Positions 1 to 48,530 of a DNA stretch of 48,530 nucleotides are shown here, piece after piece. The first letter of the stretch is position 1, and each line of letters opens with the position of its first letter. The DNA is from Candidatus Sulfopaludibacter sp. SbA3 (GTDB lineage Bacteria; Acidobacteriota; Terriglobia; Bryobacterales; Bryobacteraceae). The notes under the pieces are model-generated. The model did no database searches and had not been told where the DNA came from. It saw nothing but the letters and a program-made list of their open reading frames with translations. Where the stretch lies: the NCBI GenBank assembly GCA_945893365.1, contig CAMDED010000046.1:1-48530 (forward strand), written 5' to 3'. A program made the position numbers and the translations under genes.

Positions 1-1080
1 GTAACTGTTCGTCATCGCTATATACTTTCCGTTCAACGCGATCGCTATCTTCAACCTCGCCGGGAATCCCAGCCCATGGATGTAAAGCCGGTCGAAAACA
101 ATGTGGGACGGGATGACCGGGGGTCTGTGGGCTTCCAGCCTGATGAGAAGGTTGAACGGCCTAGGGTCGAGGCCGTCGGGCGGAAATAGAACGGGGGAGT
201 CGGTGTGGGTAATCTCCAGTTTCTCGATCCGGTAATGATGCGCCGTCGCCTTGTATTGGTCCGAATAGAACACTTCCCCGCCTTGGCCCACCTGTTTCTG
301 CGCTTCCAGTCTTGCGAAGGGCGCCGCCGCCTGCGGCGTGACCCGCACCCCTGGCGGCGTCAGTTCGACCGGACCATTCGCCGTGCGGATAACGATCCAC
401 CGGTGATTCGGCGAATCGATGTCCCCTCCAGCATTGGGATCCAGCGGTTTCGCCCTAAGGCGGTACCCTTGTCCATCGTTGTCGCCAAGATGTTCCACTT
501 TGCAAACCATCCCCTGAGGCAGTTCGATAACGGTGCCGTAAGAAGCGTTGTCGATCAACTGCTGAATATTGCACGTGCCGCCGGAAAGCTGCGAAACGCT
601 CAACGTGACGTAGCCACTGGTATCCGGCGGATTGGCGTCGAATGCCGATGGTAGAACAGGTAGCTCCGGATGCTGCGCCGGCTCCGGCAGCGTGGTGAAA
701 CTCAGCTCGGTCGATCCGCAGGCGTCGCTCTCGCAAATATCCGTGTCGTCGTTAAAATTCGGCCGCGACGCCACCCGCAGAAAAAACGTCGTCGAGGGCG
801 CTAACGCGTTGATCGCCAAAGCGCTTTTCTTCTCCTGCGGCGCCTGGGTGTACGAACGGTACTGATAATTCCCGCTCGACGTCCCGAACTTGATCTGAAC
901 GTACGATTGCATGCTCGCCGTAAAAGTAACCCGCACGCTAGTATGCGTGATGTCGCTAAGCGACAGGTCGGATAGGGTAGGCTGCACTCCCCGGAGCGAG
1001 CACGCGGCCGCGAGTAACAGGGGTATTAGCGCCGGCCGCGTTCGTCCACTGCGTCTAAGAATACTTAAAAGTAGATGCAT
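1..1080 (-). CDS. Secreted lipoprotein, FN3-like plus right-handed beta-helix domain (3' end outside window)
   Basis: The frame is open for 360 codons from an ATG at 1080 to the left edge, so the C-terminus is missing. The N-terminus is a lipoprotein signal: two Arg residues, a hydrophobic stretch, then the lipobox LAAAC near residue 27. Residues about 30-120 look like a fibronectin-III-type beta sandwich, with alternating strands ending in LSFTTLPEP. From about residue 140 the sequence resembles the start of a pectate-lyase-like parallel beta helix: CNIQQLIDNASYGTVIELP, then HRWIVIRTA, HHYRIEKLEITHT, HIVFDRLYIHG and IAMTNSY, the strand-turn ladder of such proteins. A polysaccharide-binding or cleaving role outside the cell is inferred; no catalytic residues can be assigned in the part seen. 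The product family is fairly sure, the substrate unknown. Confidence 0.72.
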   Translation of the reverse strand, partial: MHLLLSILRRSGRTRPALIPLLLAAACSLRGVQPTLSDLSLSDITHTSVRVTFTASMQSYVQIKFGTSSGNYQYRSYTQAPQEKKSALAINALAPSTTFFLRVASRPNFNDDTDICESDACGSTELSFTTLPEPAQHPELPVLPSAFDANPPDTSGYVTLSVSQLSGGTCNIQQLIDNASYGTVIELPQGMVCKVEHLGDNDGQGYRLRAKPLDPNAGGDIDSPNHRWIVIRTANGPVELTPPGVRVTPQAAAPFARLEAQKQVGQGGEVFYSDQYKATAHHYRIEKLEITHTDSPVLFPPDGLDPRPFNLLIRLEAHRPPVIPSHIVFDRLYIHGLGFPARLKIAIALNGKYIAMTNSY

Positions 1081-1144
1081 GTAGGTTAGATCGACGCGCG
1101 TCAAGCAAACCTTGAGTGAGTCTATACAATTGAGATGATCGTAC

Positions 1145-1158
1145 TAAGTAATTACTTA
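1145..1158. promoter_or_regulatory. 14-bp perfect AT-rich palindrome, possible operator
   Basis: TAAGTAATTACTTA is a perfect 14-bp palindrome in an otherwise GC-rich genome. It lies 65 bp upstream of the lipoprotein start at 1080, a position compatible with an operator. No regulator gene is adjacent, so the role is inferred only from symmetry and composition. Confidence 0.3.
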
Positions 1159-1246
1159 CTACCTGCCTAAGCTAGCCACGGAGAGCGCTGAATCGGCCCA
1201 GTCCGGCACTATACCATGAGAAACTGAAATGCTGCAACGAAGAAGG

Positions 1247-1273
1247 CGGCATTCGGCTGGGCGCCGAATGCCG
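1247..1273. repeat. Perfect 10-bp inverted repeat (hairpin)
   Basis: CGGCATTCGG (1247-1256) and CCGAATGCCG (1264-1273) are perfect inverted copies separated by 7 nt. There is no T tract on either side, so it is not a typical intrinsic terminator. It could be a REP-like unit or an RNA hairpin in the leader of the gene at 1539. Confidence 0.5.
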
Positions 1274-1538
1274 GTCCCGGAACCGAGGTAGGCTCCTTTA
1301 TCGACTCGCGGAAATCGTCGCCGCGGACCACACCCCGCAGAAATCCCGGCAAGGTTTTCCGGCGGGTAACTCAATAAACACAGGACATCGAGACGAGGGA
1401 CCGGACAAATCGTATTTGTTTGATGGGTTGGAAGGGCCATCTGGAGCGTGTATGCCCTCGAATTGCACACGACAATCGCTTGAGGAGCCGGTCGAAATCG
1501 GATAGCGCCGTCAGCCGCGCTCGGATTATGATATTCCA

Positions 1539-2522
1539 ATGAAGACATTCGCCGCCGCCTGCGCAGCCGCTCTCGGCCTCGCCTGGATCGCCTCTTGCCA
1601 GCAACCCGATCTCGTCGTGGTAGAGAAGAAGGCCTCCGCGGTGGGTTTCTACACGAAGGACGGCAAACGAACCGGCGGGACCGCTGTCGGCCGCACTCCG
1701 CACGAAATCGTGTTCTCTCCCGACCGCCGTACCCTCTACGTCTCGGACAACGGCATCCTTTGGATGACCGAAACCGGCGAGGGCGGCAACACGATTTCCA
1801 TCATCGACGTCGCCTCCCGCCGCAAGACCGGCTCAATCGATCTCGGTCCCAACCGCCGCCCGCACGGAATGGACGTGATCCCGAAAAGCGGCTGGATCGT
1901 CGTAACCGTCGAGAACCCCAGTGGACTCCTGCTGGTCGACCCCGCCGCGCGAAAAGTCGTCCGGCGTTACGACACGCAGGGCACGAAACCGCACATGGTC
2001 CTGCTCGACCACAAGGCCGAGTGGGCGTACGTCAGCAACTCCGGCACGGGAACGGTTGCGGCGCTGCACCTCGAGTCAGGCAAGGTCAAGACCATTCCGG
2101 TAGGCGAGAATCCGCAGGGCGCCGTCATGACGCGCGATGGCAAGCGGATTTACGTGGCCGTCTCGACCGGCAACTCAATCGCCATTATCGATGCTGAGAA
2201 ACAGACGCTTGCCGGCCGGATCGCCACAGGTAAAGGACCCGGACGCGTCGCCCTCACGCAGGATGAGAAGACGCTCGTTTACAACATGCAACTCGGCGAA
2301 CGCCTCGGCTTCGCGGACGTGGCGGCGAAAAAGCAGACCAAAGAAGTGGTGTTGCCCGGACACCCACTGTCGCTAACTTTGTCGGCCGACGGCCAGCGGG
2401 CGTACCTGGGGATTCAGGACAGCGACAAGATCGTCGTTGCCTCCGTCCCCAAACGGGAAATTCTTCAGGTCTTCGATACGCCCAAGGAATCCGGGCCCGA
2501 TCCGATTCTTGAATTACCGTAA
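1539..2522 (+). CDS. YncE/YVTN-type seven-bladed beta-propeller lipoprotein
   Basis: The 327-residue protein starts with a lipoprotein signal peptide ending in the lipobox IASC (Cys 20). The rest consists of about 40-residue YVTN-type propeller blades, each with the pattern of a residue pair such as YVSDNG or YVAVSTGN, a short turn, and an IAIID/GRI-type strand. The family includes periplasmic YncE-like proteins and fragments of cytochrome-cd1-like propellers; no enzyme motif is visible, so a binding or scaffold role is inferred. No clear ribosome-binding site precedes the ATG; a TATGAT box ends 6 nt before it. Its stop is only 5 bp from the convergent stop of the receptor gene at 2528, and no terminator hairpin fits between them. 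Confidence 0.85.
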   Translation: MKTFAAACAAALGLAWIASCQQPDLVVVEKKASAVGFYTKDGKRTGGTAVGRTPHEIVFSPDRRTLYVSDNGILWMTETGEGGNTISIIDVASRRKTGSIDLGPNRRPHGMDVIPKSGWIVVTVENPSGLLLVDPAARKVVRRYDTQGTKPHMVLLDHKAEWAYVSNSGTGTVAALHLESGKVKTIPVGENPQGAVMTRDGKRIYVAVSTGNSIAIIDAEKQTLAGRIATGKGPGRVALTQDEKTLVYNMQLGERLGFADVAAKKQTKEVVLPGHPLSLTLSADGQRAYLGIQDSDKIVVASVPKREILQVFDTPKESGPDPILELP

Positions 2523-2527
2523 ACCGG

Positions 2528-5500
2528 TCAATACACCAGCTTCAATCCGAGCGACAGCACGCGCCCCGGACCGGCGGCGTTTACCGACCCGAACCCGCCT
2601 GTCGGATTCCCAGCAGCGTCCAGCCGCACCGTGGTTCCGATGCCCGTAAAATTCGTGTGATTGAAGAGGTTGAACGATTCGGCGCGGAACTGAAGCTTCG
2701 TCCGCTCGTTTACCGCAAACGTTTTCAGCAGGCTGACGTCCCAGGTATGGAATCCAGGCCCGATCAGGTTATTTCTCCCGCCGTTGCCGAACACCCCGGG
2801 CGTCATCAGCGCCGGGTTCAGGAACGCTTCGGTGCGGAACCATCTGGCCGGCGTGCGCTCGCCGCCCGAGAGCTTCGGATCCCCTATCACGCTTGCTCTG
2901 ACGGAAGCGCCGCCGATGCGCGCAACGTCCGAGGGAACCGTGACGCTGACAGGCGCGCCGCTTTGCAGCGACGTCACGCCCGAAACCTCCCAGCCTCCGA
3001 GCGCGGCGCGCAGGGGGCGGTTCTGGCTCTTTTCGAAAAACGGCAGCGAGTAAATGTAGTTCACCGTGAGCACGTTGGCGCGATGCACCGTGGAGAGTCC
3101 GATATCCGCCTTGGGATTGAAGCTGTCCTGCGGCGTGCTGCCGCCGAAACTGTCCATGGTTTTCGAGAACGTGTAGCTTAACCCGTAGGAGAATCCGCGG
3201 CTCATGCGCCTGCTTGCGCTCACCTGCAGACTGTTGTAGTTCGAATTGTCGCTGTTGTCCCGCACGCTGATGTTGCCCCATCCCAGGTAAGGCCTCAGCG
3301 CGTTGACGTTGATCCCGGAATTCGGCGCGTTCAGGCGCGTGCCCGCCTGCAGCTGGTTCACATTTCGGAAATACGTGAAGTGCCGCGCCACGTTGCCGAC
3401 GTAGTTGACTTCGAGGATCGTCGACTTGGGCAGCTCCTGCTGGATGCCGAAATTGTAGGACACCACGCTCGGCGTCGGCAGCTTTTCCGGCCACGCATTC
3501 AGGTTCGATGGAAAAGCGCGCGCCGCGCCGCCCGCCGGGTTGTCGATATTGCCGTCGAAGATGTTCGCCACATTGATGAACGGCGGATTCTGCGACTGTC
3601 CGCTTAGCTGATTGGACCCCACGCGATCGTAGAATATCCCAAAGCCGCTGCGAATCGCCGTCTTGCCGTTGCCGAACACGTCGTATGCGGCGCCGATTCG
3701 CGGGCCCCAGTCGTTCCAGCTCGTTGCCGACGCGCCGTTCGGAAGACCCACAAACAGGCGTCTAACCGCCGGATCGTCAAACTGCGGCAATCGCCCGCGC
3801 GCGGCGTCCGGGAACGAGCTTCCGTAAATCGCAATGCCGTTGTACAGGTCGCCCGGACCGGGCACGATCGATCCGTCCCGCGGGCTCACCTGCGGCGCCT
3901 TCGAGGGATCGAACAAGCGCGCGAGCCATGTCGAGGCATTGCCTTGCGCATTGTAATACGGCGGGATGATGTTATACCTCAAACCTAGATCGAAGGTCAG
4001 CCGCCGCGTCGCCTTCCATTTGTCTTGCACGTAGAATTCGTACTGGCTGAATCGCGCCCACCAGAAGGTGTCGGCCTCCGGTTCCGTGTAGTTTTGAAAA
4101 TTTCCCAGCAGCACGTCCGCCAGCACGTTTCTCGACGTGTTCACGGCCGACGTATTGAACGTCACCACGCCCTCGTCGCGGACGTTCGTGTCTTCGTTCT
4201 TGCGCGCGCGTGTGATTTGCGTCCCGAATTTCAATGTGTGCGACCCTAACACCTTCGTGAAATCGTCGCGCCACGTGAAGGTGCCGTTGGCCGTCGAAAT
4301 TCGGTCCCCCGAGTTATAACCCGTGAACCCGGCGATCGTAACCTGCGGACCGGCGTTTGACCGGTTCGCGGGATAGATCTCAGGGAAGGTCAGGCCAAGA
4401 GCGGGGCGCGTGATCTTCGAAAAATCCGGCGAGCCTTGAATCTTGTTCTTGCCGATGCTGAAGCTGAAATAATTCAGCGCCGTCGGTGAGAACGAATGCT
4501 GTAGCGCAATCGACGTCAGAAAACCCGGCCGCGGCCGCGGATTGGGAACGAAGTCGAGCGTGTTGTTGCGGAACGGAAACACGAGGTCCCATTTGTCCTT
4601 CGTCAGCCGGTAGGTAAGCTGCGACTTGGTCGAAATATTGTAGTCGAGCCGCAGTAATTCCTCGCGGAAATCCGTGATCGCCGTGCCGTTGGCGACATAG
4701 TTGCCCCCCGGTCCCAGAAAATTCGGCAGCGGATACGGCTTCAGCAGCGCCGCGCCGTTTTTCGACCATCGCGACTGCGGCACCACGCGGTCGGCGAATG
4801 CAACTCCGTTCGTGGGATCGACCGGCGCCGGCAGGGACGAGCCGCGGTAGTCGCCCGCCCTTTCGAGCGCCGTCGGCACCACGTTCACCATGTTCTGCCC
4901 CTGCCGGATATACTTCCATTCTTCGCTATAAAAGAAGAACAGCTTGTCCTTGGCCGTGTTGAACTTCCCGGGTACGTAGATGGGGCCGCCGATCGTGCCG
5001 CCGAAATCGTTGAATCGCAGCGGGTCCACCTTCGGGGCGAAGAACGACCTGGCGTCGAACGCGTCGTTCCTCACGAACTCGAACAACACGCCGTGAAATT
5101 CTCGCGTGCCGCTCTTCGTCACAAGGTTGATCGTCGCCCCGGCGCGGCCGCCAAACTCCGCCGCATAGCTGGAGGTGTCGAGCTTCACTTCCGCGATCGC
5201 ATCGATATTGGGATCGACCAGTCCGTTGCTGTTCGCGCCGTTGTCGTGATTCTCCGCGCCGTCGACCAGAAAATAGCTCGACTGCGTGCGGATGCCGTTT
5301 ACGCTTTGCTGATTGAGCGCGAGCTGCGGGTTGAAGACGCTCAGCGTTGTCGACACCACTCCGGGGGCGAGCCGCAACAGTTGCGTGTACTGGCGTCCGT
5401 TCAGCGCAATCTGGTTCAACTGTTGTTCGTTGATGACGCGGCCCACGCTCCCCGAGCTCGTCTCCACCTGCGCCGCGGCCGCGGACACCATGACCGACTC

Positions 5501-5830
5501 CGTCACCTGGCCTACGTCGAGCGTCAGCGTCAGCGTCCGGTTCGACGCTGCGTCGAGCACCAGTCCGCTTTGTTCGGTGCTCTTGAATCCGGCGTGCTCC
5601 ACGCGAATGTTGTACGTTCCGGCCGGGAGGCTCGGGAACACGAATACGCCCGCGGCGTCGGTAACCGTGGCGCTCTTTTGACCGGTGGCCGGATTGGTCG
5701 CGGTCACCGTGCATCCGGGCACAACGGCGCCGGAGCTATCCTGGGCGGTTCCCGAGATACGGCCGAAGTTGGTCTGCCCCAGGCAAACCGCGGCGATCAG
5801 GGAAAGTACGGCTATCGTAAGCTTTTTCAT
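2528..5830 (-). CDS. TonB-dependent receptor, Oar-like, with carboxypeptidase-regulatory-like N-terminal domain
   Basis: The ATG at 5830 was chosen over an upstream in-frame start (5944) because it is preceded by AGGTGGG at 5-bp spacing and begins a clean signal peptide (MKKLTIAVLSLIAAVCLG). The 1100-residue product has a carboxypeptidase-regulatory-like Ig fold (about 22-105: GRISGTAQDSSGAVVPG, then GVFVFPSLPAGTYNIRVEHAGF), a TonB plug (about 115-260: LNGRQYTQLLRLAPGVV, YFLVDGAENHD, VTKSGTREFHG) and a long outer-membrane barrel ending in an aromatic residue (LGLKLVY). This is the Oar-type receptor common in Acidobacteriota, thought to import large or carbohydrate-linked ligands with TonB/ExbBD; the substrate cannot be read from sequence. 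It diverges from scpA across a 94-bp gap. Confidence 0.93.
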   Translation of the reverse strand: MKKLTIAVLSLIAAVCLGQTNFGRISGTAQDSSGAVVPGCTVTATNPATGQKSATVTDAAGVFVFPSLPAGTYNIRVEHAGFKSTEQSGLVLDAASNRTLTLTLDVGQVTESVMVSAAAAQVETSSGSVGRVINEQQLNQIALNGRQYTQLLRLAPGVVSTTLSVFNPQLALNQQSVNGIRTQSSYFLVDGAENHDNGANSNGLVDPNIDAIAEVKLDTSSYAAEFGGRAGATINLVTKSGTREFHGVLFEFVRNDAFDARSFFAPKVDPLRFNDFGGTIGGPIYVPGKFNTAKDKLFFFYSEEWKYIRQGQNMVNVVPTALERAGDYRGSSLPAPVDPTNGVAFADRVVPQSRWSKNGAALLKPYPLPNFLGPGGNYVANGTAITDFREELLRLDYNISTKSQLTYRLTKDKWDLVFPFRNNTLDFVPNPRPRPGFLTSIALQHSFSPTALNYFSFSIGKNKIQGSPDFSKITRPALGLTFPEIYPANRSNAGPQVTIAGFTGYNSGDRISTANGTFTWRDDFTKVLGSHTLKFGTQITRARKNEDTNVRDEGVVTFNTSAVNTSRNVLADVLLGNFQNYTEPEADTFWWARFSQYEFYVQDKWKATRRLTFDLGLRYNIIPPYYNAQGNASTWLARLFDPSKAPQVSPRDGSIVPGPGDLYNGIAIYGSSFPDAARGRLPQFDDPAVRRLFVGLPNGASATSWNDWGPRIGAAYDVFGNGKTAIRSGFGIFYDRVGSNQLSGQSQNPPFINVANIFDGNIDNPAGGAARAFPSNLNAWPEKLPTPSVVSYNFGIQQELPKSTILEVNYVGNVARHFTYFRNVNQLQAGTRLNAPNSGINVNALRPYLGWGNISVRDNSDNSNYNSLQVSASRRMSRGFSYGLSYTFSKTMDSFGGSTPQDSFNPKADIGLSTVHRANVLTVNYIYSLPFFEKSQNRPLRAALGGWEVSGVTSLQSGAPVSVTVPSDVARIGGASVRASVIGDPKLSGGERTPARWFRTEAFLNPALMTPGVFGNGGRNNLIGPGFHTWDVSLLKTFAVNERTKLQFRAESFNLFNHTNFTGIGTTVRLDAAGNPTGGFGSVNAAGPGRVLSLGLKLVY

Positions 5831-5924
5831 GGCATCCCACCTGTCTGCAAAATATATCATTGTTCGACGCATCGCGCCTGTATCGGGCGAAACGCCGCAC
5901 CGCCGCGTGTTATCGTGAAGGATA

Positions 5925-6704
5925 GTGTCGTCTCCGCTTAACATTCAACTGGAACAGTACCAGGGGCCTCTCGATCTTCTGCTCGATCTGATCCGGAAAC
6001 AACAGATCGATATCAAGGACATCCCGATCGCGACCATCACGAAGCAGTACCTCGCCTATATGTCGAAGGCGCGTGAGATGGATATCGATTTGGGCGCGGA
6101 ATTCGTCTACATGGCCGCCACGCTGATCCAAATTAAGTCGAAGATGCTCCTGCCGCGCGATCCCGAACTTGAAAAAGACTCGCCCGACGAGGACCCGCGT
6201 ACCGAGCTCGTCGAGAAGCTTCTTGAGCACGAGCGGTTCAAGAACGCCGCCGAAATGTTGCAGCAGAAGCGGCTGATCGAAGAAAACGTCTGGTCGAATC
6301 CGCAAATCAAGGAGTATGTAAACGCCGATGACGATCCAGGCCTCGCCGTGACGCTGTTCGACCTGGTGAAATCGTTTGGCGAGATTCTGGAGCGCGCGAA
6401 GAACCGGCCCGCGTACGAAGTCAGCGGTGAAGATGCGGGGATTCCCGACATGATCCAGTTCCTGCGGACTCGTCTTGATGCCGTCAAGGATGGCGAGCCG
6501 GTCTACATACTGAAACTGTTCGAACGGCAGCGGACGGTGCGCGCCATGATCGCCCTTTTCCTGGCGGTGCTCGAAATGGTCAAACGCCAGGCGGTCGTGA
6601 TTACGCAGAAGGACATGTTCGGCGAAATCGCGCTGATGAGACATGAAAAGTTCGCCGGCGCGTTCACCGAGCCGCTCGAGGAAGTGGAGAAGGAATACAC
6701 CTGA
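5925..6704 (+). CDS. scpA: Segregation and condensation protein A
   Basis: Kleisin subunit of the SMC-ScpAB condensin, which folds and separates chromosomes. The 259 residues match the family length. Signatures seen: the N-terminal QGPLDLLLDLIRKQQIDI, AEFVYMAATLIQIKSKMLLP in the helical N-domain that binds the SMC neck, and a C-terminal winged-helix part around QRTVRAMIALFLAVLEMVKR that binds the SMC head. GTG at 5925 is the first possible start: an in-frame stop lies at 5916-5918. A GAAGGA motif is only 2 nt upstream, so initiation may be weak or leader-dependent. The next gene, scpB, starts 5 bp after the stop, and the operon continues to about 9092. Confidence 0.96.
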   Translation: MSSPLNIQLEQYQGPLDLLLDLIRKQQIDIKDIPIATITKQYLAYMSKAREMDIDLGAEFVYMAATLIQIKSKMLLPRDPELEKDSPDEDPRTELVEKLLEHERFKNAAEMLQQKRLIEENVWSNPQIKEYVNADDDPGLAVTLFDLVKSFGEILERAKNRPAYEVSGEDAGIPDMIQFLRTRLDAVKDGEPVYILKLFERQRTVRAMIALFLAVLEMVKRQAVVITQKDMFGEIALMRHEKFAGAFTEPLEEVEKEYT

Positions 6705-6709
6705 TCGGA

Positions 6710-7945
6710 ATGGAACAATTGGAATCGGTATCCCCGGAGCTTCAGGTGGACGCAACGCCTCAGTCCGAACAGGAGCAGGGCCTGTCGCTCGTTGTGCCGG
6801 AGACCTCCGCCCTACCCGACGGCGATGCCCCCGTCGACGCCCCGATCGACGCCTCGCACGTGGACCCTACCCTCGCCGACGCCGCCGCCCCAATCGATGC
6901 CTCCCCCGGTGGCACTGCTCCCGTCGACCCTGCCCCCGTTGACCCTGCCCCAATCGATGCTGCCCCCGTCAACACCGCCCCAATCGGCGGCTCGCCCGTT
7001 GACCCTACCCTCGCCAACGCCGCCCCAATCGATGCCTCCCCCGGTGGCACTGCTCCCGTCGACCCTGCCCCCGTTGACCCTGCCCCAATCCACGCTACCC
7101 CCGTAAACACCGCCCCAATCAACACCGCCCCAATCGACGGCTCGCCCGTCGATCCTGCCCCGGTCGACCCCGCCCCAATCGACCCCGCCCCCGCCATTTC
7201 GGCTCAACCCCCGGAAGAGTTTCTGGGAGAGACTCACGACTCCGCTATCGTAACCGAAGACTTCCGGCTGAAGGCGGTGCTTGAAGCGATCGTCTACGTC
7301 ACCGACGAACCGCTTACGCTCGATCAGATTGCCGCCGCGCTCGCGGAACCGAAGGACCGCGTGGAGAAACTCCTCGCGGGGTTGGCCGCTGAATACGACC
7401 GTCCGGATCATGGCGTGATGATACGCGAGGTAGCGGGCGGCTACAAGATGGCGACGAAGCCCGAGCATCACGAAGCCGTGCGTGCGTTCGTGAAGAACCT
7501 GACGCCGCCTGCCAAGCTCTCGCTCGCCGCGCTCGAAACGCTCGCGGTCATCGCTTATAAGCAACCTATCACGGCGCCCGAAGTTATGGACGTTCGCGGC
7601 GTGCAGGGCGCTGGAGTCTTGAAGACGCTGCTCGACCGTAAGTTGATCGCGACCTCCGGCCGGAAGCAGGTTGTGGGCAAGCCGATTCTGTACAAGACGA
7701 CGCGGGATTTCCTGGTTCAGTTCGGCTTGAAGGACCTTTCCGAATTGCCCACCCTGAAGGAGTTCGAAGAGATCCGGCGCATGTCGGTGCCGGACATCGA
7801 GCCGTCCGGCCCGCCTCCTGAGCGCGAATCCGAGCCAGCCGCGGCCGAACCGCCGGCAGTTGTGCACCCGGCCGTCGAACCGCCGGAGACCGTCGAGCCC
7901 CAACCCGCTCCCATCGCCGAACCACCGGCGGAAGACAACGCCTGA
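6710..7945 (+). CDS. scpB: Segregation and condensation protein B with long repetitive N-terminal extension
   Basis: Partner of ScpA in the SMC complex. The ScpB core (two winged-helix domains) occupies about residues 184-365: FRLKAVLEAIVYVTDEPLTL, a helix-turn-helix-like segment, SLAALETLAVIAYKQPIT and GVLKTLLDRKLI. Typical ScpB is about 180-220 residues; this one is 411. The excess is a Pro/Ala/Asp-rich N-terminal region (about 40-161) made of PVDPA, PIDAS and PVNTA modules, and a Pro/Glu-rich tail after residue 365. Both should be disordered. The extension is encoded by tandem DNA repeats (separate entry) and is unlikely to be part of the conserved fold. The start ATG lies 5 bp after scpA; the stop overlaps the next ATG by 1 bp (TGATG). 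Confidence 0.93.
   Translation: MEQLESVSPELQVDATPQSEQEQGLSLVVPETSALPDGDAPVDAPIDASHVDPTLADAAAPIDASPGGTAPVDPAPVDPAPIDAAPVNTAPIGGSPVDPTLANAAPIDASPGGTAPVDPAPVDPAPIHATPVNTAPINTAPIDGSPVDPAPVDPAPIDPAPAISAQPPEEFLGETHDSAIVTEDFRLKAVLEAIVYVTDEPLTLDQIAAALAEPKDRVEKLLAGLAAEYDRPDHGVMIREVAGGYKMATKPEHHEAVRAFVKNLTPPAKLSLAALETLAVIAYKQPITAPEVMDVRGVQGAGVLKTLLDRKLIATSGRKQVVGKPILYKTTRDFLVQFGLKDLSELPTLKEFEEIRRMSVPDIEPSGPPPERESEPAAAEPPAVVHPAVEPPETVEPQPAPIAEPPAEDNA
6829..7194 (+). repeat. Tandem repeats in scpB encoding the Pro/Ala/Asp linker
   Basis: Short codon modules for PVDPA and PIDAS-like peptides are arranged in a higher-order repeat of 135 bp (45 codons). The segments at about 6883-6955 and 7018-7090 are identical over about 73 bp, including third positions, so the duplication is recent or kept homogeneous. 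All units stay in frame. Confidence 0.85.
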
Positions 7946-8688
7946 TGCCCGAAGAGCGCCTTCAAAAGATTCTCTCCCGCGCCGGAGTGGCCTCCCGCCG
8001 CAAGGCCGAAGTCCTGATCGCCGAAGGCCGCGTCACCGTGAACGGCGTTGCCGTAACGGAACTTGGCAGCAAGGCCGATCTTGACACCGATCACATCAAG
8101 CTCGACGGCAAACTGGTCCGCGCCCCCTCGCACCTGGTCTACATCGCGATCAACAAACCGATCAACTGCGTCACCACCGTCAGCGATCCCGAAGGCCGAA
8201 GCACCGTCATGGATCTTATCCACGGCCTCAAGCAGCGCGTCTACCCGGTAGGCCGCCTCGACTACCACAGCGAAGGGCTCCTCCTGCTGACCAACGACGG
8301 CGACTTCGCCAACCGCATCATGGCGACGCATATCGAAAAGTCGTACCTCGTCAAAGTTACGGGAACGCTCGAAGCGGCCCAGGAAGAGCAGTTCCGCGCC
8401 GGAATCGTGCTCGAGGGCAGGCGCACCGCGCCCGCTTACTTGAAGATCGTGCGGCGCGCCGAGAATCCCTGGTACGAAGTACGGATCACGGAAGGCCGCA
8501 AGAACCAGATCCGCATGATGTTCAAGAACTTCGGAAAACTGGTCGAAAAGCTGAAGCGGGTGCGCATAGGCTCGCTCGAGCTTGGACGCCTCAAACCTGG
8601 CGAATTCCGCCACCTGACGCCGCGCGAAATCGCCGTCCTCAACAAACCGCCGATTCGCAAACCAAGAGGGTCGAAAGAGGCCAGATGA
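7945..8688 (+). CDS. rluB: rRNA pseudouridine synthase, RsuA/RluB family
   Basis: Converts specific uridines in ribosomal RNA to pseudouridine. Residues 1-50 form an S4 RNA-binding domain (RLQKILSRAGVASRRKAEVLI). The synthase domain has the family motif GRLDYHSEGLLLLTNDG, with the catalytic Asp at position 106, plus KSYLVKVTG and the RKNQIRMMF motif. The length of 247 residues is normal. The family is certain; whether it acts on 23S (RluB) or 16S (RsuA) rRNA is not, but RluB is the usual neighbour of scpAB. The start overlaps the scpB stop by 1 bp, and its own stop overlaps the next gene by 4 bp (ATGA), which indicates translational coupling. Confidence 0.93.
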   Translation: MPEERLQKILSRAGVASRRKAEVLIAEGRVTVNGVAVTELGSKADLDTDHIKLDGKLVRAPSHLVYIAINKPINCVTTVSDPEGRSTVMDLIHGLKQRVYPVGRLDYHSEGLLLLTNDGDFANRIMATHIEKSYLVKVTGTLEAAQEEQFRAGIVLEGRRTAPAYLKIVRRAENPWYEVRITEGRKNQIRMMFKNFGKLVEKLKRVRIGSLELGRLKPGEFRHLTPREIAVLNKPPIRKPRGSKEAR

Positions 8689-9092
8689 TCTCCGGCATCG
8701 CCGAATTGTTTGAATCGGCCCGAACCATCGCCGTAGTCGGTCTTTCGAGCCGCCGCTCCCGGGCAAGCTACGGCGTGTCCGAGTACATGCAGCGCGCCGG
8801 ATACCGTATTATTCCAGTCAATCCGAACGAGACTTCCGTCCTCGGAGGTGTCAGTTACCCCAACCTGGACGCGGTCCCCGAGCCCATCGATATCGTCGAC
8901 ATTTTCCGCCGCCCGGAAAACGTGCCGGACATCGTCGACGCCGCCATCCGCATCGGCGCTAAGGCCGTCTGGATGCAGGAAGGCGTGGTTGACGAGGAGT
9001 CCGCGGCGAAAGCGCGCGCGGCGGGGCTGTTCGTCGTCATGGACCGCTGCATCTTGAAGGACCACCGGAAATGGGCCGCCCGGCAGTCATAG
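8685..9092 (+). CDS. CoA-binding (YccU-type) Rossmann protein
   Basis: This 135-residue single-domain protein has the CoA-binding Rossmann fold seen in succinyl-CoA synthetase alpha chains: IAVVGLSSRRSRASYGVSEYM at the nucleotide loop, GYRIIPVNPNE, DIVDIFRRPENV, AVWMQEGVVDEESAAKARAAG and a terminal VMDRCILKDHRK. The position of the catalytic His of succinyl-CoA synthetase is not conserved in this small family, so it is a binding protein of unknown role. It overlaps the preceding gene by 4 bp and is the last gene of the scp operon. Confidence 0.9.
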   Translation: MISGIAELFESARTIAVVGLSSRRSRASYGVSEYMQRAGYRIIPVNPNETSVLGGVSYPNLDAVPEPIDIVDIFRRPENVPDIVDAAIRIGAKAVWMQEGVVDEESAAKARAAGLFVVMDRCILKDHRKWAARQS

Positions 9093-9126
9093 CCATTCGA
9101 TGCCGGGACTGCGGCATAATCTAGCA

Positions 9127-10443
9127 ATGAGACTCCACACTGCCCTATGTCTGCTTCTCCCGATTGCCGCGGCCGCCGAGGATTGGCCGGAATGGCGCGG
9201 CAAAGGCCGCACCGGCGTTTGGAACGAGACCGGTGTTTACGACACGTTTCCCGCCGGCGGGCTGAAAGCCGAGTGGCGCACCCCGTTGCGCGGAGGTTAC
9301 TCCGGTCCCGCCGTATCGAACGGGCGCATCTTCATCACCGACTTCGCGCCAGTCTCGCAGACCGATAAACGCAAGGGGACCGAGCGCGCCGTGTGTCTCG
9401 ACGAGAAGACCGGCCGCGTGATCTGGGTGCATGAGTGGGAAGCCGATTACACGGGACTAATGGCCACTTACGCAATCGGCCCGCGCGCCACTCCTACCGT
9501 GGACGGCAACCGCGTTTACGTGCTCGGCGCGAAAGGCGCGCTGCTTGCCCTGGATACGACGACGGGCAAACCGGTCTGGAAGAAAGACTTTGTCGCCGAC
9601 TACAAAACCAACGTTCCCACCTGGGGGATGACGGGCGCGCCGCTTGTGGACGGCGACCGGTTGATCGCGCTGGTTGGGGGAGAGAACGGGGCCAAGATCG
9701 TGGCGTTCGATAAGAACACAGGCAGGGAGATCTGGCGCGCGCTTCCATCGGATTCCGAGCCCGGCTACGCTCCGCCCTTCATGATCGAAGCGGGCCGCGT
9801 GAAGCAGTTGATCATCTGGCACCCCACCGCGGTGGCGTCGCTGAATCCCGTTACAGGGAAGGTTTACTGGGAGCAGCCATATAAGACGCATATGTCGGTG
9901 AACCTCGCGACGCCGGTTCGGAGCGGGTTGAGGCTCCTCGTGACGTCCTTCTACAACGGTTCCATGATGATGGAGCTCGACCCCGCCGAGCCTGCCGCGA
10001 AGACGCTCTGGAAAGGAAAGAGCTCGAGCGAAATCGACACCGACGGCCTTCACACGGTGATCAATACCCCCGTCATCGACGGCGACTACATCTACGGAAT
10101 CTGCAGCTACGGCCAACTCCGCTGCCTGAACGCGAAGACCGGAGAACGCGTGTGGGAGACCCTCGATCTGACGCTCGAGAAGGCTCGCTGGGCGAGCGGA
10201 TTCATTGTCCGCCACGCCGACCGTTACTACATCAACAACGACCGCGGCGATCTCATCATTGCCAAGCTTTCACCGCAGGGCTATAACGAGATCAGCCGGA
10301 CGCGGCTGATCAAGGCCACCTCGGCGGTCGGCGTCCGCCGCGAATTGGGCGCGGTGCAGTGGTCGCACCCGGCTTATGCGAACCGGCACATCGTGGCGCG
10401 CAACGACGAGGAGATCATCCGGGTCTCGCTGGAGAAACGGTGA
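9127..10443 (+). CDS. Exported PQQ-like beta-propeller protein
   Basis: The ATG at 9127 begins a good signal peptide (RLHTALCLLLPIAAAA) and was preferred to an in-frame ATG at 9100. The mature protein starts WPEWRGKGRTG and is built of PQQ-type tryptophan-docking blades, e.g. GKPVWKKDF, GREIWRALP, GKVYWEQPY and GERVWETLD. Such proteins resemble PQQ dehydrogenases and BamB but this one lacks dehydrogenase active-site features that can be recognised, so it may be a scaffold or a non-enzymatic propeller. Its TGA overlaps the GTG start of the TPR gene by 4 bp (GTGA), so the three genes at 9127-13435 are probably one translationally coupled operon of exported proteins. Confidence 0.87.
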   Translation: MRLHTALCLLLPIAAAAEDWPEWRGKGRTGVWNETGVYDTFPAGGLKAEWRTPLRGGYSGPAVSNGRIFITDFAPVSQTDKRKGTERAVCLDEKTGRVIWVHEWEADYTGLMATYAIGPRATPTVDGNRVYVLGAKGALLALDTTTGKPVWKKDFVADYKTNVPTWGMTGAPLVDGDRLIALVGGENGAKIVAFDKNTGREIWRALPSDSEPGYAPPFMIEAGRVKQLIIWHPTAVASLNPVTGKVYWEQPYKTHMSVNLATPVRSGLRLLVTSFYNGSMMMELDPAEPAAKTLWKGKSSSEIDTDGLHTVINTPVIDGDYIYGICSYGQLRCLNAKTGERVWETLDLTLEKARWASGFIVRHADRYYINNDRGDLIIAKLSPQGYNEISRTRLIKATSAVGVRRELGAVQWSHPAYANRHIVARNDEEIIRVSLEKR

Positions 10444-11825
10444 GGCTTTGGGCCGCGGCGGCTATTCTCTGCTGCGTCTCATGCACGAATCGTCCGAAAG
10501 CGCCGGAGCTTCCGCAGCTTGCGCTGGATGCCTTTCTGCCGGCGGTAAGGACCGAGGCAGCGAAGGCTCTCGAAGCCGCGCGCGCGAATCCGGCGGACGG
10601 AGCCGCGGCCGGAAAGCTCGGCATGATTCTCCACGCCCATCAGCAATACGGCGCGGCGGAAGTTTGCTACCGCCGGGCCGAAGCGCTTGATCCGAAACGG
10701 CCGGCGTGGCCCTATTACCTCTCGGCGGTCTATGCGCAGGAGGGCAACAATCTCGCGGCGCTCGACGCCATGGGCCGCGCATTGAAGCTCGATCCCTCCT
10801 ATGCACCCGCGCAGCTTCGCATGGCGGAGTTGTTGCTGGAGGCGGGCCGGCTGGGCGAAAGCGGCGAGCGGTACCGGAAGCTCTCGTCCGCCGAAGCCAG
10901 TTACGGGGCTGGCCGCGTGCATGCCGCGAAGGGCGAGACCGCCGCTGCGATCGAGTCCTTCGAGAAGGCGTGCGCTCAGTTCCCGGAATACGGCGCGGCG
11001 CATTATGCGCTGGCCCTCGCGCTTCGCAAGCAAGGCAGGGACGCCGAAGCGCAGCCGCACTTTACCCGCTACGAGGAGCATAAACTCACCGTCCCTCCCT
11101 CCGGCGACGCGCTGCTGGCCGAAGTGAAGAAGCTCAACGTCGCGGCGACCGCGTACGTCCGTGAAGGCGCGGATCTGGAGGCTCAAGGAAAACTGGCGGA
11201 AGCTGCCCAGGCGCACCTGAAAGCTCTCGAAGCCGACCCGAGGATGGAGCAGGCGCACATCAACCTGATCTCGCTTTACGGCCGGCTCGGCGAACCGGAG
11301 AAGGCCGCGCAGCACTACCGGGCGGCGGTCGCGCTCAATCCCAGCCGCGCGGAGTGCTACTACAACTTCGGCGTCCTGCAGTTCTCGCTCAAGCGCTACG
11401 ACGGGGCCCGGGAGGCGTTCGCGCAAGCGCTCAAGATCAACGCCAACTACGCCGAGGCGCACTCGAATCTGGGCTTCCTGCTCGAAACGGAGGGCAAGGT
11501 CAAGGACGCCGTGGACCACTATCGAAAAGCCATCGACAATCAGCCGGGCTATCGTCTGGCGCACTTCCACCTTGGACGGATCCTGGTTAATCAGCGCCAA
11601 TACGCGGAGTCGATCGCGCATTTCGAGAAAACGCTGACGCCCGAAGACGACAGCACACCGCGCTACCGCTATGCGTTGGCCGTCGCCTGCGTGCGGTCGG
11701 GAAACCGGGCGCGGGGCGTGCCGATGCTGCGGCAGGCGCGCGCCGAGGCAATCTCGCGCGGCCAGAGTGAGATCGCCGGGACGATTCAAAAGGACCTCCG
11801 AACGCTCGGAGAGAGCGTCGAGTGA
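10440..11825 (+). CDS. TPR-repeat lipoprotein
   Basis: GTG at 10440 was chosen because it overlaps the previous stop (GTGA) and immediately gives a lipoprotein signal ending in CVSC; the longer frame from 10359 has no signal peptide. The 461-residue product carries about ten tetratricopeptide repeats in two clusters (about 45-200 and 240-430), with the typical alternation of A/G/Y residues, e.g. AQLRMAELLLEAGRLGESG and AEAHSNLGFLLETEGKVKDA. TPRs mediate protein contacts; the partner is presumably the propeller or the FG-GAP protein encoded on either side. The stop overlaps the next start by 4 bp. Confidence 0.88.
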   Translation: MRLWAAAAILCCVSCTNRPKAPELPQLALDAFLPAVRTEAAKALEAARANPADGAAAGKLGMILHAHQQYGAAEVCYRRAEALDPKRPAWPYYLSAVYAQEGNNLAALDAMGRALKLDPSYAPAQLRMAELLLEAGRLGESGERYRKLSSAEASYGAGRVHAAKGETAAAIESFEKACAQFPEYGAAHYALALALRKQGRDAEAQPHFTRYEEHKLTVPPSGDALLAEVKKLNVAATAYVREGADLEAQGKLAEAAQAHLKALEADPRMEQAHINLISLYGRLGEPEKAAQHYRAAVALNPSRAECYYNFGVLQFSLKRYDGAREAFAQALKINANYAEAHSNLGFLLETEGKVKDAVDHYRKAIDNQPGYRLAHFHLGRILVNQRQYAESIAHFEKTLTPEDDSTPRYRYALAVACVRSGNRARGVPMLRQARAEAISRGQSEIAGTIQKDLRTLGESVE

Positions 11826-13435
11826 AGCGAACCGCTCTGGCGCTGTTGTTCGCGCTCTGCTGCGGCTGCCAACGAACCACGAAAGCGCCGCCGGAGGCCG
11901 CCGAGATCTTCCGCGAAGCCGCGGCCGCGACGGGGCTCGATTTCCGTCACAACTCCGGCGCCGGCGGGGAGTTCCACATGACGGAGATCATGGGCTCCGG
12001 CGCCGCCCTCTTCGACTACGATAACGACGGAGACCTCGACGTCTACCTGATCCAGGGCGCGGGCGGCGGCAACAAGCTTTTCCGCAACGAGCTGATTCCG
12101 GCGGGACGGCTTCGCTTCGCGGACGTGACGGCGCAGGCGAACGTGGGTCACGCCGGCGTCGGCATGGGCGCGGCCACGGGCGACTATGACGGCGACGGCT
12201 TCACCGATCTCTACGTGACGAACTTCGGCGGTAACGTGCTCTACCACAACAACGGCGACGGCACGTTCACCGGCGTGACCGCGCGGGCCGGAGTCGCGGT
12301 GGGCCGCTGGTCAACCAGCGCGTCCTTCGTCGATTACGACAGGGACGGCGACCTCGATCTCTTCGTGCTCAACTACATCGACTTCACGCCCGCGAACAAC
12401 AAGAAGTGCTACGCGCCGTCGGGCGAGCGCGACTACTGCACGCCGAAAGCTTACGAGCCGGTGGCCTCGCGCTTGTTCCGCAACGACGGCGGCGGCAGGT
12501 TTACCGACGTTACCGTGGCATCGAAGATCGGCTCCTCTGCCGGCCCGGGCCTCGGAGTTGTCGCGGCGGACGTCAACAGCGACGGTTGGCCCGATCTGTT
12601 CGTGGCAAACGACAGCTCCGCCAATCTGCTCTGGATCAACCGGAAGGACGGCACGTTTCTGGAGCAGGCACTCACGCTCGGAGCGGCGTACAGCGAGGAC
12701 GGCATCGCGAAGGCCGGCATGGGCGTGGCGGCGGGCGATTACGACAACGACGGCCGCGACGACCTGCTGGTCCTGAACCTCACACGCGAGGGAGCGACGC
12801 TGTTTCGCAGCGCGGGCAGGAGCTTCGAGGATGTGTCGCTCCGCACGGGAATCCGCCCGCTCACGTTCGCCTTTACGGGCTTCGGCGCCGGCTGGATCGA
12901 TTACGACAACGACGGCTGGCTCGACGTCTTCATGGCCAACGGCGCGGTGACGATAGTCGAGGCGCTCCGCGGCACGCCGTACCCGTTCCATCAGAAGAAT
13001 CTGCTCCTTCGCAATGAGGCGGGCGGACGTTTCCGCGACGTATCGTCCGCGGCCGGGCCGACGATGCAGCTTTCCGAAGTGAGCCGGGGCGCGGCGTTCG
13101 GCGATATCGATAACGACGGCGATATCGACATCGTCGTGACGAACAACAACGGTCCGGCGCGGCTGATGCTCAACGAGGCCGGCTCGAAGCAGCCGTGGCT
13201 CACGGTGAAGGTGAAGCCTGGGACTCGGGTGGGCGTCGAGCGAGCCGGCGAGAAGACCCTGTGGCGGCAGGCGCGCACGGACTCAAGCTATCTCAGCGCC
13301 AACGATCCGCGCGTCCATTTCGGACTTGGGAAGAACCCGGTAATTCAGGGGCTGACCGTCGAATGGCTCGATGGCCGGCGAGACCGGCTGCCGCCGCCGA
13401 AGGCGAATCAGTCGATCAGCGTGCCTTCCCGGTGA
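11822..13435 (+). CDS. CRTAC1-type FG-GAP/VCBS repeat lipoprotein with ASPIC/UnbV domain
   Basis: GTG at 11822 overlaps the preceding stop (GTGA) and starts a lipoprotein signal with lipobox CCGC (Cys 17). The body has repeated FG-GAP/VCBS calcium loops (DYDNDGDLDVYLI, DYDGDGFTDLYVTN, DYDRDGDLDLFVLN, DVNSDGWPDLFVAN, DIDNDGDIDIVVTN), predicting a beta-propeller with about seven blades. The last 75 residues form an ASPIC/UnbV module ending in VHFGLGKNPVIQGLTVEWLDG. This CRTAC1 family is usually encoded next to TPR proteins in Acidobacteriota, as here; function is unknown but extracellular. The 3' end overlaps the convergent TPR gene by 20 bp. Confidence 0.92.
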   Translation: MKRTALALLFALCCGCQRTTKAPPEAAEIFREAAAATGLDFRHNSGAGGEFHMTEIMGSGAALFDYDNDGDLDVYLIQGAGGGNKLFRNELIPAGRLRFADVTAQANVGHAGVGMGAATGDYDGDGFTDLYVTNFGGNVLYHNNGDGTFTGVTARAGVAVGRWSTSASFVDYDRDGDLDLFVLNYIDFTPANNKKCYAPSGERDYCTPKAYEPVASRLFRNDGGGRFTDVTVASKIGSSAGPGLGVVAADVNSDGWPDLFVANDSSANLLWINRKDGTFLEQALTLGAAYSEDGIAKAGMGVAAGDYDNDGRDDLLVLNLTREGATLFRSAGRSFEDVSLRTGIRPLTFAFTGFGAGWIDYDNDGWLDVFMANGAVTIVEALRGTPYPFHQKNLLLRNEAGGRFRDVSSAAGPTMQLSEVSRGAAFGDIDNDGDIDIVVTNNNGPARLMLNEAGSKQPWLTVKVKPGTRVGVERAGEKTLWRQARTDSSYLSANDPRVHFGLGKNPVIQGLTVEWLDGRRDRLPPPKANQSISVPSR

Positions 13436-14537
13436 GCTGTTCGATCTCGTCGGTGAGCTTGCCGCTCTTCAGCGAGCGGACTTTTTCGAGAGCCTTCCGC
13501 GCCTCCTCGCCGCGGCCCGTCTGCTTCAACGCCTGCGAAAGCTGATAGAACACGGCCGGCTCCTCCGGGTTCAGCTTCGCCGCCCGCTCGAGCAGCGGTA
13601 CCGCGGCGGCCGGCTTGCGCTCGCTGAGCTCAATGCGGCCCAAATAGAAGTAGGCTCCCCAGGCGTCCGGACTCCGCGCCCGCGACGCCTCAAGATGCGG
13701 GATCGCTTCCCGATAGCGGCCGCCGAGAGTGAGCAGGCCGCCCAGAAAATAGTGCGCATCGCCGCCTGAAGAATCCTGGGCGAGGGCGAGTTTGAGCTCT
13801 CGTTCCGCCTCCGGGTTCCGGCGCATGCTGAGGTACGTCTTGCCCAACTCCAGATGCGCGCCCGGAAATGCCGGATCCGCCGCAAGGGTCTTCAGAAACG
13901 CTTCCGCGGCCGCCTCGAACCGGCCGTCTTCGTACTCCGCCTTGCCCATCAGGAAATTCGCCTGCGCCGGGCTCGCGGCGGCCATCATTTCCGCGAGCGC
14001 CGTTTTGGCTTTCTCCGGTTGCTTCGTTCTCGAGTAGGCGAGTCCTAGCAGGTAAAGAGTCCCCGGACTACGCGGCAACGTTTCGAGAAGCTTGGCCGCA
14101 GTCTCGGGATCTCCGTTGTAGATCAGGCAGGTTGCGAGCAACTCCCGGGTCTGTTCGGTGGCCGGCAGCTTTTGAAAAACGGGAAGCGCCAGCGCGTACT
14201 GCTGTTGATTCACGTAGGCTAGCCCCAGGTTAAGGAGCAGACCCGGATCTTGCGGCGCGTACTTCAAAGCGCGCCGGTAGACCTCGATCGCGTGGGCGTA
14301 ACGATGGGTCCGGGAATACACGACGCCGAGATTGCCGAGCGCACCGATGTGGCCCGGGACCGCTTGTAGCACGGCCTGGAAGCCCTTCTCGGCCGCGGAA
14401 TAGTCGCGGGCGGCAAGCGCGGCCGCCGCCCGCTCGAACAGGGATTGTGGGCTGTCGGCCGCGCACAGAATCGCAGCCGACAGCGCCAAGAGAACGCGAC
14501 ACGTCCTAAAACAACAGCTTGAAGCCGAACTGGACAT
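13416..14537 (-). CDS. Exported TPR-repeat protein
   Basis: 373 residues: a signal-like hydrophobic stretch (VLLALSAAILCAA, about 15-27), then TPR units to the C-terminus, e.g. ALGNLGVVYSRTHRYAHAIEVY and AGAHLELGKTYLSMRRNPEAE-like helices. The ATG at 14537 overlaps the 3' end of the upstream receptor gene by 32 bp in another frame, so the two are probably cotranscribed. No better in-frame ATG or GTG precedes the hydrophobic stretch. It overlaps the FG-GAP gene tail to tail by 20 bp, so the two operons converge without a terminator. Role inferred only as protein-protein interaction near the cell envelope. Confidence 0.84.
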   Translation of the reverse strand: MSSSASSCCFRTCRVLLALSAAILCAADSPQSLFERAAAALAARDYSAAEKGFQAVLQAVPGHIGALGNLGVVYSRTHRYAHAIEVYRRALKYAPQDPGLLLNLGLAYVNQQQYALALPVFQKLPATEQTRELLATCLIYNGDPETAAKLLETLPRSPGTLYLLGLAYSRTKQPEKAKTALAEMMAAASPAQANFLMGKAEYEDGRFEAAAEAFLKTLAADPAFPGAHLELGKTYLSMRRNPEAERELKLALAQDSSGGDAHYFLGGLLTLGGRYREAIPHLEASRARSPDAWGAYFYLGRIELSERKPAAAVPLLERAAKLNPEEPAVFYQLSQALKQTGRGEEARKALEKVRSLKSGKLTDEIEQLTGKAR

Positions 14538-17500
14538 TGCGCGGATCGCGTGTCGAGCTGACCTGTCCGCTCGCGCCGATGGTTGCGGCGCTCACGGCAG
14601 ATCCCGGGTTTGCGCCCGAGACCGTTGTGTTGATCCCCGACCATTGCGTATGGTTGAACGTGTTAAACGTCTCGAAGCGGAACTGAGTCGTGACGCGCTC
14701 GGTGATCTTCGTGTTCTTGAAGATCGAGAAGTCCCACTGATGGATGCCGGGTCCGCGAAGCACCACCTTTCCGGTGTTGCCGAGCGATCCGTCGAGCGGG
14801 CGTCCGAACACGAGCGGGTCGAAGAAGTTGAAGCGGGTGCGGTTCGCGGGAATGATTTGTCCGCCGAGGTAATCGGCCCGGACGCCGGCGCCGAGAGTTC
14901 CGGGGTTACCATTATTGGCCGCCATCGTGACGCCGAGCGGGGAACCGCTCCAGAAGCGAGTGATGCCCGAGACCTGCCAGCCATCGAGCACCGTCTTCGC
15001 GAATCCACTGCCCATCTTCGTTCCAAATGCGGGAAGCAGATAGACATAGTCGATGGTTGCGACGTTGGTGCGGTCGAATCCGGCAGGGCCATACTCGCGC
15101 TTCCGGTCGAGATAGTATCCGAGACCGGTTGTATCGCCATCCACGATGCTCATCGCCTTCGACCAGGTGTAGCTGAAATTGGCGGTGAGGTTCGAGGCAA
15201 AGCGGCGGCTGACGCGCGTTTGGAGAGCGTGGTAGTTGCTGTTCGCTCCGAACTCCGTCATGTTGACGTTGGTGTAACCCTTGTACGGACGGATCGCGTT
15301 CGCGGTGTTGTTGGCGTCGCGCAGAATCGACGTGCTGGTGGTCGCGCCGAGGGGCAACTGGTTGATGTCGGCGGTATATTGCAGGTGGCGCGTGGTGTTG
15401 CCGACATAGGCGGCGTCGATCGAGGTGCGGCGTCCCAGTTCCCGCTGCACGCCGAAGCTCCAGGTATAGATGGTCGGAACCTGGCCTTCCTTATTGATAG
15501 CGCGAATGCCAACCGGAAAACGGGTGCCGCTCGCAATCAGAGCCGGAGACACGTTATCGACATTGCCGCCGTAAATGTTGGGCGTATAGGCGAGCGGCGG
15601 ATTGCCCAATCCATCAAAGTTGTTGGCATTCTGGCGAATGCGCTCGAAGAAGGTGCCGATGCCGCCGCGGATGGACGTCTTGCCGTCTCCAAACGGATCG
15701 TAGGCAAAGCCGAAGCGCGGGGACACTTGATTCTTGCGATGCTTCAGACCGCCCGAAGGCCAGCCCGGCTGGTTTTCTTCGATCATGCCGTTGAACGGAT
15801 CTCCCGAACCCGGAATGATACTGCCGTTACGGATGCCGGCGCGGGTGTCGATGCTGACCGCCTTCGCCGGGTCGTATCGCTGCGGGTCGAAGTAGTTCTG
15901 AAGGAAAGGACCGCGGGTGTAGGTGGGTCCCATGTAGACGTATCGGCCGCCGTACTCGAGGGTGAGTTTGCGATTCACCTTCCAACTATCCTGGGCAAAG
16001 AATTCCATGCCGAAGAAGCGGAATGCGCCGAAAAAGCGCCCGTTGGTCTGGGAGAGACTGGTGTAATTGCCGAGAAGCAGATTGGCCATGCCGTTACCGG
16101 AATCGTTCGGGTTGTCGGCGCTGGGATTGAAGTTGAAGTTTGAGGCATCCGTCCAGCTCGGCTGCTGACCGTTGTCGTTCATGTTGATAAGGGTTCCCAG
16201 TTTGAGCGTGTGGGAGCCGCGAATCGTGGTGAAATTGTCTGTCCAGGCGTAGGTTTTTCCTTCGCTGAGCCAGCCTGTCGGGAAGCCGCCGAAGTTGCAG
16301 CCCGTGCCGCAGGTAAAGCGGGGGAACTTGCTGCGAAGATTCGAGTTCGGATACAACTCCTGGAACGTGAAGCCGAGCTTCGAGCGGTCGTAGCTATCCG
16401 CCGGAGTATCGCTCGTGACATCGACGATCTGGGTAAGGTGGTTGTAGTTGAAGATGAACTCGTTGGTGGTGCGAGGCGAAATCACGTTAACCAGGTTCCA
16501 CGACCAGCTCGCGCCGGGCTTGGCGCGGAACTGCGGGAAAACCGCAAACGAGGTGGAAGCGAATATGCCCAACTGCTGGCTCTCGTTCTGCGAGTCGTCC
16601 GCCCAGCGGAAGAAGAAGTTCGTCCGCGAGCTGATGTTCCAGTCCACGCGGGCGACCTTTTGATCCTTGTGGAAAGTGTAAGTGTCCTGGTAAGGAATGC
16701 GGAGCGACTCCGGCGTGTTCGGAACCTGCACGCCCGTAGAGCGGTCGATGCGGCCCAGAATGTTGAGGAATCCGGGCGCGTTCCTGCTGAACTGGCTCCT
16801 CGGAATGGTGTTGTTCGGAAAGGGCTGCCCGCCGATGATTCGCCCGCCGTTATCGCGGACGACGGTACCGGGCTGGAAGACGGTGCCGACATTAAAGCTT
16901 GTTCCCGAAATATTCACGGGGCTGCCGTCGGGATTGAATCGGAGCAGGCGGCGGAAATCGCCATTCAAGAGGTCGGGATGCTGTACGTCGGTGAAGGTGC
17001 CGCCGGTCGGACGGCTGGCCCGCGTGCCTTCGTAATTGAAGAAGAAGAACAGCCTCTTATCTTTCAGGGTGGAGATGCGCGGGAGGTAGATGGGCCCGCT
17101 TAAGTTGCCGCCGAACTGGTTGAAGCGGAGCTTGGCTTTCTTCAAACCCTGGAAATTGCGGAAGAAATCGTTCGCGTCGAGCGCGTCGTTGCGGAGGAAT
17201 TCGTAGGCCGTTCCGTGAAAATCCGCGCCGCCGCTTTTGGTGCTGATATTGATCAGCACGCCCGGATTGCGGCCATACTCGGCGTTGAACGTGCTGGTCT
17301 GGACCTTGAATTCTCCGACGGAGTCGAGCGAAATCTGCGTATATTGGCCGTCGTTCGCGCCCACGTCGGTGTTAATCGCGCCATCGAGATACACGTTGTT
17401 CATGCTGCCGCGGAGGCCGTTCGTATTGAACGCGTCGGTGTTGTTGAAGGCGAGGCGGAAGTCCGAGCGGTCGTTCGACACGACGCCGGGCAAGGTGCGC

Positions 17501-17961
17501 ATGAGGGATTGGAAATCGCGGCCGTTGAGCGGAATTTCCGTAACCTGGCGCGAGCTTAGCGTGAAGGATTTTTGAGACGTCGCGGTTTCGACGAGCGGGG
17601 TGGCCGCTTCAACGGTCACGGATTCGGAGACCGCGCCAACCTCCATGTTCAGTCTGCCGAGATCCATGACTTGGTTCGGGTCGAGGACAAGCCCCTTGCG
17701 TTCCACCATTTTGAAACCGGCAACTTCGGCCTTGATGGTGTAAGTTCCGCGGGCCAGAGGGCGGAGACTGAAGCCGCCGTCGGCGGCGGTTACGGTCTCG
17801 CGGGCGACCAAGTCCTTGGCTTCGTCAAACGCGACAATCTTTGCGTTCGCGATGGCTCCTCCCTGAGAGTCGGCGAGCGCGCCTTGAATAACGCCGTTCT
17901 GACACAAGGCAGGGACGGCGGTGAATAGAATCCCAACAATCAACGTAGATTTTCGAGACAT
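14506..17961 (-). CDS. TonB-dependent receptor, Oar-like, second copy
   Basis: The ATG at 17961 begins a signal peptide (SRKSTLIVGILFTAVPALC) and has AGGAGG upstream; an in-frame GTG at 17991 falls at the -10 box, so it cannot be the start if that promoter is used. The product of 1151 residues has the carboxypeptidase-regulatory-like domain (ALADSQGGAIANAKI, RGTYTIKAEVAGFKM), the plug (PLNGRDFQSLMRTLPGVVS, NNVYLDGAINTDVG, ISTKSGGADFHGTAYEF) and a barrel ending FGFKLLF. It is a paralogue of the receptor at 2528-5830, but with a different plug and barrel, so a different ligand is likely. The TPR gene follows directly. Confidence 0.93.
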   Translation of the reverse strand: MSRKSTLIVGILFTAVPALCQNGVIQGALADSQGGAIANAKIVAFDEAKDLVARETVTAADGGFSLRPLARGTYTIKAEVAGFKMVERKGLVLDPNQVMDLGRLNMEVGAVSESVTVEAATPLVETATSQKSFTLSSRQVTEIPLNGRDFQSLMRTLPGVVSNDRSDFRLAFNNTDAFNTNGLRGSMNNVYLDGAINTDVGANDGQYTQISLDSVGEFKVQTSTFNAEYGRNPGVLINISTKSGGADFHGTAYEFLRNDALDANDFFRNFQGLKKAKLRFNQFGGNLSGPIYLPRISTLKDKRLFFFFNYEGTRASRPTGGTFTDVQHPDLLNGDFRRLLRFNPDGSPVNISGTSFNVGTVFQPGTVVRDNGGRIIGGQPFPNNTIPRSQFSRNAPGFLNILGRIDRSTGVQVPNTPESLRIPYQDTYTFHKDQKVARVDWNISSRTNFFFRWADDSQNESQQLGIFASTSFAVFPQFRAKPGASWSWNLVNVISPRTTNEFIFNYNHLTQIVDVTSDTPADSYDRSKLGFTFQELYPNSNLRSKFPRFTCGTGCNFGGFPTGWLSEGKTYAWTDNFTTIRGSHTLKLGTLINMNDNGQQPSWTDASNFNFNPSADNPNDSGNGMANLLLGNYTSLSQTNGRFFGAFRFFGMEFFAQDSWKVNRKLTLEYGGRYVYMGPTYTRGPFLQNYFDPQRYDPAKAVSIDTRAGIRNGSIIPGSGDPFNGMIEENQPGWPSGGLKHRKNQVSPRFGFAYDPFGDGKTSIRGGIGTFFERIRQNANNFDGLGNPPLAYTPNIYGGNVDNVSPALIASGTRFPVGIRAINKEGQVPTIYTWSFGVQRELGRRTSIDAAYVGNTTRHLQYTADINQLPLGATTSTSILRDANNTANAIRPYKGYTNVNMTEFGANSNYHALQTRVSRRFASNLTANFSYTWSKAMSIVDGDTTGLGYYLDRKREYGPAGFDRTNVATIDYVYLLPAFGTKMGSGFAKTVLDGWQVSGITRFWSGSPLGVTMAANNGNPGTLGAGVRADYLGGQIIPANRTRFNFFDPLVFGRPLDGSLGNTGKVVLRGPGIHQWDFSIFKNTKITERVTTQFRFETFNTFNHTQWSGINTTVSGANPGSAVSAATIGASGQVSSTRDPRNVQFGFKLLF

Positions 17962-17992
17962 TTGTAACAAAACCTCCTGAATTTGTGGCACT

Positions 17993-17998
17993 ATTATA
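17993..17998 (-). promoter_or_regulatory. Consensus -10 box of the second TonB receptor
   Basis: TATAAT on the minus strand would place the transcript start at about 17986, giving a leader of about 25 nt that contains the AGGAGG site. No TTGACA-like -35 is seen: that position falls in the end of the repeat array, so the array may have replaced or redefined upstream promoter DNA. Confidence 0.55.
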
Positions 17999-18000
17999 AC

Positions 18001-18688
18001 TCATGGATGCTGCGGTCGCGGGACAGAGCAACGCGCCACGGAGCGGGAAGAAACAGCGCCACGTGGACGGGAAAAGCGGCGCGACACGGGACAGTGCGGC
18101 GCGCGGCACGGGACGGAGCAGAGCGGCGCGGGGAGAGCAGCAGAACGGGCGCCGCGGCGGGGCCGGGGGGGACAGAGCAGCGCAACACGGGCGTGGCAGA
18201 GACGCAACCAGACAGAGCGGCAGGGAGCGGGAAAAGAAACAGCGCCACCTGGACGGGAAAAGCGGCGCGACACGGGACAGTGCGGCGCGGGGAGAGCAGC
18301 AGAACGGGCGCCGCGGCGGGGCCGGGGGGACAGTGCGGCGCAGAGCGGGACAAAGCGGTTGGGCGGAGGGGTCCGGGGAGCGCGGCGGGGCGGGTGGACG
18401 GAGCAGCGCGACGCGGGACAGTGCGGGAACGGGCAGCGCGCCGTGGCGGGGGGACAGAGCAGCGCAACACGGGCGGGATAGAGACGGAGCGGGACGGAGC
18501 AGCGCGGCGCACGCGGAACAGAAGTGCAGCACTGTGCGAGAGCCGGGCGGCGCGCCGGGGCAGGGGCACGGAGTAGCGCAACGCGGAGGGAACAGAGGCG
18601 CAGCGGGACAGAAGCAGCGCGACTCGGGACAGAGCGGGACGGAGCAGTGCGGCGAGGCAATGACGCCGAGGTACGGGGCGCGTCCTCA
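18001..18688. repeat. Degenerate short-repeat array, almost free of T on the + strand
   Basis: There is no credible gene here. The + strand consists of many degenerate units of about 15-25 nt that begin GGGAC or GGGAA and continue like AGAGCAGCGCRACAC. By hand count, 18061-18660 contains only 19 T in 600 nt (3.2%). A longer segment is duplicated: 18051-18104 matches 18237-18290 with one mismatch, and 18123-18175 matches 18282-18333 apart from one G; the spacing changes from 186 to 159, so one copy carries 27 extra bases. The array lies between the 3' end of the ATPase gene and the -10 box of the receptor. On the minus strand it is C-rich and nearly A-free, as in Rho-utilisation sites; a long Rho terminator is one possible role. 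Confidence 0.85.
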
Positions 18689-20077
18689 TTATGCGCCTCC
18701 GGGGCGGGGCGCTTCTGGAATTGGGCCTTCCGGAGCGGGACCAGGGGGTGACGCAGAAAGTGAGATTTCGATTTTTCGTTCGCCGCGGCGGTGGAAGAAG
18801 CGGATCGTGAAGGCGGGATCGGTGACATCGCGCAGATGCTGGGAGATGTGACGGGGCGTCGAACGCCAGTCCAACGCGCGCGCCAAGTCCGTGGCGGAAC
18901 CCTTGAAGCCGCCGAGTTTGTGGAGGCTTTGGACGAGGCGCGACGGGACCGGTTTGAGAGCTTCGGCCAGTTCCTCCGGCGTGGCGTAAATGAATTTCCC
19001 GCTCATGGCTTGGCTGACGGCGGTACAGAGCGATCCGAGGATCGCGGAACGGAGCCCGTCGAAGGCGTCCGCGGGATTCTCCCGGGCGGGCTCTTCGGTT
19101 GGCTCGGGCGGCTCCAGATCTACAATAAGACAGCGGGCGGCGAGGTCCGGGTGCAACTTGAGGCGGTCGGTCGCGACGAGGATTATGGGGCGGAGGAGGT
19201 TTTGGGTTACGGTCCGGCCGCCGTCGCGGAAGGTGTGGGCGATGCCGGAGGTGAGAGTGCAGAGCGTATCGGAAACCTGCGTAGGGAGTTTGGAGACGTG
19301 GTCGAAGGCGAGGACCCAATTGTTGGAGGCGTCGCGCATAAGGGAACGGCGGCTGGTGGGCGCGGGCAGGAGAGGGGCGTGGCTGGGATCGATGAGTGAC
19401 TTGAGGATACGGGCAGTGGTGGACTTGCCTGAGCCCGAAGGGCCGCGCAGCAGGAGGATGGGATAGGGTCCGGTACCGGGGCGCATGGCGGTGAGGAGCC
19501 AGGTGAGGATGCGGAGGAAGGCAGGGCGGTCGTGGGAAAGACGGAGACAGCGGGCGAGGGGTTCGAAATCCGGGGTTTCAGTTTGGACGGGATGAGGAAG
19601 GGGCGCGTGGGAGCGGGTGCGCTGAAAGCAGGCTGGGTTGGAGTCGGCGACGGACCAGGAGGACGGGCCGATTTCGACGGTTTGGCCGTTGTCGAGGAGG
19701 TCGAGGACGATTTGGGAGGGGAGTGCGGCGAGGCGGAGGAAGACGGGGCGCTCGGCGGGATACATGGAGTTGCCGGGACCGAAGGCTTCGGCGGAGAGAC
19801 GGCGGATGGCTTCGGCGAGCGCGCGGGGTTTTGGGAACACGTTGAAGGTTTCGTGGAAGCGGCTGGTGAGATGGTCGCGGAGGTTGGGGGAGTGGAGGGC
19901 GACGATCTGCCGGCCGGTGGGACCGAAAGGGATGGAGACGAAAGCCTGGCCCTCGGGGGAGCGGAAGGCGGGATAGTCGGCGGCGAGGCAGAGGAGTTCG
20001 GTTGCGTGGTCGCCGGGCGCGGGAAAGCGCGGGGTGTGGACCGGGGAGGCGTAGCGGGGAGCGGTGTACTTGTCCAT
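18689..20077 (-). CDS. P-loop ATPase related to phage/plasmid D5-type primase-helicases
   Basis: 462 residues from the ATG at 20077 (the frame opens with TTG at 20083). The Walker A motif is GPSGSGKST at about residues 212-220. Downstream come NNWVLAFDHVSKLPTQVSDTL, which fits the Walker B and sensor region, a THTFRDGGR-like arginine segment, and LLRPIILVATDRLKLHPDLAARCLIVDLEPP, the pattern of D5-like helicase ATPases found beside primases in phages and integrated elements. The N-terminal 180 residues are not recognised; no primase motif is visible. The 3' part (about 400 onwards) ends in a Pro-rich tail. Composition is odd: at 19501-19560 the + strand is 33 G and 8 C of 60, so the coding strand is extremely C-rich, unlike neighbouring genes. 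A mobile or defence origin is inferred. Confidence 0.7.
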   Translation of the reverse strand: MDKYTAPRYASPVHTPRFPAPGDHATELLCLAADYPAFRSPEGQAFVSIPFGPTGRQIVALHSPNLRDHLTSRFHETFNVFPKPRALAEAIRRLSAEAFGPGNSMYPAERPVFLRLAALPSQIVLDLLDNGQTVEIGPSSWSVADSNPACFQRTRSHAPLPHPVQTETPDFEPLARCLRLSHDRPAFLRILTWLLTAMRPGTGPYPILLLRGPSGSGKSTTARILKSLIDPSHAPLLPAPTSRRSLMRDASNNWVLAFDHVSKLPTQVSDTLCTLTSGIAHTFRDGGRTVTQNLLRPIILVATDRLKLHPDLAARCLIVDLEPPEPTEEPARENPADAFDGLRSAILGSLCTAVSQAMSGKFIYATPEELAEALKPVPSRLVQSLHKLGGFKGSATDLARALDWRSTPRHISQHLRDVTDPAFTIRFFHRRGERKIEISLSASPPGPAPEGPIPEAPRPGGA

Positions 20078-20187
20078 GACCAAGGGAGTAACACGGCGCG
20101 GATGGCGAAATGGGTGGGGGGGAGGCGTAAGTGCTTGAAGGAATTGGGTGAAATATTCTTGGAAAGCTGTGGACGGCTGGCGGCATC

Positions 20188-23100
20188 ATGAAGCCCGCTT
20201 CGCCGATAGCAAGCGCCGGATACCTGCGCATCTTCGTCTCCTACGCCCGCCGGGACGGCGCGGAACTGGCGCTGCGTCTCCAGGAACATTTGACGGCGGC
20301 GGGCTTCTACGTCTGGCTCGACACCGAGAACACTGGCGGCTCGAGTTGGACTGCGGAGATCGAAGAGGAGATTGACCGGGCTCAGGTGGTTCTCGCCCTG
20401 CTCACACCAGGTTCTTACGCTTCCGGGATTTGCCGCGCCGAGCAACTTCGTTCCCTCCGCAAAGGCAAATGCGTCATTCCCCTGCTGGCCTCGCCGGAAA
20501 CCGACATTCCGCCGCATTTCGAACCAAGGAACTATCGCGACTTCACCGCCAAACGGGCCTACGCCGACAGCTTCCGGTCCCTGCTCGACGATATTGAGGA
20601 GCACAACGGCGCCACTCTGTCCCCAAGCTACCGCACGACGCCGGCCGCCTACATCACCGCGCCGCCCACGGTGGCGAATTACATCGACCGGCCGGAAGCG
20701 GTGAGGGCGCTGCGGGATGCGTTGTTCGGGGCGGATGGACATCGCGGGATCGGCTTGACGGCGCTCGAAGGCATGGGCGGCATAGGTAAAACCGTCCTGG
20801 CGCAAGCGCTGTTCAAGGACGAAGTGGTCCGGCAGGCGTTTCCCGACGGCCTTGTTTGGATCATGGTGGGCCGGGAACCCACGCACCGGCTGACCGCGAG
20901 GCTGCGCGAGATCACGAGGGCGCTCGGAGGCGCAAGCGACGAAACGGTTGCGCCTGAGACTTTGTACCGGACCGCCATCGCCGGTAAAGCCGCGCTCATC
21001 GTGATCGACGACATCCGGAGCAAGGCCGACCTCGACCCCTTTCTCGCCGAGTCGTCCCGCTCGCGCTTTCTGTTCACCACGCGCGACGCCGCAATAGCGG
21101 GGCTCTGCGGCGCGCGCGCGCACAGGGTGGATCCGCTGGACGAGGCGCAATCGCGGGAGCTGCTGGCGCTTTGGGCGGATCTGGAGACGGCCCAACTTCC
21201 GCCGGCGGCCGATACCATCCTTGGCGAGTGCGGCGGTTTGCCGCTGGCGTTGTCCACTGTGGGCGCGTTGCTGCGCGGGGCGTCGCTCGCCGAGTGGGCC
21301 GATACGGCCGAGCGTCTGCGCAACACGGATCTGGCCGCCATCGAAGACCAGCTTCCGCGAGGTCAGCAGAGTTTCTTCCGCGCGATCGACGTCAGCGTGA
21401 AAGCTCTGCCGCCGGAGATGCAGCGGCAGTACGGAAGTTTGGCCGTTCTGCTGGAAGATATGCCGCCGCCGCTGCCGGTTCTGGAAACTCTCTGGAATTG
21501 CGACGAAGCCGAAGCCCGGCGCATCGGCCGGCGGCTGGCGGACCGATCGCTGGCTCAGCGCGACGCTCAGCGCGATGGCGAGAGCGGCCTGCGCCTGCAC
21601 GACCTGCAACTGGATTACGTGCGGGCGAAGTACGAGGACCGGGAAGCGCTGGAGTCGATCCACGAGGCGGTCCGGTTGTCGGCGGACGTGATCGAGAGGG
21701 ATCCGCGCCAGTTCGCATCGCAGGTAGTGGGGCGGCTGCTGCCGCATCGGGATACTCCGGCGATTCAGCGGTTCCTCGACGGAATCGCGGCCGGAGCGCC
21801 CACGCCGTGGTTACGGCCGGTACACGAGGCGCTTCACGCTTCAGGCACGCTGCTGCCGCGCATTCCGGAAGGCCACTCCGCTCGTGTCAACGGCGTGGCG
21901 GTGACGCCGGACGGGAAGCGGGCGATTTCCGCGTCCTGGGGCAACACGTTGACGGTGTGGGATCTGGAAAGCGGCCGCGCTCTGCGCACGCTGGAAGGCC
22001 ACTCCGATTGGGTCGACGCCGTGGCGGTGACGCGGGACGGGAGACGGGCGGTCTCCGCGTCCTGGGATAAAACGCTGAAGGTGTGGGACCTGGAAAGCGG
22101 CCGTGCTCCGCGCACTCTCGAAGGCCACTCTTCTCATGTCAATGGCGTGGCGGTGACGCCGGACGGGAGGCGGGCGGTTTCCGCGTCCGACGACAGGACG
22201 CTGAAGGTGTGGGACCTGGGAAGCGGCCGCGTTCTCCGCACGCTGGAAGGCCACTCGTCTTACGTCACTGGGGTGGCGGTGACGCCGGACGGGAAGTGGG
22301 TGGTTTCCGCGTCGGCGGACCATACGCTGAAGGTGTGGGACTTGGGAGGCGGCAGCGCTCCGCGCACGCTGGAAGGCCACTCGTCATACGTCAACGGAGT
22401 GGCGATGACGCCGGATGGGAAGCGGGCGGTTTCCGCGTCGGCGGACCATACGCTGAAGGTGTGGGATCTGGAAAGCGGCAGCGCGCTGCGCACGCTGGAA
22501 GGCCACACCGATCGGGTCGGCGCCGTGGCGGTGACGCCGGACGGGAAATGGGCGGTTTCCGCGTCTTTGGACAATACGATGAAGGCATGGGACCTGGAAA
22601 GCGGCGACGCTCCACGCACGCTCGAAGGCCACTCGGCTCATGTCACTGGGGTGGCGGTGACGCCGGATGGGAAGCGCGCGGTTTCCGCGTCTTTGGACAA
22701 GACGCTGAAGGTGTGGGACCTGGAAAGCGGCCGCGCTCTGCCGACGCTGGAAGGCCACTCTCCTCAAGTCAACGGAGTGGCGGTGACGCCGGACGGGAAA
22801 CGGATGGTTTCCGCTTCCGGGGACAGGACGCTGAAGGTGTGGGAGGTGGAAGGCGGCGGAGCTCTGCGCACGCTCGAAGGCCACTCTTCTTCCGTCTCCG
22901 GCGTGGCGGTGACGCTGGACGGGAAGTGGGCGGTTTCCGCGTCTTTGGACAAGACGCTGAAGGTGTGGGACCTGGAAAGCGGCTGCGCTCTGCGCACACT
23001 GGAAGGCCACTCTTCCTTTGTCCACGGCGTGGCGGTGACGCCGGACGGGAAGCGGGCGGTTTCCGCGTCCGAGGACAAGACGTTGAAGGTGTGGGACCTG

Positions 23101-23688
23101 GAAAGGAAGCAGTGGGACCTGAAAACCTGGCGCGCTCTGCGCACGCTGGAAGGCCACTTTGCTTCCGTCCGTGGCGTGGCGGTGACGCCGGACGGGAAGC
23201 GGGCGGTTTCCGCGTCTAGCGACAGAACGCTAAAGGTGTGGGACCTGGAAACCGGCTGCGCTCTGCGCACGCTGGAGGGCCACTCTGAATCCGTCTTTGG
23301 CGTGGCGGTCACGCCGGATGGGAAGCGGGCGGTTTCCGCGTCTGGGGACAAGACGTTGAAGATGTGGGACCTGGAAAGCGGCTGCGCTCTGCGCACGCTC
23401 GAAGGCCACTCTGAATCTGTCTTCGGCGTAGCGGTGACGCCGGACGGGAAGCGGGCGGTTTCCGCGTCCGACGACAAGACGCTGAAAGTGTGGGATCTGG
23501 AAAGCGGCATGCCGGTCGTCACATTCCATTGCGCCGCGCCGGCGCTTTGCTCCGCGTGCGTCCCGGCGCCTCGCGGGGTATTCGTCAATGAAGTGCGTAT
23601 CGTTGCCGGCGACGACGGCGGCCGCGTGTATACCCTTTCGCTAGAGGAGTCCGGCGCGCGCGGAGCCAAGGCGAGAGCAAGGGCCTGA
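20188..23688 (+). CDS. TIR / NB-ARC / WD40 STAND protein
   Basis: 1166 residues. TIR domain at about 10-135: RIFVSYARRDG, GFYVWLDTE, VVLALLTPGSYASGICRAEQL, where E85 occupies the position of the NADase glutamate. NB-ARC NTPase at about 165-400: Walker A GMGGIGKT (195-202), Walker B ALIVIDD (269-275), RFLFTTRD (293-300) and GLPLAL (350-355). From about 557 come 13 near-identical 42-residue WD40 blades and a divergent fourteenth (VRIVAGDDGGRVYTLSL), enough for two seven-bladed propellers. Bacterial TIR-STAND proteins are known or proposed antiphage sensors: the repeats bind a ligand, the NTPase oligomerises, and the TIR consumes NAD+. Start at 20188 has only a weak ribosome-binding site. It diverges from the D5-like ATPase across 110 bp. 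Blade 10 carries a 7-residue insertion. Confidence 0.92.
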   Translation: MKPASPIASAGYLRIFVSYARRDGAELALRLQEHLTAAGFYVWLDTENTGGSSWTAEIEEEIDRAQVVLALLTPGSYASGICRAEQLRSLRKGKCVIPLLASPETDIPPHFEPRNYRDFTAKRAYADSFRSLLDDIEEHNGATLSPSYRTTPAAYITAPPTVANYIDRPEAVRALRDALFGADGHRGIGLTALEGMGGIGKTVLAQALFKDEVVRQAFPDGLVWIMVGREPTHRLTARLREITRALGGASDETVAPETLYRTAIAGKAALIVIDDIRSKADLDPFLAESSRSRFLFTTRDAAIAGLCGARAHRVDPLDEAQSRELLALWADLETAQLPPAADTILGECGGLPLALSTVGALLRGASLAEWADTAERLRNTDLAAIEDQLPRGQQSFFRAIDVSVKALPPEMQRQYGSLAVLLEDMPPPLPVLETLWNCDEAEARRIGRRLADRSLAQRDAQRDGESGLRLHDLQLDYVRAKYEDREALESIHEAVRLSADVIERDPRQFASQVVGRLLPHRDTPAIQRFLDGIAAGAPTPWLRPVHEALHASGTLLPRIPEGHSARVNGVAVTPDGKRAISASWGNTLTVWDLESGRALRTLEGHSDWVDAVAVTRDGRRAVSASWDKTLKVWDLESGRAPRTLEGHSSHVNGVAVTPDGRRAVSASDDRTLKVWDLGSGRVLRTLEGHSSYVTGVAVTPDGKWVVSASADHTLKVWDLGGGSAPRTLEGHSSYVNGVAMTPDGKRAVSASADHTLKVWDLESGSALRTLEGHTDRVGAVAVTPDGKWAVSASLDNTMKAWDLESGDAPRTLEGHSAHVTGVAVTPDGKRAVSASLDKTLKVWDLESGRALPTLEGHSPQVNGVAVTPDGKRMVSASGDRTLKVWEVEGGGALRTLEGHSSSVSGVAVTLDGKWAVSASLDKTLKVWDLESGCALRTLEGHSSFVHGVAVTPDGKRAVSASEDKTLKVWDLERKQWDLKTWRALRTLEGHFASVRGVAVTPDGKRAVSASSDRTLKVWDLETGCALRTLEGHSESVFGVAVTPDGKRAVSASGDKTLKMWDLESGCALRTLEGHSESVFGVAVTPDGKRAVSASDDKTLKVWDLESGMPVVTFHCAAPALCSACVPAPRGVFVNEVRIVAGDDGGRVYTLSLEESGARGAKARARA
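21861..23520 (+). repeat. Thirteen tandem 126-bp WD40 repeat units
   Basis: The units encode LEGHSxxVxGVAVTPDGK followed by RAVSASxDxTLKVWDLESG. They are near-identical at the DNA level, including third positions. Variation concentrates at unit positions 6, 7, 9, 25, 27 and 38 (counting from the L of LEGH). One unit (near 23095-23130) carries 21 extra bases, a partial duplication of its VWDLE segment. The pattern suggests recent unit amplification and gene conversion. Confidence 0.9.
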
Positions 23689-23762
23689 CGCCCCAGGGCG
23701 GTTGGGACCGGCGAATCCGAGGTACGCTACGCGGCGAGGTCCCGGCGGTCCGATCCTGGATC

Positions 23763-23934
23763 ATTAAGGTCGCTTCGCCGATGGCGAAGGCCGGATATCG
23801 ACGCATCTTCCTCTCCTACGCCCGCAAGGACGGCGTGGATCAGGCGCTGCGTCTCCAGAAGGATTTGACGGAGGCGTGAAGACCGGAAAGGGGGTCTCGC
23901 GCCGGTTTCTCCCGGGTCTTACGTTTCCGAGATG
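23763..23934 (+). pseudogene. Decayed N-terminus of a second TIR-STAND gene
   Basis: The sequence aligns with the start of the gene at 20188: ATT AAG GTC GCT TCG CCG corresponds to ATG AAG CCC GCT TCG CCG, so the original start has become ATT. The frame then reads MAKAGYRRIFLSYARKDGVD (from 23781), parallel to AGYLRIFVSYARRDGAE, and hits a stop at 23877. After a deletion, SPGSYVSEM at about 23908-23934 matches TPGSYASGI of the intact TIR. Nothing of the NTPase or WD40 part remains before the S41 gene. This is the relic of a tandem or related TIR gene. Confidence 0.8.
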
Positions 23935-23969
23935 TTAAGTTAGCGCCTGCGGCCTGGAGGCCTGGTCCA

Positions 23970-25217
23970 CTAAGCCTTTTTGCCCAGAAGTTCCACTGCC
24001 TTCTTCAGCAGCACATCCTCGGCGGGTTTCTTTTCCGCCTCGTCCTTCACCACGGGCTCCCCGTCCTCGTCCAGTTCGATCTGCGAATCGGGCTCCTGAA
24101 TCAGAGTCTGCGGGGCGACTCCACCGGCGGTGTCCTGGATAGCCTTCCCCGAAGGGGAATGGTATTTCGCAACGGACAGGATGACCGCGCCGCCATCTTC
24201 CATCGTCACGGGTTTCCGGACCGCCGCGTCGCCGTACGTGCGCTCGCCCACCAGGTCGGCGCGCTTGCTGTCTTGAAGGGCGGCAGCCGCTACTTCGGCC
24301 GCCCCGGCGGTCCCACGATTCGTGATCACCGCGAGCGGCAATTTCGTTATCGCCTTCGCCGGGTCGGCTTCGAAATCCTGCCGCGCAAAACGCTGCCCGA
24401 GTAAATAGCCGATCTTTCCCTTCGCCATGAAGAGGTTCGCCAGCTCGACGCCATCCCCTGCGGCGCCCACGGCGCAATTCCGAAGGTCCAAAACCAGTTT
24501 CTTCGCACCCTTGCTCTCAAGGCCGGTTACAGCCGCCGCGACCTCCTTGAGCTTGCCGGTTTCGAGCGTCTCGGAACGAATGTACCCAATGCCATCCGCC
24601 AGCATCTTCGAGTCAACCGCCGGATAAACCACGGCCGACCGCGTCAGGGTGATCTTCTGCGGCTCCGGCTTGCGAACCCGCAGCACCGAAATCTCGATGC
24701 TCGTGCCGGGTTCGCCGCGCAGCAGGATTTCAGCGTAGGCAAGCGGCATGTCGCGCGTGGCAACGCCCTTGATGGTCTCGAGCATGTCACCGGTCGAAAG
24801 GCCGAGCTTCCCCGCGGGAGTTCCGGGCACTGCCGCGACCACGCCCACGTATCCGAATCGCTTCGAGAGCACCAGGCCCACGTCGCCTTTCTGCGAATCC
24901 TTTTTCTTCTGATATTCCTTATACTGGTCCGCGTTCAGGTAGCTTGAAAAAGGATCGATCGATTCCAGAAGGCCGTTCAGCGCGCCCAGCGTGACGCTCT
25001 TGAGATCGGGCTCTTCCACGTACTCGCTCTTGATTCGAGAGAGCACTTCGGTGTAAACCGCCAGATGGCGATACGCCCCTTCCGGAGCCGCGCTCTTGCC
25101 AAGCATCGCACCAAGCAACAGAAACACCACCAGTCCGGTGGAGGAAAGTACGACCATCAACTTCGTGCGGCTGCTCATAGTTTGGGGACGGTCCTTTACA
25201 TCTAAACTTACGTCCAT
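23970..25217 (-). CDS. S41 (CtpA-like) family protein lacking catalytic Ser and Lys
   Basis: 415 residues with one N-terminal membrane anchor (about 20-40), an N-terminal helical part (SRIKSEYVEEPD, LLESIDPFSSYLN), a PDZ domain (about 110-195: GLVLSKRFGYVGVVAAVPGTPAGKLGLSTGDMLETI) and an S41 tail-specific protease domain (about 205-370). In active CtpA/Prc enzymes the nucleophile lies in a GSASASE motif and the lysine in TFGKG. Here the corresponding segments are RGTAGAAE (G305 in place of Ser) and TYGDA (D330 in place of Lys), so it is probably an inactive protease that binds C-termini or acts as an adaptor. The C-terminus is acidic and Lys-rich. ATG at 25217 lies 4 bp after the stop of the preceding reductase gene. 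Confidence 0.87.
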   Translation of the reverse strand: MDVSLDVKDRPQTMSSRTKLMVVLSSTGLVVFLLLGAMLGKSAAPEGAYRHLAVYTEVLSRIKSEYVEEPDLKSVTLGALNGLLESIDPFSSYLNADQYKEYQKKKDSQKGDVGLVLSKRFGYVGVVAAVPGTPAGKLGLSTGDMLETIKGVATRDMPLAYAEILLRGEPGTSIEISVLRVRKPEPQKITLTRSAVVYPAVDSKMLADGIGYIRSETLETGKLKEVAAAVTGLESKGAKKLVLDLRNCAVGAAGDGVELANLFMAKGKIGYLLGQRFARQDFEADPAKAITKLPLAVITNRGTAGAAEVAAAALQDSKRADLVGERTYGDAAVRKPVTMEDGGAVILSVAKYHSPSGKAIQDTAGGVAPQTLIQEPDSQIELDEDGEPVVKDEAEKKPAEDVLLKKAVELLGKKA

Positions 25218-25221
25218 TATA

Positions 25222-26736
25222 TCAGGCGGGTTTCACGGAAATGGAATCCACGAAGTTGCCCGCCGCGTCAACGGCTCGAACCTTGTAATACAAACCGCCG
25301 GGGAATCCCGCGGGAGCCGCGTCGTCCGAAATAGAGAACGGCGCTTCGCTGATCTGAGGAGCGAACGGCACGGACGCGATCTTCTCGTCGCGGCGGTAGA
25401 TCTCGTACCTCACGATCGGATCGCCCGCGGCGAAGGCCGTCGACCACATGACCCTGACCGGGCCGCCCGAAGGAGCGCGCTCCACCGTCACCGATCGCGG
25501 CGGCAGGAAACCGCTCGACGTGCGCTGGAAAAAGTTGGTGTCCGTGCCGTGCAAGGCCGCAACCCGCGCTTCGATGCCGCTTCGCCGCGACTGCGGCATC
25601 GGGTCCCGCAACTGGCAGGCGCTCAGGTCCGCAACGAGTTGGTCGCGCCCCGGGTCGCCGGCCTTGTCTATCAGGCCGATTCCCGCGATCACCGTGCTTA
25701 CGCCCGCGACCGAAAGCGAGTACTGCAGGAAATCTTCATACGGCGCCTTGCCCGGCTTGCCGACGGATAGAACGCTCTGCCCCGGCGTTCCAGCGAACTT
25801 CTTCTCGAGGCCATACATTACGCCGTCGGCGAAGATCTTCATCCCAATGATGCCCATGCCCTTCGCCGCCGCGACGGGCACCGAGTTTGTCTGGTGGCAG
25901 AAATAATGCCTGTCGTTGGGGTTGATGGCGACGAGCAGCGTTTCGAGATTGTTGCGCGAATCGCGCCGGATCGCCGCCATGTGGACCGTTGGGTTCTCAT
26001 GGCCTGTTATGCCGATGTGGCGGATGTATTTCTTGTGCCCGGGGTTGAGCCCGGTGAGGTTCGTGCCGTCGCGGAAATCGACCAGACCTGCGATGGCGCC
26101 GATGCGCGGCAGCGACTTGTCGCCCGGATTCTCGAGTCCCTCGTAAATGACGTCGACTTCGCTCTCCTGTGTCAGCGAGTGGATCTGCATGAGGTCGATG
26201 TAGGCGCCCTCCGGGATTTGGCCTTTGCCGTCTCCAAAGAATTGGCTAAGCGAACGCATCAGATCTTCGACGCAAGTGGCGCCGCCCCCCGCCGAGCGTC
26301 CGGCGGGCTTCGATCCGTCGCGAATCGCCGCCGACCGCAGGCCGGTCTTGGTCGCGAGGAAAAGCCTTGCGCGCAGCGATGCGTCGTAGCCCGGTTCGCC
26401 CGGAATCAGGTTGAGGATGCGAAAGGCCTTGTGATAGTTCCGCTGGCTGAGCTGGTAATTATTTGCGGTCTCGAGGTAAGTCAAGCCCATGCGAACGGCT
26501 TTGACGACGATTTCAACTCCCTCGCCGCCAGGCAGGTCCCACATGACCTTGTTGCCGCCGGCCAAGCCGAACGTCGTGACTTCGCGGCCCGTGCGGCCAA
26601 GGGGACGCGTGAGCAGTTTGCTTTCCGCCGGATGGGCCCAGAGAGCGTTACGCCCGCTCATGGGAAGAAAGGTTGTAGCCATGCTCGCGCCGGAAGCCCA
26701 GCGCATGGCGTCGCGGCGTGTGAAAGTCGAGGACAT
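25222..26736 (-). CDS. Tat-exported aldo/keto reductase with C-terminal FN3-like domain
   Basis: 504 residues. The start is fixed by AGGAGG five bases before the ATG. A twin-arginine signal (TRRDAMRWASGASMATTFLP) predicts export of the folded enzyme. The aldo/keto reductase barrel spans about 40-380: LGRTGREVTTFGLAGG, YLETANNY (the Tyr of the active site; the usual Asp is Glu), FLATKTG (Lys) and DLMQIHSL (His). So three of the four tetrad residues are kept and the Asp is conservatively changed. The last 90 residues resemble a fibronectin-III fold (VRYEIYRRDEKIASV, GGLYYKVRAVDAAGNF). Substrate unknown; export suggests an envelope carbohydrate or quinone-like substrate. The S41-like gene follows at once. 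Confidence 0.88.
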   Translation of the reverse strand: MSSTFTRRDAMRWASGASMATTFLPMSGRNALWAHPAESKLLTRPLGRTGREVTTFGLAGGNKVMWDLPGGEGVEIVVKAVRMGLTYLETANNYQLSQRNYHKAFRILNLIPGEPGYDASLRARLFLATKTGLRSAAIRDGSKPAGRSAGGGATCVEDLMRSLSQFFGDGKGQIPEGAYIDLMQIHSLTQESEVDVIYEGLENPGDKSLPRIGAIAGLVDFRDGTNLTGLNPGHKKYIRHIGITGHENPTVHMAAIRRDSRNNLETLLVAINPNDRHYFCHQTNSVPVAAAKGMGIIGMKIFADGVMYGLEKKFAGTPGQSVLSVGKPGKAPYEDFLQYSLSVAGVSTVIAGIGLIDKAGDPGRDQLVADLSACQLRDPMPQSRRSGIEARVAALHGTDTNFFQRTSSGFLPPRSVTVERAPSGGPVRVMWSTAFAAGDPIVRYEIYRRDEKIASVPFAPQISEAPFSISDDAAPAGFPGGLYYKVRAVDAAGNFVDSISVKPA

Positions 26737-26820
26737 CGAAACCTCCTTGCAGGTGACAGCTACCCAGAATGTAGCATGGAAGGCGGGAGGATCGCTCCGG
26801 GACGCCCGAACTCCCGCCCT

Positions 26821-27156
26821 CTACCCGGCAGCGGGCTCGACCACCGCCGACATCGATCCCTTCGAGCGCGGCATGCGCCAGTCCGGCCCATACCCATGAA
26901 TCTGCTCCCTGCCGAATTCCGCCTGCTCCAGCTCGCATGTCAGGACGATCGTGCGTCCCTTCGTGTCCACTTCTTCCGCGTTCCGGTAGGCTTGCTCGGC
27001 GGATAGGATGAATAGCTTCTGAAGCATCTCGATCACGTAGTCGTAGGTGTGATCGTTGTCGTCGAGCAGCACGACATGATAGAGCGGCGCCGGAGATTCA
27101 CTCGTCCCGGTCCCGGTTGAAGGCGCTGTCGAAGGCGCTATCCTCGTCCGGGGCAT
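26821..27156 (-). CDS. clpS: ClpS-like adaptor, divergent ligand pocket
   Basis: 111 residues. The core YHVVLLDDNDHTYDYVIEMLQKLF, AEEVDTKGRTIVLT and a C-terminal KGSMSAVVEPA match ClpS, the adaptor that delivers N-degron substrates to ClpAP/ClpCP. In E. coli ClpS the N-degron pocket uses Asp35, Asp36 and His66; here the acidic pair is present in DDN, but the His position reads D in EEVDTKG. This fits the ClpS subgroup with the HTYDYV motif found in Planctomycetes and Acidobacteriota, whose substrate range is not established. The N-terminal 25 residues are Ser/Thr/Pro-rich. It starts 1 bp after the stop of the sugar transferase gene, an unusual partner. Confidence 0.85.
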   Translation of the reverse strand: MPRTRIAPSTAPSTGTGTSESPAPLYHVVLLDDNDHTYDYVIEMLQKLFILSAEQAYRNAEEVDTKGRTIVLTCELEQAEFGREQIHGYGPDWRMPRSKGSMSAVVEPAAG

Positions 27157-27157
27157 C

Positions 27158-28549
27158 TTACTGCGCGCCTCGCGACAATAACATCGTCTTCAGCGTATGA
27201 AAAAGGATGTACAGGTCCAGACTGAACGACATATGCTTGATGTAGTACAGATCGTATTCGAGCTTGATGATCGTGTCTTCAACCGTGTCGCCATACTTGT
27301 GGTTGATCTGAGCCCAACCGGACACTCCGGGCCTCACGCAGTGACGCTGGCGGTAGTAAGGGATCTTTTGCGTCAGCATCTGCACGAATTCCGGACGCTC
27401 CGGCCGCGGTCCGATGATCGACATCTCTCCGCGAAGCACGTTGAAAAACTGCGGCAGCTCGTCGAGACGCAGGCGGCGCAGCCATTTTCCCACCGGTGTA
27501 ATTCGCGGATCGTCCTTGCTTGCCCACACCGCTCCGGTCCGCGCTTCGGCATCCGTAAACATGGACCGGAACTTGTACACCATGAACGGCGCGCCGTCGA
27601 GGCCGGTGCGGATCTGTTTATAGAAAACGGGACCCGGTGAGGAGAGCTTAACCGCCAACGCCGTGGCCAGCATGACCGGCGCCGCAACAACCGTTCCCAC
27701 CACCGCAATCAGGATGTCGAGGAGCGGCTGCAGCCGGTGGCCATAAGCGCCAGGGCCCAACTCCCTAGTGAAGATCAGCTGCGCGGGGCGGAGCTCCTTC
27801 GTGCAAATGCGGCCGCAGACGTTTTCATACGTTGCCGCCGCTTCCTCGATTCGAAAACCGGCGAAGCGCAATTCCAGAAGATCCTCCACCGGCATGCGGT
27901 CGCGCCTTTCGCTGAGTCCCACGACGATGAGATCGGGCTTCAGGCCGTTCGCTACGTGCCTCAGGTTCTCCACCGGGCCCAGCACGGGCACTCCCTGAAG
28001 ACTGTTGCCGGCCGGCACGGCGTTGTGCAGGCAGCCTTCCACCCGCATGCCGAGGTCGCGATGATCGCGCAAGTAGGACGCGATTTCCTGCACCACCGGA
28101 TTGCAGCCGACGAACAGAATCTTCCTCTCACCCACCACCTGCAATACATAAGTGCTGTGGAACTGCCTCCAGAAGAAAAGGATGACGAGCGCAAGCACGC
28201 TTCCGAGAAGCATCACGCGCTGTGGCATCGCAATGCCCTGCAACAGGTAGTTGGCAACGCCTTGCGCAATCGTCGCCAGGCCGATAACCCCACTAAGCTC
28301 CTGGAATAGACGGGTCTTAGACGTTACCGTGATGTCGGTGTAGAGGTCCTTGAAATGGAACCCGATCATGATGGTCGCGACGACGATACCGATCCGGAGC
28401 AGGCCGCGGTCGTACAGCAGGAAGACGGTAGGATCGTAGTCGAAGGCCAGATAGGCCGAGGCGACATACGCGGATGTAATTATGACGATTTCCGATAAGA
28501 GAAGGGTCAGGACTCCCAGCGGGACGAATATTCGGAAGAGACGAATCAT
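27158..28549 (-). CDS. Exopolysaccharide polyprenyl glycosylphosphotransferase
   Basis: 463 residues. Several membrane helices occupy about 10-130, followed by a cytoplasmic nucleotide-binding-like domain (ILFVGCNPVVQEIASYL, LIVVGLSERRD), another helix near 275-300, and the bacterial sugar transferase domain (about 300-463: SSPGPVFYKQIRTG, FMVYKFRSM, RRLRLDELPQFFNVLRGEMS, GPRPERPEF, YDLYYIKHMSF). Such enzymes transfer a sugar phosphate from UDP-sugar to undecaprenyl phosphate and start repeat-unit assembly of capsule or exopolysaccharide; the closest described type is the EpsB-like family. No other exopolysaccharide genes are adjacent. clpS follows after 1 bp. Start chosen as the ATG at 28549, without a strong ribosome-binding site. 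Confidence 0.92.
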   Translation of the reverse strand: MIRLFRIFVPLGVLTLLLSEIVIITSAYVASAYLAFDYDPTVFLLYDRGLLRIGIVVATIMIGFHFKDLYTDITVTSKTRLFQELSGVIGLATIAQGVANYLLQGIAMPQRVMLLGSVLALVILFFWRQFHSTYVLQVVGERKILFVGCNPVVQEIASYLRDHRDLGMRVEGCLHNAVPAGNSLQGVPVLGPVENLRHVANGLKPDLIVVGLSERRDRMPVEDLLELRFAGFRIEEAAATYENVCGRICTKELRPAQLIFTRELGPGAYGHRLQPLLDILIAVVGTVVAAPVMLATALAVKLSSPGPVFYKQIRTGLDGAPFMVYKFRSMFTDAEARTGAVWASKDDPRITPVGKWLRRLRLDELPQFFNVLRGEMSIIGPRPERPEFVQMLTQKIPYYRQRHCVRPGVSGWAQINHKYGDTVEDTIIKLEYDLYYIKHMSFSLDLYILFHTLKTMLLSRGAQ

Positions 28550-28645
28550 CGGATATGGGTATTCACCGGAACCCGCGATGTAACGTCAGTCTAGCACGGC
28601 AAGTCCGGGCGCACCAAGAATCAGCGGCCTTATTGAGCGCAAATC

Positions 28646-30730
28646 TCAGTTCGCCGGTACGCTGCCGTCCGCTTTCCTCGAGCGAACGCGCGCCGCGGAG
28701 TACAGCTTCCCGACTTGATCGAAGGGCGCAAGTTGTCCAACCGGATCGGCGGCGTCAATGACCAAGAGCGGGCGTCCCAGGGCAGCCGCCAAATCCGGCA
28801 GGTCGTATGACTTAAGCGCTCCGGGCACGAGGCTCTCGTAGATACCGCGATGAAGCCGCCGCTCGACCACCGACCGCCACGAGACTAGCGCGCCGTCAAG
28901 CGTCACTTCCCGTATCCTCGAATCGAACGCCGCCGCATGCAGCATCGGCACGCCGCCGGCCTGTTTCCCGAAGCCTGAAATCCGGGCTGCATCCACTTCC
29001 GCCCTCGAGGCCAGCAAATCCACCGCGCGCACAATGTCGCGCGCCCGCATGCCGACCAGGGTCTTGCCGATCAGAAAAGCCGTTTGCGCGCTTTCGTAGT
29101 CGCCGAACCAGCGGGGGAAAGCGCCACCGGTTTCGAGGGCCGAGCGCGTCTCTCCGAATCCCCGCGCATCGATCGCCAGAACCACGTGGCCTTCCCGCAC
29201 CATGCGCTCGATGGGACCGCCCTCAGCGGCATCGGCCTTCTTACCTAGCCCATTCACGTAAACCACGGCGGGGCGCTTACCGGCCGCCTGCGGAACCGCC
29301 GCTGGAAGAAAGATCAGGGCTGGAATCGCGATTCCGGGTTCCGATTGGTAGGTCAGCTTCTCGATCGTGTAGCCCGAGCGCGAGATGACTCCGAAACTCT
29401 GCGCCGCCACCGCTCCGGAGGCCGGCTCGTAACCGGATAGCTCGCGCGCACGCGCGATCACGTTCTTCCTGTCCGGCTCGGCTCGCCTCTTGTTGAGCGA
29501 CCACACCGTCTCTCCGCCAAGCGACGTCGCCACCTGTCCGGTCGCGGTGCACCACAGCTCCTGTTCCGTGGCGATTTCGACAAGCGGTTCAGGCGCTTCG
29601 TCGCGCGCACCCTTGAGCCAGCGGCCGAACCAATCGTAAGCAGCGAGGCGGCGCGGCTTCGTGAACCCATGGCCGTCGTCCGCTTCGAACATCGCAATCT
29701 TCGCACCGGCGCCGGCGGTATCGTAGATGCGCTGGGCTTCATGAAAAGTTGCGCGCGCGCCGCCAATCGCAAAGAAATCGCGGATCGCCGAGAGGATCAG
29801 GTAAGGCTTCCCCGTAAAGACCTCGACGAAGTCGCCGTGATCGAGCCCGTCAGCGAGGAACGGGCCCAGAAGCTGCTCGGCGTCCTGCGGCCCGATTGTC
29901 TCGAGCAGCTTCCGCCATGAGGTGATGTAGCAGGACGGCGCGGCCACCTGAATGCGGTCGTCAAGCGCCGAAAGGTACGCCGTGTGCGTGCCGCCTCCCG
30001 AGTTGCCCGTGCAGCCGACGCGCGCGGCATCCACTTCCTTCCGCGACACCAGATAGTCGAGAGCGCGCACACCGTCCCAGATGGTGTAACGCGCAAGCGC
30101 GTCGCCCGCGAGCAGGCATTGCGCGCCGAGCATCGAATGCTCGGTTGTGGAGCCGTTGAGCTTCGATCCACCCAGATCCTCGTCGTAAATCTGTACGCGC
30201 TCGCCCTGCCCCAAGGTGTCCCAGGCAAGCGCCACGTATCCCTTCTGCGCGAAGGATCCGAGCATCTGCTGCCATGCCAGGTGCGATTTTGCGCCGCTCT
30301 CGTGCCCGAGCGGATAGAGAATCGCGGGGTACGGCGGGGTCCCGCGTGTTGGGATGTAAAGATTCGCGGTAACGAAGAACTTCGGCTGGCTCTCGAATAT
30401 TACCTTTTCGATGCGGTATCCGTCCCGCTCGATGGTGGCGACGGTGCGGGCGTTGAGCGGCGTGCGCGCCGGCTCTCCTCCCACCGCCTTCCAGATTTTT
30501 TCACGGACATATTTCTTTCGCGCGGGGAGGTCTTTCGCCGTCAGCGCCGCGACCGTGCGTTCCCGCTCGTCGAGCAACTTCCCGGCGCGCGCCTTTAGGT
30601 AAACCGGCAGCATCTGCGTCAGATTCTTCGACTCGCTCAGCGCCCGGAGAAAGTCGGGATCGCTCGCACCCTGTGCAAAAGCGTTCGCCGCGAACGCGAG
30701 ACACGCCACCGGATAAGACACGTTTTTCAT
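28646..30730 (-). CDS. Exported tandem alpha/beta hydrolase, second domain inactive
   Basis: The ATG at 30730 begins a signal peptide (MKNVSYPVACLAFAANAFA) and overlaps an upstream stop (ATGA); the longer frame from 30841 runs through a repeat and has none. The 694 residues hold two alpha/beta-hydrolase domains of acetyl-xylan-esterase/peptidase-like type. Domain 1 has the nucleophile elbow GCTGNSGGGT (Ser near residue 244), AIRDFF for the Asp, and DGHGF for the His. Domain 2 has ISGFGKQAGG instead of a Gly-x-Ser-x-Gly elbow, so the nucleophile is lost and it may be structural. An esterase acting on carbohydrate esters is the likeliest activity. It follows the kinase and PD40 lipoprotein genes. 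Confidence 0.86.
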   Translation of the reverse strand: MKNVSYPVACLAFAANAFAQGASDPDFLRALSESKNLTQMLPVYLKARAGKLLDERERTVAALTAKDLPARKKYVREKIWKAVGGEPARTPLNARTVATIERDGYRIEKVIFESQPKFFVTANLYIPTRGTPPYPAILYPLGHESGAKSHLAWQQMLGSFAQKGYVALAWDTLGQGERVQIYDEDLGGSKLNGSTTEHSMLGAQCLLAGDALARYTIWDGVRALDYLVSRKEVDAARVGCTGNSGGGTHTAYLSALDDRIQVAAPSCYITSWRKLLETIGPQDAEQLLGPFLADGLDHGDFVEVFTGKPYLILSAIRDFFAIGGARATFHEAQRIYDTAGAGAKIAMFEADDGHGFTKPRRLAAYDWFGRWLKGARDEAPEPLVEIATEQELWCTATGQVATSLGGETVWSLNKRRAEPDRKNVIARARELSGYEPASGAVAAQSFGVISRSGYTIEKLTYQSEPGIAIPALIFLPAAVPQAAGKRPAVVYVNGLGKKADAAEGGPIERMVREGHVVLAIDARGFGETRSALETGGAFPRWFGDYESAQTAFLIGKTLVGMRARDIVRAVDLLASRAEVDAARISGFGKQAGGVPMLHAAAFDSRIREVTLDGALVSWRSVVERRLHRGIYESLVPGALKSYDLPDLAAALGRPLLVIDAADPVGQLAPFDQVGKLYSAARVRSRKADGSVPAN

Positions 30731-30855
30731 TGCTTCGCCCCCATCAACCGGATGTCCGGCTCGCACGCCACCCTGGAAAACACGCTTCTCATTGCATCGC
30801 CCAAATTCAACCGGATGCCCGGCGCACGCGCCGCCCCGCAAGACACCGTTTTCAT
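30727..30855 (-). repeat. Triplicated stop/start junction (63- and 62-bp tandem units)
   Basis: On the minus strand the segment from the PD40 gene stop to the hydrolase start is a tandem repeat with ATG at 30855, 30792 and 30730. Each unit joins a hydrolase-like N-terminus (MKTVS, MRSVFSRVAC, MKNVSYPVAC) to a PD40-like C-terminus (GIRLNLGDA, DIRLMGAKQ). The first ATG opens a 42-codon reading frame that overlaps the stop of the upstream gene (ATGA) and itself ends overlapping the hydrolase ATG (ATGA). It may be translated as a bridge, or be only the scar of slipped duplication. Confidence 0.8.
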
Positions 30856-32573
30856 TGCTTCGCCCCCATCAACCAGATGTCCGACTCCGTTGTTTGCGCT
30901 CCGAAGTAGATCGCCCGCTCGTCGTCCGGGATGGACATTCTGGCCCCCAGATCGTACGGCGCCATCGAAAACAGTTCCTTCTGTTTCTTCGTCACGCTGT
31001 CCACGAGGTAGATCCGCCCGTTGCGCGTACCGAGCAGGCGCCGGCCGTCTTTGAGCCATTGAGGCGGGCCTCCGTGGTCCAACAGCCGTTCATACTTCCG
31101 CGTGTCGAACCTGTAGATCGCGCTCCCGGCCAAGCCTTTGGCCGTGTGAAAATGAACGCCGGCGAGCTTCGTCCCATCCCGCGACCACGACCACGCCTGG
31201 AAGAACTCGCTCCTGTCTCCGATGGGCTGCATCACTTCCGGAATCTGTTCCTTCCACGATTTCGCCGCGTCGAAAATCACGGGATTCCCTCCCATGACGT
31301 TCGCCAGAACCCGCTTTCCATCCGGCGAGAACAACGGCACATTCACGTTCGGACCGGAGAAGTTCGTCATTTGCCTGAATTCCGAGCCCTCCCGATCGAC
31401 CGACCATATTTCGTACGTCCCGCTTCGATTCGAGAAAAAAATGATCCGCTTCCCGTCAGGCGACCAGCGCGGCGTTCGATTCTTAAACACGTCATCGGTT
31501 AGCTGCTTCAGCCCGGCGCCGTCCGTCCCAATCACCGAAAGGTTCTCCTGACGGGTCATGTTCACAAACGCGAGCCACTTGCCATCGGGAGAAACGTCCG
31601 GCGTCTGAGCCATATTCGAGCCTTGCGTGATCGCAACCGGCGCGCCGGCGATCTTCTCCGCCACCGGATCGAACGCGATCTTGTAGAGGTTGGCCGTACT
31701 CACCCTCTGAGCGTAGGCGATCTTCTGTCCGTCGCGCGAGATCGCGAACTGCGCCACGTAGAGCGCCGGCGTGCTGACAGGCTCAGGCGGTCCAAGCACG
31801 ATTCCCGTCTTCTCGTCGATCGGCACGCCCCAGATGTTCATGCTACCGCCGCGATCGCTTCCGAAATAGAGGAAGCCGCCATCCGGCGCCCATACCGGGT
31901 TCCAGTCCATGAAGGCGTCGTTGGTTACCGCCACCACGCGGCCGTCCGCGGTCTCGGCCGCGGGCATTGTCCAGACGTCCCGCTGTCCGCCGCGGTTCGC
32001 CCAGTAAGCGATCCGATGCCCGTGGGGCGACATCCGAGGCTGGACGGCATCGCCCGTCGAAACCAGTTTCGTGCCGCCATCCTGCACCTTGATGGACCAG
32101 ATCTGGCTGGTGGAAAAGCGCAGCTCCGGAAGCGCGACGCGCTCGGTAGCGTACAGGATCTGGGTTCCGTCGGGCGACCAGGATGGGTTGTAGCCCGTCG
32201 CCGAAAGCTTACGCGCAGCCCCGCCCGCGGCGTCCATCAGGAAGATGCCTCCTCCGTCGCGCTCGGAGCGAAATACAATTTGGCTTCCATCCGGGGAAAA
32301 CGCAGGCTGCGTATCGTCGGCGGCGGAGGCCGAGGTCAAGTTTACGGACTGCTTCTCACCGATCTTCCTCGAATAGATATCCAGGTTGCCGGAGGCGCCC
32401 GAGACGAAGACCACGGTGGCGCCGTCGGCACTGAGACTCGGAAACGTTTCCTGGCCCGGCGTACTCGTGATCTGCGCGAACGTTCCACTCTTCATGACCG
32501 GTTTCGGTCTCGAACAACCCGTAAGCGCCCCCGCGGCGGCAGCGGCCAGGAGAAACGAAATCGCTCGCGTCAT
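30852..32573 (-). CDS. PD40 (TolB-like) beta-propeller lipoprotein
   Basis: The ATG at 32573 starts a lipoprotein signal with lipobox LTGC; the frame is open further upstream to 32615 without a signal. The 573 residues form two runs of WD40-like PD40 blades: [62 protein letters not shown] and VPLFSPDGKRVLANV. The protein is a paralogue of the extracytoplasmic half of the kinase encoded just upstream, sharing almost blade-for-blade motifs such as QRDVWT and GGSMN. It probably binds the same class of ligand or modulates the kinase. Start is 34 bp after the kinase stop; its own stop is fused to the junction repeat. Confidence 0.88.
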   Translation of the reverse strand: MTRAISFLLAAAAAGALTGCSRPKPVMKSGTFAQITSTPGQETFPSLSADGATVVFVSGASGNLDIYSRKIGEKQSVNLTSASAADDTQPAFSPDGSQIVFRSERDGGGIFLMDAAGGAARKLSATGYNPSWSPDGTQILYATERVALPELRFSTSQIWSIKVQDGGTKLVSTGDAVQPRMSPHGHRIAYWANRGGQRDVWTMPAAETADGRVVAVTNDAFMDWNPVWAPDGGFLYFGSDRGGSMNIWGVPIDEKTGIVLGPPEPVSTPALYVAQFAISRDGQKIAYAQRVSTANLYKIAFDPVAEKIAGAPVAITQGSNMAQTPDVSPDGKWLAFVNMTRQENLSVIGTDGAGLKQLTDDVFKNRTPRWSPDGKRIIFFSNRSGTYEIWSVDREGSEFRQMTNFSGPNVNVPLFSPDGKRVLANVMGGNPVIFDAAKSWKEQIPEVMQPIGDRSEFFQAWSWSRDGTKLAGVHFHTAKGLAGSAIYRFDTRKYERLLDHGGPPQWLKDGRRLLGTRNGRIYLVDSVTKKQKELFSMAPYDLGARMSIPDDERAIYFGAQTTESDIWLMGAKQ

Positions 32574-32607
32574 TTCGCGGGAATCTCCATTGCGAGGTCC
32601 TCTAATT

Positions 32608-35232
32608 CTACTCACCTTTGAGTATCCAGATATCGGCTTCGGAAGCGCCCAGGCTGAAGTAAAGCGACCGGTCGTCGCCGGCCAGAGTCACGGCGCCGAC
32701 AAAATCCTGCGGAGCGACCGATAGCACCTCTTCGCGCTTTCCCGTGCGGCTATCCAAACGATAGATCCGGCCCTCGTGCGTGAATAGCAAGTGACGGCTG
32801 TCTCTCATCCAGACCGGGTATGCTCCGGACTCGGTCAGCTTTTCGTATTTTTTATCAGCGAGCGAATAGAGAAAAATTCCCGAAGGGCCGCGGTCCGCCA
32901 GCCGCCTGTCCCCCGCAATCCGCTTCCCGTCCGGCGACCAGGATCTCGCTAGAAACCATTCCGCCTCCCCCTGCATTTTCTCAAGCGCGTGCGGTTTCTG
33001 ATCGGTCCACGGCTTCGCGGCGTCGAGCAGCACCGGACTTGCGCCCAACATGTTCGCCAGCACTTGGGTCCCATCGGACGACAACACCGGTACGGCAACG
33101 TTCGGACCGGCGAAACGCGTAAACTGTTCGAGTCCGCTACCGTCCAGGTGGATACTCCACAGTTCGTATTTGCCGCTGCGGTTCGAGGAAAACATGACCC
33201 GCTTCCCGCCCGGCGACCAGCGGGGAACCAGGTCCTTGAAATCGTCGTCGGTCAATTGGCGGAAACCGGAGCCATCCGTCTTGAGAACGAAGATATCGTC
33301 GCGCTTGCCGATTCCGCCAAAGACGAGCCATTCCCCGTCCGGCGAAACATCCGGCGCCACCGCCAGCCGCGAACCCTGCGTCACCGGGGTAATTCGCCCG
33401 GCCACCACGCCCTTTGACGGATCGAGCGTCACTTTCTGCAAGTTCGACGAAAGACTCCGCTGCACATAAGCGATCCGCCGGCCATCGCGCGAGATGCTGA
33501 ACATCCCGGTATAGGAGGAAGGCGTCGTAATCGGCTCGGGCGGGCCGCCGGGCTTACCGGATTTCTCGTCGATCGCGATGCGCCACAGGTTCATGCTGCC
33601 GCCCCGGTCGCTCGAAAAATAGAGATACTTCCCGTCCGGGGACCACTTCGGCGACCAGTCGACATGCGGGTCCCGGGTAACCGCCACCGGTTCGCCTCCG
33701 CGCGCCGGAATCGTCCACACATCGCGCTGCCCGCCGCGCGCCGCCCAATAGGCAATGCGCTGCCCGTGCGGCGACCAGTGCGGCTCCACGGCATCGCCGG
33801 CGAAAACCAGCCGCCGCTGGCCCGACGCCACGTCTATCGCGAAAAGCCGGCTGGTCGTGAAACGCAGCTCGGGCAGAGAAACGCTCTCCGTGTTGCAGGC
33901 GATCTCTTTGCCGTCCGGCGCCCACGCGGGGTTATAGCAGGAGTCCGTCAGCCGCCTCGCCGACTCTCCCGTCGCTCCCATCAGGAAAATGCCGCCGCCA
34001 TCCCGCTCGGAGCGGAAGGCGATGGTCTCTCCATTCGGGGAAAGCGCCGGTTGCGTGTCGTCCGCCTTTGAATCCGCGGTCAAATTAAGGGCGTTCTTCC
34101 CTCCCGCGCGCTGCAGGTAGATATCCCAGTTACCGGCCGCCCTCGATGCGAAGAAGACCGATTTCCCATCCGCCGAAATGCTGGGGAACAGCTCTTCGCC
34201 CGGTTGTTCCGTGAGCCGCTCAAACAATGCGTTGCGCGCGTTCGCTACCGCGCTTGGGCGAGGAACGAAGCGCCACGCCGCGAACACGAGCGTAAGCACA
34301 GCGGGGATCAGCACCCAACCCCAGCGGATGCGGCGTTTCGAAACGGCGGGAGTGGCGACTGTCACCGAGTGAGCGGCGCCGGACATCGTCACAGTGGAAA
34401 GCAGGAGGCTGCGATCGAGCGCTTTCAGATCCGCAAGCAGTTCCCCCGTTGTTTGGTATCGCGCCGCCCGGTCTTTCTCGAGCGTCCGGAGTATGATTCT
34501 GGTGAGTTCGGGCGATATTCTGCCCGGCTCAATCGGTTCGGGGGGCTTGTTCAATATCGCGTCAAACAGCACCGCCATCACTTCGCCGCGAAACGGCCGC
34601 CGTCCAAGCGCCATTTCGTAGAGCACCACGCCGAAGCTGAAAATGTCCGAGCGCGCGTCCACATCCTCGCCTCTCGCTTGTTCGGGAGACATGTAAGTCG
34701 TGGTCCCGAGCATCGTGCCGGGATTCGTCAAAAAGAGCTGTGTTTCGTCGCCTTCCGCGGGCGTTGCCAGCTTGGCAAGACCGAAGTCGAGGACCTTCGC
34801 CTGTCCCCGCGCCGTGATAAACAAGTTGGCCGGCTTGATGTCCCGATGGACAATGCCCTTCGAATGCGCAGCCTCGAGAGCGTCCACTGCTTGAACCGCC
34901 AAGCCAAGCAGTTCCATCTCTTCGAACGGACCCTCCTTGAGACGGTCCTGCAGCGACCGGCCTTCGAGCAGCTCCATCACGATGAAGGGCGCGCCCTCAA
35001 ACTCGCCGATATCGTGAATGGTGCAGATATGCGGATGGTTCAAGGCGGAGGCGGCGCGCGCTTCTCGCTGGAAGCGTTCGAGCGCCTGAGCGTTCTTCGC
35101 CATGTCCGGCGGAAGAAACTTAACCGCGACTCCGCGTCCAAGACGCGTGTCCTCAGCGCGGTAGACCACTCCCATGCCACCGCTCCCGAGCCGGTCGAGA
35201 ATGCGATAGTGCGAGATGGTTTTGCCGTGCAT
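32608..35232 (-). CDS. Transmembrane Ser/Thr protein kinase with PD40 propeller sensor
   Basis: 874 residues. Kinase domain at about 8-275: [17 protein letters not shown] (Lys 38), [10 protein letters not shown] (Asp 131), VLDFGLAK (Asp 149) and MSPEQARG, so all catalytic residues are kept. A single membrane helix follows at about 304-322 ([17 protein letters not shown]). Residues 335-874 outside the membrane form about twelve PD40 blades ([58 protein letters not shown]). This is the Hanks-type kinase with a propeller sensor common in Acidobacteriota; it should sense an envelope ligand and phosphorylate cytoplasmic proteins. The lipoprotein paralogue and the hydrolase follow in the same direction and may belong to the same circuit. 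Confidence 0.95.
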
Positions 35233-35769
35233 TCAATGGGTGCGGCGCTCGCCGGAGAGATCGGGGGCGGGGAGGAGCCGCGTTGTTATACACCGGAGCC
35301 GGGTGTAATGGTTTGGCTTCGAACTGGGTGGCGCAGACGAAGAGATTTCTTTGCAATGGGCAAAAGACGAAGTCATGTTATTTAGAATCAGCTACCCTCC
35401 GTATTACGAACCTAAGCGATATTGCTACAAACCGGGTCCGATCGCGGAAATGAACTAGCACCAGGACCGCGTGTTCCGGGAGCCGGCCACCGACGCCAGT
35501 GTACAAACACAACGGCCAGACGGGTAATCCCAGAGAGCGTTTCGGAGTACCGCCACTCTATCTACAGTAATACCATGGCTTGTCAAGCTTGGCGGCGGTC
35601 GAAACAATGTTTTCCCGAGCTCCCTGGCCCGACCGCGCAAGACATCGCCCAAATATTCAATGCGGCCGCGAATGTAGAACTGCCGATTGGGCGCGGCCGC
35701 ACGTCGCCTGTGAGCCGGTTGAACAAGGGGCAAGGCAATCGCCCGGATCGAGTCAGCGACGGCAATTTG
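35233..35769. other. Intergenic region upstream of the kinase and before the receptor remnant
   Basis: No gene is supported. A TATAAC hexamer on the minus strand at 35285-35290 could be a -10 box for the kinase, without a convincing -35. The + frame that continues into the receptor remnant is open here but shows no family resemblance before about 35770. Confidence 0.4.
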
Positions 35770-36063
35770 CCGCCCGATGAGCGAACGCTGAGCCGTTGGT
35801 ATCTGCAGGAGCAAACCTACGGCAACGCGGGAACCAATCCCCTGTTCTCCGACGGGCAAACGCAGCTTTACGGGTCTATCTTCAAGAGCTTTCGAATCGC
35901 CGAGCACAGCGCCCTCCAGTTCCGCGCCGATTTCTTCAACGCGTTTAACCACCCGGACGTCAGCACGCCGCGCGCCTCGATCGGCAGCAGTACGAATGGC
36001 AGGATCACCGCCACGTCAATCGACGGCCGGCGAATGCAGTTCGGGCTGCGGCTATCGTTTTGA
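35770..36063 (+). pseudogene. C-terminal remnant of a TonB-dependent receptor
   Basis: About 98 codons match the end of an Oar-type receptor: RTLSRWYLQEQTYGNAG, then IFKSFRIAEHSALQFRADFF, NAFNHPDVSTP, NGRITATSIDGRRMQFGLRLSF and a stop. The last segment is the usual final barrel strand ending in Phe. The plug, the N-terminal domain and the rest of the barrel are absent, and upstream sequence in the same frame is unrelated. It is a truncated relic rather than a functional gene; a genome-edge recombination or deletion placed it next to the kinase. Confidence 0.8.
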
Positions 36064-36166
36064 GCCTTACAGTTCGACTTGCGCCCGATGGGTCGTCATC
36101 CGGCCAGAGTGCTCTGTAATTCTACTCGAGTGGACGTCGGGCTGGTGCGAAACGTAAAATCGAGAG

Positions 36167-36493
36167 ATGGCGGCGTGGCAAGATTTCCTCAGTAGTAGCC
36201 CGCAGGTCTGCGGCGGTGAGATTTGTGCAACAGGGACCCGAATTCCCGTTACGGTGATCCTCGACAGTCTTGCCGAGGGCGCCTCGAAGGACGAGATCCT
36301 GGCGAGCTATCCCTCCCTTCGCATCGACCACATTAGTGCAGCACTGGCCTACGCGGCAGAATTGGCGCATGGGGGCCGGCAGAACATCCTCTCAGCATGC
36401 CTTCACACCCGTCCGAAGTACCATCCGGCGGGGGAGAGCCGGGAATCCGATAGCGTGGGTCTCATTCGATCACAACAATGCCGAGGTTCCTGA
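36167..36493 (+). CDS. DUF433 antitoxin-like protein, orphan
   Basis: Residues about 1-75 match the DUF433 family, which are small winged-helix-like antitoxins: CGGEICATGTRIPVTVILDS, LAEGASKDEILASYPSLRID and HISAALAYAAELA. In complete systems DUF433 is followed by a DUF5615 PIN-like toxin that overlaps or abuts it. Here no such toxin follows; the frame continues for about 33 residues of non-family sequence (from RQNILSACLH) and overlaps the convergent DUF4276-like gene by 32 bp. The normal stop may have been lost, or the toxin deleted. So it is probably an orphan or decaying antitoxin. Confidence 0.72.
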   Translation: MAAWQDFLSSSPQVCGGEICATGTRIPVTVILDSLAEGASKDEILASYPSLRIDHISAALAYAAELAHGGRQNILSACLHTRPKYHPAGESRESDSVGLIRSQQCRGS

Positions 36494-37088
36494 GGGCGTC
36501 CCTCGTATCCGTCTCAAGTCGTGCGAACGCTGGTAGTGGCCGCAACGGAGACCAGTCTGTAATCAATTCCGCTAACCTGTGGGCCGCCCTTGCCGGCTTG
36601 AAGCGCTTTGCGCGCCGCCCCGTGGCGCCGCTTGCAGTCCGTAGCGCGATATAAAGCGTCTCCTTGGGGTCTGGTACCCGCTCCCATCTACCGACGGGCG
36701 GTAGATCAAGAGGATCCGTTCCCGAAGGACGATCCGCTGCCTCGCGCAGAGCCGCCTCGTTGTGCAGGAGCCAAGCCTCCTGCATCCTCACGGGCACAAT
36801 GCATACGTGGCGCAATCCGGTTGTGTTGGCGGCCCAAATTTGGGTGTAGCGAACTTCCGGGTTTTGATTCTCGGCGTCGCGGTGCACGAAAAGAATGTCG
36901 CACGGATACAGCGTCGTCGCGACAACCAGCCGTTCACCGAGTCCTTCAGGTTTTTCTCGAAGCCATCTCAGATCAGCCCATCGTATTTCTATTGCCGCCG
37001 ATGTTAGCCGCGCAATTAGCCATTCCAGAATCCGCACGAGCACGACATCGGACGACCCGTCGGTTACGAGCGTAGCTCGAAATGTCAT
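36462..37088 (-). CDS. Small DUF4276/TOPRIM-like protein paired with an ATPase
   Basis: 208 residues. The N-terminus FRATLVTDGSSDVVLVRILE and the segment YPCDILFVHRDAENQNPEVR resemble the two acidic motifs of TOPRIM-type DUF4276 proteins (an acidic residue with Gly near residues 10-14, then D64 and an HRDAE motif at 69-73). The family is often encoded right behind AAA_21 ATPases, and TOPRIM partners in related systems are nucleases. The ATG overlaps the ATPase stop by 4 bp (ATGA), so the two are cotranslated. The first conserved acidic residue is Asp rather than Glu. Assignment to DUF4276 is by motif shape only, with moderate confidence; the nuclease role is inferred. Confidence 0.6.
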   Translation of the reverse strand: MTFRATLVTDGSSDVVLVRILEWLIARLTSAAIEIRWADLRWLREKPEGLGERLVVATTLYPCDILFVHRDAENQNPEVRYTQIWAANTTGLRHVCIVPVRMQEAWLLHNEAALREAADRPSGTDPLDLPPVGRWERVPDPKETLYIALRTASGATGRRAKRFKPARAAHRLAELITDWSPLRPLPAFARLETDTRDALRNLGIVVIE

Positions 37089-38587
37089 TCCACCGGCTCC
37101 GCCTTAGAGGGGACCAGCGGCAATTCGAGCTGCATGTCTTTGCGTTGCATCACCCGTGTGACACCGACACGCCCTTCTCGTTCCTCACTTACCATGCTCG
37201 CGATCGGATTCAGATAGGCCAGCAGATCTCCACGGGTGACGGTGGGTTCATTAACCGCCTCCGCATCGCGCCACGTTTTCGAGAGGTGGCGTATTGACAA
37301 TCGAGACGATTCCGCGCCGTTCCACATGCCGGGTCCCGCTTGGGCCAAGAGCAAGGCGTCATCATGCACACACGCGACAACGGACGGTGAGTGAGTATTG
37401 ACGATCACTTGCCTAAGAGGATTGTCTACGTCAACCGGCTCTTGCACATCAACAGCCAAATCGCCGAGCAGTTCGATCACGGCAGCGATTCGGAGGGGAT
37501 GCATCCCGTTCTCCGGCTCTTCGAGGCAAAGTAGTCGTCGGCTCTTCGGATCAGCCTCCATTACAGTCAGCGCGAGAAAACGCAACGTGCCGTCGGACAA
37601 GGCACTGGCGATGTGCTCAGTATTATGGCGATCAGTCATGGCAATATTGAGAAGTTGGCGTTTTTCGTCCACATCAACGGAGACTCGACGCACGTTCTCG
37701 ACAAGCTGCGAGAGTCTGTTGGCGACGCGGGCATAGACGTCTCCCGCTCCGCCGGGGTGGTCTCGTTCAGCCGTCTGGGCAAGTTCGTAGAGCGCGGCTG
37801 GCAAATGGGCTCCATTAGGGCCGATGCTGCGAGAGGCGGTGAATCCGTCAGGTGCGCGCAACGCCGACGGCTCAAGCTGGAGTTGGGTCCAACTCGCCAT
37901 CTCTTCTTGCGCGAGGACAAGCGTTCGATGTTCAGCGGCATTATTCACCGATGACAGCATTGTGCGTGGCAAATTCGACGCAGGAACGCGCCGCGGACGG
38001 CCGCCACCCAAACCACCAACGCTGTCGGCGTGAAGCGAGACAACTGTCCCATCGCTTTCAATCTCGGTCGAGATGTAAGGACTCGTTCGCCGGCCGAGCA
38101 CAGCCGAATCTCGCCATGCCTTCTTGTGCGGAAACCCAAGGCGAGTCTTGGCTCCCGATCGATTTATGTGCGTCATCCGCTCGCGGACTATTTCCAACGC
38201 ACCCATGGTCTTGATAGTCTTGTCAGGTCGATAGCGCAGTTCCAGTTCGTATTGGAGGAATGTCATCGACGCTGTAGCTGTCTGGCCGAGGGCATCCTCT
38301 CCTTCCGCGGGAATCACCAATTCCGCAACGAACTTCATAGTGTCGGCGATCTCCCCACCGTTTCGCCGAAATAGAGTCCGCACATCACCACGACGTGCAT
38401 CACCACCTCGCACGGTTAGCGCGGCTTCAACAAGAGGCTTGCCTGCCAGCGCCGCAAGGAAAGCGATCGCATCAAAGAGATTGGACTTCCCGACGCCATT
38501 AGGCCCGGCAATACACGTAAAGGGGCCAAAGCGGACATCGACGCGAGCTAGATTCTTGAAGCCATCCACCTTCAGGCGCGTCAACAT
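37085..38587 (-). CDS. AAA_21 / AAA15-type ATPase, likely defence module
   Basis: 500 residues from the ATG at 38587 (MLTRLKVDGFKNL), the usual N-terminus of this family; upstream in-frame ATGs (38611, 38737) add unrelated sequence. Motifs: Walker A GPNGVGKSN (28-36), an ABC-like signature SDGTLR (331-336), Walker B RLLCLEEPENGMHP (351-364) and NTHSP (397-401). The middle part (about 60-260) is variable. This is a SMC/OLD-like ATPase of the COG4637/AAA_21 type. With the overlapping small acidic protein it resembles two-gene defence modules such as PARIS or AbiL/RloAB, in which an ATPase controls a small TOPRIM or RloB-type partner, but it is not the same partner family. ATPase assignment is sure, the defence role inferred. 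Confidence 0.85.
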   Translation of the reverse strand: MLTRLKVDGFKNLARVDVRFGPFTCIAGPNGVGKSNLFDAIAFLAALAGKPLVEAALTVRGGDARRGDVRTLFRRNGGEIADTMKFVAELVIPAEGEDALGQTATASMTFLQYELELRYRPDKTIKTMGALEIVRERMTHINRSGAKTRLGFPHKKAWRDSAVLGRRTSPYISTEIESDGTVVSLHADSVGGLGGGRPRRVPASNLPRTMLSSVNNAAEHRTLVLAQEEMASWTQLQLEPSALRAPDGFTASRSIGPNGAHLPAALYELAQTAERDHPGGAGDVYARVANRLSQLVENVRRVSVDVDEKRQLLNIAMTDRHNTEHIASALSDGTLRFLALTVMEADPKSRRLLCLEEPENGMHPLRIAAVIELLGDLAVDVQEPVDVDNPLRQVIVNTHSPSVVACVHDDALLLAQAGPGMWNGAESSRLSIRHLSKTWRDAEAVNEPTVTRGDLLAYLNPIASMVSEEREGRVGVTRVMQRKDMQLELPLVPSKAEPVE

Positions 38588-38994
38588 TCGGCAGCATACT
38601 CCCTTGTCCATTAACGCACACACGTCCCGCGTCCGTCGAAGCTCCCGCAGCCCAAAACTCGCATCGTCATGCAACTTTGGGTACATCTCAGCCGGCCGCG
38701 AATCGGAACTTGGACGTGGCTTCATTTCGGACATCAAGGGCCGTTGCAGCCTCAGTCGCGTGAGTCAATCCCGTATTAGGAACGCTCTGGCTAGAACTCC
38801 GTCGGGGCACAAGCGTGGGAGCCTGGGGCGTTCAGTTTCACTTCCGCTTGAGGTATTACGCCCACCCGCAGAATCGGCGACGAGCCGATTCCGTCCACAT
38901 GGTCGACCACTCGGAACGCGCTCCCGAGCGGGCTGCAGGAAGGCGTTGTCAGACCTCTAAGTGAATAGTATCGAGTATGCCCGCTAGGCAAAAA
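38588..38994. other. Intergenic stretch upstream of the ATPase gene
   Basis: Some 400 bp without a supported gene. The ATPase frame is open at 38588-38737, but the first 50 codons show no similarity to the ATPase family. A 66-codon minus frame at 38791-38991 has no recognisable content. No clear promoter hexamer pair was seen. Confidence 0.4.
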
Positions 38995-40470
38995 CTAGGC
39001 GATGATTTCCCGGATAGGCTGTCCGAAATCGATGTCCAACCGCTTGCGGCCTGGAACTTCCAACTTCCGCGGGTCGAGTCCGAGCTGGTGCAGCACCGTG
39101 GCGTGGATATCGGTCACATAGTGCCGGTCCTCGACGGCATGGAAACCGATCTCATCCGTCGCTCCATGCGCGACGCCGCCCTTGATGCCGCCGCCAGCCA
39201 GCCATACGGAGAAACCAAACGGATGATGGTCGCGGCCGTTCGAGCCTTGCGCCCCTGGCGTCCGGCCAAACTCGGTCGCAAATACCACAATCGTGTCGTC
39301 AAACAGGCCGCGCTGCTTCAAGTCCTTGAGGAGACCCGCGATCGGCCTATCCACTTGTTGGCAAAGTTCGGAATGCCCCTTCTTGAGATTACTGTGCGCA
39401 TCCCACCTGCCGGCCCCACCGTTCTGTCCGTGGAACACCTGCACAAAATGCACACCCGATTCCGCTAAGCGCCGCGCCGCAAGGCACATCTCTCCAAACG
39501 GACGAGTCGTATCATGATCGAGGCCGTATAGCCGGCGAGTCGCTTCGTTTTCGTCACTGAAGCGCATCACTTCCGGAACGGCCGTCTGCATCCGAAAAGC
39601 CAGCTCGTATGACTTGATTCGAGCTCTCATGGCCGCATCGTCCGGGTACTCGACAGTCGAAACCCGGCTGAATTCGCTGAGGAGATCGAACTCGCTTTTC
39701 TGCTCCTCTTTCGATACACCGGCCGTCGGCGTGGAATACGGCAGAGAATTCTCGGCGCGTACTTCCAACTGGACTCCGCCGTGCTCCGGCCCCAGGTAGG
39801 CAGCCCCATGAGAGGCAACGCCGCCGCAGCAGGTATCGACGGGTTCACCGAGAACGACGAACTGAGGAAGGTTCTCGTTCATACTGCTCAACCCGTAATG
39901 GACCCACGATCCGATCGTCGGGAATTGCCCTTCGAGCACGTGCCGGCCCGAGTGAAACTGCATTTGCGCGCCGTGATTGTTGTCGGTGGTCCACATCGAG
40001 CGCACCACCGCGATGTCGTCGATGCATTCAGCCACGTTCGGCCACCAATCGCTGACTTCAATTCCGCTTTGACCGTGTTTCTTGAAACCCACCTGCAAGG
40101 GATAGAGGCTCGGATGAATCTTGTGGAGCCCCGCGATCACCTCGCGCAGGTTCTTCTTGACCAGCGGATTTTCCTGATAGTCCTTGTACGGCGTATCGGC
40201 CAAACTATAACCGCCGTACTTAGTCAAAGCCGGCTTGGGATCGAACGTTTCGACGTGGCTGACGCCGCCAATCATGAACAGCCAAATGACACGCTTGGCT
40301 TTCGCGGGGAAATGCGGTTTGCCGTCCGGCGGCTGCCATCCCGCGGTTGCCGCCCGAACGACGCCGTCGCCGCTAAGCATCGCCCCGAGGGAAAGTCCAG
40401 TGAAGCCCATTCCCAGATCGGCGAGGAAGTTCCGGCGTAATATGGGGTGCGAAGCCGGGTACGTCTTCAT
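38995..40470 (-). CDS. DUF1501 protein, alkaline-phosphatase-like fold
   Basis: 491 residues. The ATG at 40470 has AAGGAG eight bases upstream. A Tat-like signal ([22 protein letters not shown]) is followed by the DUF1501 signature: [24 protein letters not shown], FRDLATFPxx-like regions such as [17 protein letters not shown], and [38 protein letters not shown] near the end. DUF1501 proteins are related to sulfatases and alkaline phosphatases and are exported. They are regularly paired with PSCyt/PSD1 proteins, as here: the gene lies 13 bp after the PSCyt gene in the same operon. The enzyme activity is not established. Confidence 0.94.
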
Positions 40471-40483
40471 AAGCTACTCTCCT

Positions 40484-43108
40484 TCATCGGATCGTCACGA
40501 AATCATTGTGGTTGAGCAGGACGTGAACAAAGCTTTCTCGCGCGCGTTCCCCGGTGGGCGCGGACACCTTTAGAGACGCGAGCAGCTCCGGCTGCCGCAC
40601 GAGGAATCGCTCGCCGATCGATTGTTCCTCGGTGGATGGAAGACGTCCGAGTACGGTCTCAAAGGCCGCTTTGACGAAAGCGGCGGGCGCAGACTCCAGG
40701 CCGATGCTCTTCGCAAGCACGCGGGCCTGCTCCTGGCCGATCCGGCTGTTGGCCAGGGCAAGCGCCTGCTGCGGGACCACGCTCTCGTTTCGCGTATAGC
40801 ACTCGGCGGGATTCGGGGCGTCGAACATCTTCAGAAATTCCATCTGCGTATCGGGCGAATGCCGGAAATAGATGCTGCGGCGCCGCGATTCGAGACCTTT
40901 CGTTTCGTCGATCTCCGGGCCGCCCATCGCGGAATCCATCCGACCGGCCAGATAGAGGATGCTGTCCCGCACGACTTCGGCTTCCATCCGCCGCGGATTC
41001 ATACGCCACAGATATTTATTTTCAGGATCGATGGCGGCGCTTGGGTGGTTTGCCTCCCCGGCGGTTGAGCGCATGCGGTACGCACTGCTCGTAACCATCA
41101 AGCGGTGGATGGCTTTCATACTCCAGCCGGATTTCACGAACTCCGTGGCGAGCCAGTCGAGCAGCTCGGGATGAGAAGGAGCCTTGCCGTTCAGGCCGAA
41201 ATCGAAAACAGTGCTCACCAGCGGCTTCCCGAAATGACGCAGCCACATATGATTGATCGCCACCCGCGCCGTGAGAGGGTTGCCGGCGGAGGCAATCCAT
41301 TGGGCGAGCGCCGTGCGCCGGCCGGTACTCTTGTTCAGATACACCTTGCCGATGGAGCTGTATTCGGCCTCCTGAGTCAGCGCCTTTTGCGCCGCGCTCA
41401 GCCGCTTCTGGGCTTCGGTTATCTTCTTCTCATCCGGCTTCTCCGCCCGCAATGCTTCAGTGAACTCAAGCTGGGCTCGCAGCACGTTTTCGTCCGCTTT
41501 TAATATGCCCGCTTTGCGCTCGGCCTTCTTCGCCGCGTCGGCGAGCGCCTCGTACCCAAGATCCGGGGGAACTGCGTACTTCGCCTGATCGGCGGCAATC
41601 CTGGCCTCAAGCGCGGGTAAATACTCTTTGGCGGCGGCGAGCGCTTTTTGCGCCAGTGCGAGCTGGTCGGACGCGCCACGCAACTTCTCGTAGCCCGCCT
41701 TCAGGTTTACGCTTTCCAGTTCCCGCTCAACCGCCGTGTACGCTTCCCGCTTCTTGCCGAGCTCCGCTTCGGCGCGCTCGATATCGGATTTTGCCTGTGC
41801 AATCAGATCGGCGTGTACAAACGAGCGGTGGTCCGGATAATAGGATTCGATGGGAAGCGAAACAGATTCGATCTTGCCCAAGGGCGCCCCGAGCGACAGG
41901 GGAACCGCGGGCGTCAGCACGTTCTCCTTGTCGGGATTCTGAATATCACCACGAATCAGAAGATAGGTGGGGCGATCGAGAGCGGCGTCATAGATCCGTG
42001 TGAGCCCATCCTTATCGGTATCGACTTCGCCCTTCACGCGATCCACGCGAACCTCGTACGGTTCGAAGAAAGAGCGGAACTTATAATACTCGGCCTGCGA
42101 AATGGGATCGTACTTGTGATCGTGGCAGCGGGCGCATTTTACGGTGAGGCCGAGAAGCCCCAACGCCGTGTGGTCGACCGCGTCCTGCAGCCAGCCATCC
42201 CGGTCATACTTGCTGTAATTGCGGGCCAGGAAACCGGTGGCGGGCAGAGAGTTCGGATCTTTCGGCGAGATTTCGTCGGCTGCGAGCATATCGACGACCA
42301 TGTCGTCATAGCCCTTGTCGCGATTGAGCGATTCGACGATCCAGTCGCGCCAGCGCCACATGAAGCGGTGACTGTTGCGAACATCGTTGCCTTTCCGCCA
42401 GCCATACCAGTCGCTGTAGCGCCAGACATCCATCCAGTGGCGGGCCCAGCGCTCGCCGTAGCGTGGATCCGCGAGCAGCCTGTCGACGGCTGTTTCATAT
42501 GCGTTCGGTGAGCCGTCGGCCAGAAACCGGTTGATCTCGGCCGGAAGGGGCGGCACCCCGATCAGGTCCACATAAGCCCGGCGAAGCAATGTCCGTTTGT
42601 CGGTCTCGGGCTGTGGGACCAGATTCCGCTTGGCGTGCTCGGCGGCGAGGAAGGCATCGATCGGATTGCGCACCCAATCCGCATTCTTGACGACAGGAAT
42701 CGCCGGACGCTTGGGAACGACAAAAGCCCAGTGCTTCGAAGCGGCAGGTTCAGGCGCAGCCGAAGCCTCGATCGGCCGCTCGTAGAGCGCGTCTTGATCG
42801 ATCCACTTGGCGATCGCCTCGAGTTCCGCCTCAGAGAGCTTGACGGCTTGAAAAGGCATGTGCGGCTCAACGTCGTGTTTGGCGACTTTGAGCAACAGGC
42901 TCGCTTTGGAGTTGCCGGGCACGATGGCGGGTCCGCGGTCGCCGCCTCGAATGGCGAGATCCCGACGCGATAGATCCAGGCCCGATTTCTTTAGCTGAGC
43001 GGAGTGACAACCGACACAACGCTTTTCGAGGATCGCGCGTCCGAGAGGCTGTTCCGCCTGGACGAGTAATGGAAGAGAGGCCAGGACCAATACACGCAGC
43101 CACGTCAT
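40484..43108 (-). CDS. PSCyt1/DUF1549/DUF1553 (planctomycete-type cytochrome c) protein
   Basis: The ATG at 43108 starts a signal peptide (MTWLRVLVLASLPLLVQA); in-frame ATGs at 43135 and 43198 add a charged leader. The 874 residues contain a cytochrome c module with heme motif CVGCH (ILEKRCVGCHSAQLKK) and a second CARCH (LTVKCARCHDHKYDP) in the DUF1549 (PSCyt2) domain (RRAYVDLIGVPPLP, RYGERWARHWMDVWRY). A long coiled coil spans about 425-590. The C-terminal DUF1553 (PSD1) follows: TARVAINHMWLRHFGKPLVST, HRLMVTSSAYRM, RRMEAEVVRDSIL, YTRNESVVPQQALALAN. Such proteins are exported and often fused or paired with sulfatase-like DUF1501 proteins in Planctomycetes and Acidobacteriota; function unknown. 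Confidence 0.94.
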   Translation of the reverse strand: MTWLRVLVLASLPLLVQAEQPLGRAILEKRCVGCHSAQLKKSGLDLSRRDLAIRGGDRGPAIVPGNSKASLLLKVAKHDVEPHMPFQAVKLSEAELEAIAKWIDQDALYERPIEASAAPEPAASKHWAFVVPKRPAIPVVKNADWVRNPIDAFLAAEHAKRNLVPQPETDKRTLLRRAYVDLIGVPPLPAEINRFLADGSPNAYETAVDRLLADPRYGERWARHWMDVWRYSDWYGWRKGNDVRNSHRFMWRWRDWIVESLNRDKGYDDMVVDMLAADEISPKDPNSLPATGFLARNYSKYDRDGWLQDAVDHTALGLLGLTVKCARCHDHKYDPISQAEYYKFRSFFEPYEVRVDRVKGEVDTDKDGLTRIYDAALDRPTYLLIRGDIQNPDKENVLTPAVPLSLGAPLGKIESVSLPIESYYPDHRSFVHADLIAQAKSDIERAEAELGKKREAYTAVERELESVNLKAGYEKLRGASDQLALAQKALAAAKEYLPALEARIAADQAKYAVPPDLGYEALADAAKKAERKAGILKADENVLRAQLEFTEALRAEKPDEKKITEAQKRLSAAQKALTQEAEYSSIGKVYLNKSTGRRTALAQWIASAGNPLTARVAINHMWLRHFGKPLVSTVFDFGLNGKAPSHPELLDWLATEFVKSGWSMKAIHRLMVTSSAYRMRSTAGEANHPSAAIDPENKYLWRMNPRRMEAEVVRDSILYLAGRMDSAMGGPEIDETKGLESRRRSIYFRHSPDTQMEFLKMFDAPNPAECYTRNESVVPQQALALANSRIGQEQARVLAKSIGLESAPAAFVKAAFETVLGRLPSTEEQSIGERFLVRQPELLASLKVSAPTGERARESFVHVLLNHNDFVTIR

Positions 43109-43271
43109 ACCGACTAATCTATCTCTTTTCGACATAGTTTGCACGGGCCCGCGATGCTCCGGAGGGAAGCTCGCCCCCCTGGCACAAGGCTGACGCACGA
43201 ATCAGCACTTAGGACCTGGAAGGAAACAACCGTTGCAATCGGCAGCCGGTGGGGCGCTACCGCGCAAATGG

Positions 43272-43355
43272 CAGGCCACAAACGACGATGGCCTGCCCCA
43301 CCGCCACACGTTCCATCGGCAAATCTGCAACATTTATTTCCCGACAAGCCCTTAC
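43272..43355 (+). repeat. Dispersed intergenic repeat, copy 1
   Basis: About 84 bp, from CAGGCCACAAACGACGATGG to the stop codon of the receptor remnant, match the reverse complement of 48196-48280 at about 80-85% identity, including CCCCACCG, GTTCCATCGGCAA and TTATTTCCCGAC. It sits downstream of the receptor remnant; no ORF is involved. Confidence 0.8.
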
Positions 43356-43456
43356 CGGAGAAACTTTAACGAAAGCTGGATGTCGCGTGGATCGCGCGTG
43401 GTCCCACCGATCCGGCCGAACTGAGCGGTCCCGATCGTCGCGCCGGGAGCATCGGC
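43352..43456 (-). pseudogene. C-terminal remnant of a TonB-dependent receptor
   Basis: The minus frame ends PGATIGTAQFGRIGG, TTRDPRDIQLSLKFLR and stop, the hallmark of the last barrel strands of Oar-type receptors (usually ending in Phe). Upstream, related-looking segments occur in different frames, so frameshifts or deletions have destroyed the rest. The gene end lies inside the dispersed repeat. This is a second receptor relic, besides the one at 35770-36063. Confidence 0.72.
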
Positions 43457-43751
43457 GGCGCGAGAGCCGAAGGACGCGACAGATCGTAACTTCGCAAAAT
43501 AATACTGGCTGGTGGGTGTCGTGTCCAGGTTTGATGTTGGTTTGGCGGATGAAAGGATCGTTGATCGCCAAGTCCACCCATGTGTTGGCGGCTTCGCGCC
43601 GATAGCCTCGCCATTGTGGCTGTTTGGGAGCGCTTGAGGCGGCGCCCGAAGCGGCTCGTCCGGGATCTTCGCCAAGCGCACGTCGCCGAATCCCCAATTT
43701 GACGCTAAAATGGAAACTGGTGTCCCACTGCTTCGCGAGACCTGATTCATT
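43457..43751. other. Leader region of secA
   Basis: A TTGACG hexamer lies about 43710-43715 but no -10 box is found at normal spacing. The stretch otherwise contains decayed receptor sequence on the minus strand; no secM-like arrest peptide was seen. Confidence 0.35.
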
Positions 43752-46568
<2,817 letters not shown>

Positions 46569-46668
46569 CCCGGGCCTGGCGGAAACACGGAGCTCAAGGA
46601 CCATCCAGGCGCCACCCGCCGCAATTGTCCCTTTAAGGACGATCCGGCGGCTGCGGGTGCCTGCCCGT

Positions 46669-47799
46669 ATGGCGCCTACCCTCCTTTTCGCCGCGATACT
46701 GCTCCTCCCCTCACTCGCGGGGGCGGCGATCTGGCCGGAACGGTTAGGAGACTTCGAGCGCGCGTCAGCGAGGCGGTTCGCCGTCGCGGACCGCTCGATC
46801 TGGCTTGAATACGGCTTTGAAGACGCCGAGCAGGTCCGTTACGAAAAGGACGGAAAGGGATGGACGGCGACGGCCATCCGTCTCCACGATTCCACGGGAG
46901 CGATGGCGGCATTTCAGTGGCAGCGCCCGGCTGGCGCCATCCCATCTCAGCCAAACCCGTCCGCGCCCGTTCCTTTGCCGGCGCAATCCGGCGCGCAGCC
47001 TGCCGCGACCCAGCCCGACGCTACGCCCGCGGCAACCCAGCCCTCAGGAGCGCAGCCTTCCGGTACTCAGCCTGCGGGAACCCGGCCTGGACCGAAGCCT
47101 TATCGGCCGGAGTTGCTGGCTGTCGAGACTCCCGGCGCCTTCATGCTCGCGCACGGCAACTACTTGCTGACCTTCTCCGGGAGAAAACCCGAGCAGGCCG
47201 AGCTGGAGGAGCTTTACCAAGTTCTGCCCCGCCTCGAGCAGTCTTCCTTGCCCATACTGCGAGAATATTTACCCTCCCAGAACCGCATCCCGGGCTCCGA
47301 ACGCTACGTGCTCGGACCGGTGGCGCTCGAGAGGTTTCAGCCCGGCATAGCCGTTTCCACGGCGGCGTTCCATATGGGAGCTGAGGCCCAGATCGGCCGT
47401 TTCCGCGCCGCCCACGGAGAAATCACGCTCGGAGTGTTTTCCTACCCCACCCCGTCAATGGCCCGGGAGCGGGCCGAGGCGTTTCAGAAGGTCCAGGGCG
47501 CCGTTGTAAAGCGAACCGGCCCGCTGATCGCCGTGATCCTCTCTCCTCCCGACCTTGACGACGCGGAGCGTCTTTTGGCGCAGATTCGCTATCAGGCTAG
47601 CGTTTCCTGGAGCGAATATGTGCCGTCCCGGAAGGACAACATCGGAACCCTCATCGTGAATATTTTCATACTGATCGGGTTCCTCCTGGTGTTCGGAACC
47701 GTGGCCGGAGTCGCGTTCGGCGGCATCCGCGCTTTCCGCCGGAACCGGTCCGCCACCGATCCGGACGCGCTCACTACGCTCCACCTCGGCGGGAGATAA
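46669..47799 (+). CDS. DUF6599 family protein, exported and membrane-anchored
   Basis: 376 residues from the ATG at 46669; the frame is open upstream into secA, but the signal peptide (MAPTLLFAAILLLPSLAGA) begins here. The family pattern is clear: FAVADRSIWLEYGFEDAEQV, TATAIRLHDSTGAMAAFQWQRP, SERYVLGPVALERFQPGI, AFHMGAEAQIGRF, LGVFSYPTPSMARERAEAF and AVILSPPDLDDAERLLAQIRY. A C-terminal helix (VNIFILIGFLLVFGTVAGVAFGG, about 335-358) anchors it with a short cytoplasmic tail. Residues about 95-145 are an extra low-complexity stretch with a roughly 5-residue period (QPAAT, QPDAT, QPSGA, QPSGT). DUF6599 is an Acidobacteriota family of unknown function. Confidence 0.85.
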   Translation: MAPTLLFAAILLLPSLAGAAIWPERLGDFERASARRFAVADRSIWLEYGFEDAEQVRYEKDGKGWTATAIRLHDSTGAMAAFQWQRPAGAIPSQPNPSAPVPLPAQSGAQPAATQPDATPAATQPSGAQPSGTQPAGTRPGPKPYRPELLAVETPGAFMLAHGNYLLTFSGRKPEQAELEELYQVLPRLEQSSLPILREYLPSQNRIPGSERYVLGPVALERFQPGIAVSTAAFHMGAEAQIGRFRAAHGEITLGVFSYPTPSMARERAEAFQKVQGAVVKRTGPLIAVILSPPDLDDAERLLAQIRYQASVSWSEYVPSRKDNIGTLIVNIFILIGFLLVFGTVAGVAFGGIRAFRRNRSATDPDALTTLHLGGR

Positions 47800-47948
47800 G
47801 CGGCAAAGTTTTGTTCGCCTTAGACGGAAATCCACAGGGAAAAACCGCTGTTTCGGTCCTTTATTTCGCCAGCTGTGGAAAACGGTCTCGCCGCTAACGC
47901 ACTCATCCGGATAGCCTTACGGACAAAGCAAACGCTTCTTTTTTTTCC

Positions 47949-47977
47949 TTGACTGAAATCGTCGGTAGAAATATGAT
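47949..47977 (+). promoter_or_regulatory. Consensus sigma70 promoter of the small RNA
   Basis: TTGACT (47949-47954), a 17-bp spacer and TATGAT (47972-47977) form one of the best sigma70 promoters in the window. The transcription start should be near A47984. There is no ORF behind it; the next feature is a hairpin-rich stretch with an intrinsic terminator. Confidence 0.75.
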
Positions 47978-47983
47978 TCCATT

Positions 47984-48088
47984 ACCAAGGTTTTTGCCGG
48001 CTGCGAAGCCGTCGAGACTGATTCTCCCAACATCACCCAGTTAACCTGGGGATGGGTGCCCACCCTCGTGAAAGGGTGGGCATTTTTT
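47984..48088 (+). ncRNA. Candidate small RNA of about 105 nt, no known family
   Basis: Bounded by the promoter and the terminator. Three hairpins can be drawn: CGGCT-GCGA-AGCCG (about 47998-48011, with a GNRA tetraloop), a 9-bp stem with one bulge (CATC, CCCAG, loop TTAAC, CTGGG, GATG, about 48031-48054), and the terminator stem. No ORF of note and no ribosome-binding site. It does not match tRNA, SRP RNA, 6S RNA, tmRNA or RNase P RNA that I can recognise. It lies downstream of the DUF6599 gene and upstream of the dispersed repeat and the transposase. Function unknown. Confidence 0.62.
48057..48088 (+). terminator. Intrinsic terminator of the small RNA
   Basis: TGCCCACCCT (48057-48066) pairs perfectly with AGGGTGGGCA (48073-48082) over 10 bp around a 6-nt loop, followed by six T (48083-48088). 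It is the strongest intrinsic terminator in the window. Confidence 0.88.
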
Positions 48089-48195
48089 CGCTTACCCTCT
48101 CGTGCAGGGCGCGGTGGAGCGCCCCCGGCCGGCCGGCCGGATCGACGTCGACATGCCGGAAGTACGCTCAACGTACAACCGCCTGCCATATTCGT

Positions 48196-48280
48196 TAGGG
48201 CTCGTCGGGAAATAACTGTTCCGCACTTGCCGATGGAACTGTAGCGCCGGTGGGGCCGGCCATCGTCGTTTTGTGGCCTG
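48196..48280 (-). repeat. Dispersed intergenic repeat, copy 2 (inverted)
   Basis: Reverse-complement copy of 43272-43355 at about 80-85% identity (CAGGCCACAAAACGACGATGG, GTTCCATCGGCAAG, TTATTTCCCGACGAGCCCT). The two copies face each other across secA, the DUF6599 gene and the small RNA. It lies in the gap before the IS630-type transposase. Confidence 0.8.
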
Positions 48281-48393
48281 TTGTGGAGGGCCTACGGCCC
48301 GCGAAACTTCATGAAAAACCGAAGACGGCAACGCAGGCTTGGCCCGAGCTTCGCTTTTTTTGGCTCTCGTGTTTTCATGGGGCTGGTACCTAC

Positions 48394-48418
48394 TTGCAGA
48401 AATCAGCGAAGTCTGCAA
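48394..48418. promoter_or_regulatory. Short inverted repeat before the transposase start
   Basis: TTGCAGA (48394-48400) and TCTGCAA (48412-48418) are perfect 7-bp inverted arms with an 11-nt spacer, ending 9 bp before the transposase ATG. They could be part of the left end of the insertion sequence or an operator; the other end of the element is outside the window. Confidence 0.3.
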
Positions 48419-48427
48419 TCATGAACT

Positions 48428-48530
48428 ATGAGCCAACCGGCTGTGGTTTCCTTGACCGCTGAAGAAGAGCAGACTTTACGGCAGTGGGCAAGAGCGGGTA
48501 CGCGCGAACATCGGCTCGTCGAACGGGCGA
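48428..48530 (+). CDS. IS630-type transposase, N-terminus only
   Basis: The ATG at 48428 opens a frame of 34 codons to the window edge: SQPAVVSLTAEEEQTLRQW, then ARAGTREHRLVERA. This matches the start of IS630-family transposases (LTAEER..L..WAR...T..RLVERARI), whose N-terminal part is a helix-turn-helix DNA-binding domain. The catalytic DDE domain is beyond the window, so activity and completeness cannot be judged. Confidence 0.7.
   Translation, partial: MSQPAVVSLTAEEEQTLRQWARAGTREHRLVERA

What the first reader, a model, noticed from the sequence alone, without database searches (positions are those of the whole stretch)
21861..23520. Near-identical WD40 blades that vary at fixed surface positions
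Across 13 units, changes cluster at unit positions 6, 7, 9, 25, 27 and 38, while the framework and many silent sites are constant. Fungal HET-D/HET-E WD40 repeats, also 42 residues long, show the same design: homogenised repeats with hypervariable binding-surface residues. This suggests a rapidly reshuffled recognition surface.
Basis: partly seen in the sequence, partly recalled or inferred. Interest (0 to 1): 0.65.

Follow-up and report, generated by a model that had tools for sequence, protein, structure and literature searches.

The report
Bacterial immune-type receptor with shuffled blades
This bacterium carries a gene built like an animal or fungal immune receptor whose sensor is made of 13 near-copies of one building block that differ mainly at the few spots expected to touch a target, which suggests that bacteria re-mix such sensors much as fungi do.

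Summary
Window 20188-23688 (+) encodes one 1166-aa TIR / NB-ARC (Apaf-1-like) / WD40 receptor. pN there is 2.2 times array-wide pS. Positions 7, 9, 25 and 27 are the four codons under positive selection in fungal HET-D/HET-E (PMC1805685); 7, 9 and 25 are known top-face binding hotspots of WD40 propellers (PMC3419727); 38 lies at the opposite rim. The model shows two seven-bladed propellers: 13 units plus one cryptic cap blade. Relatives in the family and in cyanobacteria show the same columns. Blade order is not conserved between the window and the relatives tested, nor between two cyanobacterial receptors with 87% identical N-termini; at 93% a weak trace remains, but no shared contact combination. 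Strains of the window's own species could not be tested. Near-identical WD40 blades on bacterial STAND proteins, and diverse hotspots in such blades, are in print (PMC9218822, PMC5587647): a new, well-resolved member of a known kind. The immune role is inferred.

The parts
20188..23688 (+). Receptor gene, 1166 aa: TIR - NB-ARC - WHD - linker - 13 WD40 units - cap blade
   Evidence: Single open frame; Pfam domains
20230..20586 (+). TIR domain (TIR_2, aa 15-133), putative NADase/effector
   Evidence: Pfam E 1.4e-20; nearest solved chains are SARM1 TIR, aligned over aa 14-79 only; E85 invariant in the 7 sequences aligned
20701..21402 (+). NB-ARC STAND ATPase (aa 172-405), Walker A GMGGIGKT at aa 195-202
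   Evidence: Pfam E 1.3e-29; best solved relative is Apaf-1; only NB-ARC match found in this genome at E 0.001
21415..21618 (+). Apaf-1-like winged helix (aa 410-477) with LHD motif at aa 470-472
   Evidence: Pfam E 3.9e-5, 24.2 bits, under its cut-off of 27; LHD invariant in the 7 sequences aligned
21619..21864 (+). Helical linker before the propellers; its end probably gives the closing strand of the array
   Evidence: aa 491-556 is better conserved than the rest of the N-terminus against G002, G035, G171c and G171d, not against G142, G162 or G163; the closing-strand role is inference
21865..23523 (+). 13 near-identical 42-aa WD40 units; hypervariable columns 6, 7, 9, 25, 27 (top face) and 38
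21865..22746 (+). Predicted propeller 1 (units 1-7)
   Evidence: AF2 model pLDDT 81.6, confidence dip at the unit 7/8 junction; aligns to 7-bladed nvWRAP-T, Z 49.7, rmsd 1.0, 284 aligned
22747..23652 (+). Predicted propeller 2 (units 8-13 plus cap)
   Evidence: whole model aligns to 2ymu over 576 residues, Z 48.7, rmsd 4.0
23098..23118 (+). 7-aa insert in unit 10 (aa 971-977, ERKQWDL), a partial repeat of KVWDL
23524..23652 (+). Cryptic C-terminal cap blade (aa 1113-1155)
   Evidence: Similar tails end the 10 relatives' arrays that reach their C-terminus, window included, and the cyanobacterial ones printed
23730..23934 (+). Decayed relic of a second TIR receptor start just downstream
   Evidence: blastx: 67% over 49 aa to the N-terminus of G171b (23730-23876), then SPGSYVSEM in another frame resembling the later TIR motif of G035 (23896-23934)

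Best explanation
A bacterial TIR-NLR: an Apaf-1-like STAND switch with a putative NAD-cleaving TIR effector at the N-terminus and a clamp of two seven-bladed WD40 propellers as sensor. The sensor is built from 13 units kept alike by exchange among repeats (unequal crossing-over or gene conversion, within the array and apparently between receptor genes). New variants at five top-face positions per blade (6, 7, 9, 25, 27) are kept by diversifying selection and re-sorted into new blade combinations. Ligand binding would open the NB-ARC, oligomerise it and switch on the TIR, killing or arresting the infected cell. Shown: domains, fold by model, column pattern, pN above pS, loss of blade order between relatives. 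Inferred: ligand binding, oligomerisation, TIR activity, anti-phage role.
For: Domains. Hypervariable columns: (pooled over the 10 of 15 extracted arrays with six or more usable units, only columns 6, 7, 9, 25 and 27 exceed array-wide pS; all 115 units differ at 7/9/25/27). Of 19 arrays, mean pN at 7/9/25/27 exceeds pS in 17; the exceptions are the two arrays with mean blade identity below 0.5. Strongest case: Arthrospira sp. PCC 9108 (complete chromosome record), 14 units, pS 0.08, pN at five columns 0.51, elsewhere 0.02. Top-face mapping. Turnover. Exchange between loci: window versus same-genus G002, N-terminal pS 0.58 but blade pS 0.24, like the within-window 0.26; window versus G171d, N-terminal pS 0.57-0.65, blades 0.31. 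Blade number: 7 of 10 arrays reaching a cap have exactly 13 units. Conflict context: relatives carry other effectors on the same sensor plan, GT4-conflict (E 2e-91) in L040 and HNH in L079.
Against: No ligand, no functional data, no classic defence island around the gene. G002 contributes only two blades (contig end), and the closest relative, G171a, shows no blade-versus-N-terminus gap (0.39 and 0.37). pN/pS here is a counting measure (Nei-Gojobori) on recombining repeats, not a likelihood test, and codon bias may lower pS: expected saturation is 0.52 in blades against 0.68 in the N-terminus. By slot number, window-G171a shows a weak nucleotide signal (p 0.015) and window-G035 one at variable sites (p 0.03), of 21 pairs; both vanish in the gap-tolerant test, which instead shows residual order in the 93% pair L085-L086 (p 0.037 and 0.013). 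The catalytic glutamate could not be aligned by tool: the SARM1 match stops at residue 79.
Confidence: 0.68

Rival explanations
1. Relaxed constraint only: exposed loop positions of any WD40 repeat vary most, and the repeats are alike because they were amplified recently (the propeller birth-and-decay cycle); no diversifying selection.
For: In two non-homogenised arrays (L084, L119; mean blade identity 0.41 and 0.43) the same four columns are variable with pN/pS of 0.79 and 0.94. Recent amplification of near-identical blades without known benefit is documented (PMC9218822, two sections read). The pS baseline may be lowered by codon bias.
Against: The mean of six exposed bottom-loop columns (15, 18, 35-38) stays below pS in 19 of 19 arrays, although column 38 alone exceeds it in the window.
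Confidence: 0.2
2. Assembly artefact: short-read assembly built a chimeric or wrong-length array.
For: The genome is in 299 contigs; PMC12222747 reports that Illumina assemblies fail on such arrays (abstract passage); four relatives end inside the array at a contig end (G002, G171b, G171c, G173).
Against: 13 of 13 units are distinct at 7/9/25/27, so they are not collapsed copies; six other genomes give the same 13 + cap; a complete chromosome record gives the same design. The exact order and number in the window remain unverified.
Confidence: 0.05
3. Targeted hypermutation by a diversity-generating retroelement rather than shuffling plus selection.
For: DGRs diversify sensors of STAND systems in other bacteria (PMC10907252, outline and passages); the genome holds 6 reverse-transcriptase matches.
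Against: None of the six lies on the window contig; variable codons are not adenine-restricted, e.g. position 25 uses TGG, GAC, GCG, TTG, GGG, GAG, AGC. No template-repeat search was run.
Confidence: 0.03

Closest known systems
WRAP, the C-terminal WD40 domain of Npun_R6612 of Nostoc punctiforme, a STAND protein transcriptionally coupled to a TIR-STAND gene (PMC9218822); closest solved chain 2ymu
   Same: STAND context, near-identical WD40 blades forming two seven-bladed propellers; 2ymu is the best hit by sequence (E 2e-253), Foldseek rank 1 and VIA-align rank 2 (Z 48.7, rmsd 4.0, 576 aligned). That 2ymu is WRAP rests on its title and on recall.
   Different: TIR, switch and propellers are in one chain here; the array is older (pS 0.26 against no synonymous changes reported for WRAP) and its differences concentrate on top-face codons
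Fungal HET-D / HET-E / HET-R (HNWD) allorecognition receptors (PMC1805685, PMC12222747)
   Same: WD40 units with codon numbering that fits 42 aa, concerted evolution, positive selection at codons 7, 9, 25, 27; two modelled seven-bladed propellers with cryptic C-terminal blades (11 + 3 there, 13 + 1 here)
   Different: HET effector and NACHT switch there, TIR and NB-ARC here; 75% mean unit identity here; no known polymorphic partner like HET-C
Highly repetitive prokaryotic WD40 proteins (Hu et al. 2017, PMC5587647)
   Same: That survey states that most sites are conserved while sites such as the interaction hotspots are diverse; 50% of its 305 proteins are bacterial
   Different: The passages and section read give no codon-level selection test, no receptor-by-receptor turnover and no fungal comparison of positions
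Apaf-1
   Same: NB-ARC plus winged helix plus WD40 propellers; best solved relative of the switch (E 4e-28)
   Different: CARD instead of TIR; diverged, fixed blades sensing cytochrome c (recalled)

Membership tests
NB-ARC STAND receptor (AP-ATPase / bacterial NLR) | NB-ARC with Walker A and following winged helix | tested here: met
   (NB-ARC E 1.3e-29; APAF-1-like WHD E 3.9e-5, 24.2 bits against a cut-off of 27), (GMGGIGKT and LHD invariant in the 7 aligned)
TIR-domain effector | TIR fold by profile | tested here: met
   TIR_2 E 1.4e-20
TIR-domain effector | Catalytic glutamate and NAD cleavage | tested here: inconclusive
   E85 invariant but the SARM1 alignment ends at residue 79; activity needs an assay
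Highly repetitive / WRAP-type WD40 propeller | Median internal blade identity above 60% (PMC9218822) | tested here: met
   Mean 75%; the mean, not the median, was computed
Highly repetitive / WRAP-type WD40 propeller | Two seven-bladed propellers | tested here: met
   By model only; inter-propeller orientation uncertain (pTM 0.53)
Fungal HNWD (HET-D/E) receptors | HET effector and NACHT switch | tested here: not met
   TIR and NB-ARC instead; neither HET nor NACHT among the 6 Pfam matches at E up to 0.1
Fungal HNWD (HET-D/E) receptors | HiC repeats, over 85% identity across at least 100 aa (PMC4986451, passage) | tested here: not met
   Mean 75%, best unit pair 86%
Fungal HNWD (HET-D/E) receptors | Excess non-synonymous change at codons 7, 9, 25, 27 | tested here: met
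   (counting method)
Fungal HNWD (HET-D/E) receptors | Repeat number and order polymorphism between strains | not testable with these tools
   One genome per species held; shown only between species
Anti-phage defence system | Protects from phage | not testable with these tools
   PADLOC gives only partial matches, to TIR or TIR-like effector models, a repeat model and a few weak others

The most novel reading that the evidence does not exclude
Bacterial TIR-NLRs draw on a pool of interchangeable WD40 blades that moves between receptor genes and genomes. Selection has hit the same four codons per blade as in fungal allorecognition genes, and the closed 2 x 7 architecture fixes the number of slots, so each receptor is a 13-slot combinatorial sensor renewed while its signalling half stays conserved and its effector (TIR, HNH, GT4) can be swapped.
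Probability: 0.4. Interest if true: 0.72.

Novelty: new member of a known kind. Interest (0 to 1): 0.47.

Why it matters
If right, bacteria and fungi use one engineering trick: a rigid, homogenised WD40 scaffold with a handful of freely changing contact residues per blade, re-sorted by recombination. This makes a long-standing question testable (what do WD40 NLRs of bacteria see, and how do they keep up with changing targets?), because each receptor's specificity could be read as about five residues times 13 blades.

Tried and rejected
A full-length single-sequence AF2 model was poor (mean pLDDT 42) and was used only for strand positions in the blades, later confirmed by the six-sequence WD40 model. 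The first scan of named genomes confirmed no relative. PHROGs gave nothing for the receptor N-terminus or the divergent upstream gene; NCBIfam gave no match near its cut-off. Of four neighbouring genes tested (AAA, S41 peptidase, aldo-keto reductase, TonB receptor), only the TonB receptor had hits in the 21 relatives' loci compared, in three of them, so no conserved operon is claimed. Plasmid collection: 126 records with a match, all under 60% identity. Linkage between the two variable patches within a blade is absent in the window (r -0.15) but present at p below 0.05 in two of 11 arrays (L089, G142), so within-blade reassortment is not claimed as general. A slot-by-slot comparison first suggested complete loss of blade correspondence in the 93% cyanobacterial pair; a gap-tolerant test showed a weak residual order there, and the claim was reduced. 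Apaf-1 does not appear in the 50 printed VIA-align rows although Foldseek ranks it 10th. A HET-E sequence was not obtained; the comparison of positions rests on the paper's numbering and on my reading that its conserved codons 8 and 26 equal V8 and D26 here.

Literature seen: PMC1805685, PMC12222747, PMC4986451, PMC7159879, PMC5120217, PMC3419727 (passages); PMC9218822 (passages and two sections); PMC5587647 (passages and one section); PMC10907252 (outline and passages); all others only as search listings. Searches behind the statement that no codon-level selection test on bacterial receptor WD40 blades was found. Dunin-Horkawicz et al. 2014, cited in PMC9218822, was not looked up, and most subscription papers are not held, so it may be in print there.
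Full report
1. What is there. The window is contig C46 of a 7.88-Mb genome in 299 contigs. One open frame, 20188-23688 (+), encodes 1166 aa: TIR_2 (aa 15-133), NB-ARC (172-405), an Apaf-1-like winged helix (410-477), a helical linker, 13 WD40 units and a cryptic C-terminal blade. The nearest solved relative of the switch is Apaf-1, of the TIR SARM1, of the WD40 part 2ymu. It is the only NB-ARC match found in this genome. The other WD40 matches in the genome are 28-35% identical to it, so no internal donor array was seen.

2. The observation. Units are 42 aa, numbered from LEGHS. pN there is 0.57, against 0.08 for the other 36 columns and pS 0.26 over the array. H4, S22, S24, T28 and W32 are fixed in all 13 units, D26 in 12 (G in unit 1). 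All 13 units differ at 7/9/25/27.

3. Where the columns sit. The six-sequence AF2 model of the WD40 part has mean pLDDT 81.6 (pTM 0.53), strands at about unit positions 8-13 (a), 19-24 (b), 28-33 (c) and 38/39 to 2 of the next unit (d), and a confidence dip at the unit 7/8 junction; lower-confidence stretches also lie at the ends, near unit 10's insert and in the cap. Columns 6, 7 and 9 are therefore in the d-a loop and start of strand a, 25 and 27 in the b-c turn; that these two face the top is stated for HET-E in PMC1805685. Wu et al. define top-face hotspots R1-2, R1 and D-1 from the pattern (V,L,I)-R1-R2-(V,L,I) and the tetrad Asp (PMC3419727); applied here by me they are columns 7, 9 and 25. 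Column 38 is on the other side. Units 1-7 match a seven-bladed WRAP-derived propeller (Z 49.7, rmsd 1.0, 284 aligned) and the whole model matches 2ymu (Z 48.7, rmsd 4.0, 576 aligned).

4. Relatives. Of 237 genomes of the same family, 18 (the window's own included) have a match to the N-terminal 555 aa at E of 1e-40 or better. I fetched 23 regions; 14 of them gave a WD40 array of interest, 15 arrays with the window. Most of the other nine end at or near the receptor's sensor or gave no array by my pattern; L041 holds an ordinary WD40 protein of the window's genome. Ten arrays reach the cap blade: seven have exactly 13 units (window, G035, G171a, G197, G163, G142, G162), the others 10, 7 and 4. 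In G171a two of the 13 are degenerate. Four are cut by contig ends (G002, G171b, G171c, G173), and G002gt is a different protein with three 40-aa units and a cap-like tail, not counted among the ten.

5. Column pattern in relatives. Ten of the 15 arrays had at least six usable units. Pooled within-array comparisons give pN above pS only at columns 6 (1.53), 7 (1.91), 9 (1.60), 25 (1.79) and 27 (1.58); 38 gives 0.82; 115 of 115 units are distinct at 7/9/25/27. Of 19 arrays with six or more units (three of the 13 too short; G142 counted once, as L079), mean pN at 7/9/25/27 exceeds pS in 17, and the four columns beat random column sets at P of 0.0006 or less in 17 (others 0.0058 and 0.010). At least two of these arrays lie in a neighbouring frame rather than in the receptor. 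The cleanest is Arthrospira sp. PCC 9108: 14 units, 88% identical, pS 0.08, pN 0.51 at five columns and 0.02 elsewhere; two of its units carry a one-residue insertion that my columns leave out.

6. Turnover. Slot by slot, over 21 pairs of seven 13-unit arrays, three reach p of 0.02 or less on nucleotides (window-G171a, G197-G162, G142-G162) and one p of 0.03 at hypervariable sites (window-G035). A gap-tolerant test of 11 chosen pairs finds no conserved blade order between the window and any of seven relatives, nor between G171a and G197, L085 and L087, or L086 and L087 (p 0.168 or more in all ten). In cyanobacteria, Calothrix L085 and Nostoc L086 share 93% N-terminal identity (pS 0.19) but have 11 and 14 units; here a residual order signal remains (nucleotides p 0.037, variable sites p 0.013), yet none of their 9 and 12 distinct five-residue combinations is shared; L086 and L087 (87%) share none of 12 and 14, and no order. 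The sensor thus diverges far faster than the switch.

7. Exchange between genes. The same-genus receptor G002 is near saturation against the window in the N-terminus (pS 0.58) yet its two blades differ by pS 0.24, like the window's own; G171d shows N-terminal pS 0.57-0.65 and blade pS 0.31; G171a, a closer relative, shows no such gap (0.37 and 0.39). In a unit tree 11 of 13 window units have their nearest neighbour in the window, one in G171d and one in G002.

8. Mechanism. The anatomy fits a closed STAND switch whose C-terminal clamp reads a ligand and releases TIR activity. The TIR has an invariant E85 and the switch keeps GMGGIGKT and LHD. Two relatives carry a different effector in front of the same switch and blades: HNH in L079 (G142) and the GT4-conflict glycosyltransferase in L040, as expected for a conflict system. 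Ligand, oligomerisation and NAD cleavage are inferred from the families. The PADLOC matches are partial and the neighbours tested look like housekeeping, envelope or unassigned genes.

9. Against what is known. Paoletti et al. found codons 7, 9, 25 and 27 under positive selection with purifying selection at 8 and 26, and concerted evolution within and between loci. Functional HET-D/E alleles usually have 11 conserved repeats plus three cryptic ones, modelled as 2 x 7 blades. Pereira and Lupas described near-identical blades on a STAND protein coupled to a TIR-STAND gene, and independent amplification of blades. Hu et al. noted conserved frames with diverse hotspot sites in highly repetitive WD40 proteins, half of them bacterial. 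The general design is thus in print; the codon-level match of bacterial receptors with fungal ones, the turnover at 87-93% N-terminal identity and the inter-locus blade similarity are what this analysis adds, as far as my searches show.

10. Limits. One genome per species; fragmented assemblies; counting-based pN/pS; model-based fold; no functional data. L079 has the contig length and reading frame of G142 and is titled 'Acidobacteria bacterium', so the family is probably in Acidobacteriota; the window itself is unnamed.

Noticed in passing
window 23730-23934 (+): Decayed start of a second TIR receptor gene directly downstream (67% to the G171b N-terminus over 49 aa, then a stop and a frame change), a sign of gene birth and death at this locus.
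   Followed up: yes
L063 6487-10057 (G197): Homologous receptor split into two overlapping reading frames between switch and sensor, a frameshift or sequencing error.
   Followed up: partly
L040 1570-4749 (G002 C136): NB-ARC protein with an N-terminal GT4-conflict glycosyltransferase (Pfam E 2e-91) and APAF1_C helical domain, and three near-identical 40-aa WD40 units plus a cap-like tail.
   Followed up: partly
L079 3271-7200 (G142): A receptor of the family with 13 units and an HNH endonuclease match (E 2.9e-6) instead of a TIR in front of the NB-ARC: effector swapping on a shared sensor plan.
   Followed up: partly
window 18689-20083 (-): Divergent gene with a P-loop (weak AAA_5/AAA_16) whose frame starts 105 bases from the receptor's; no PHROGs match and no copy in the relatives' loci compared.
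   Followed up: partly
window 17825-18600: Imperfect repeats and long overlapping frames on both strands in a strongly G-skewed stretch (GC skew 0.33 over 18001-20000).
   Followed up: no
window 6838-7193 (+): Tandem repeats of 15, 30, 75 and 135 bases inside the ScpB gene, coding a repetitive N-terminal extension.
   Followed up: no
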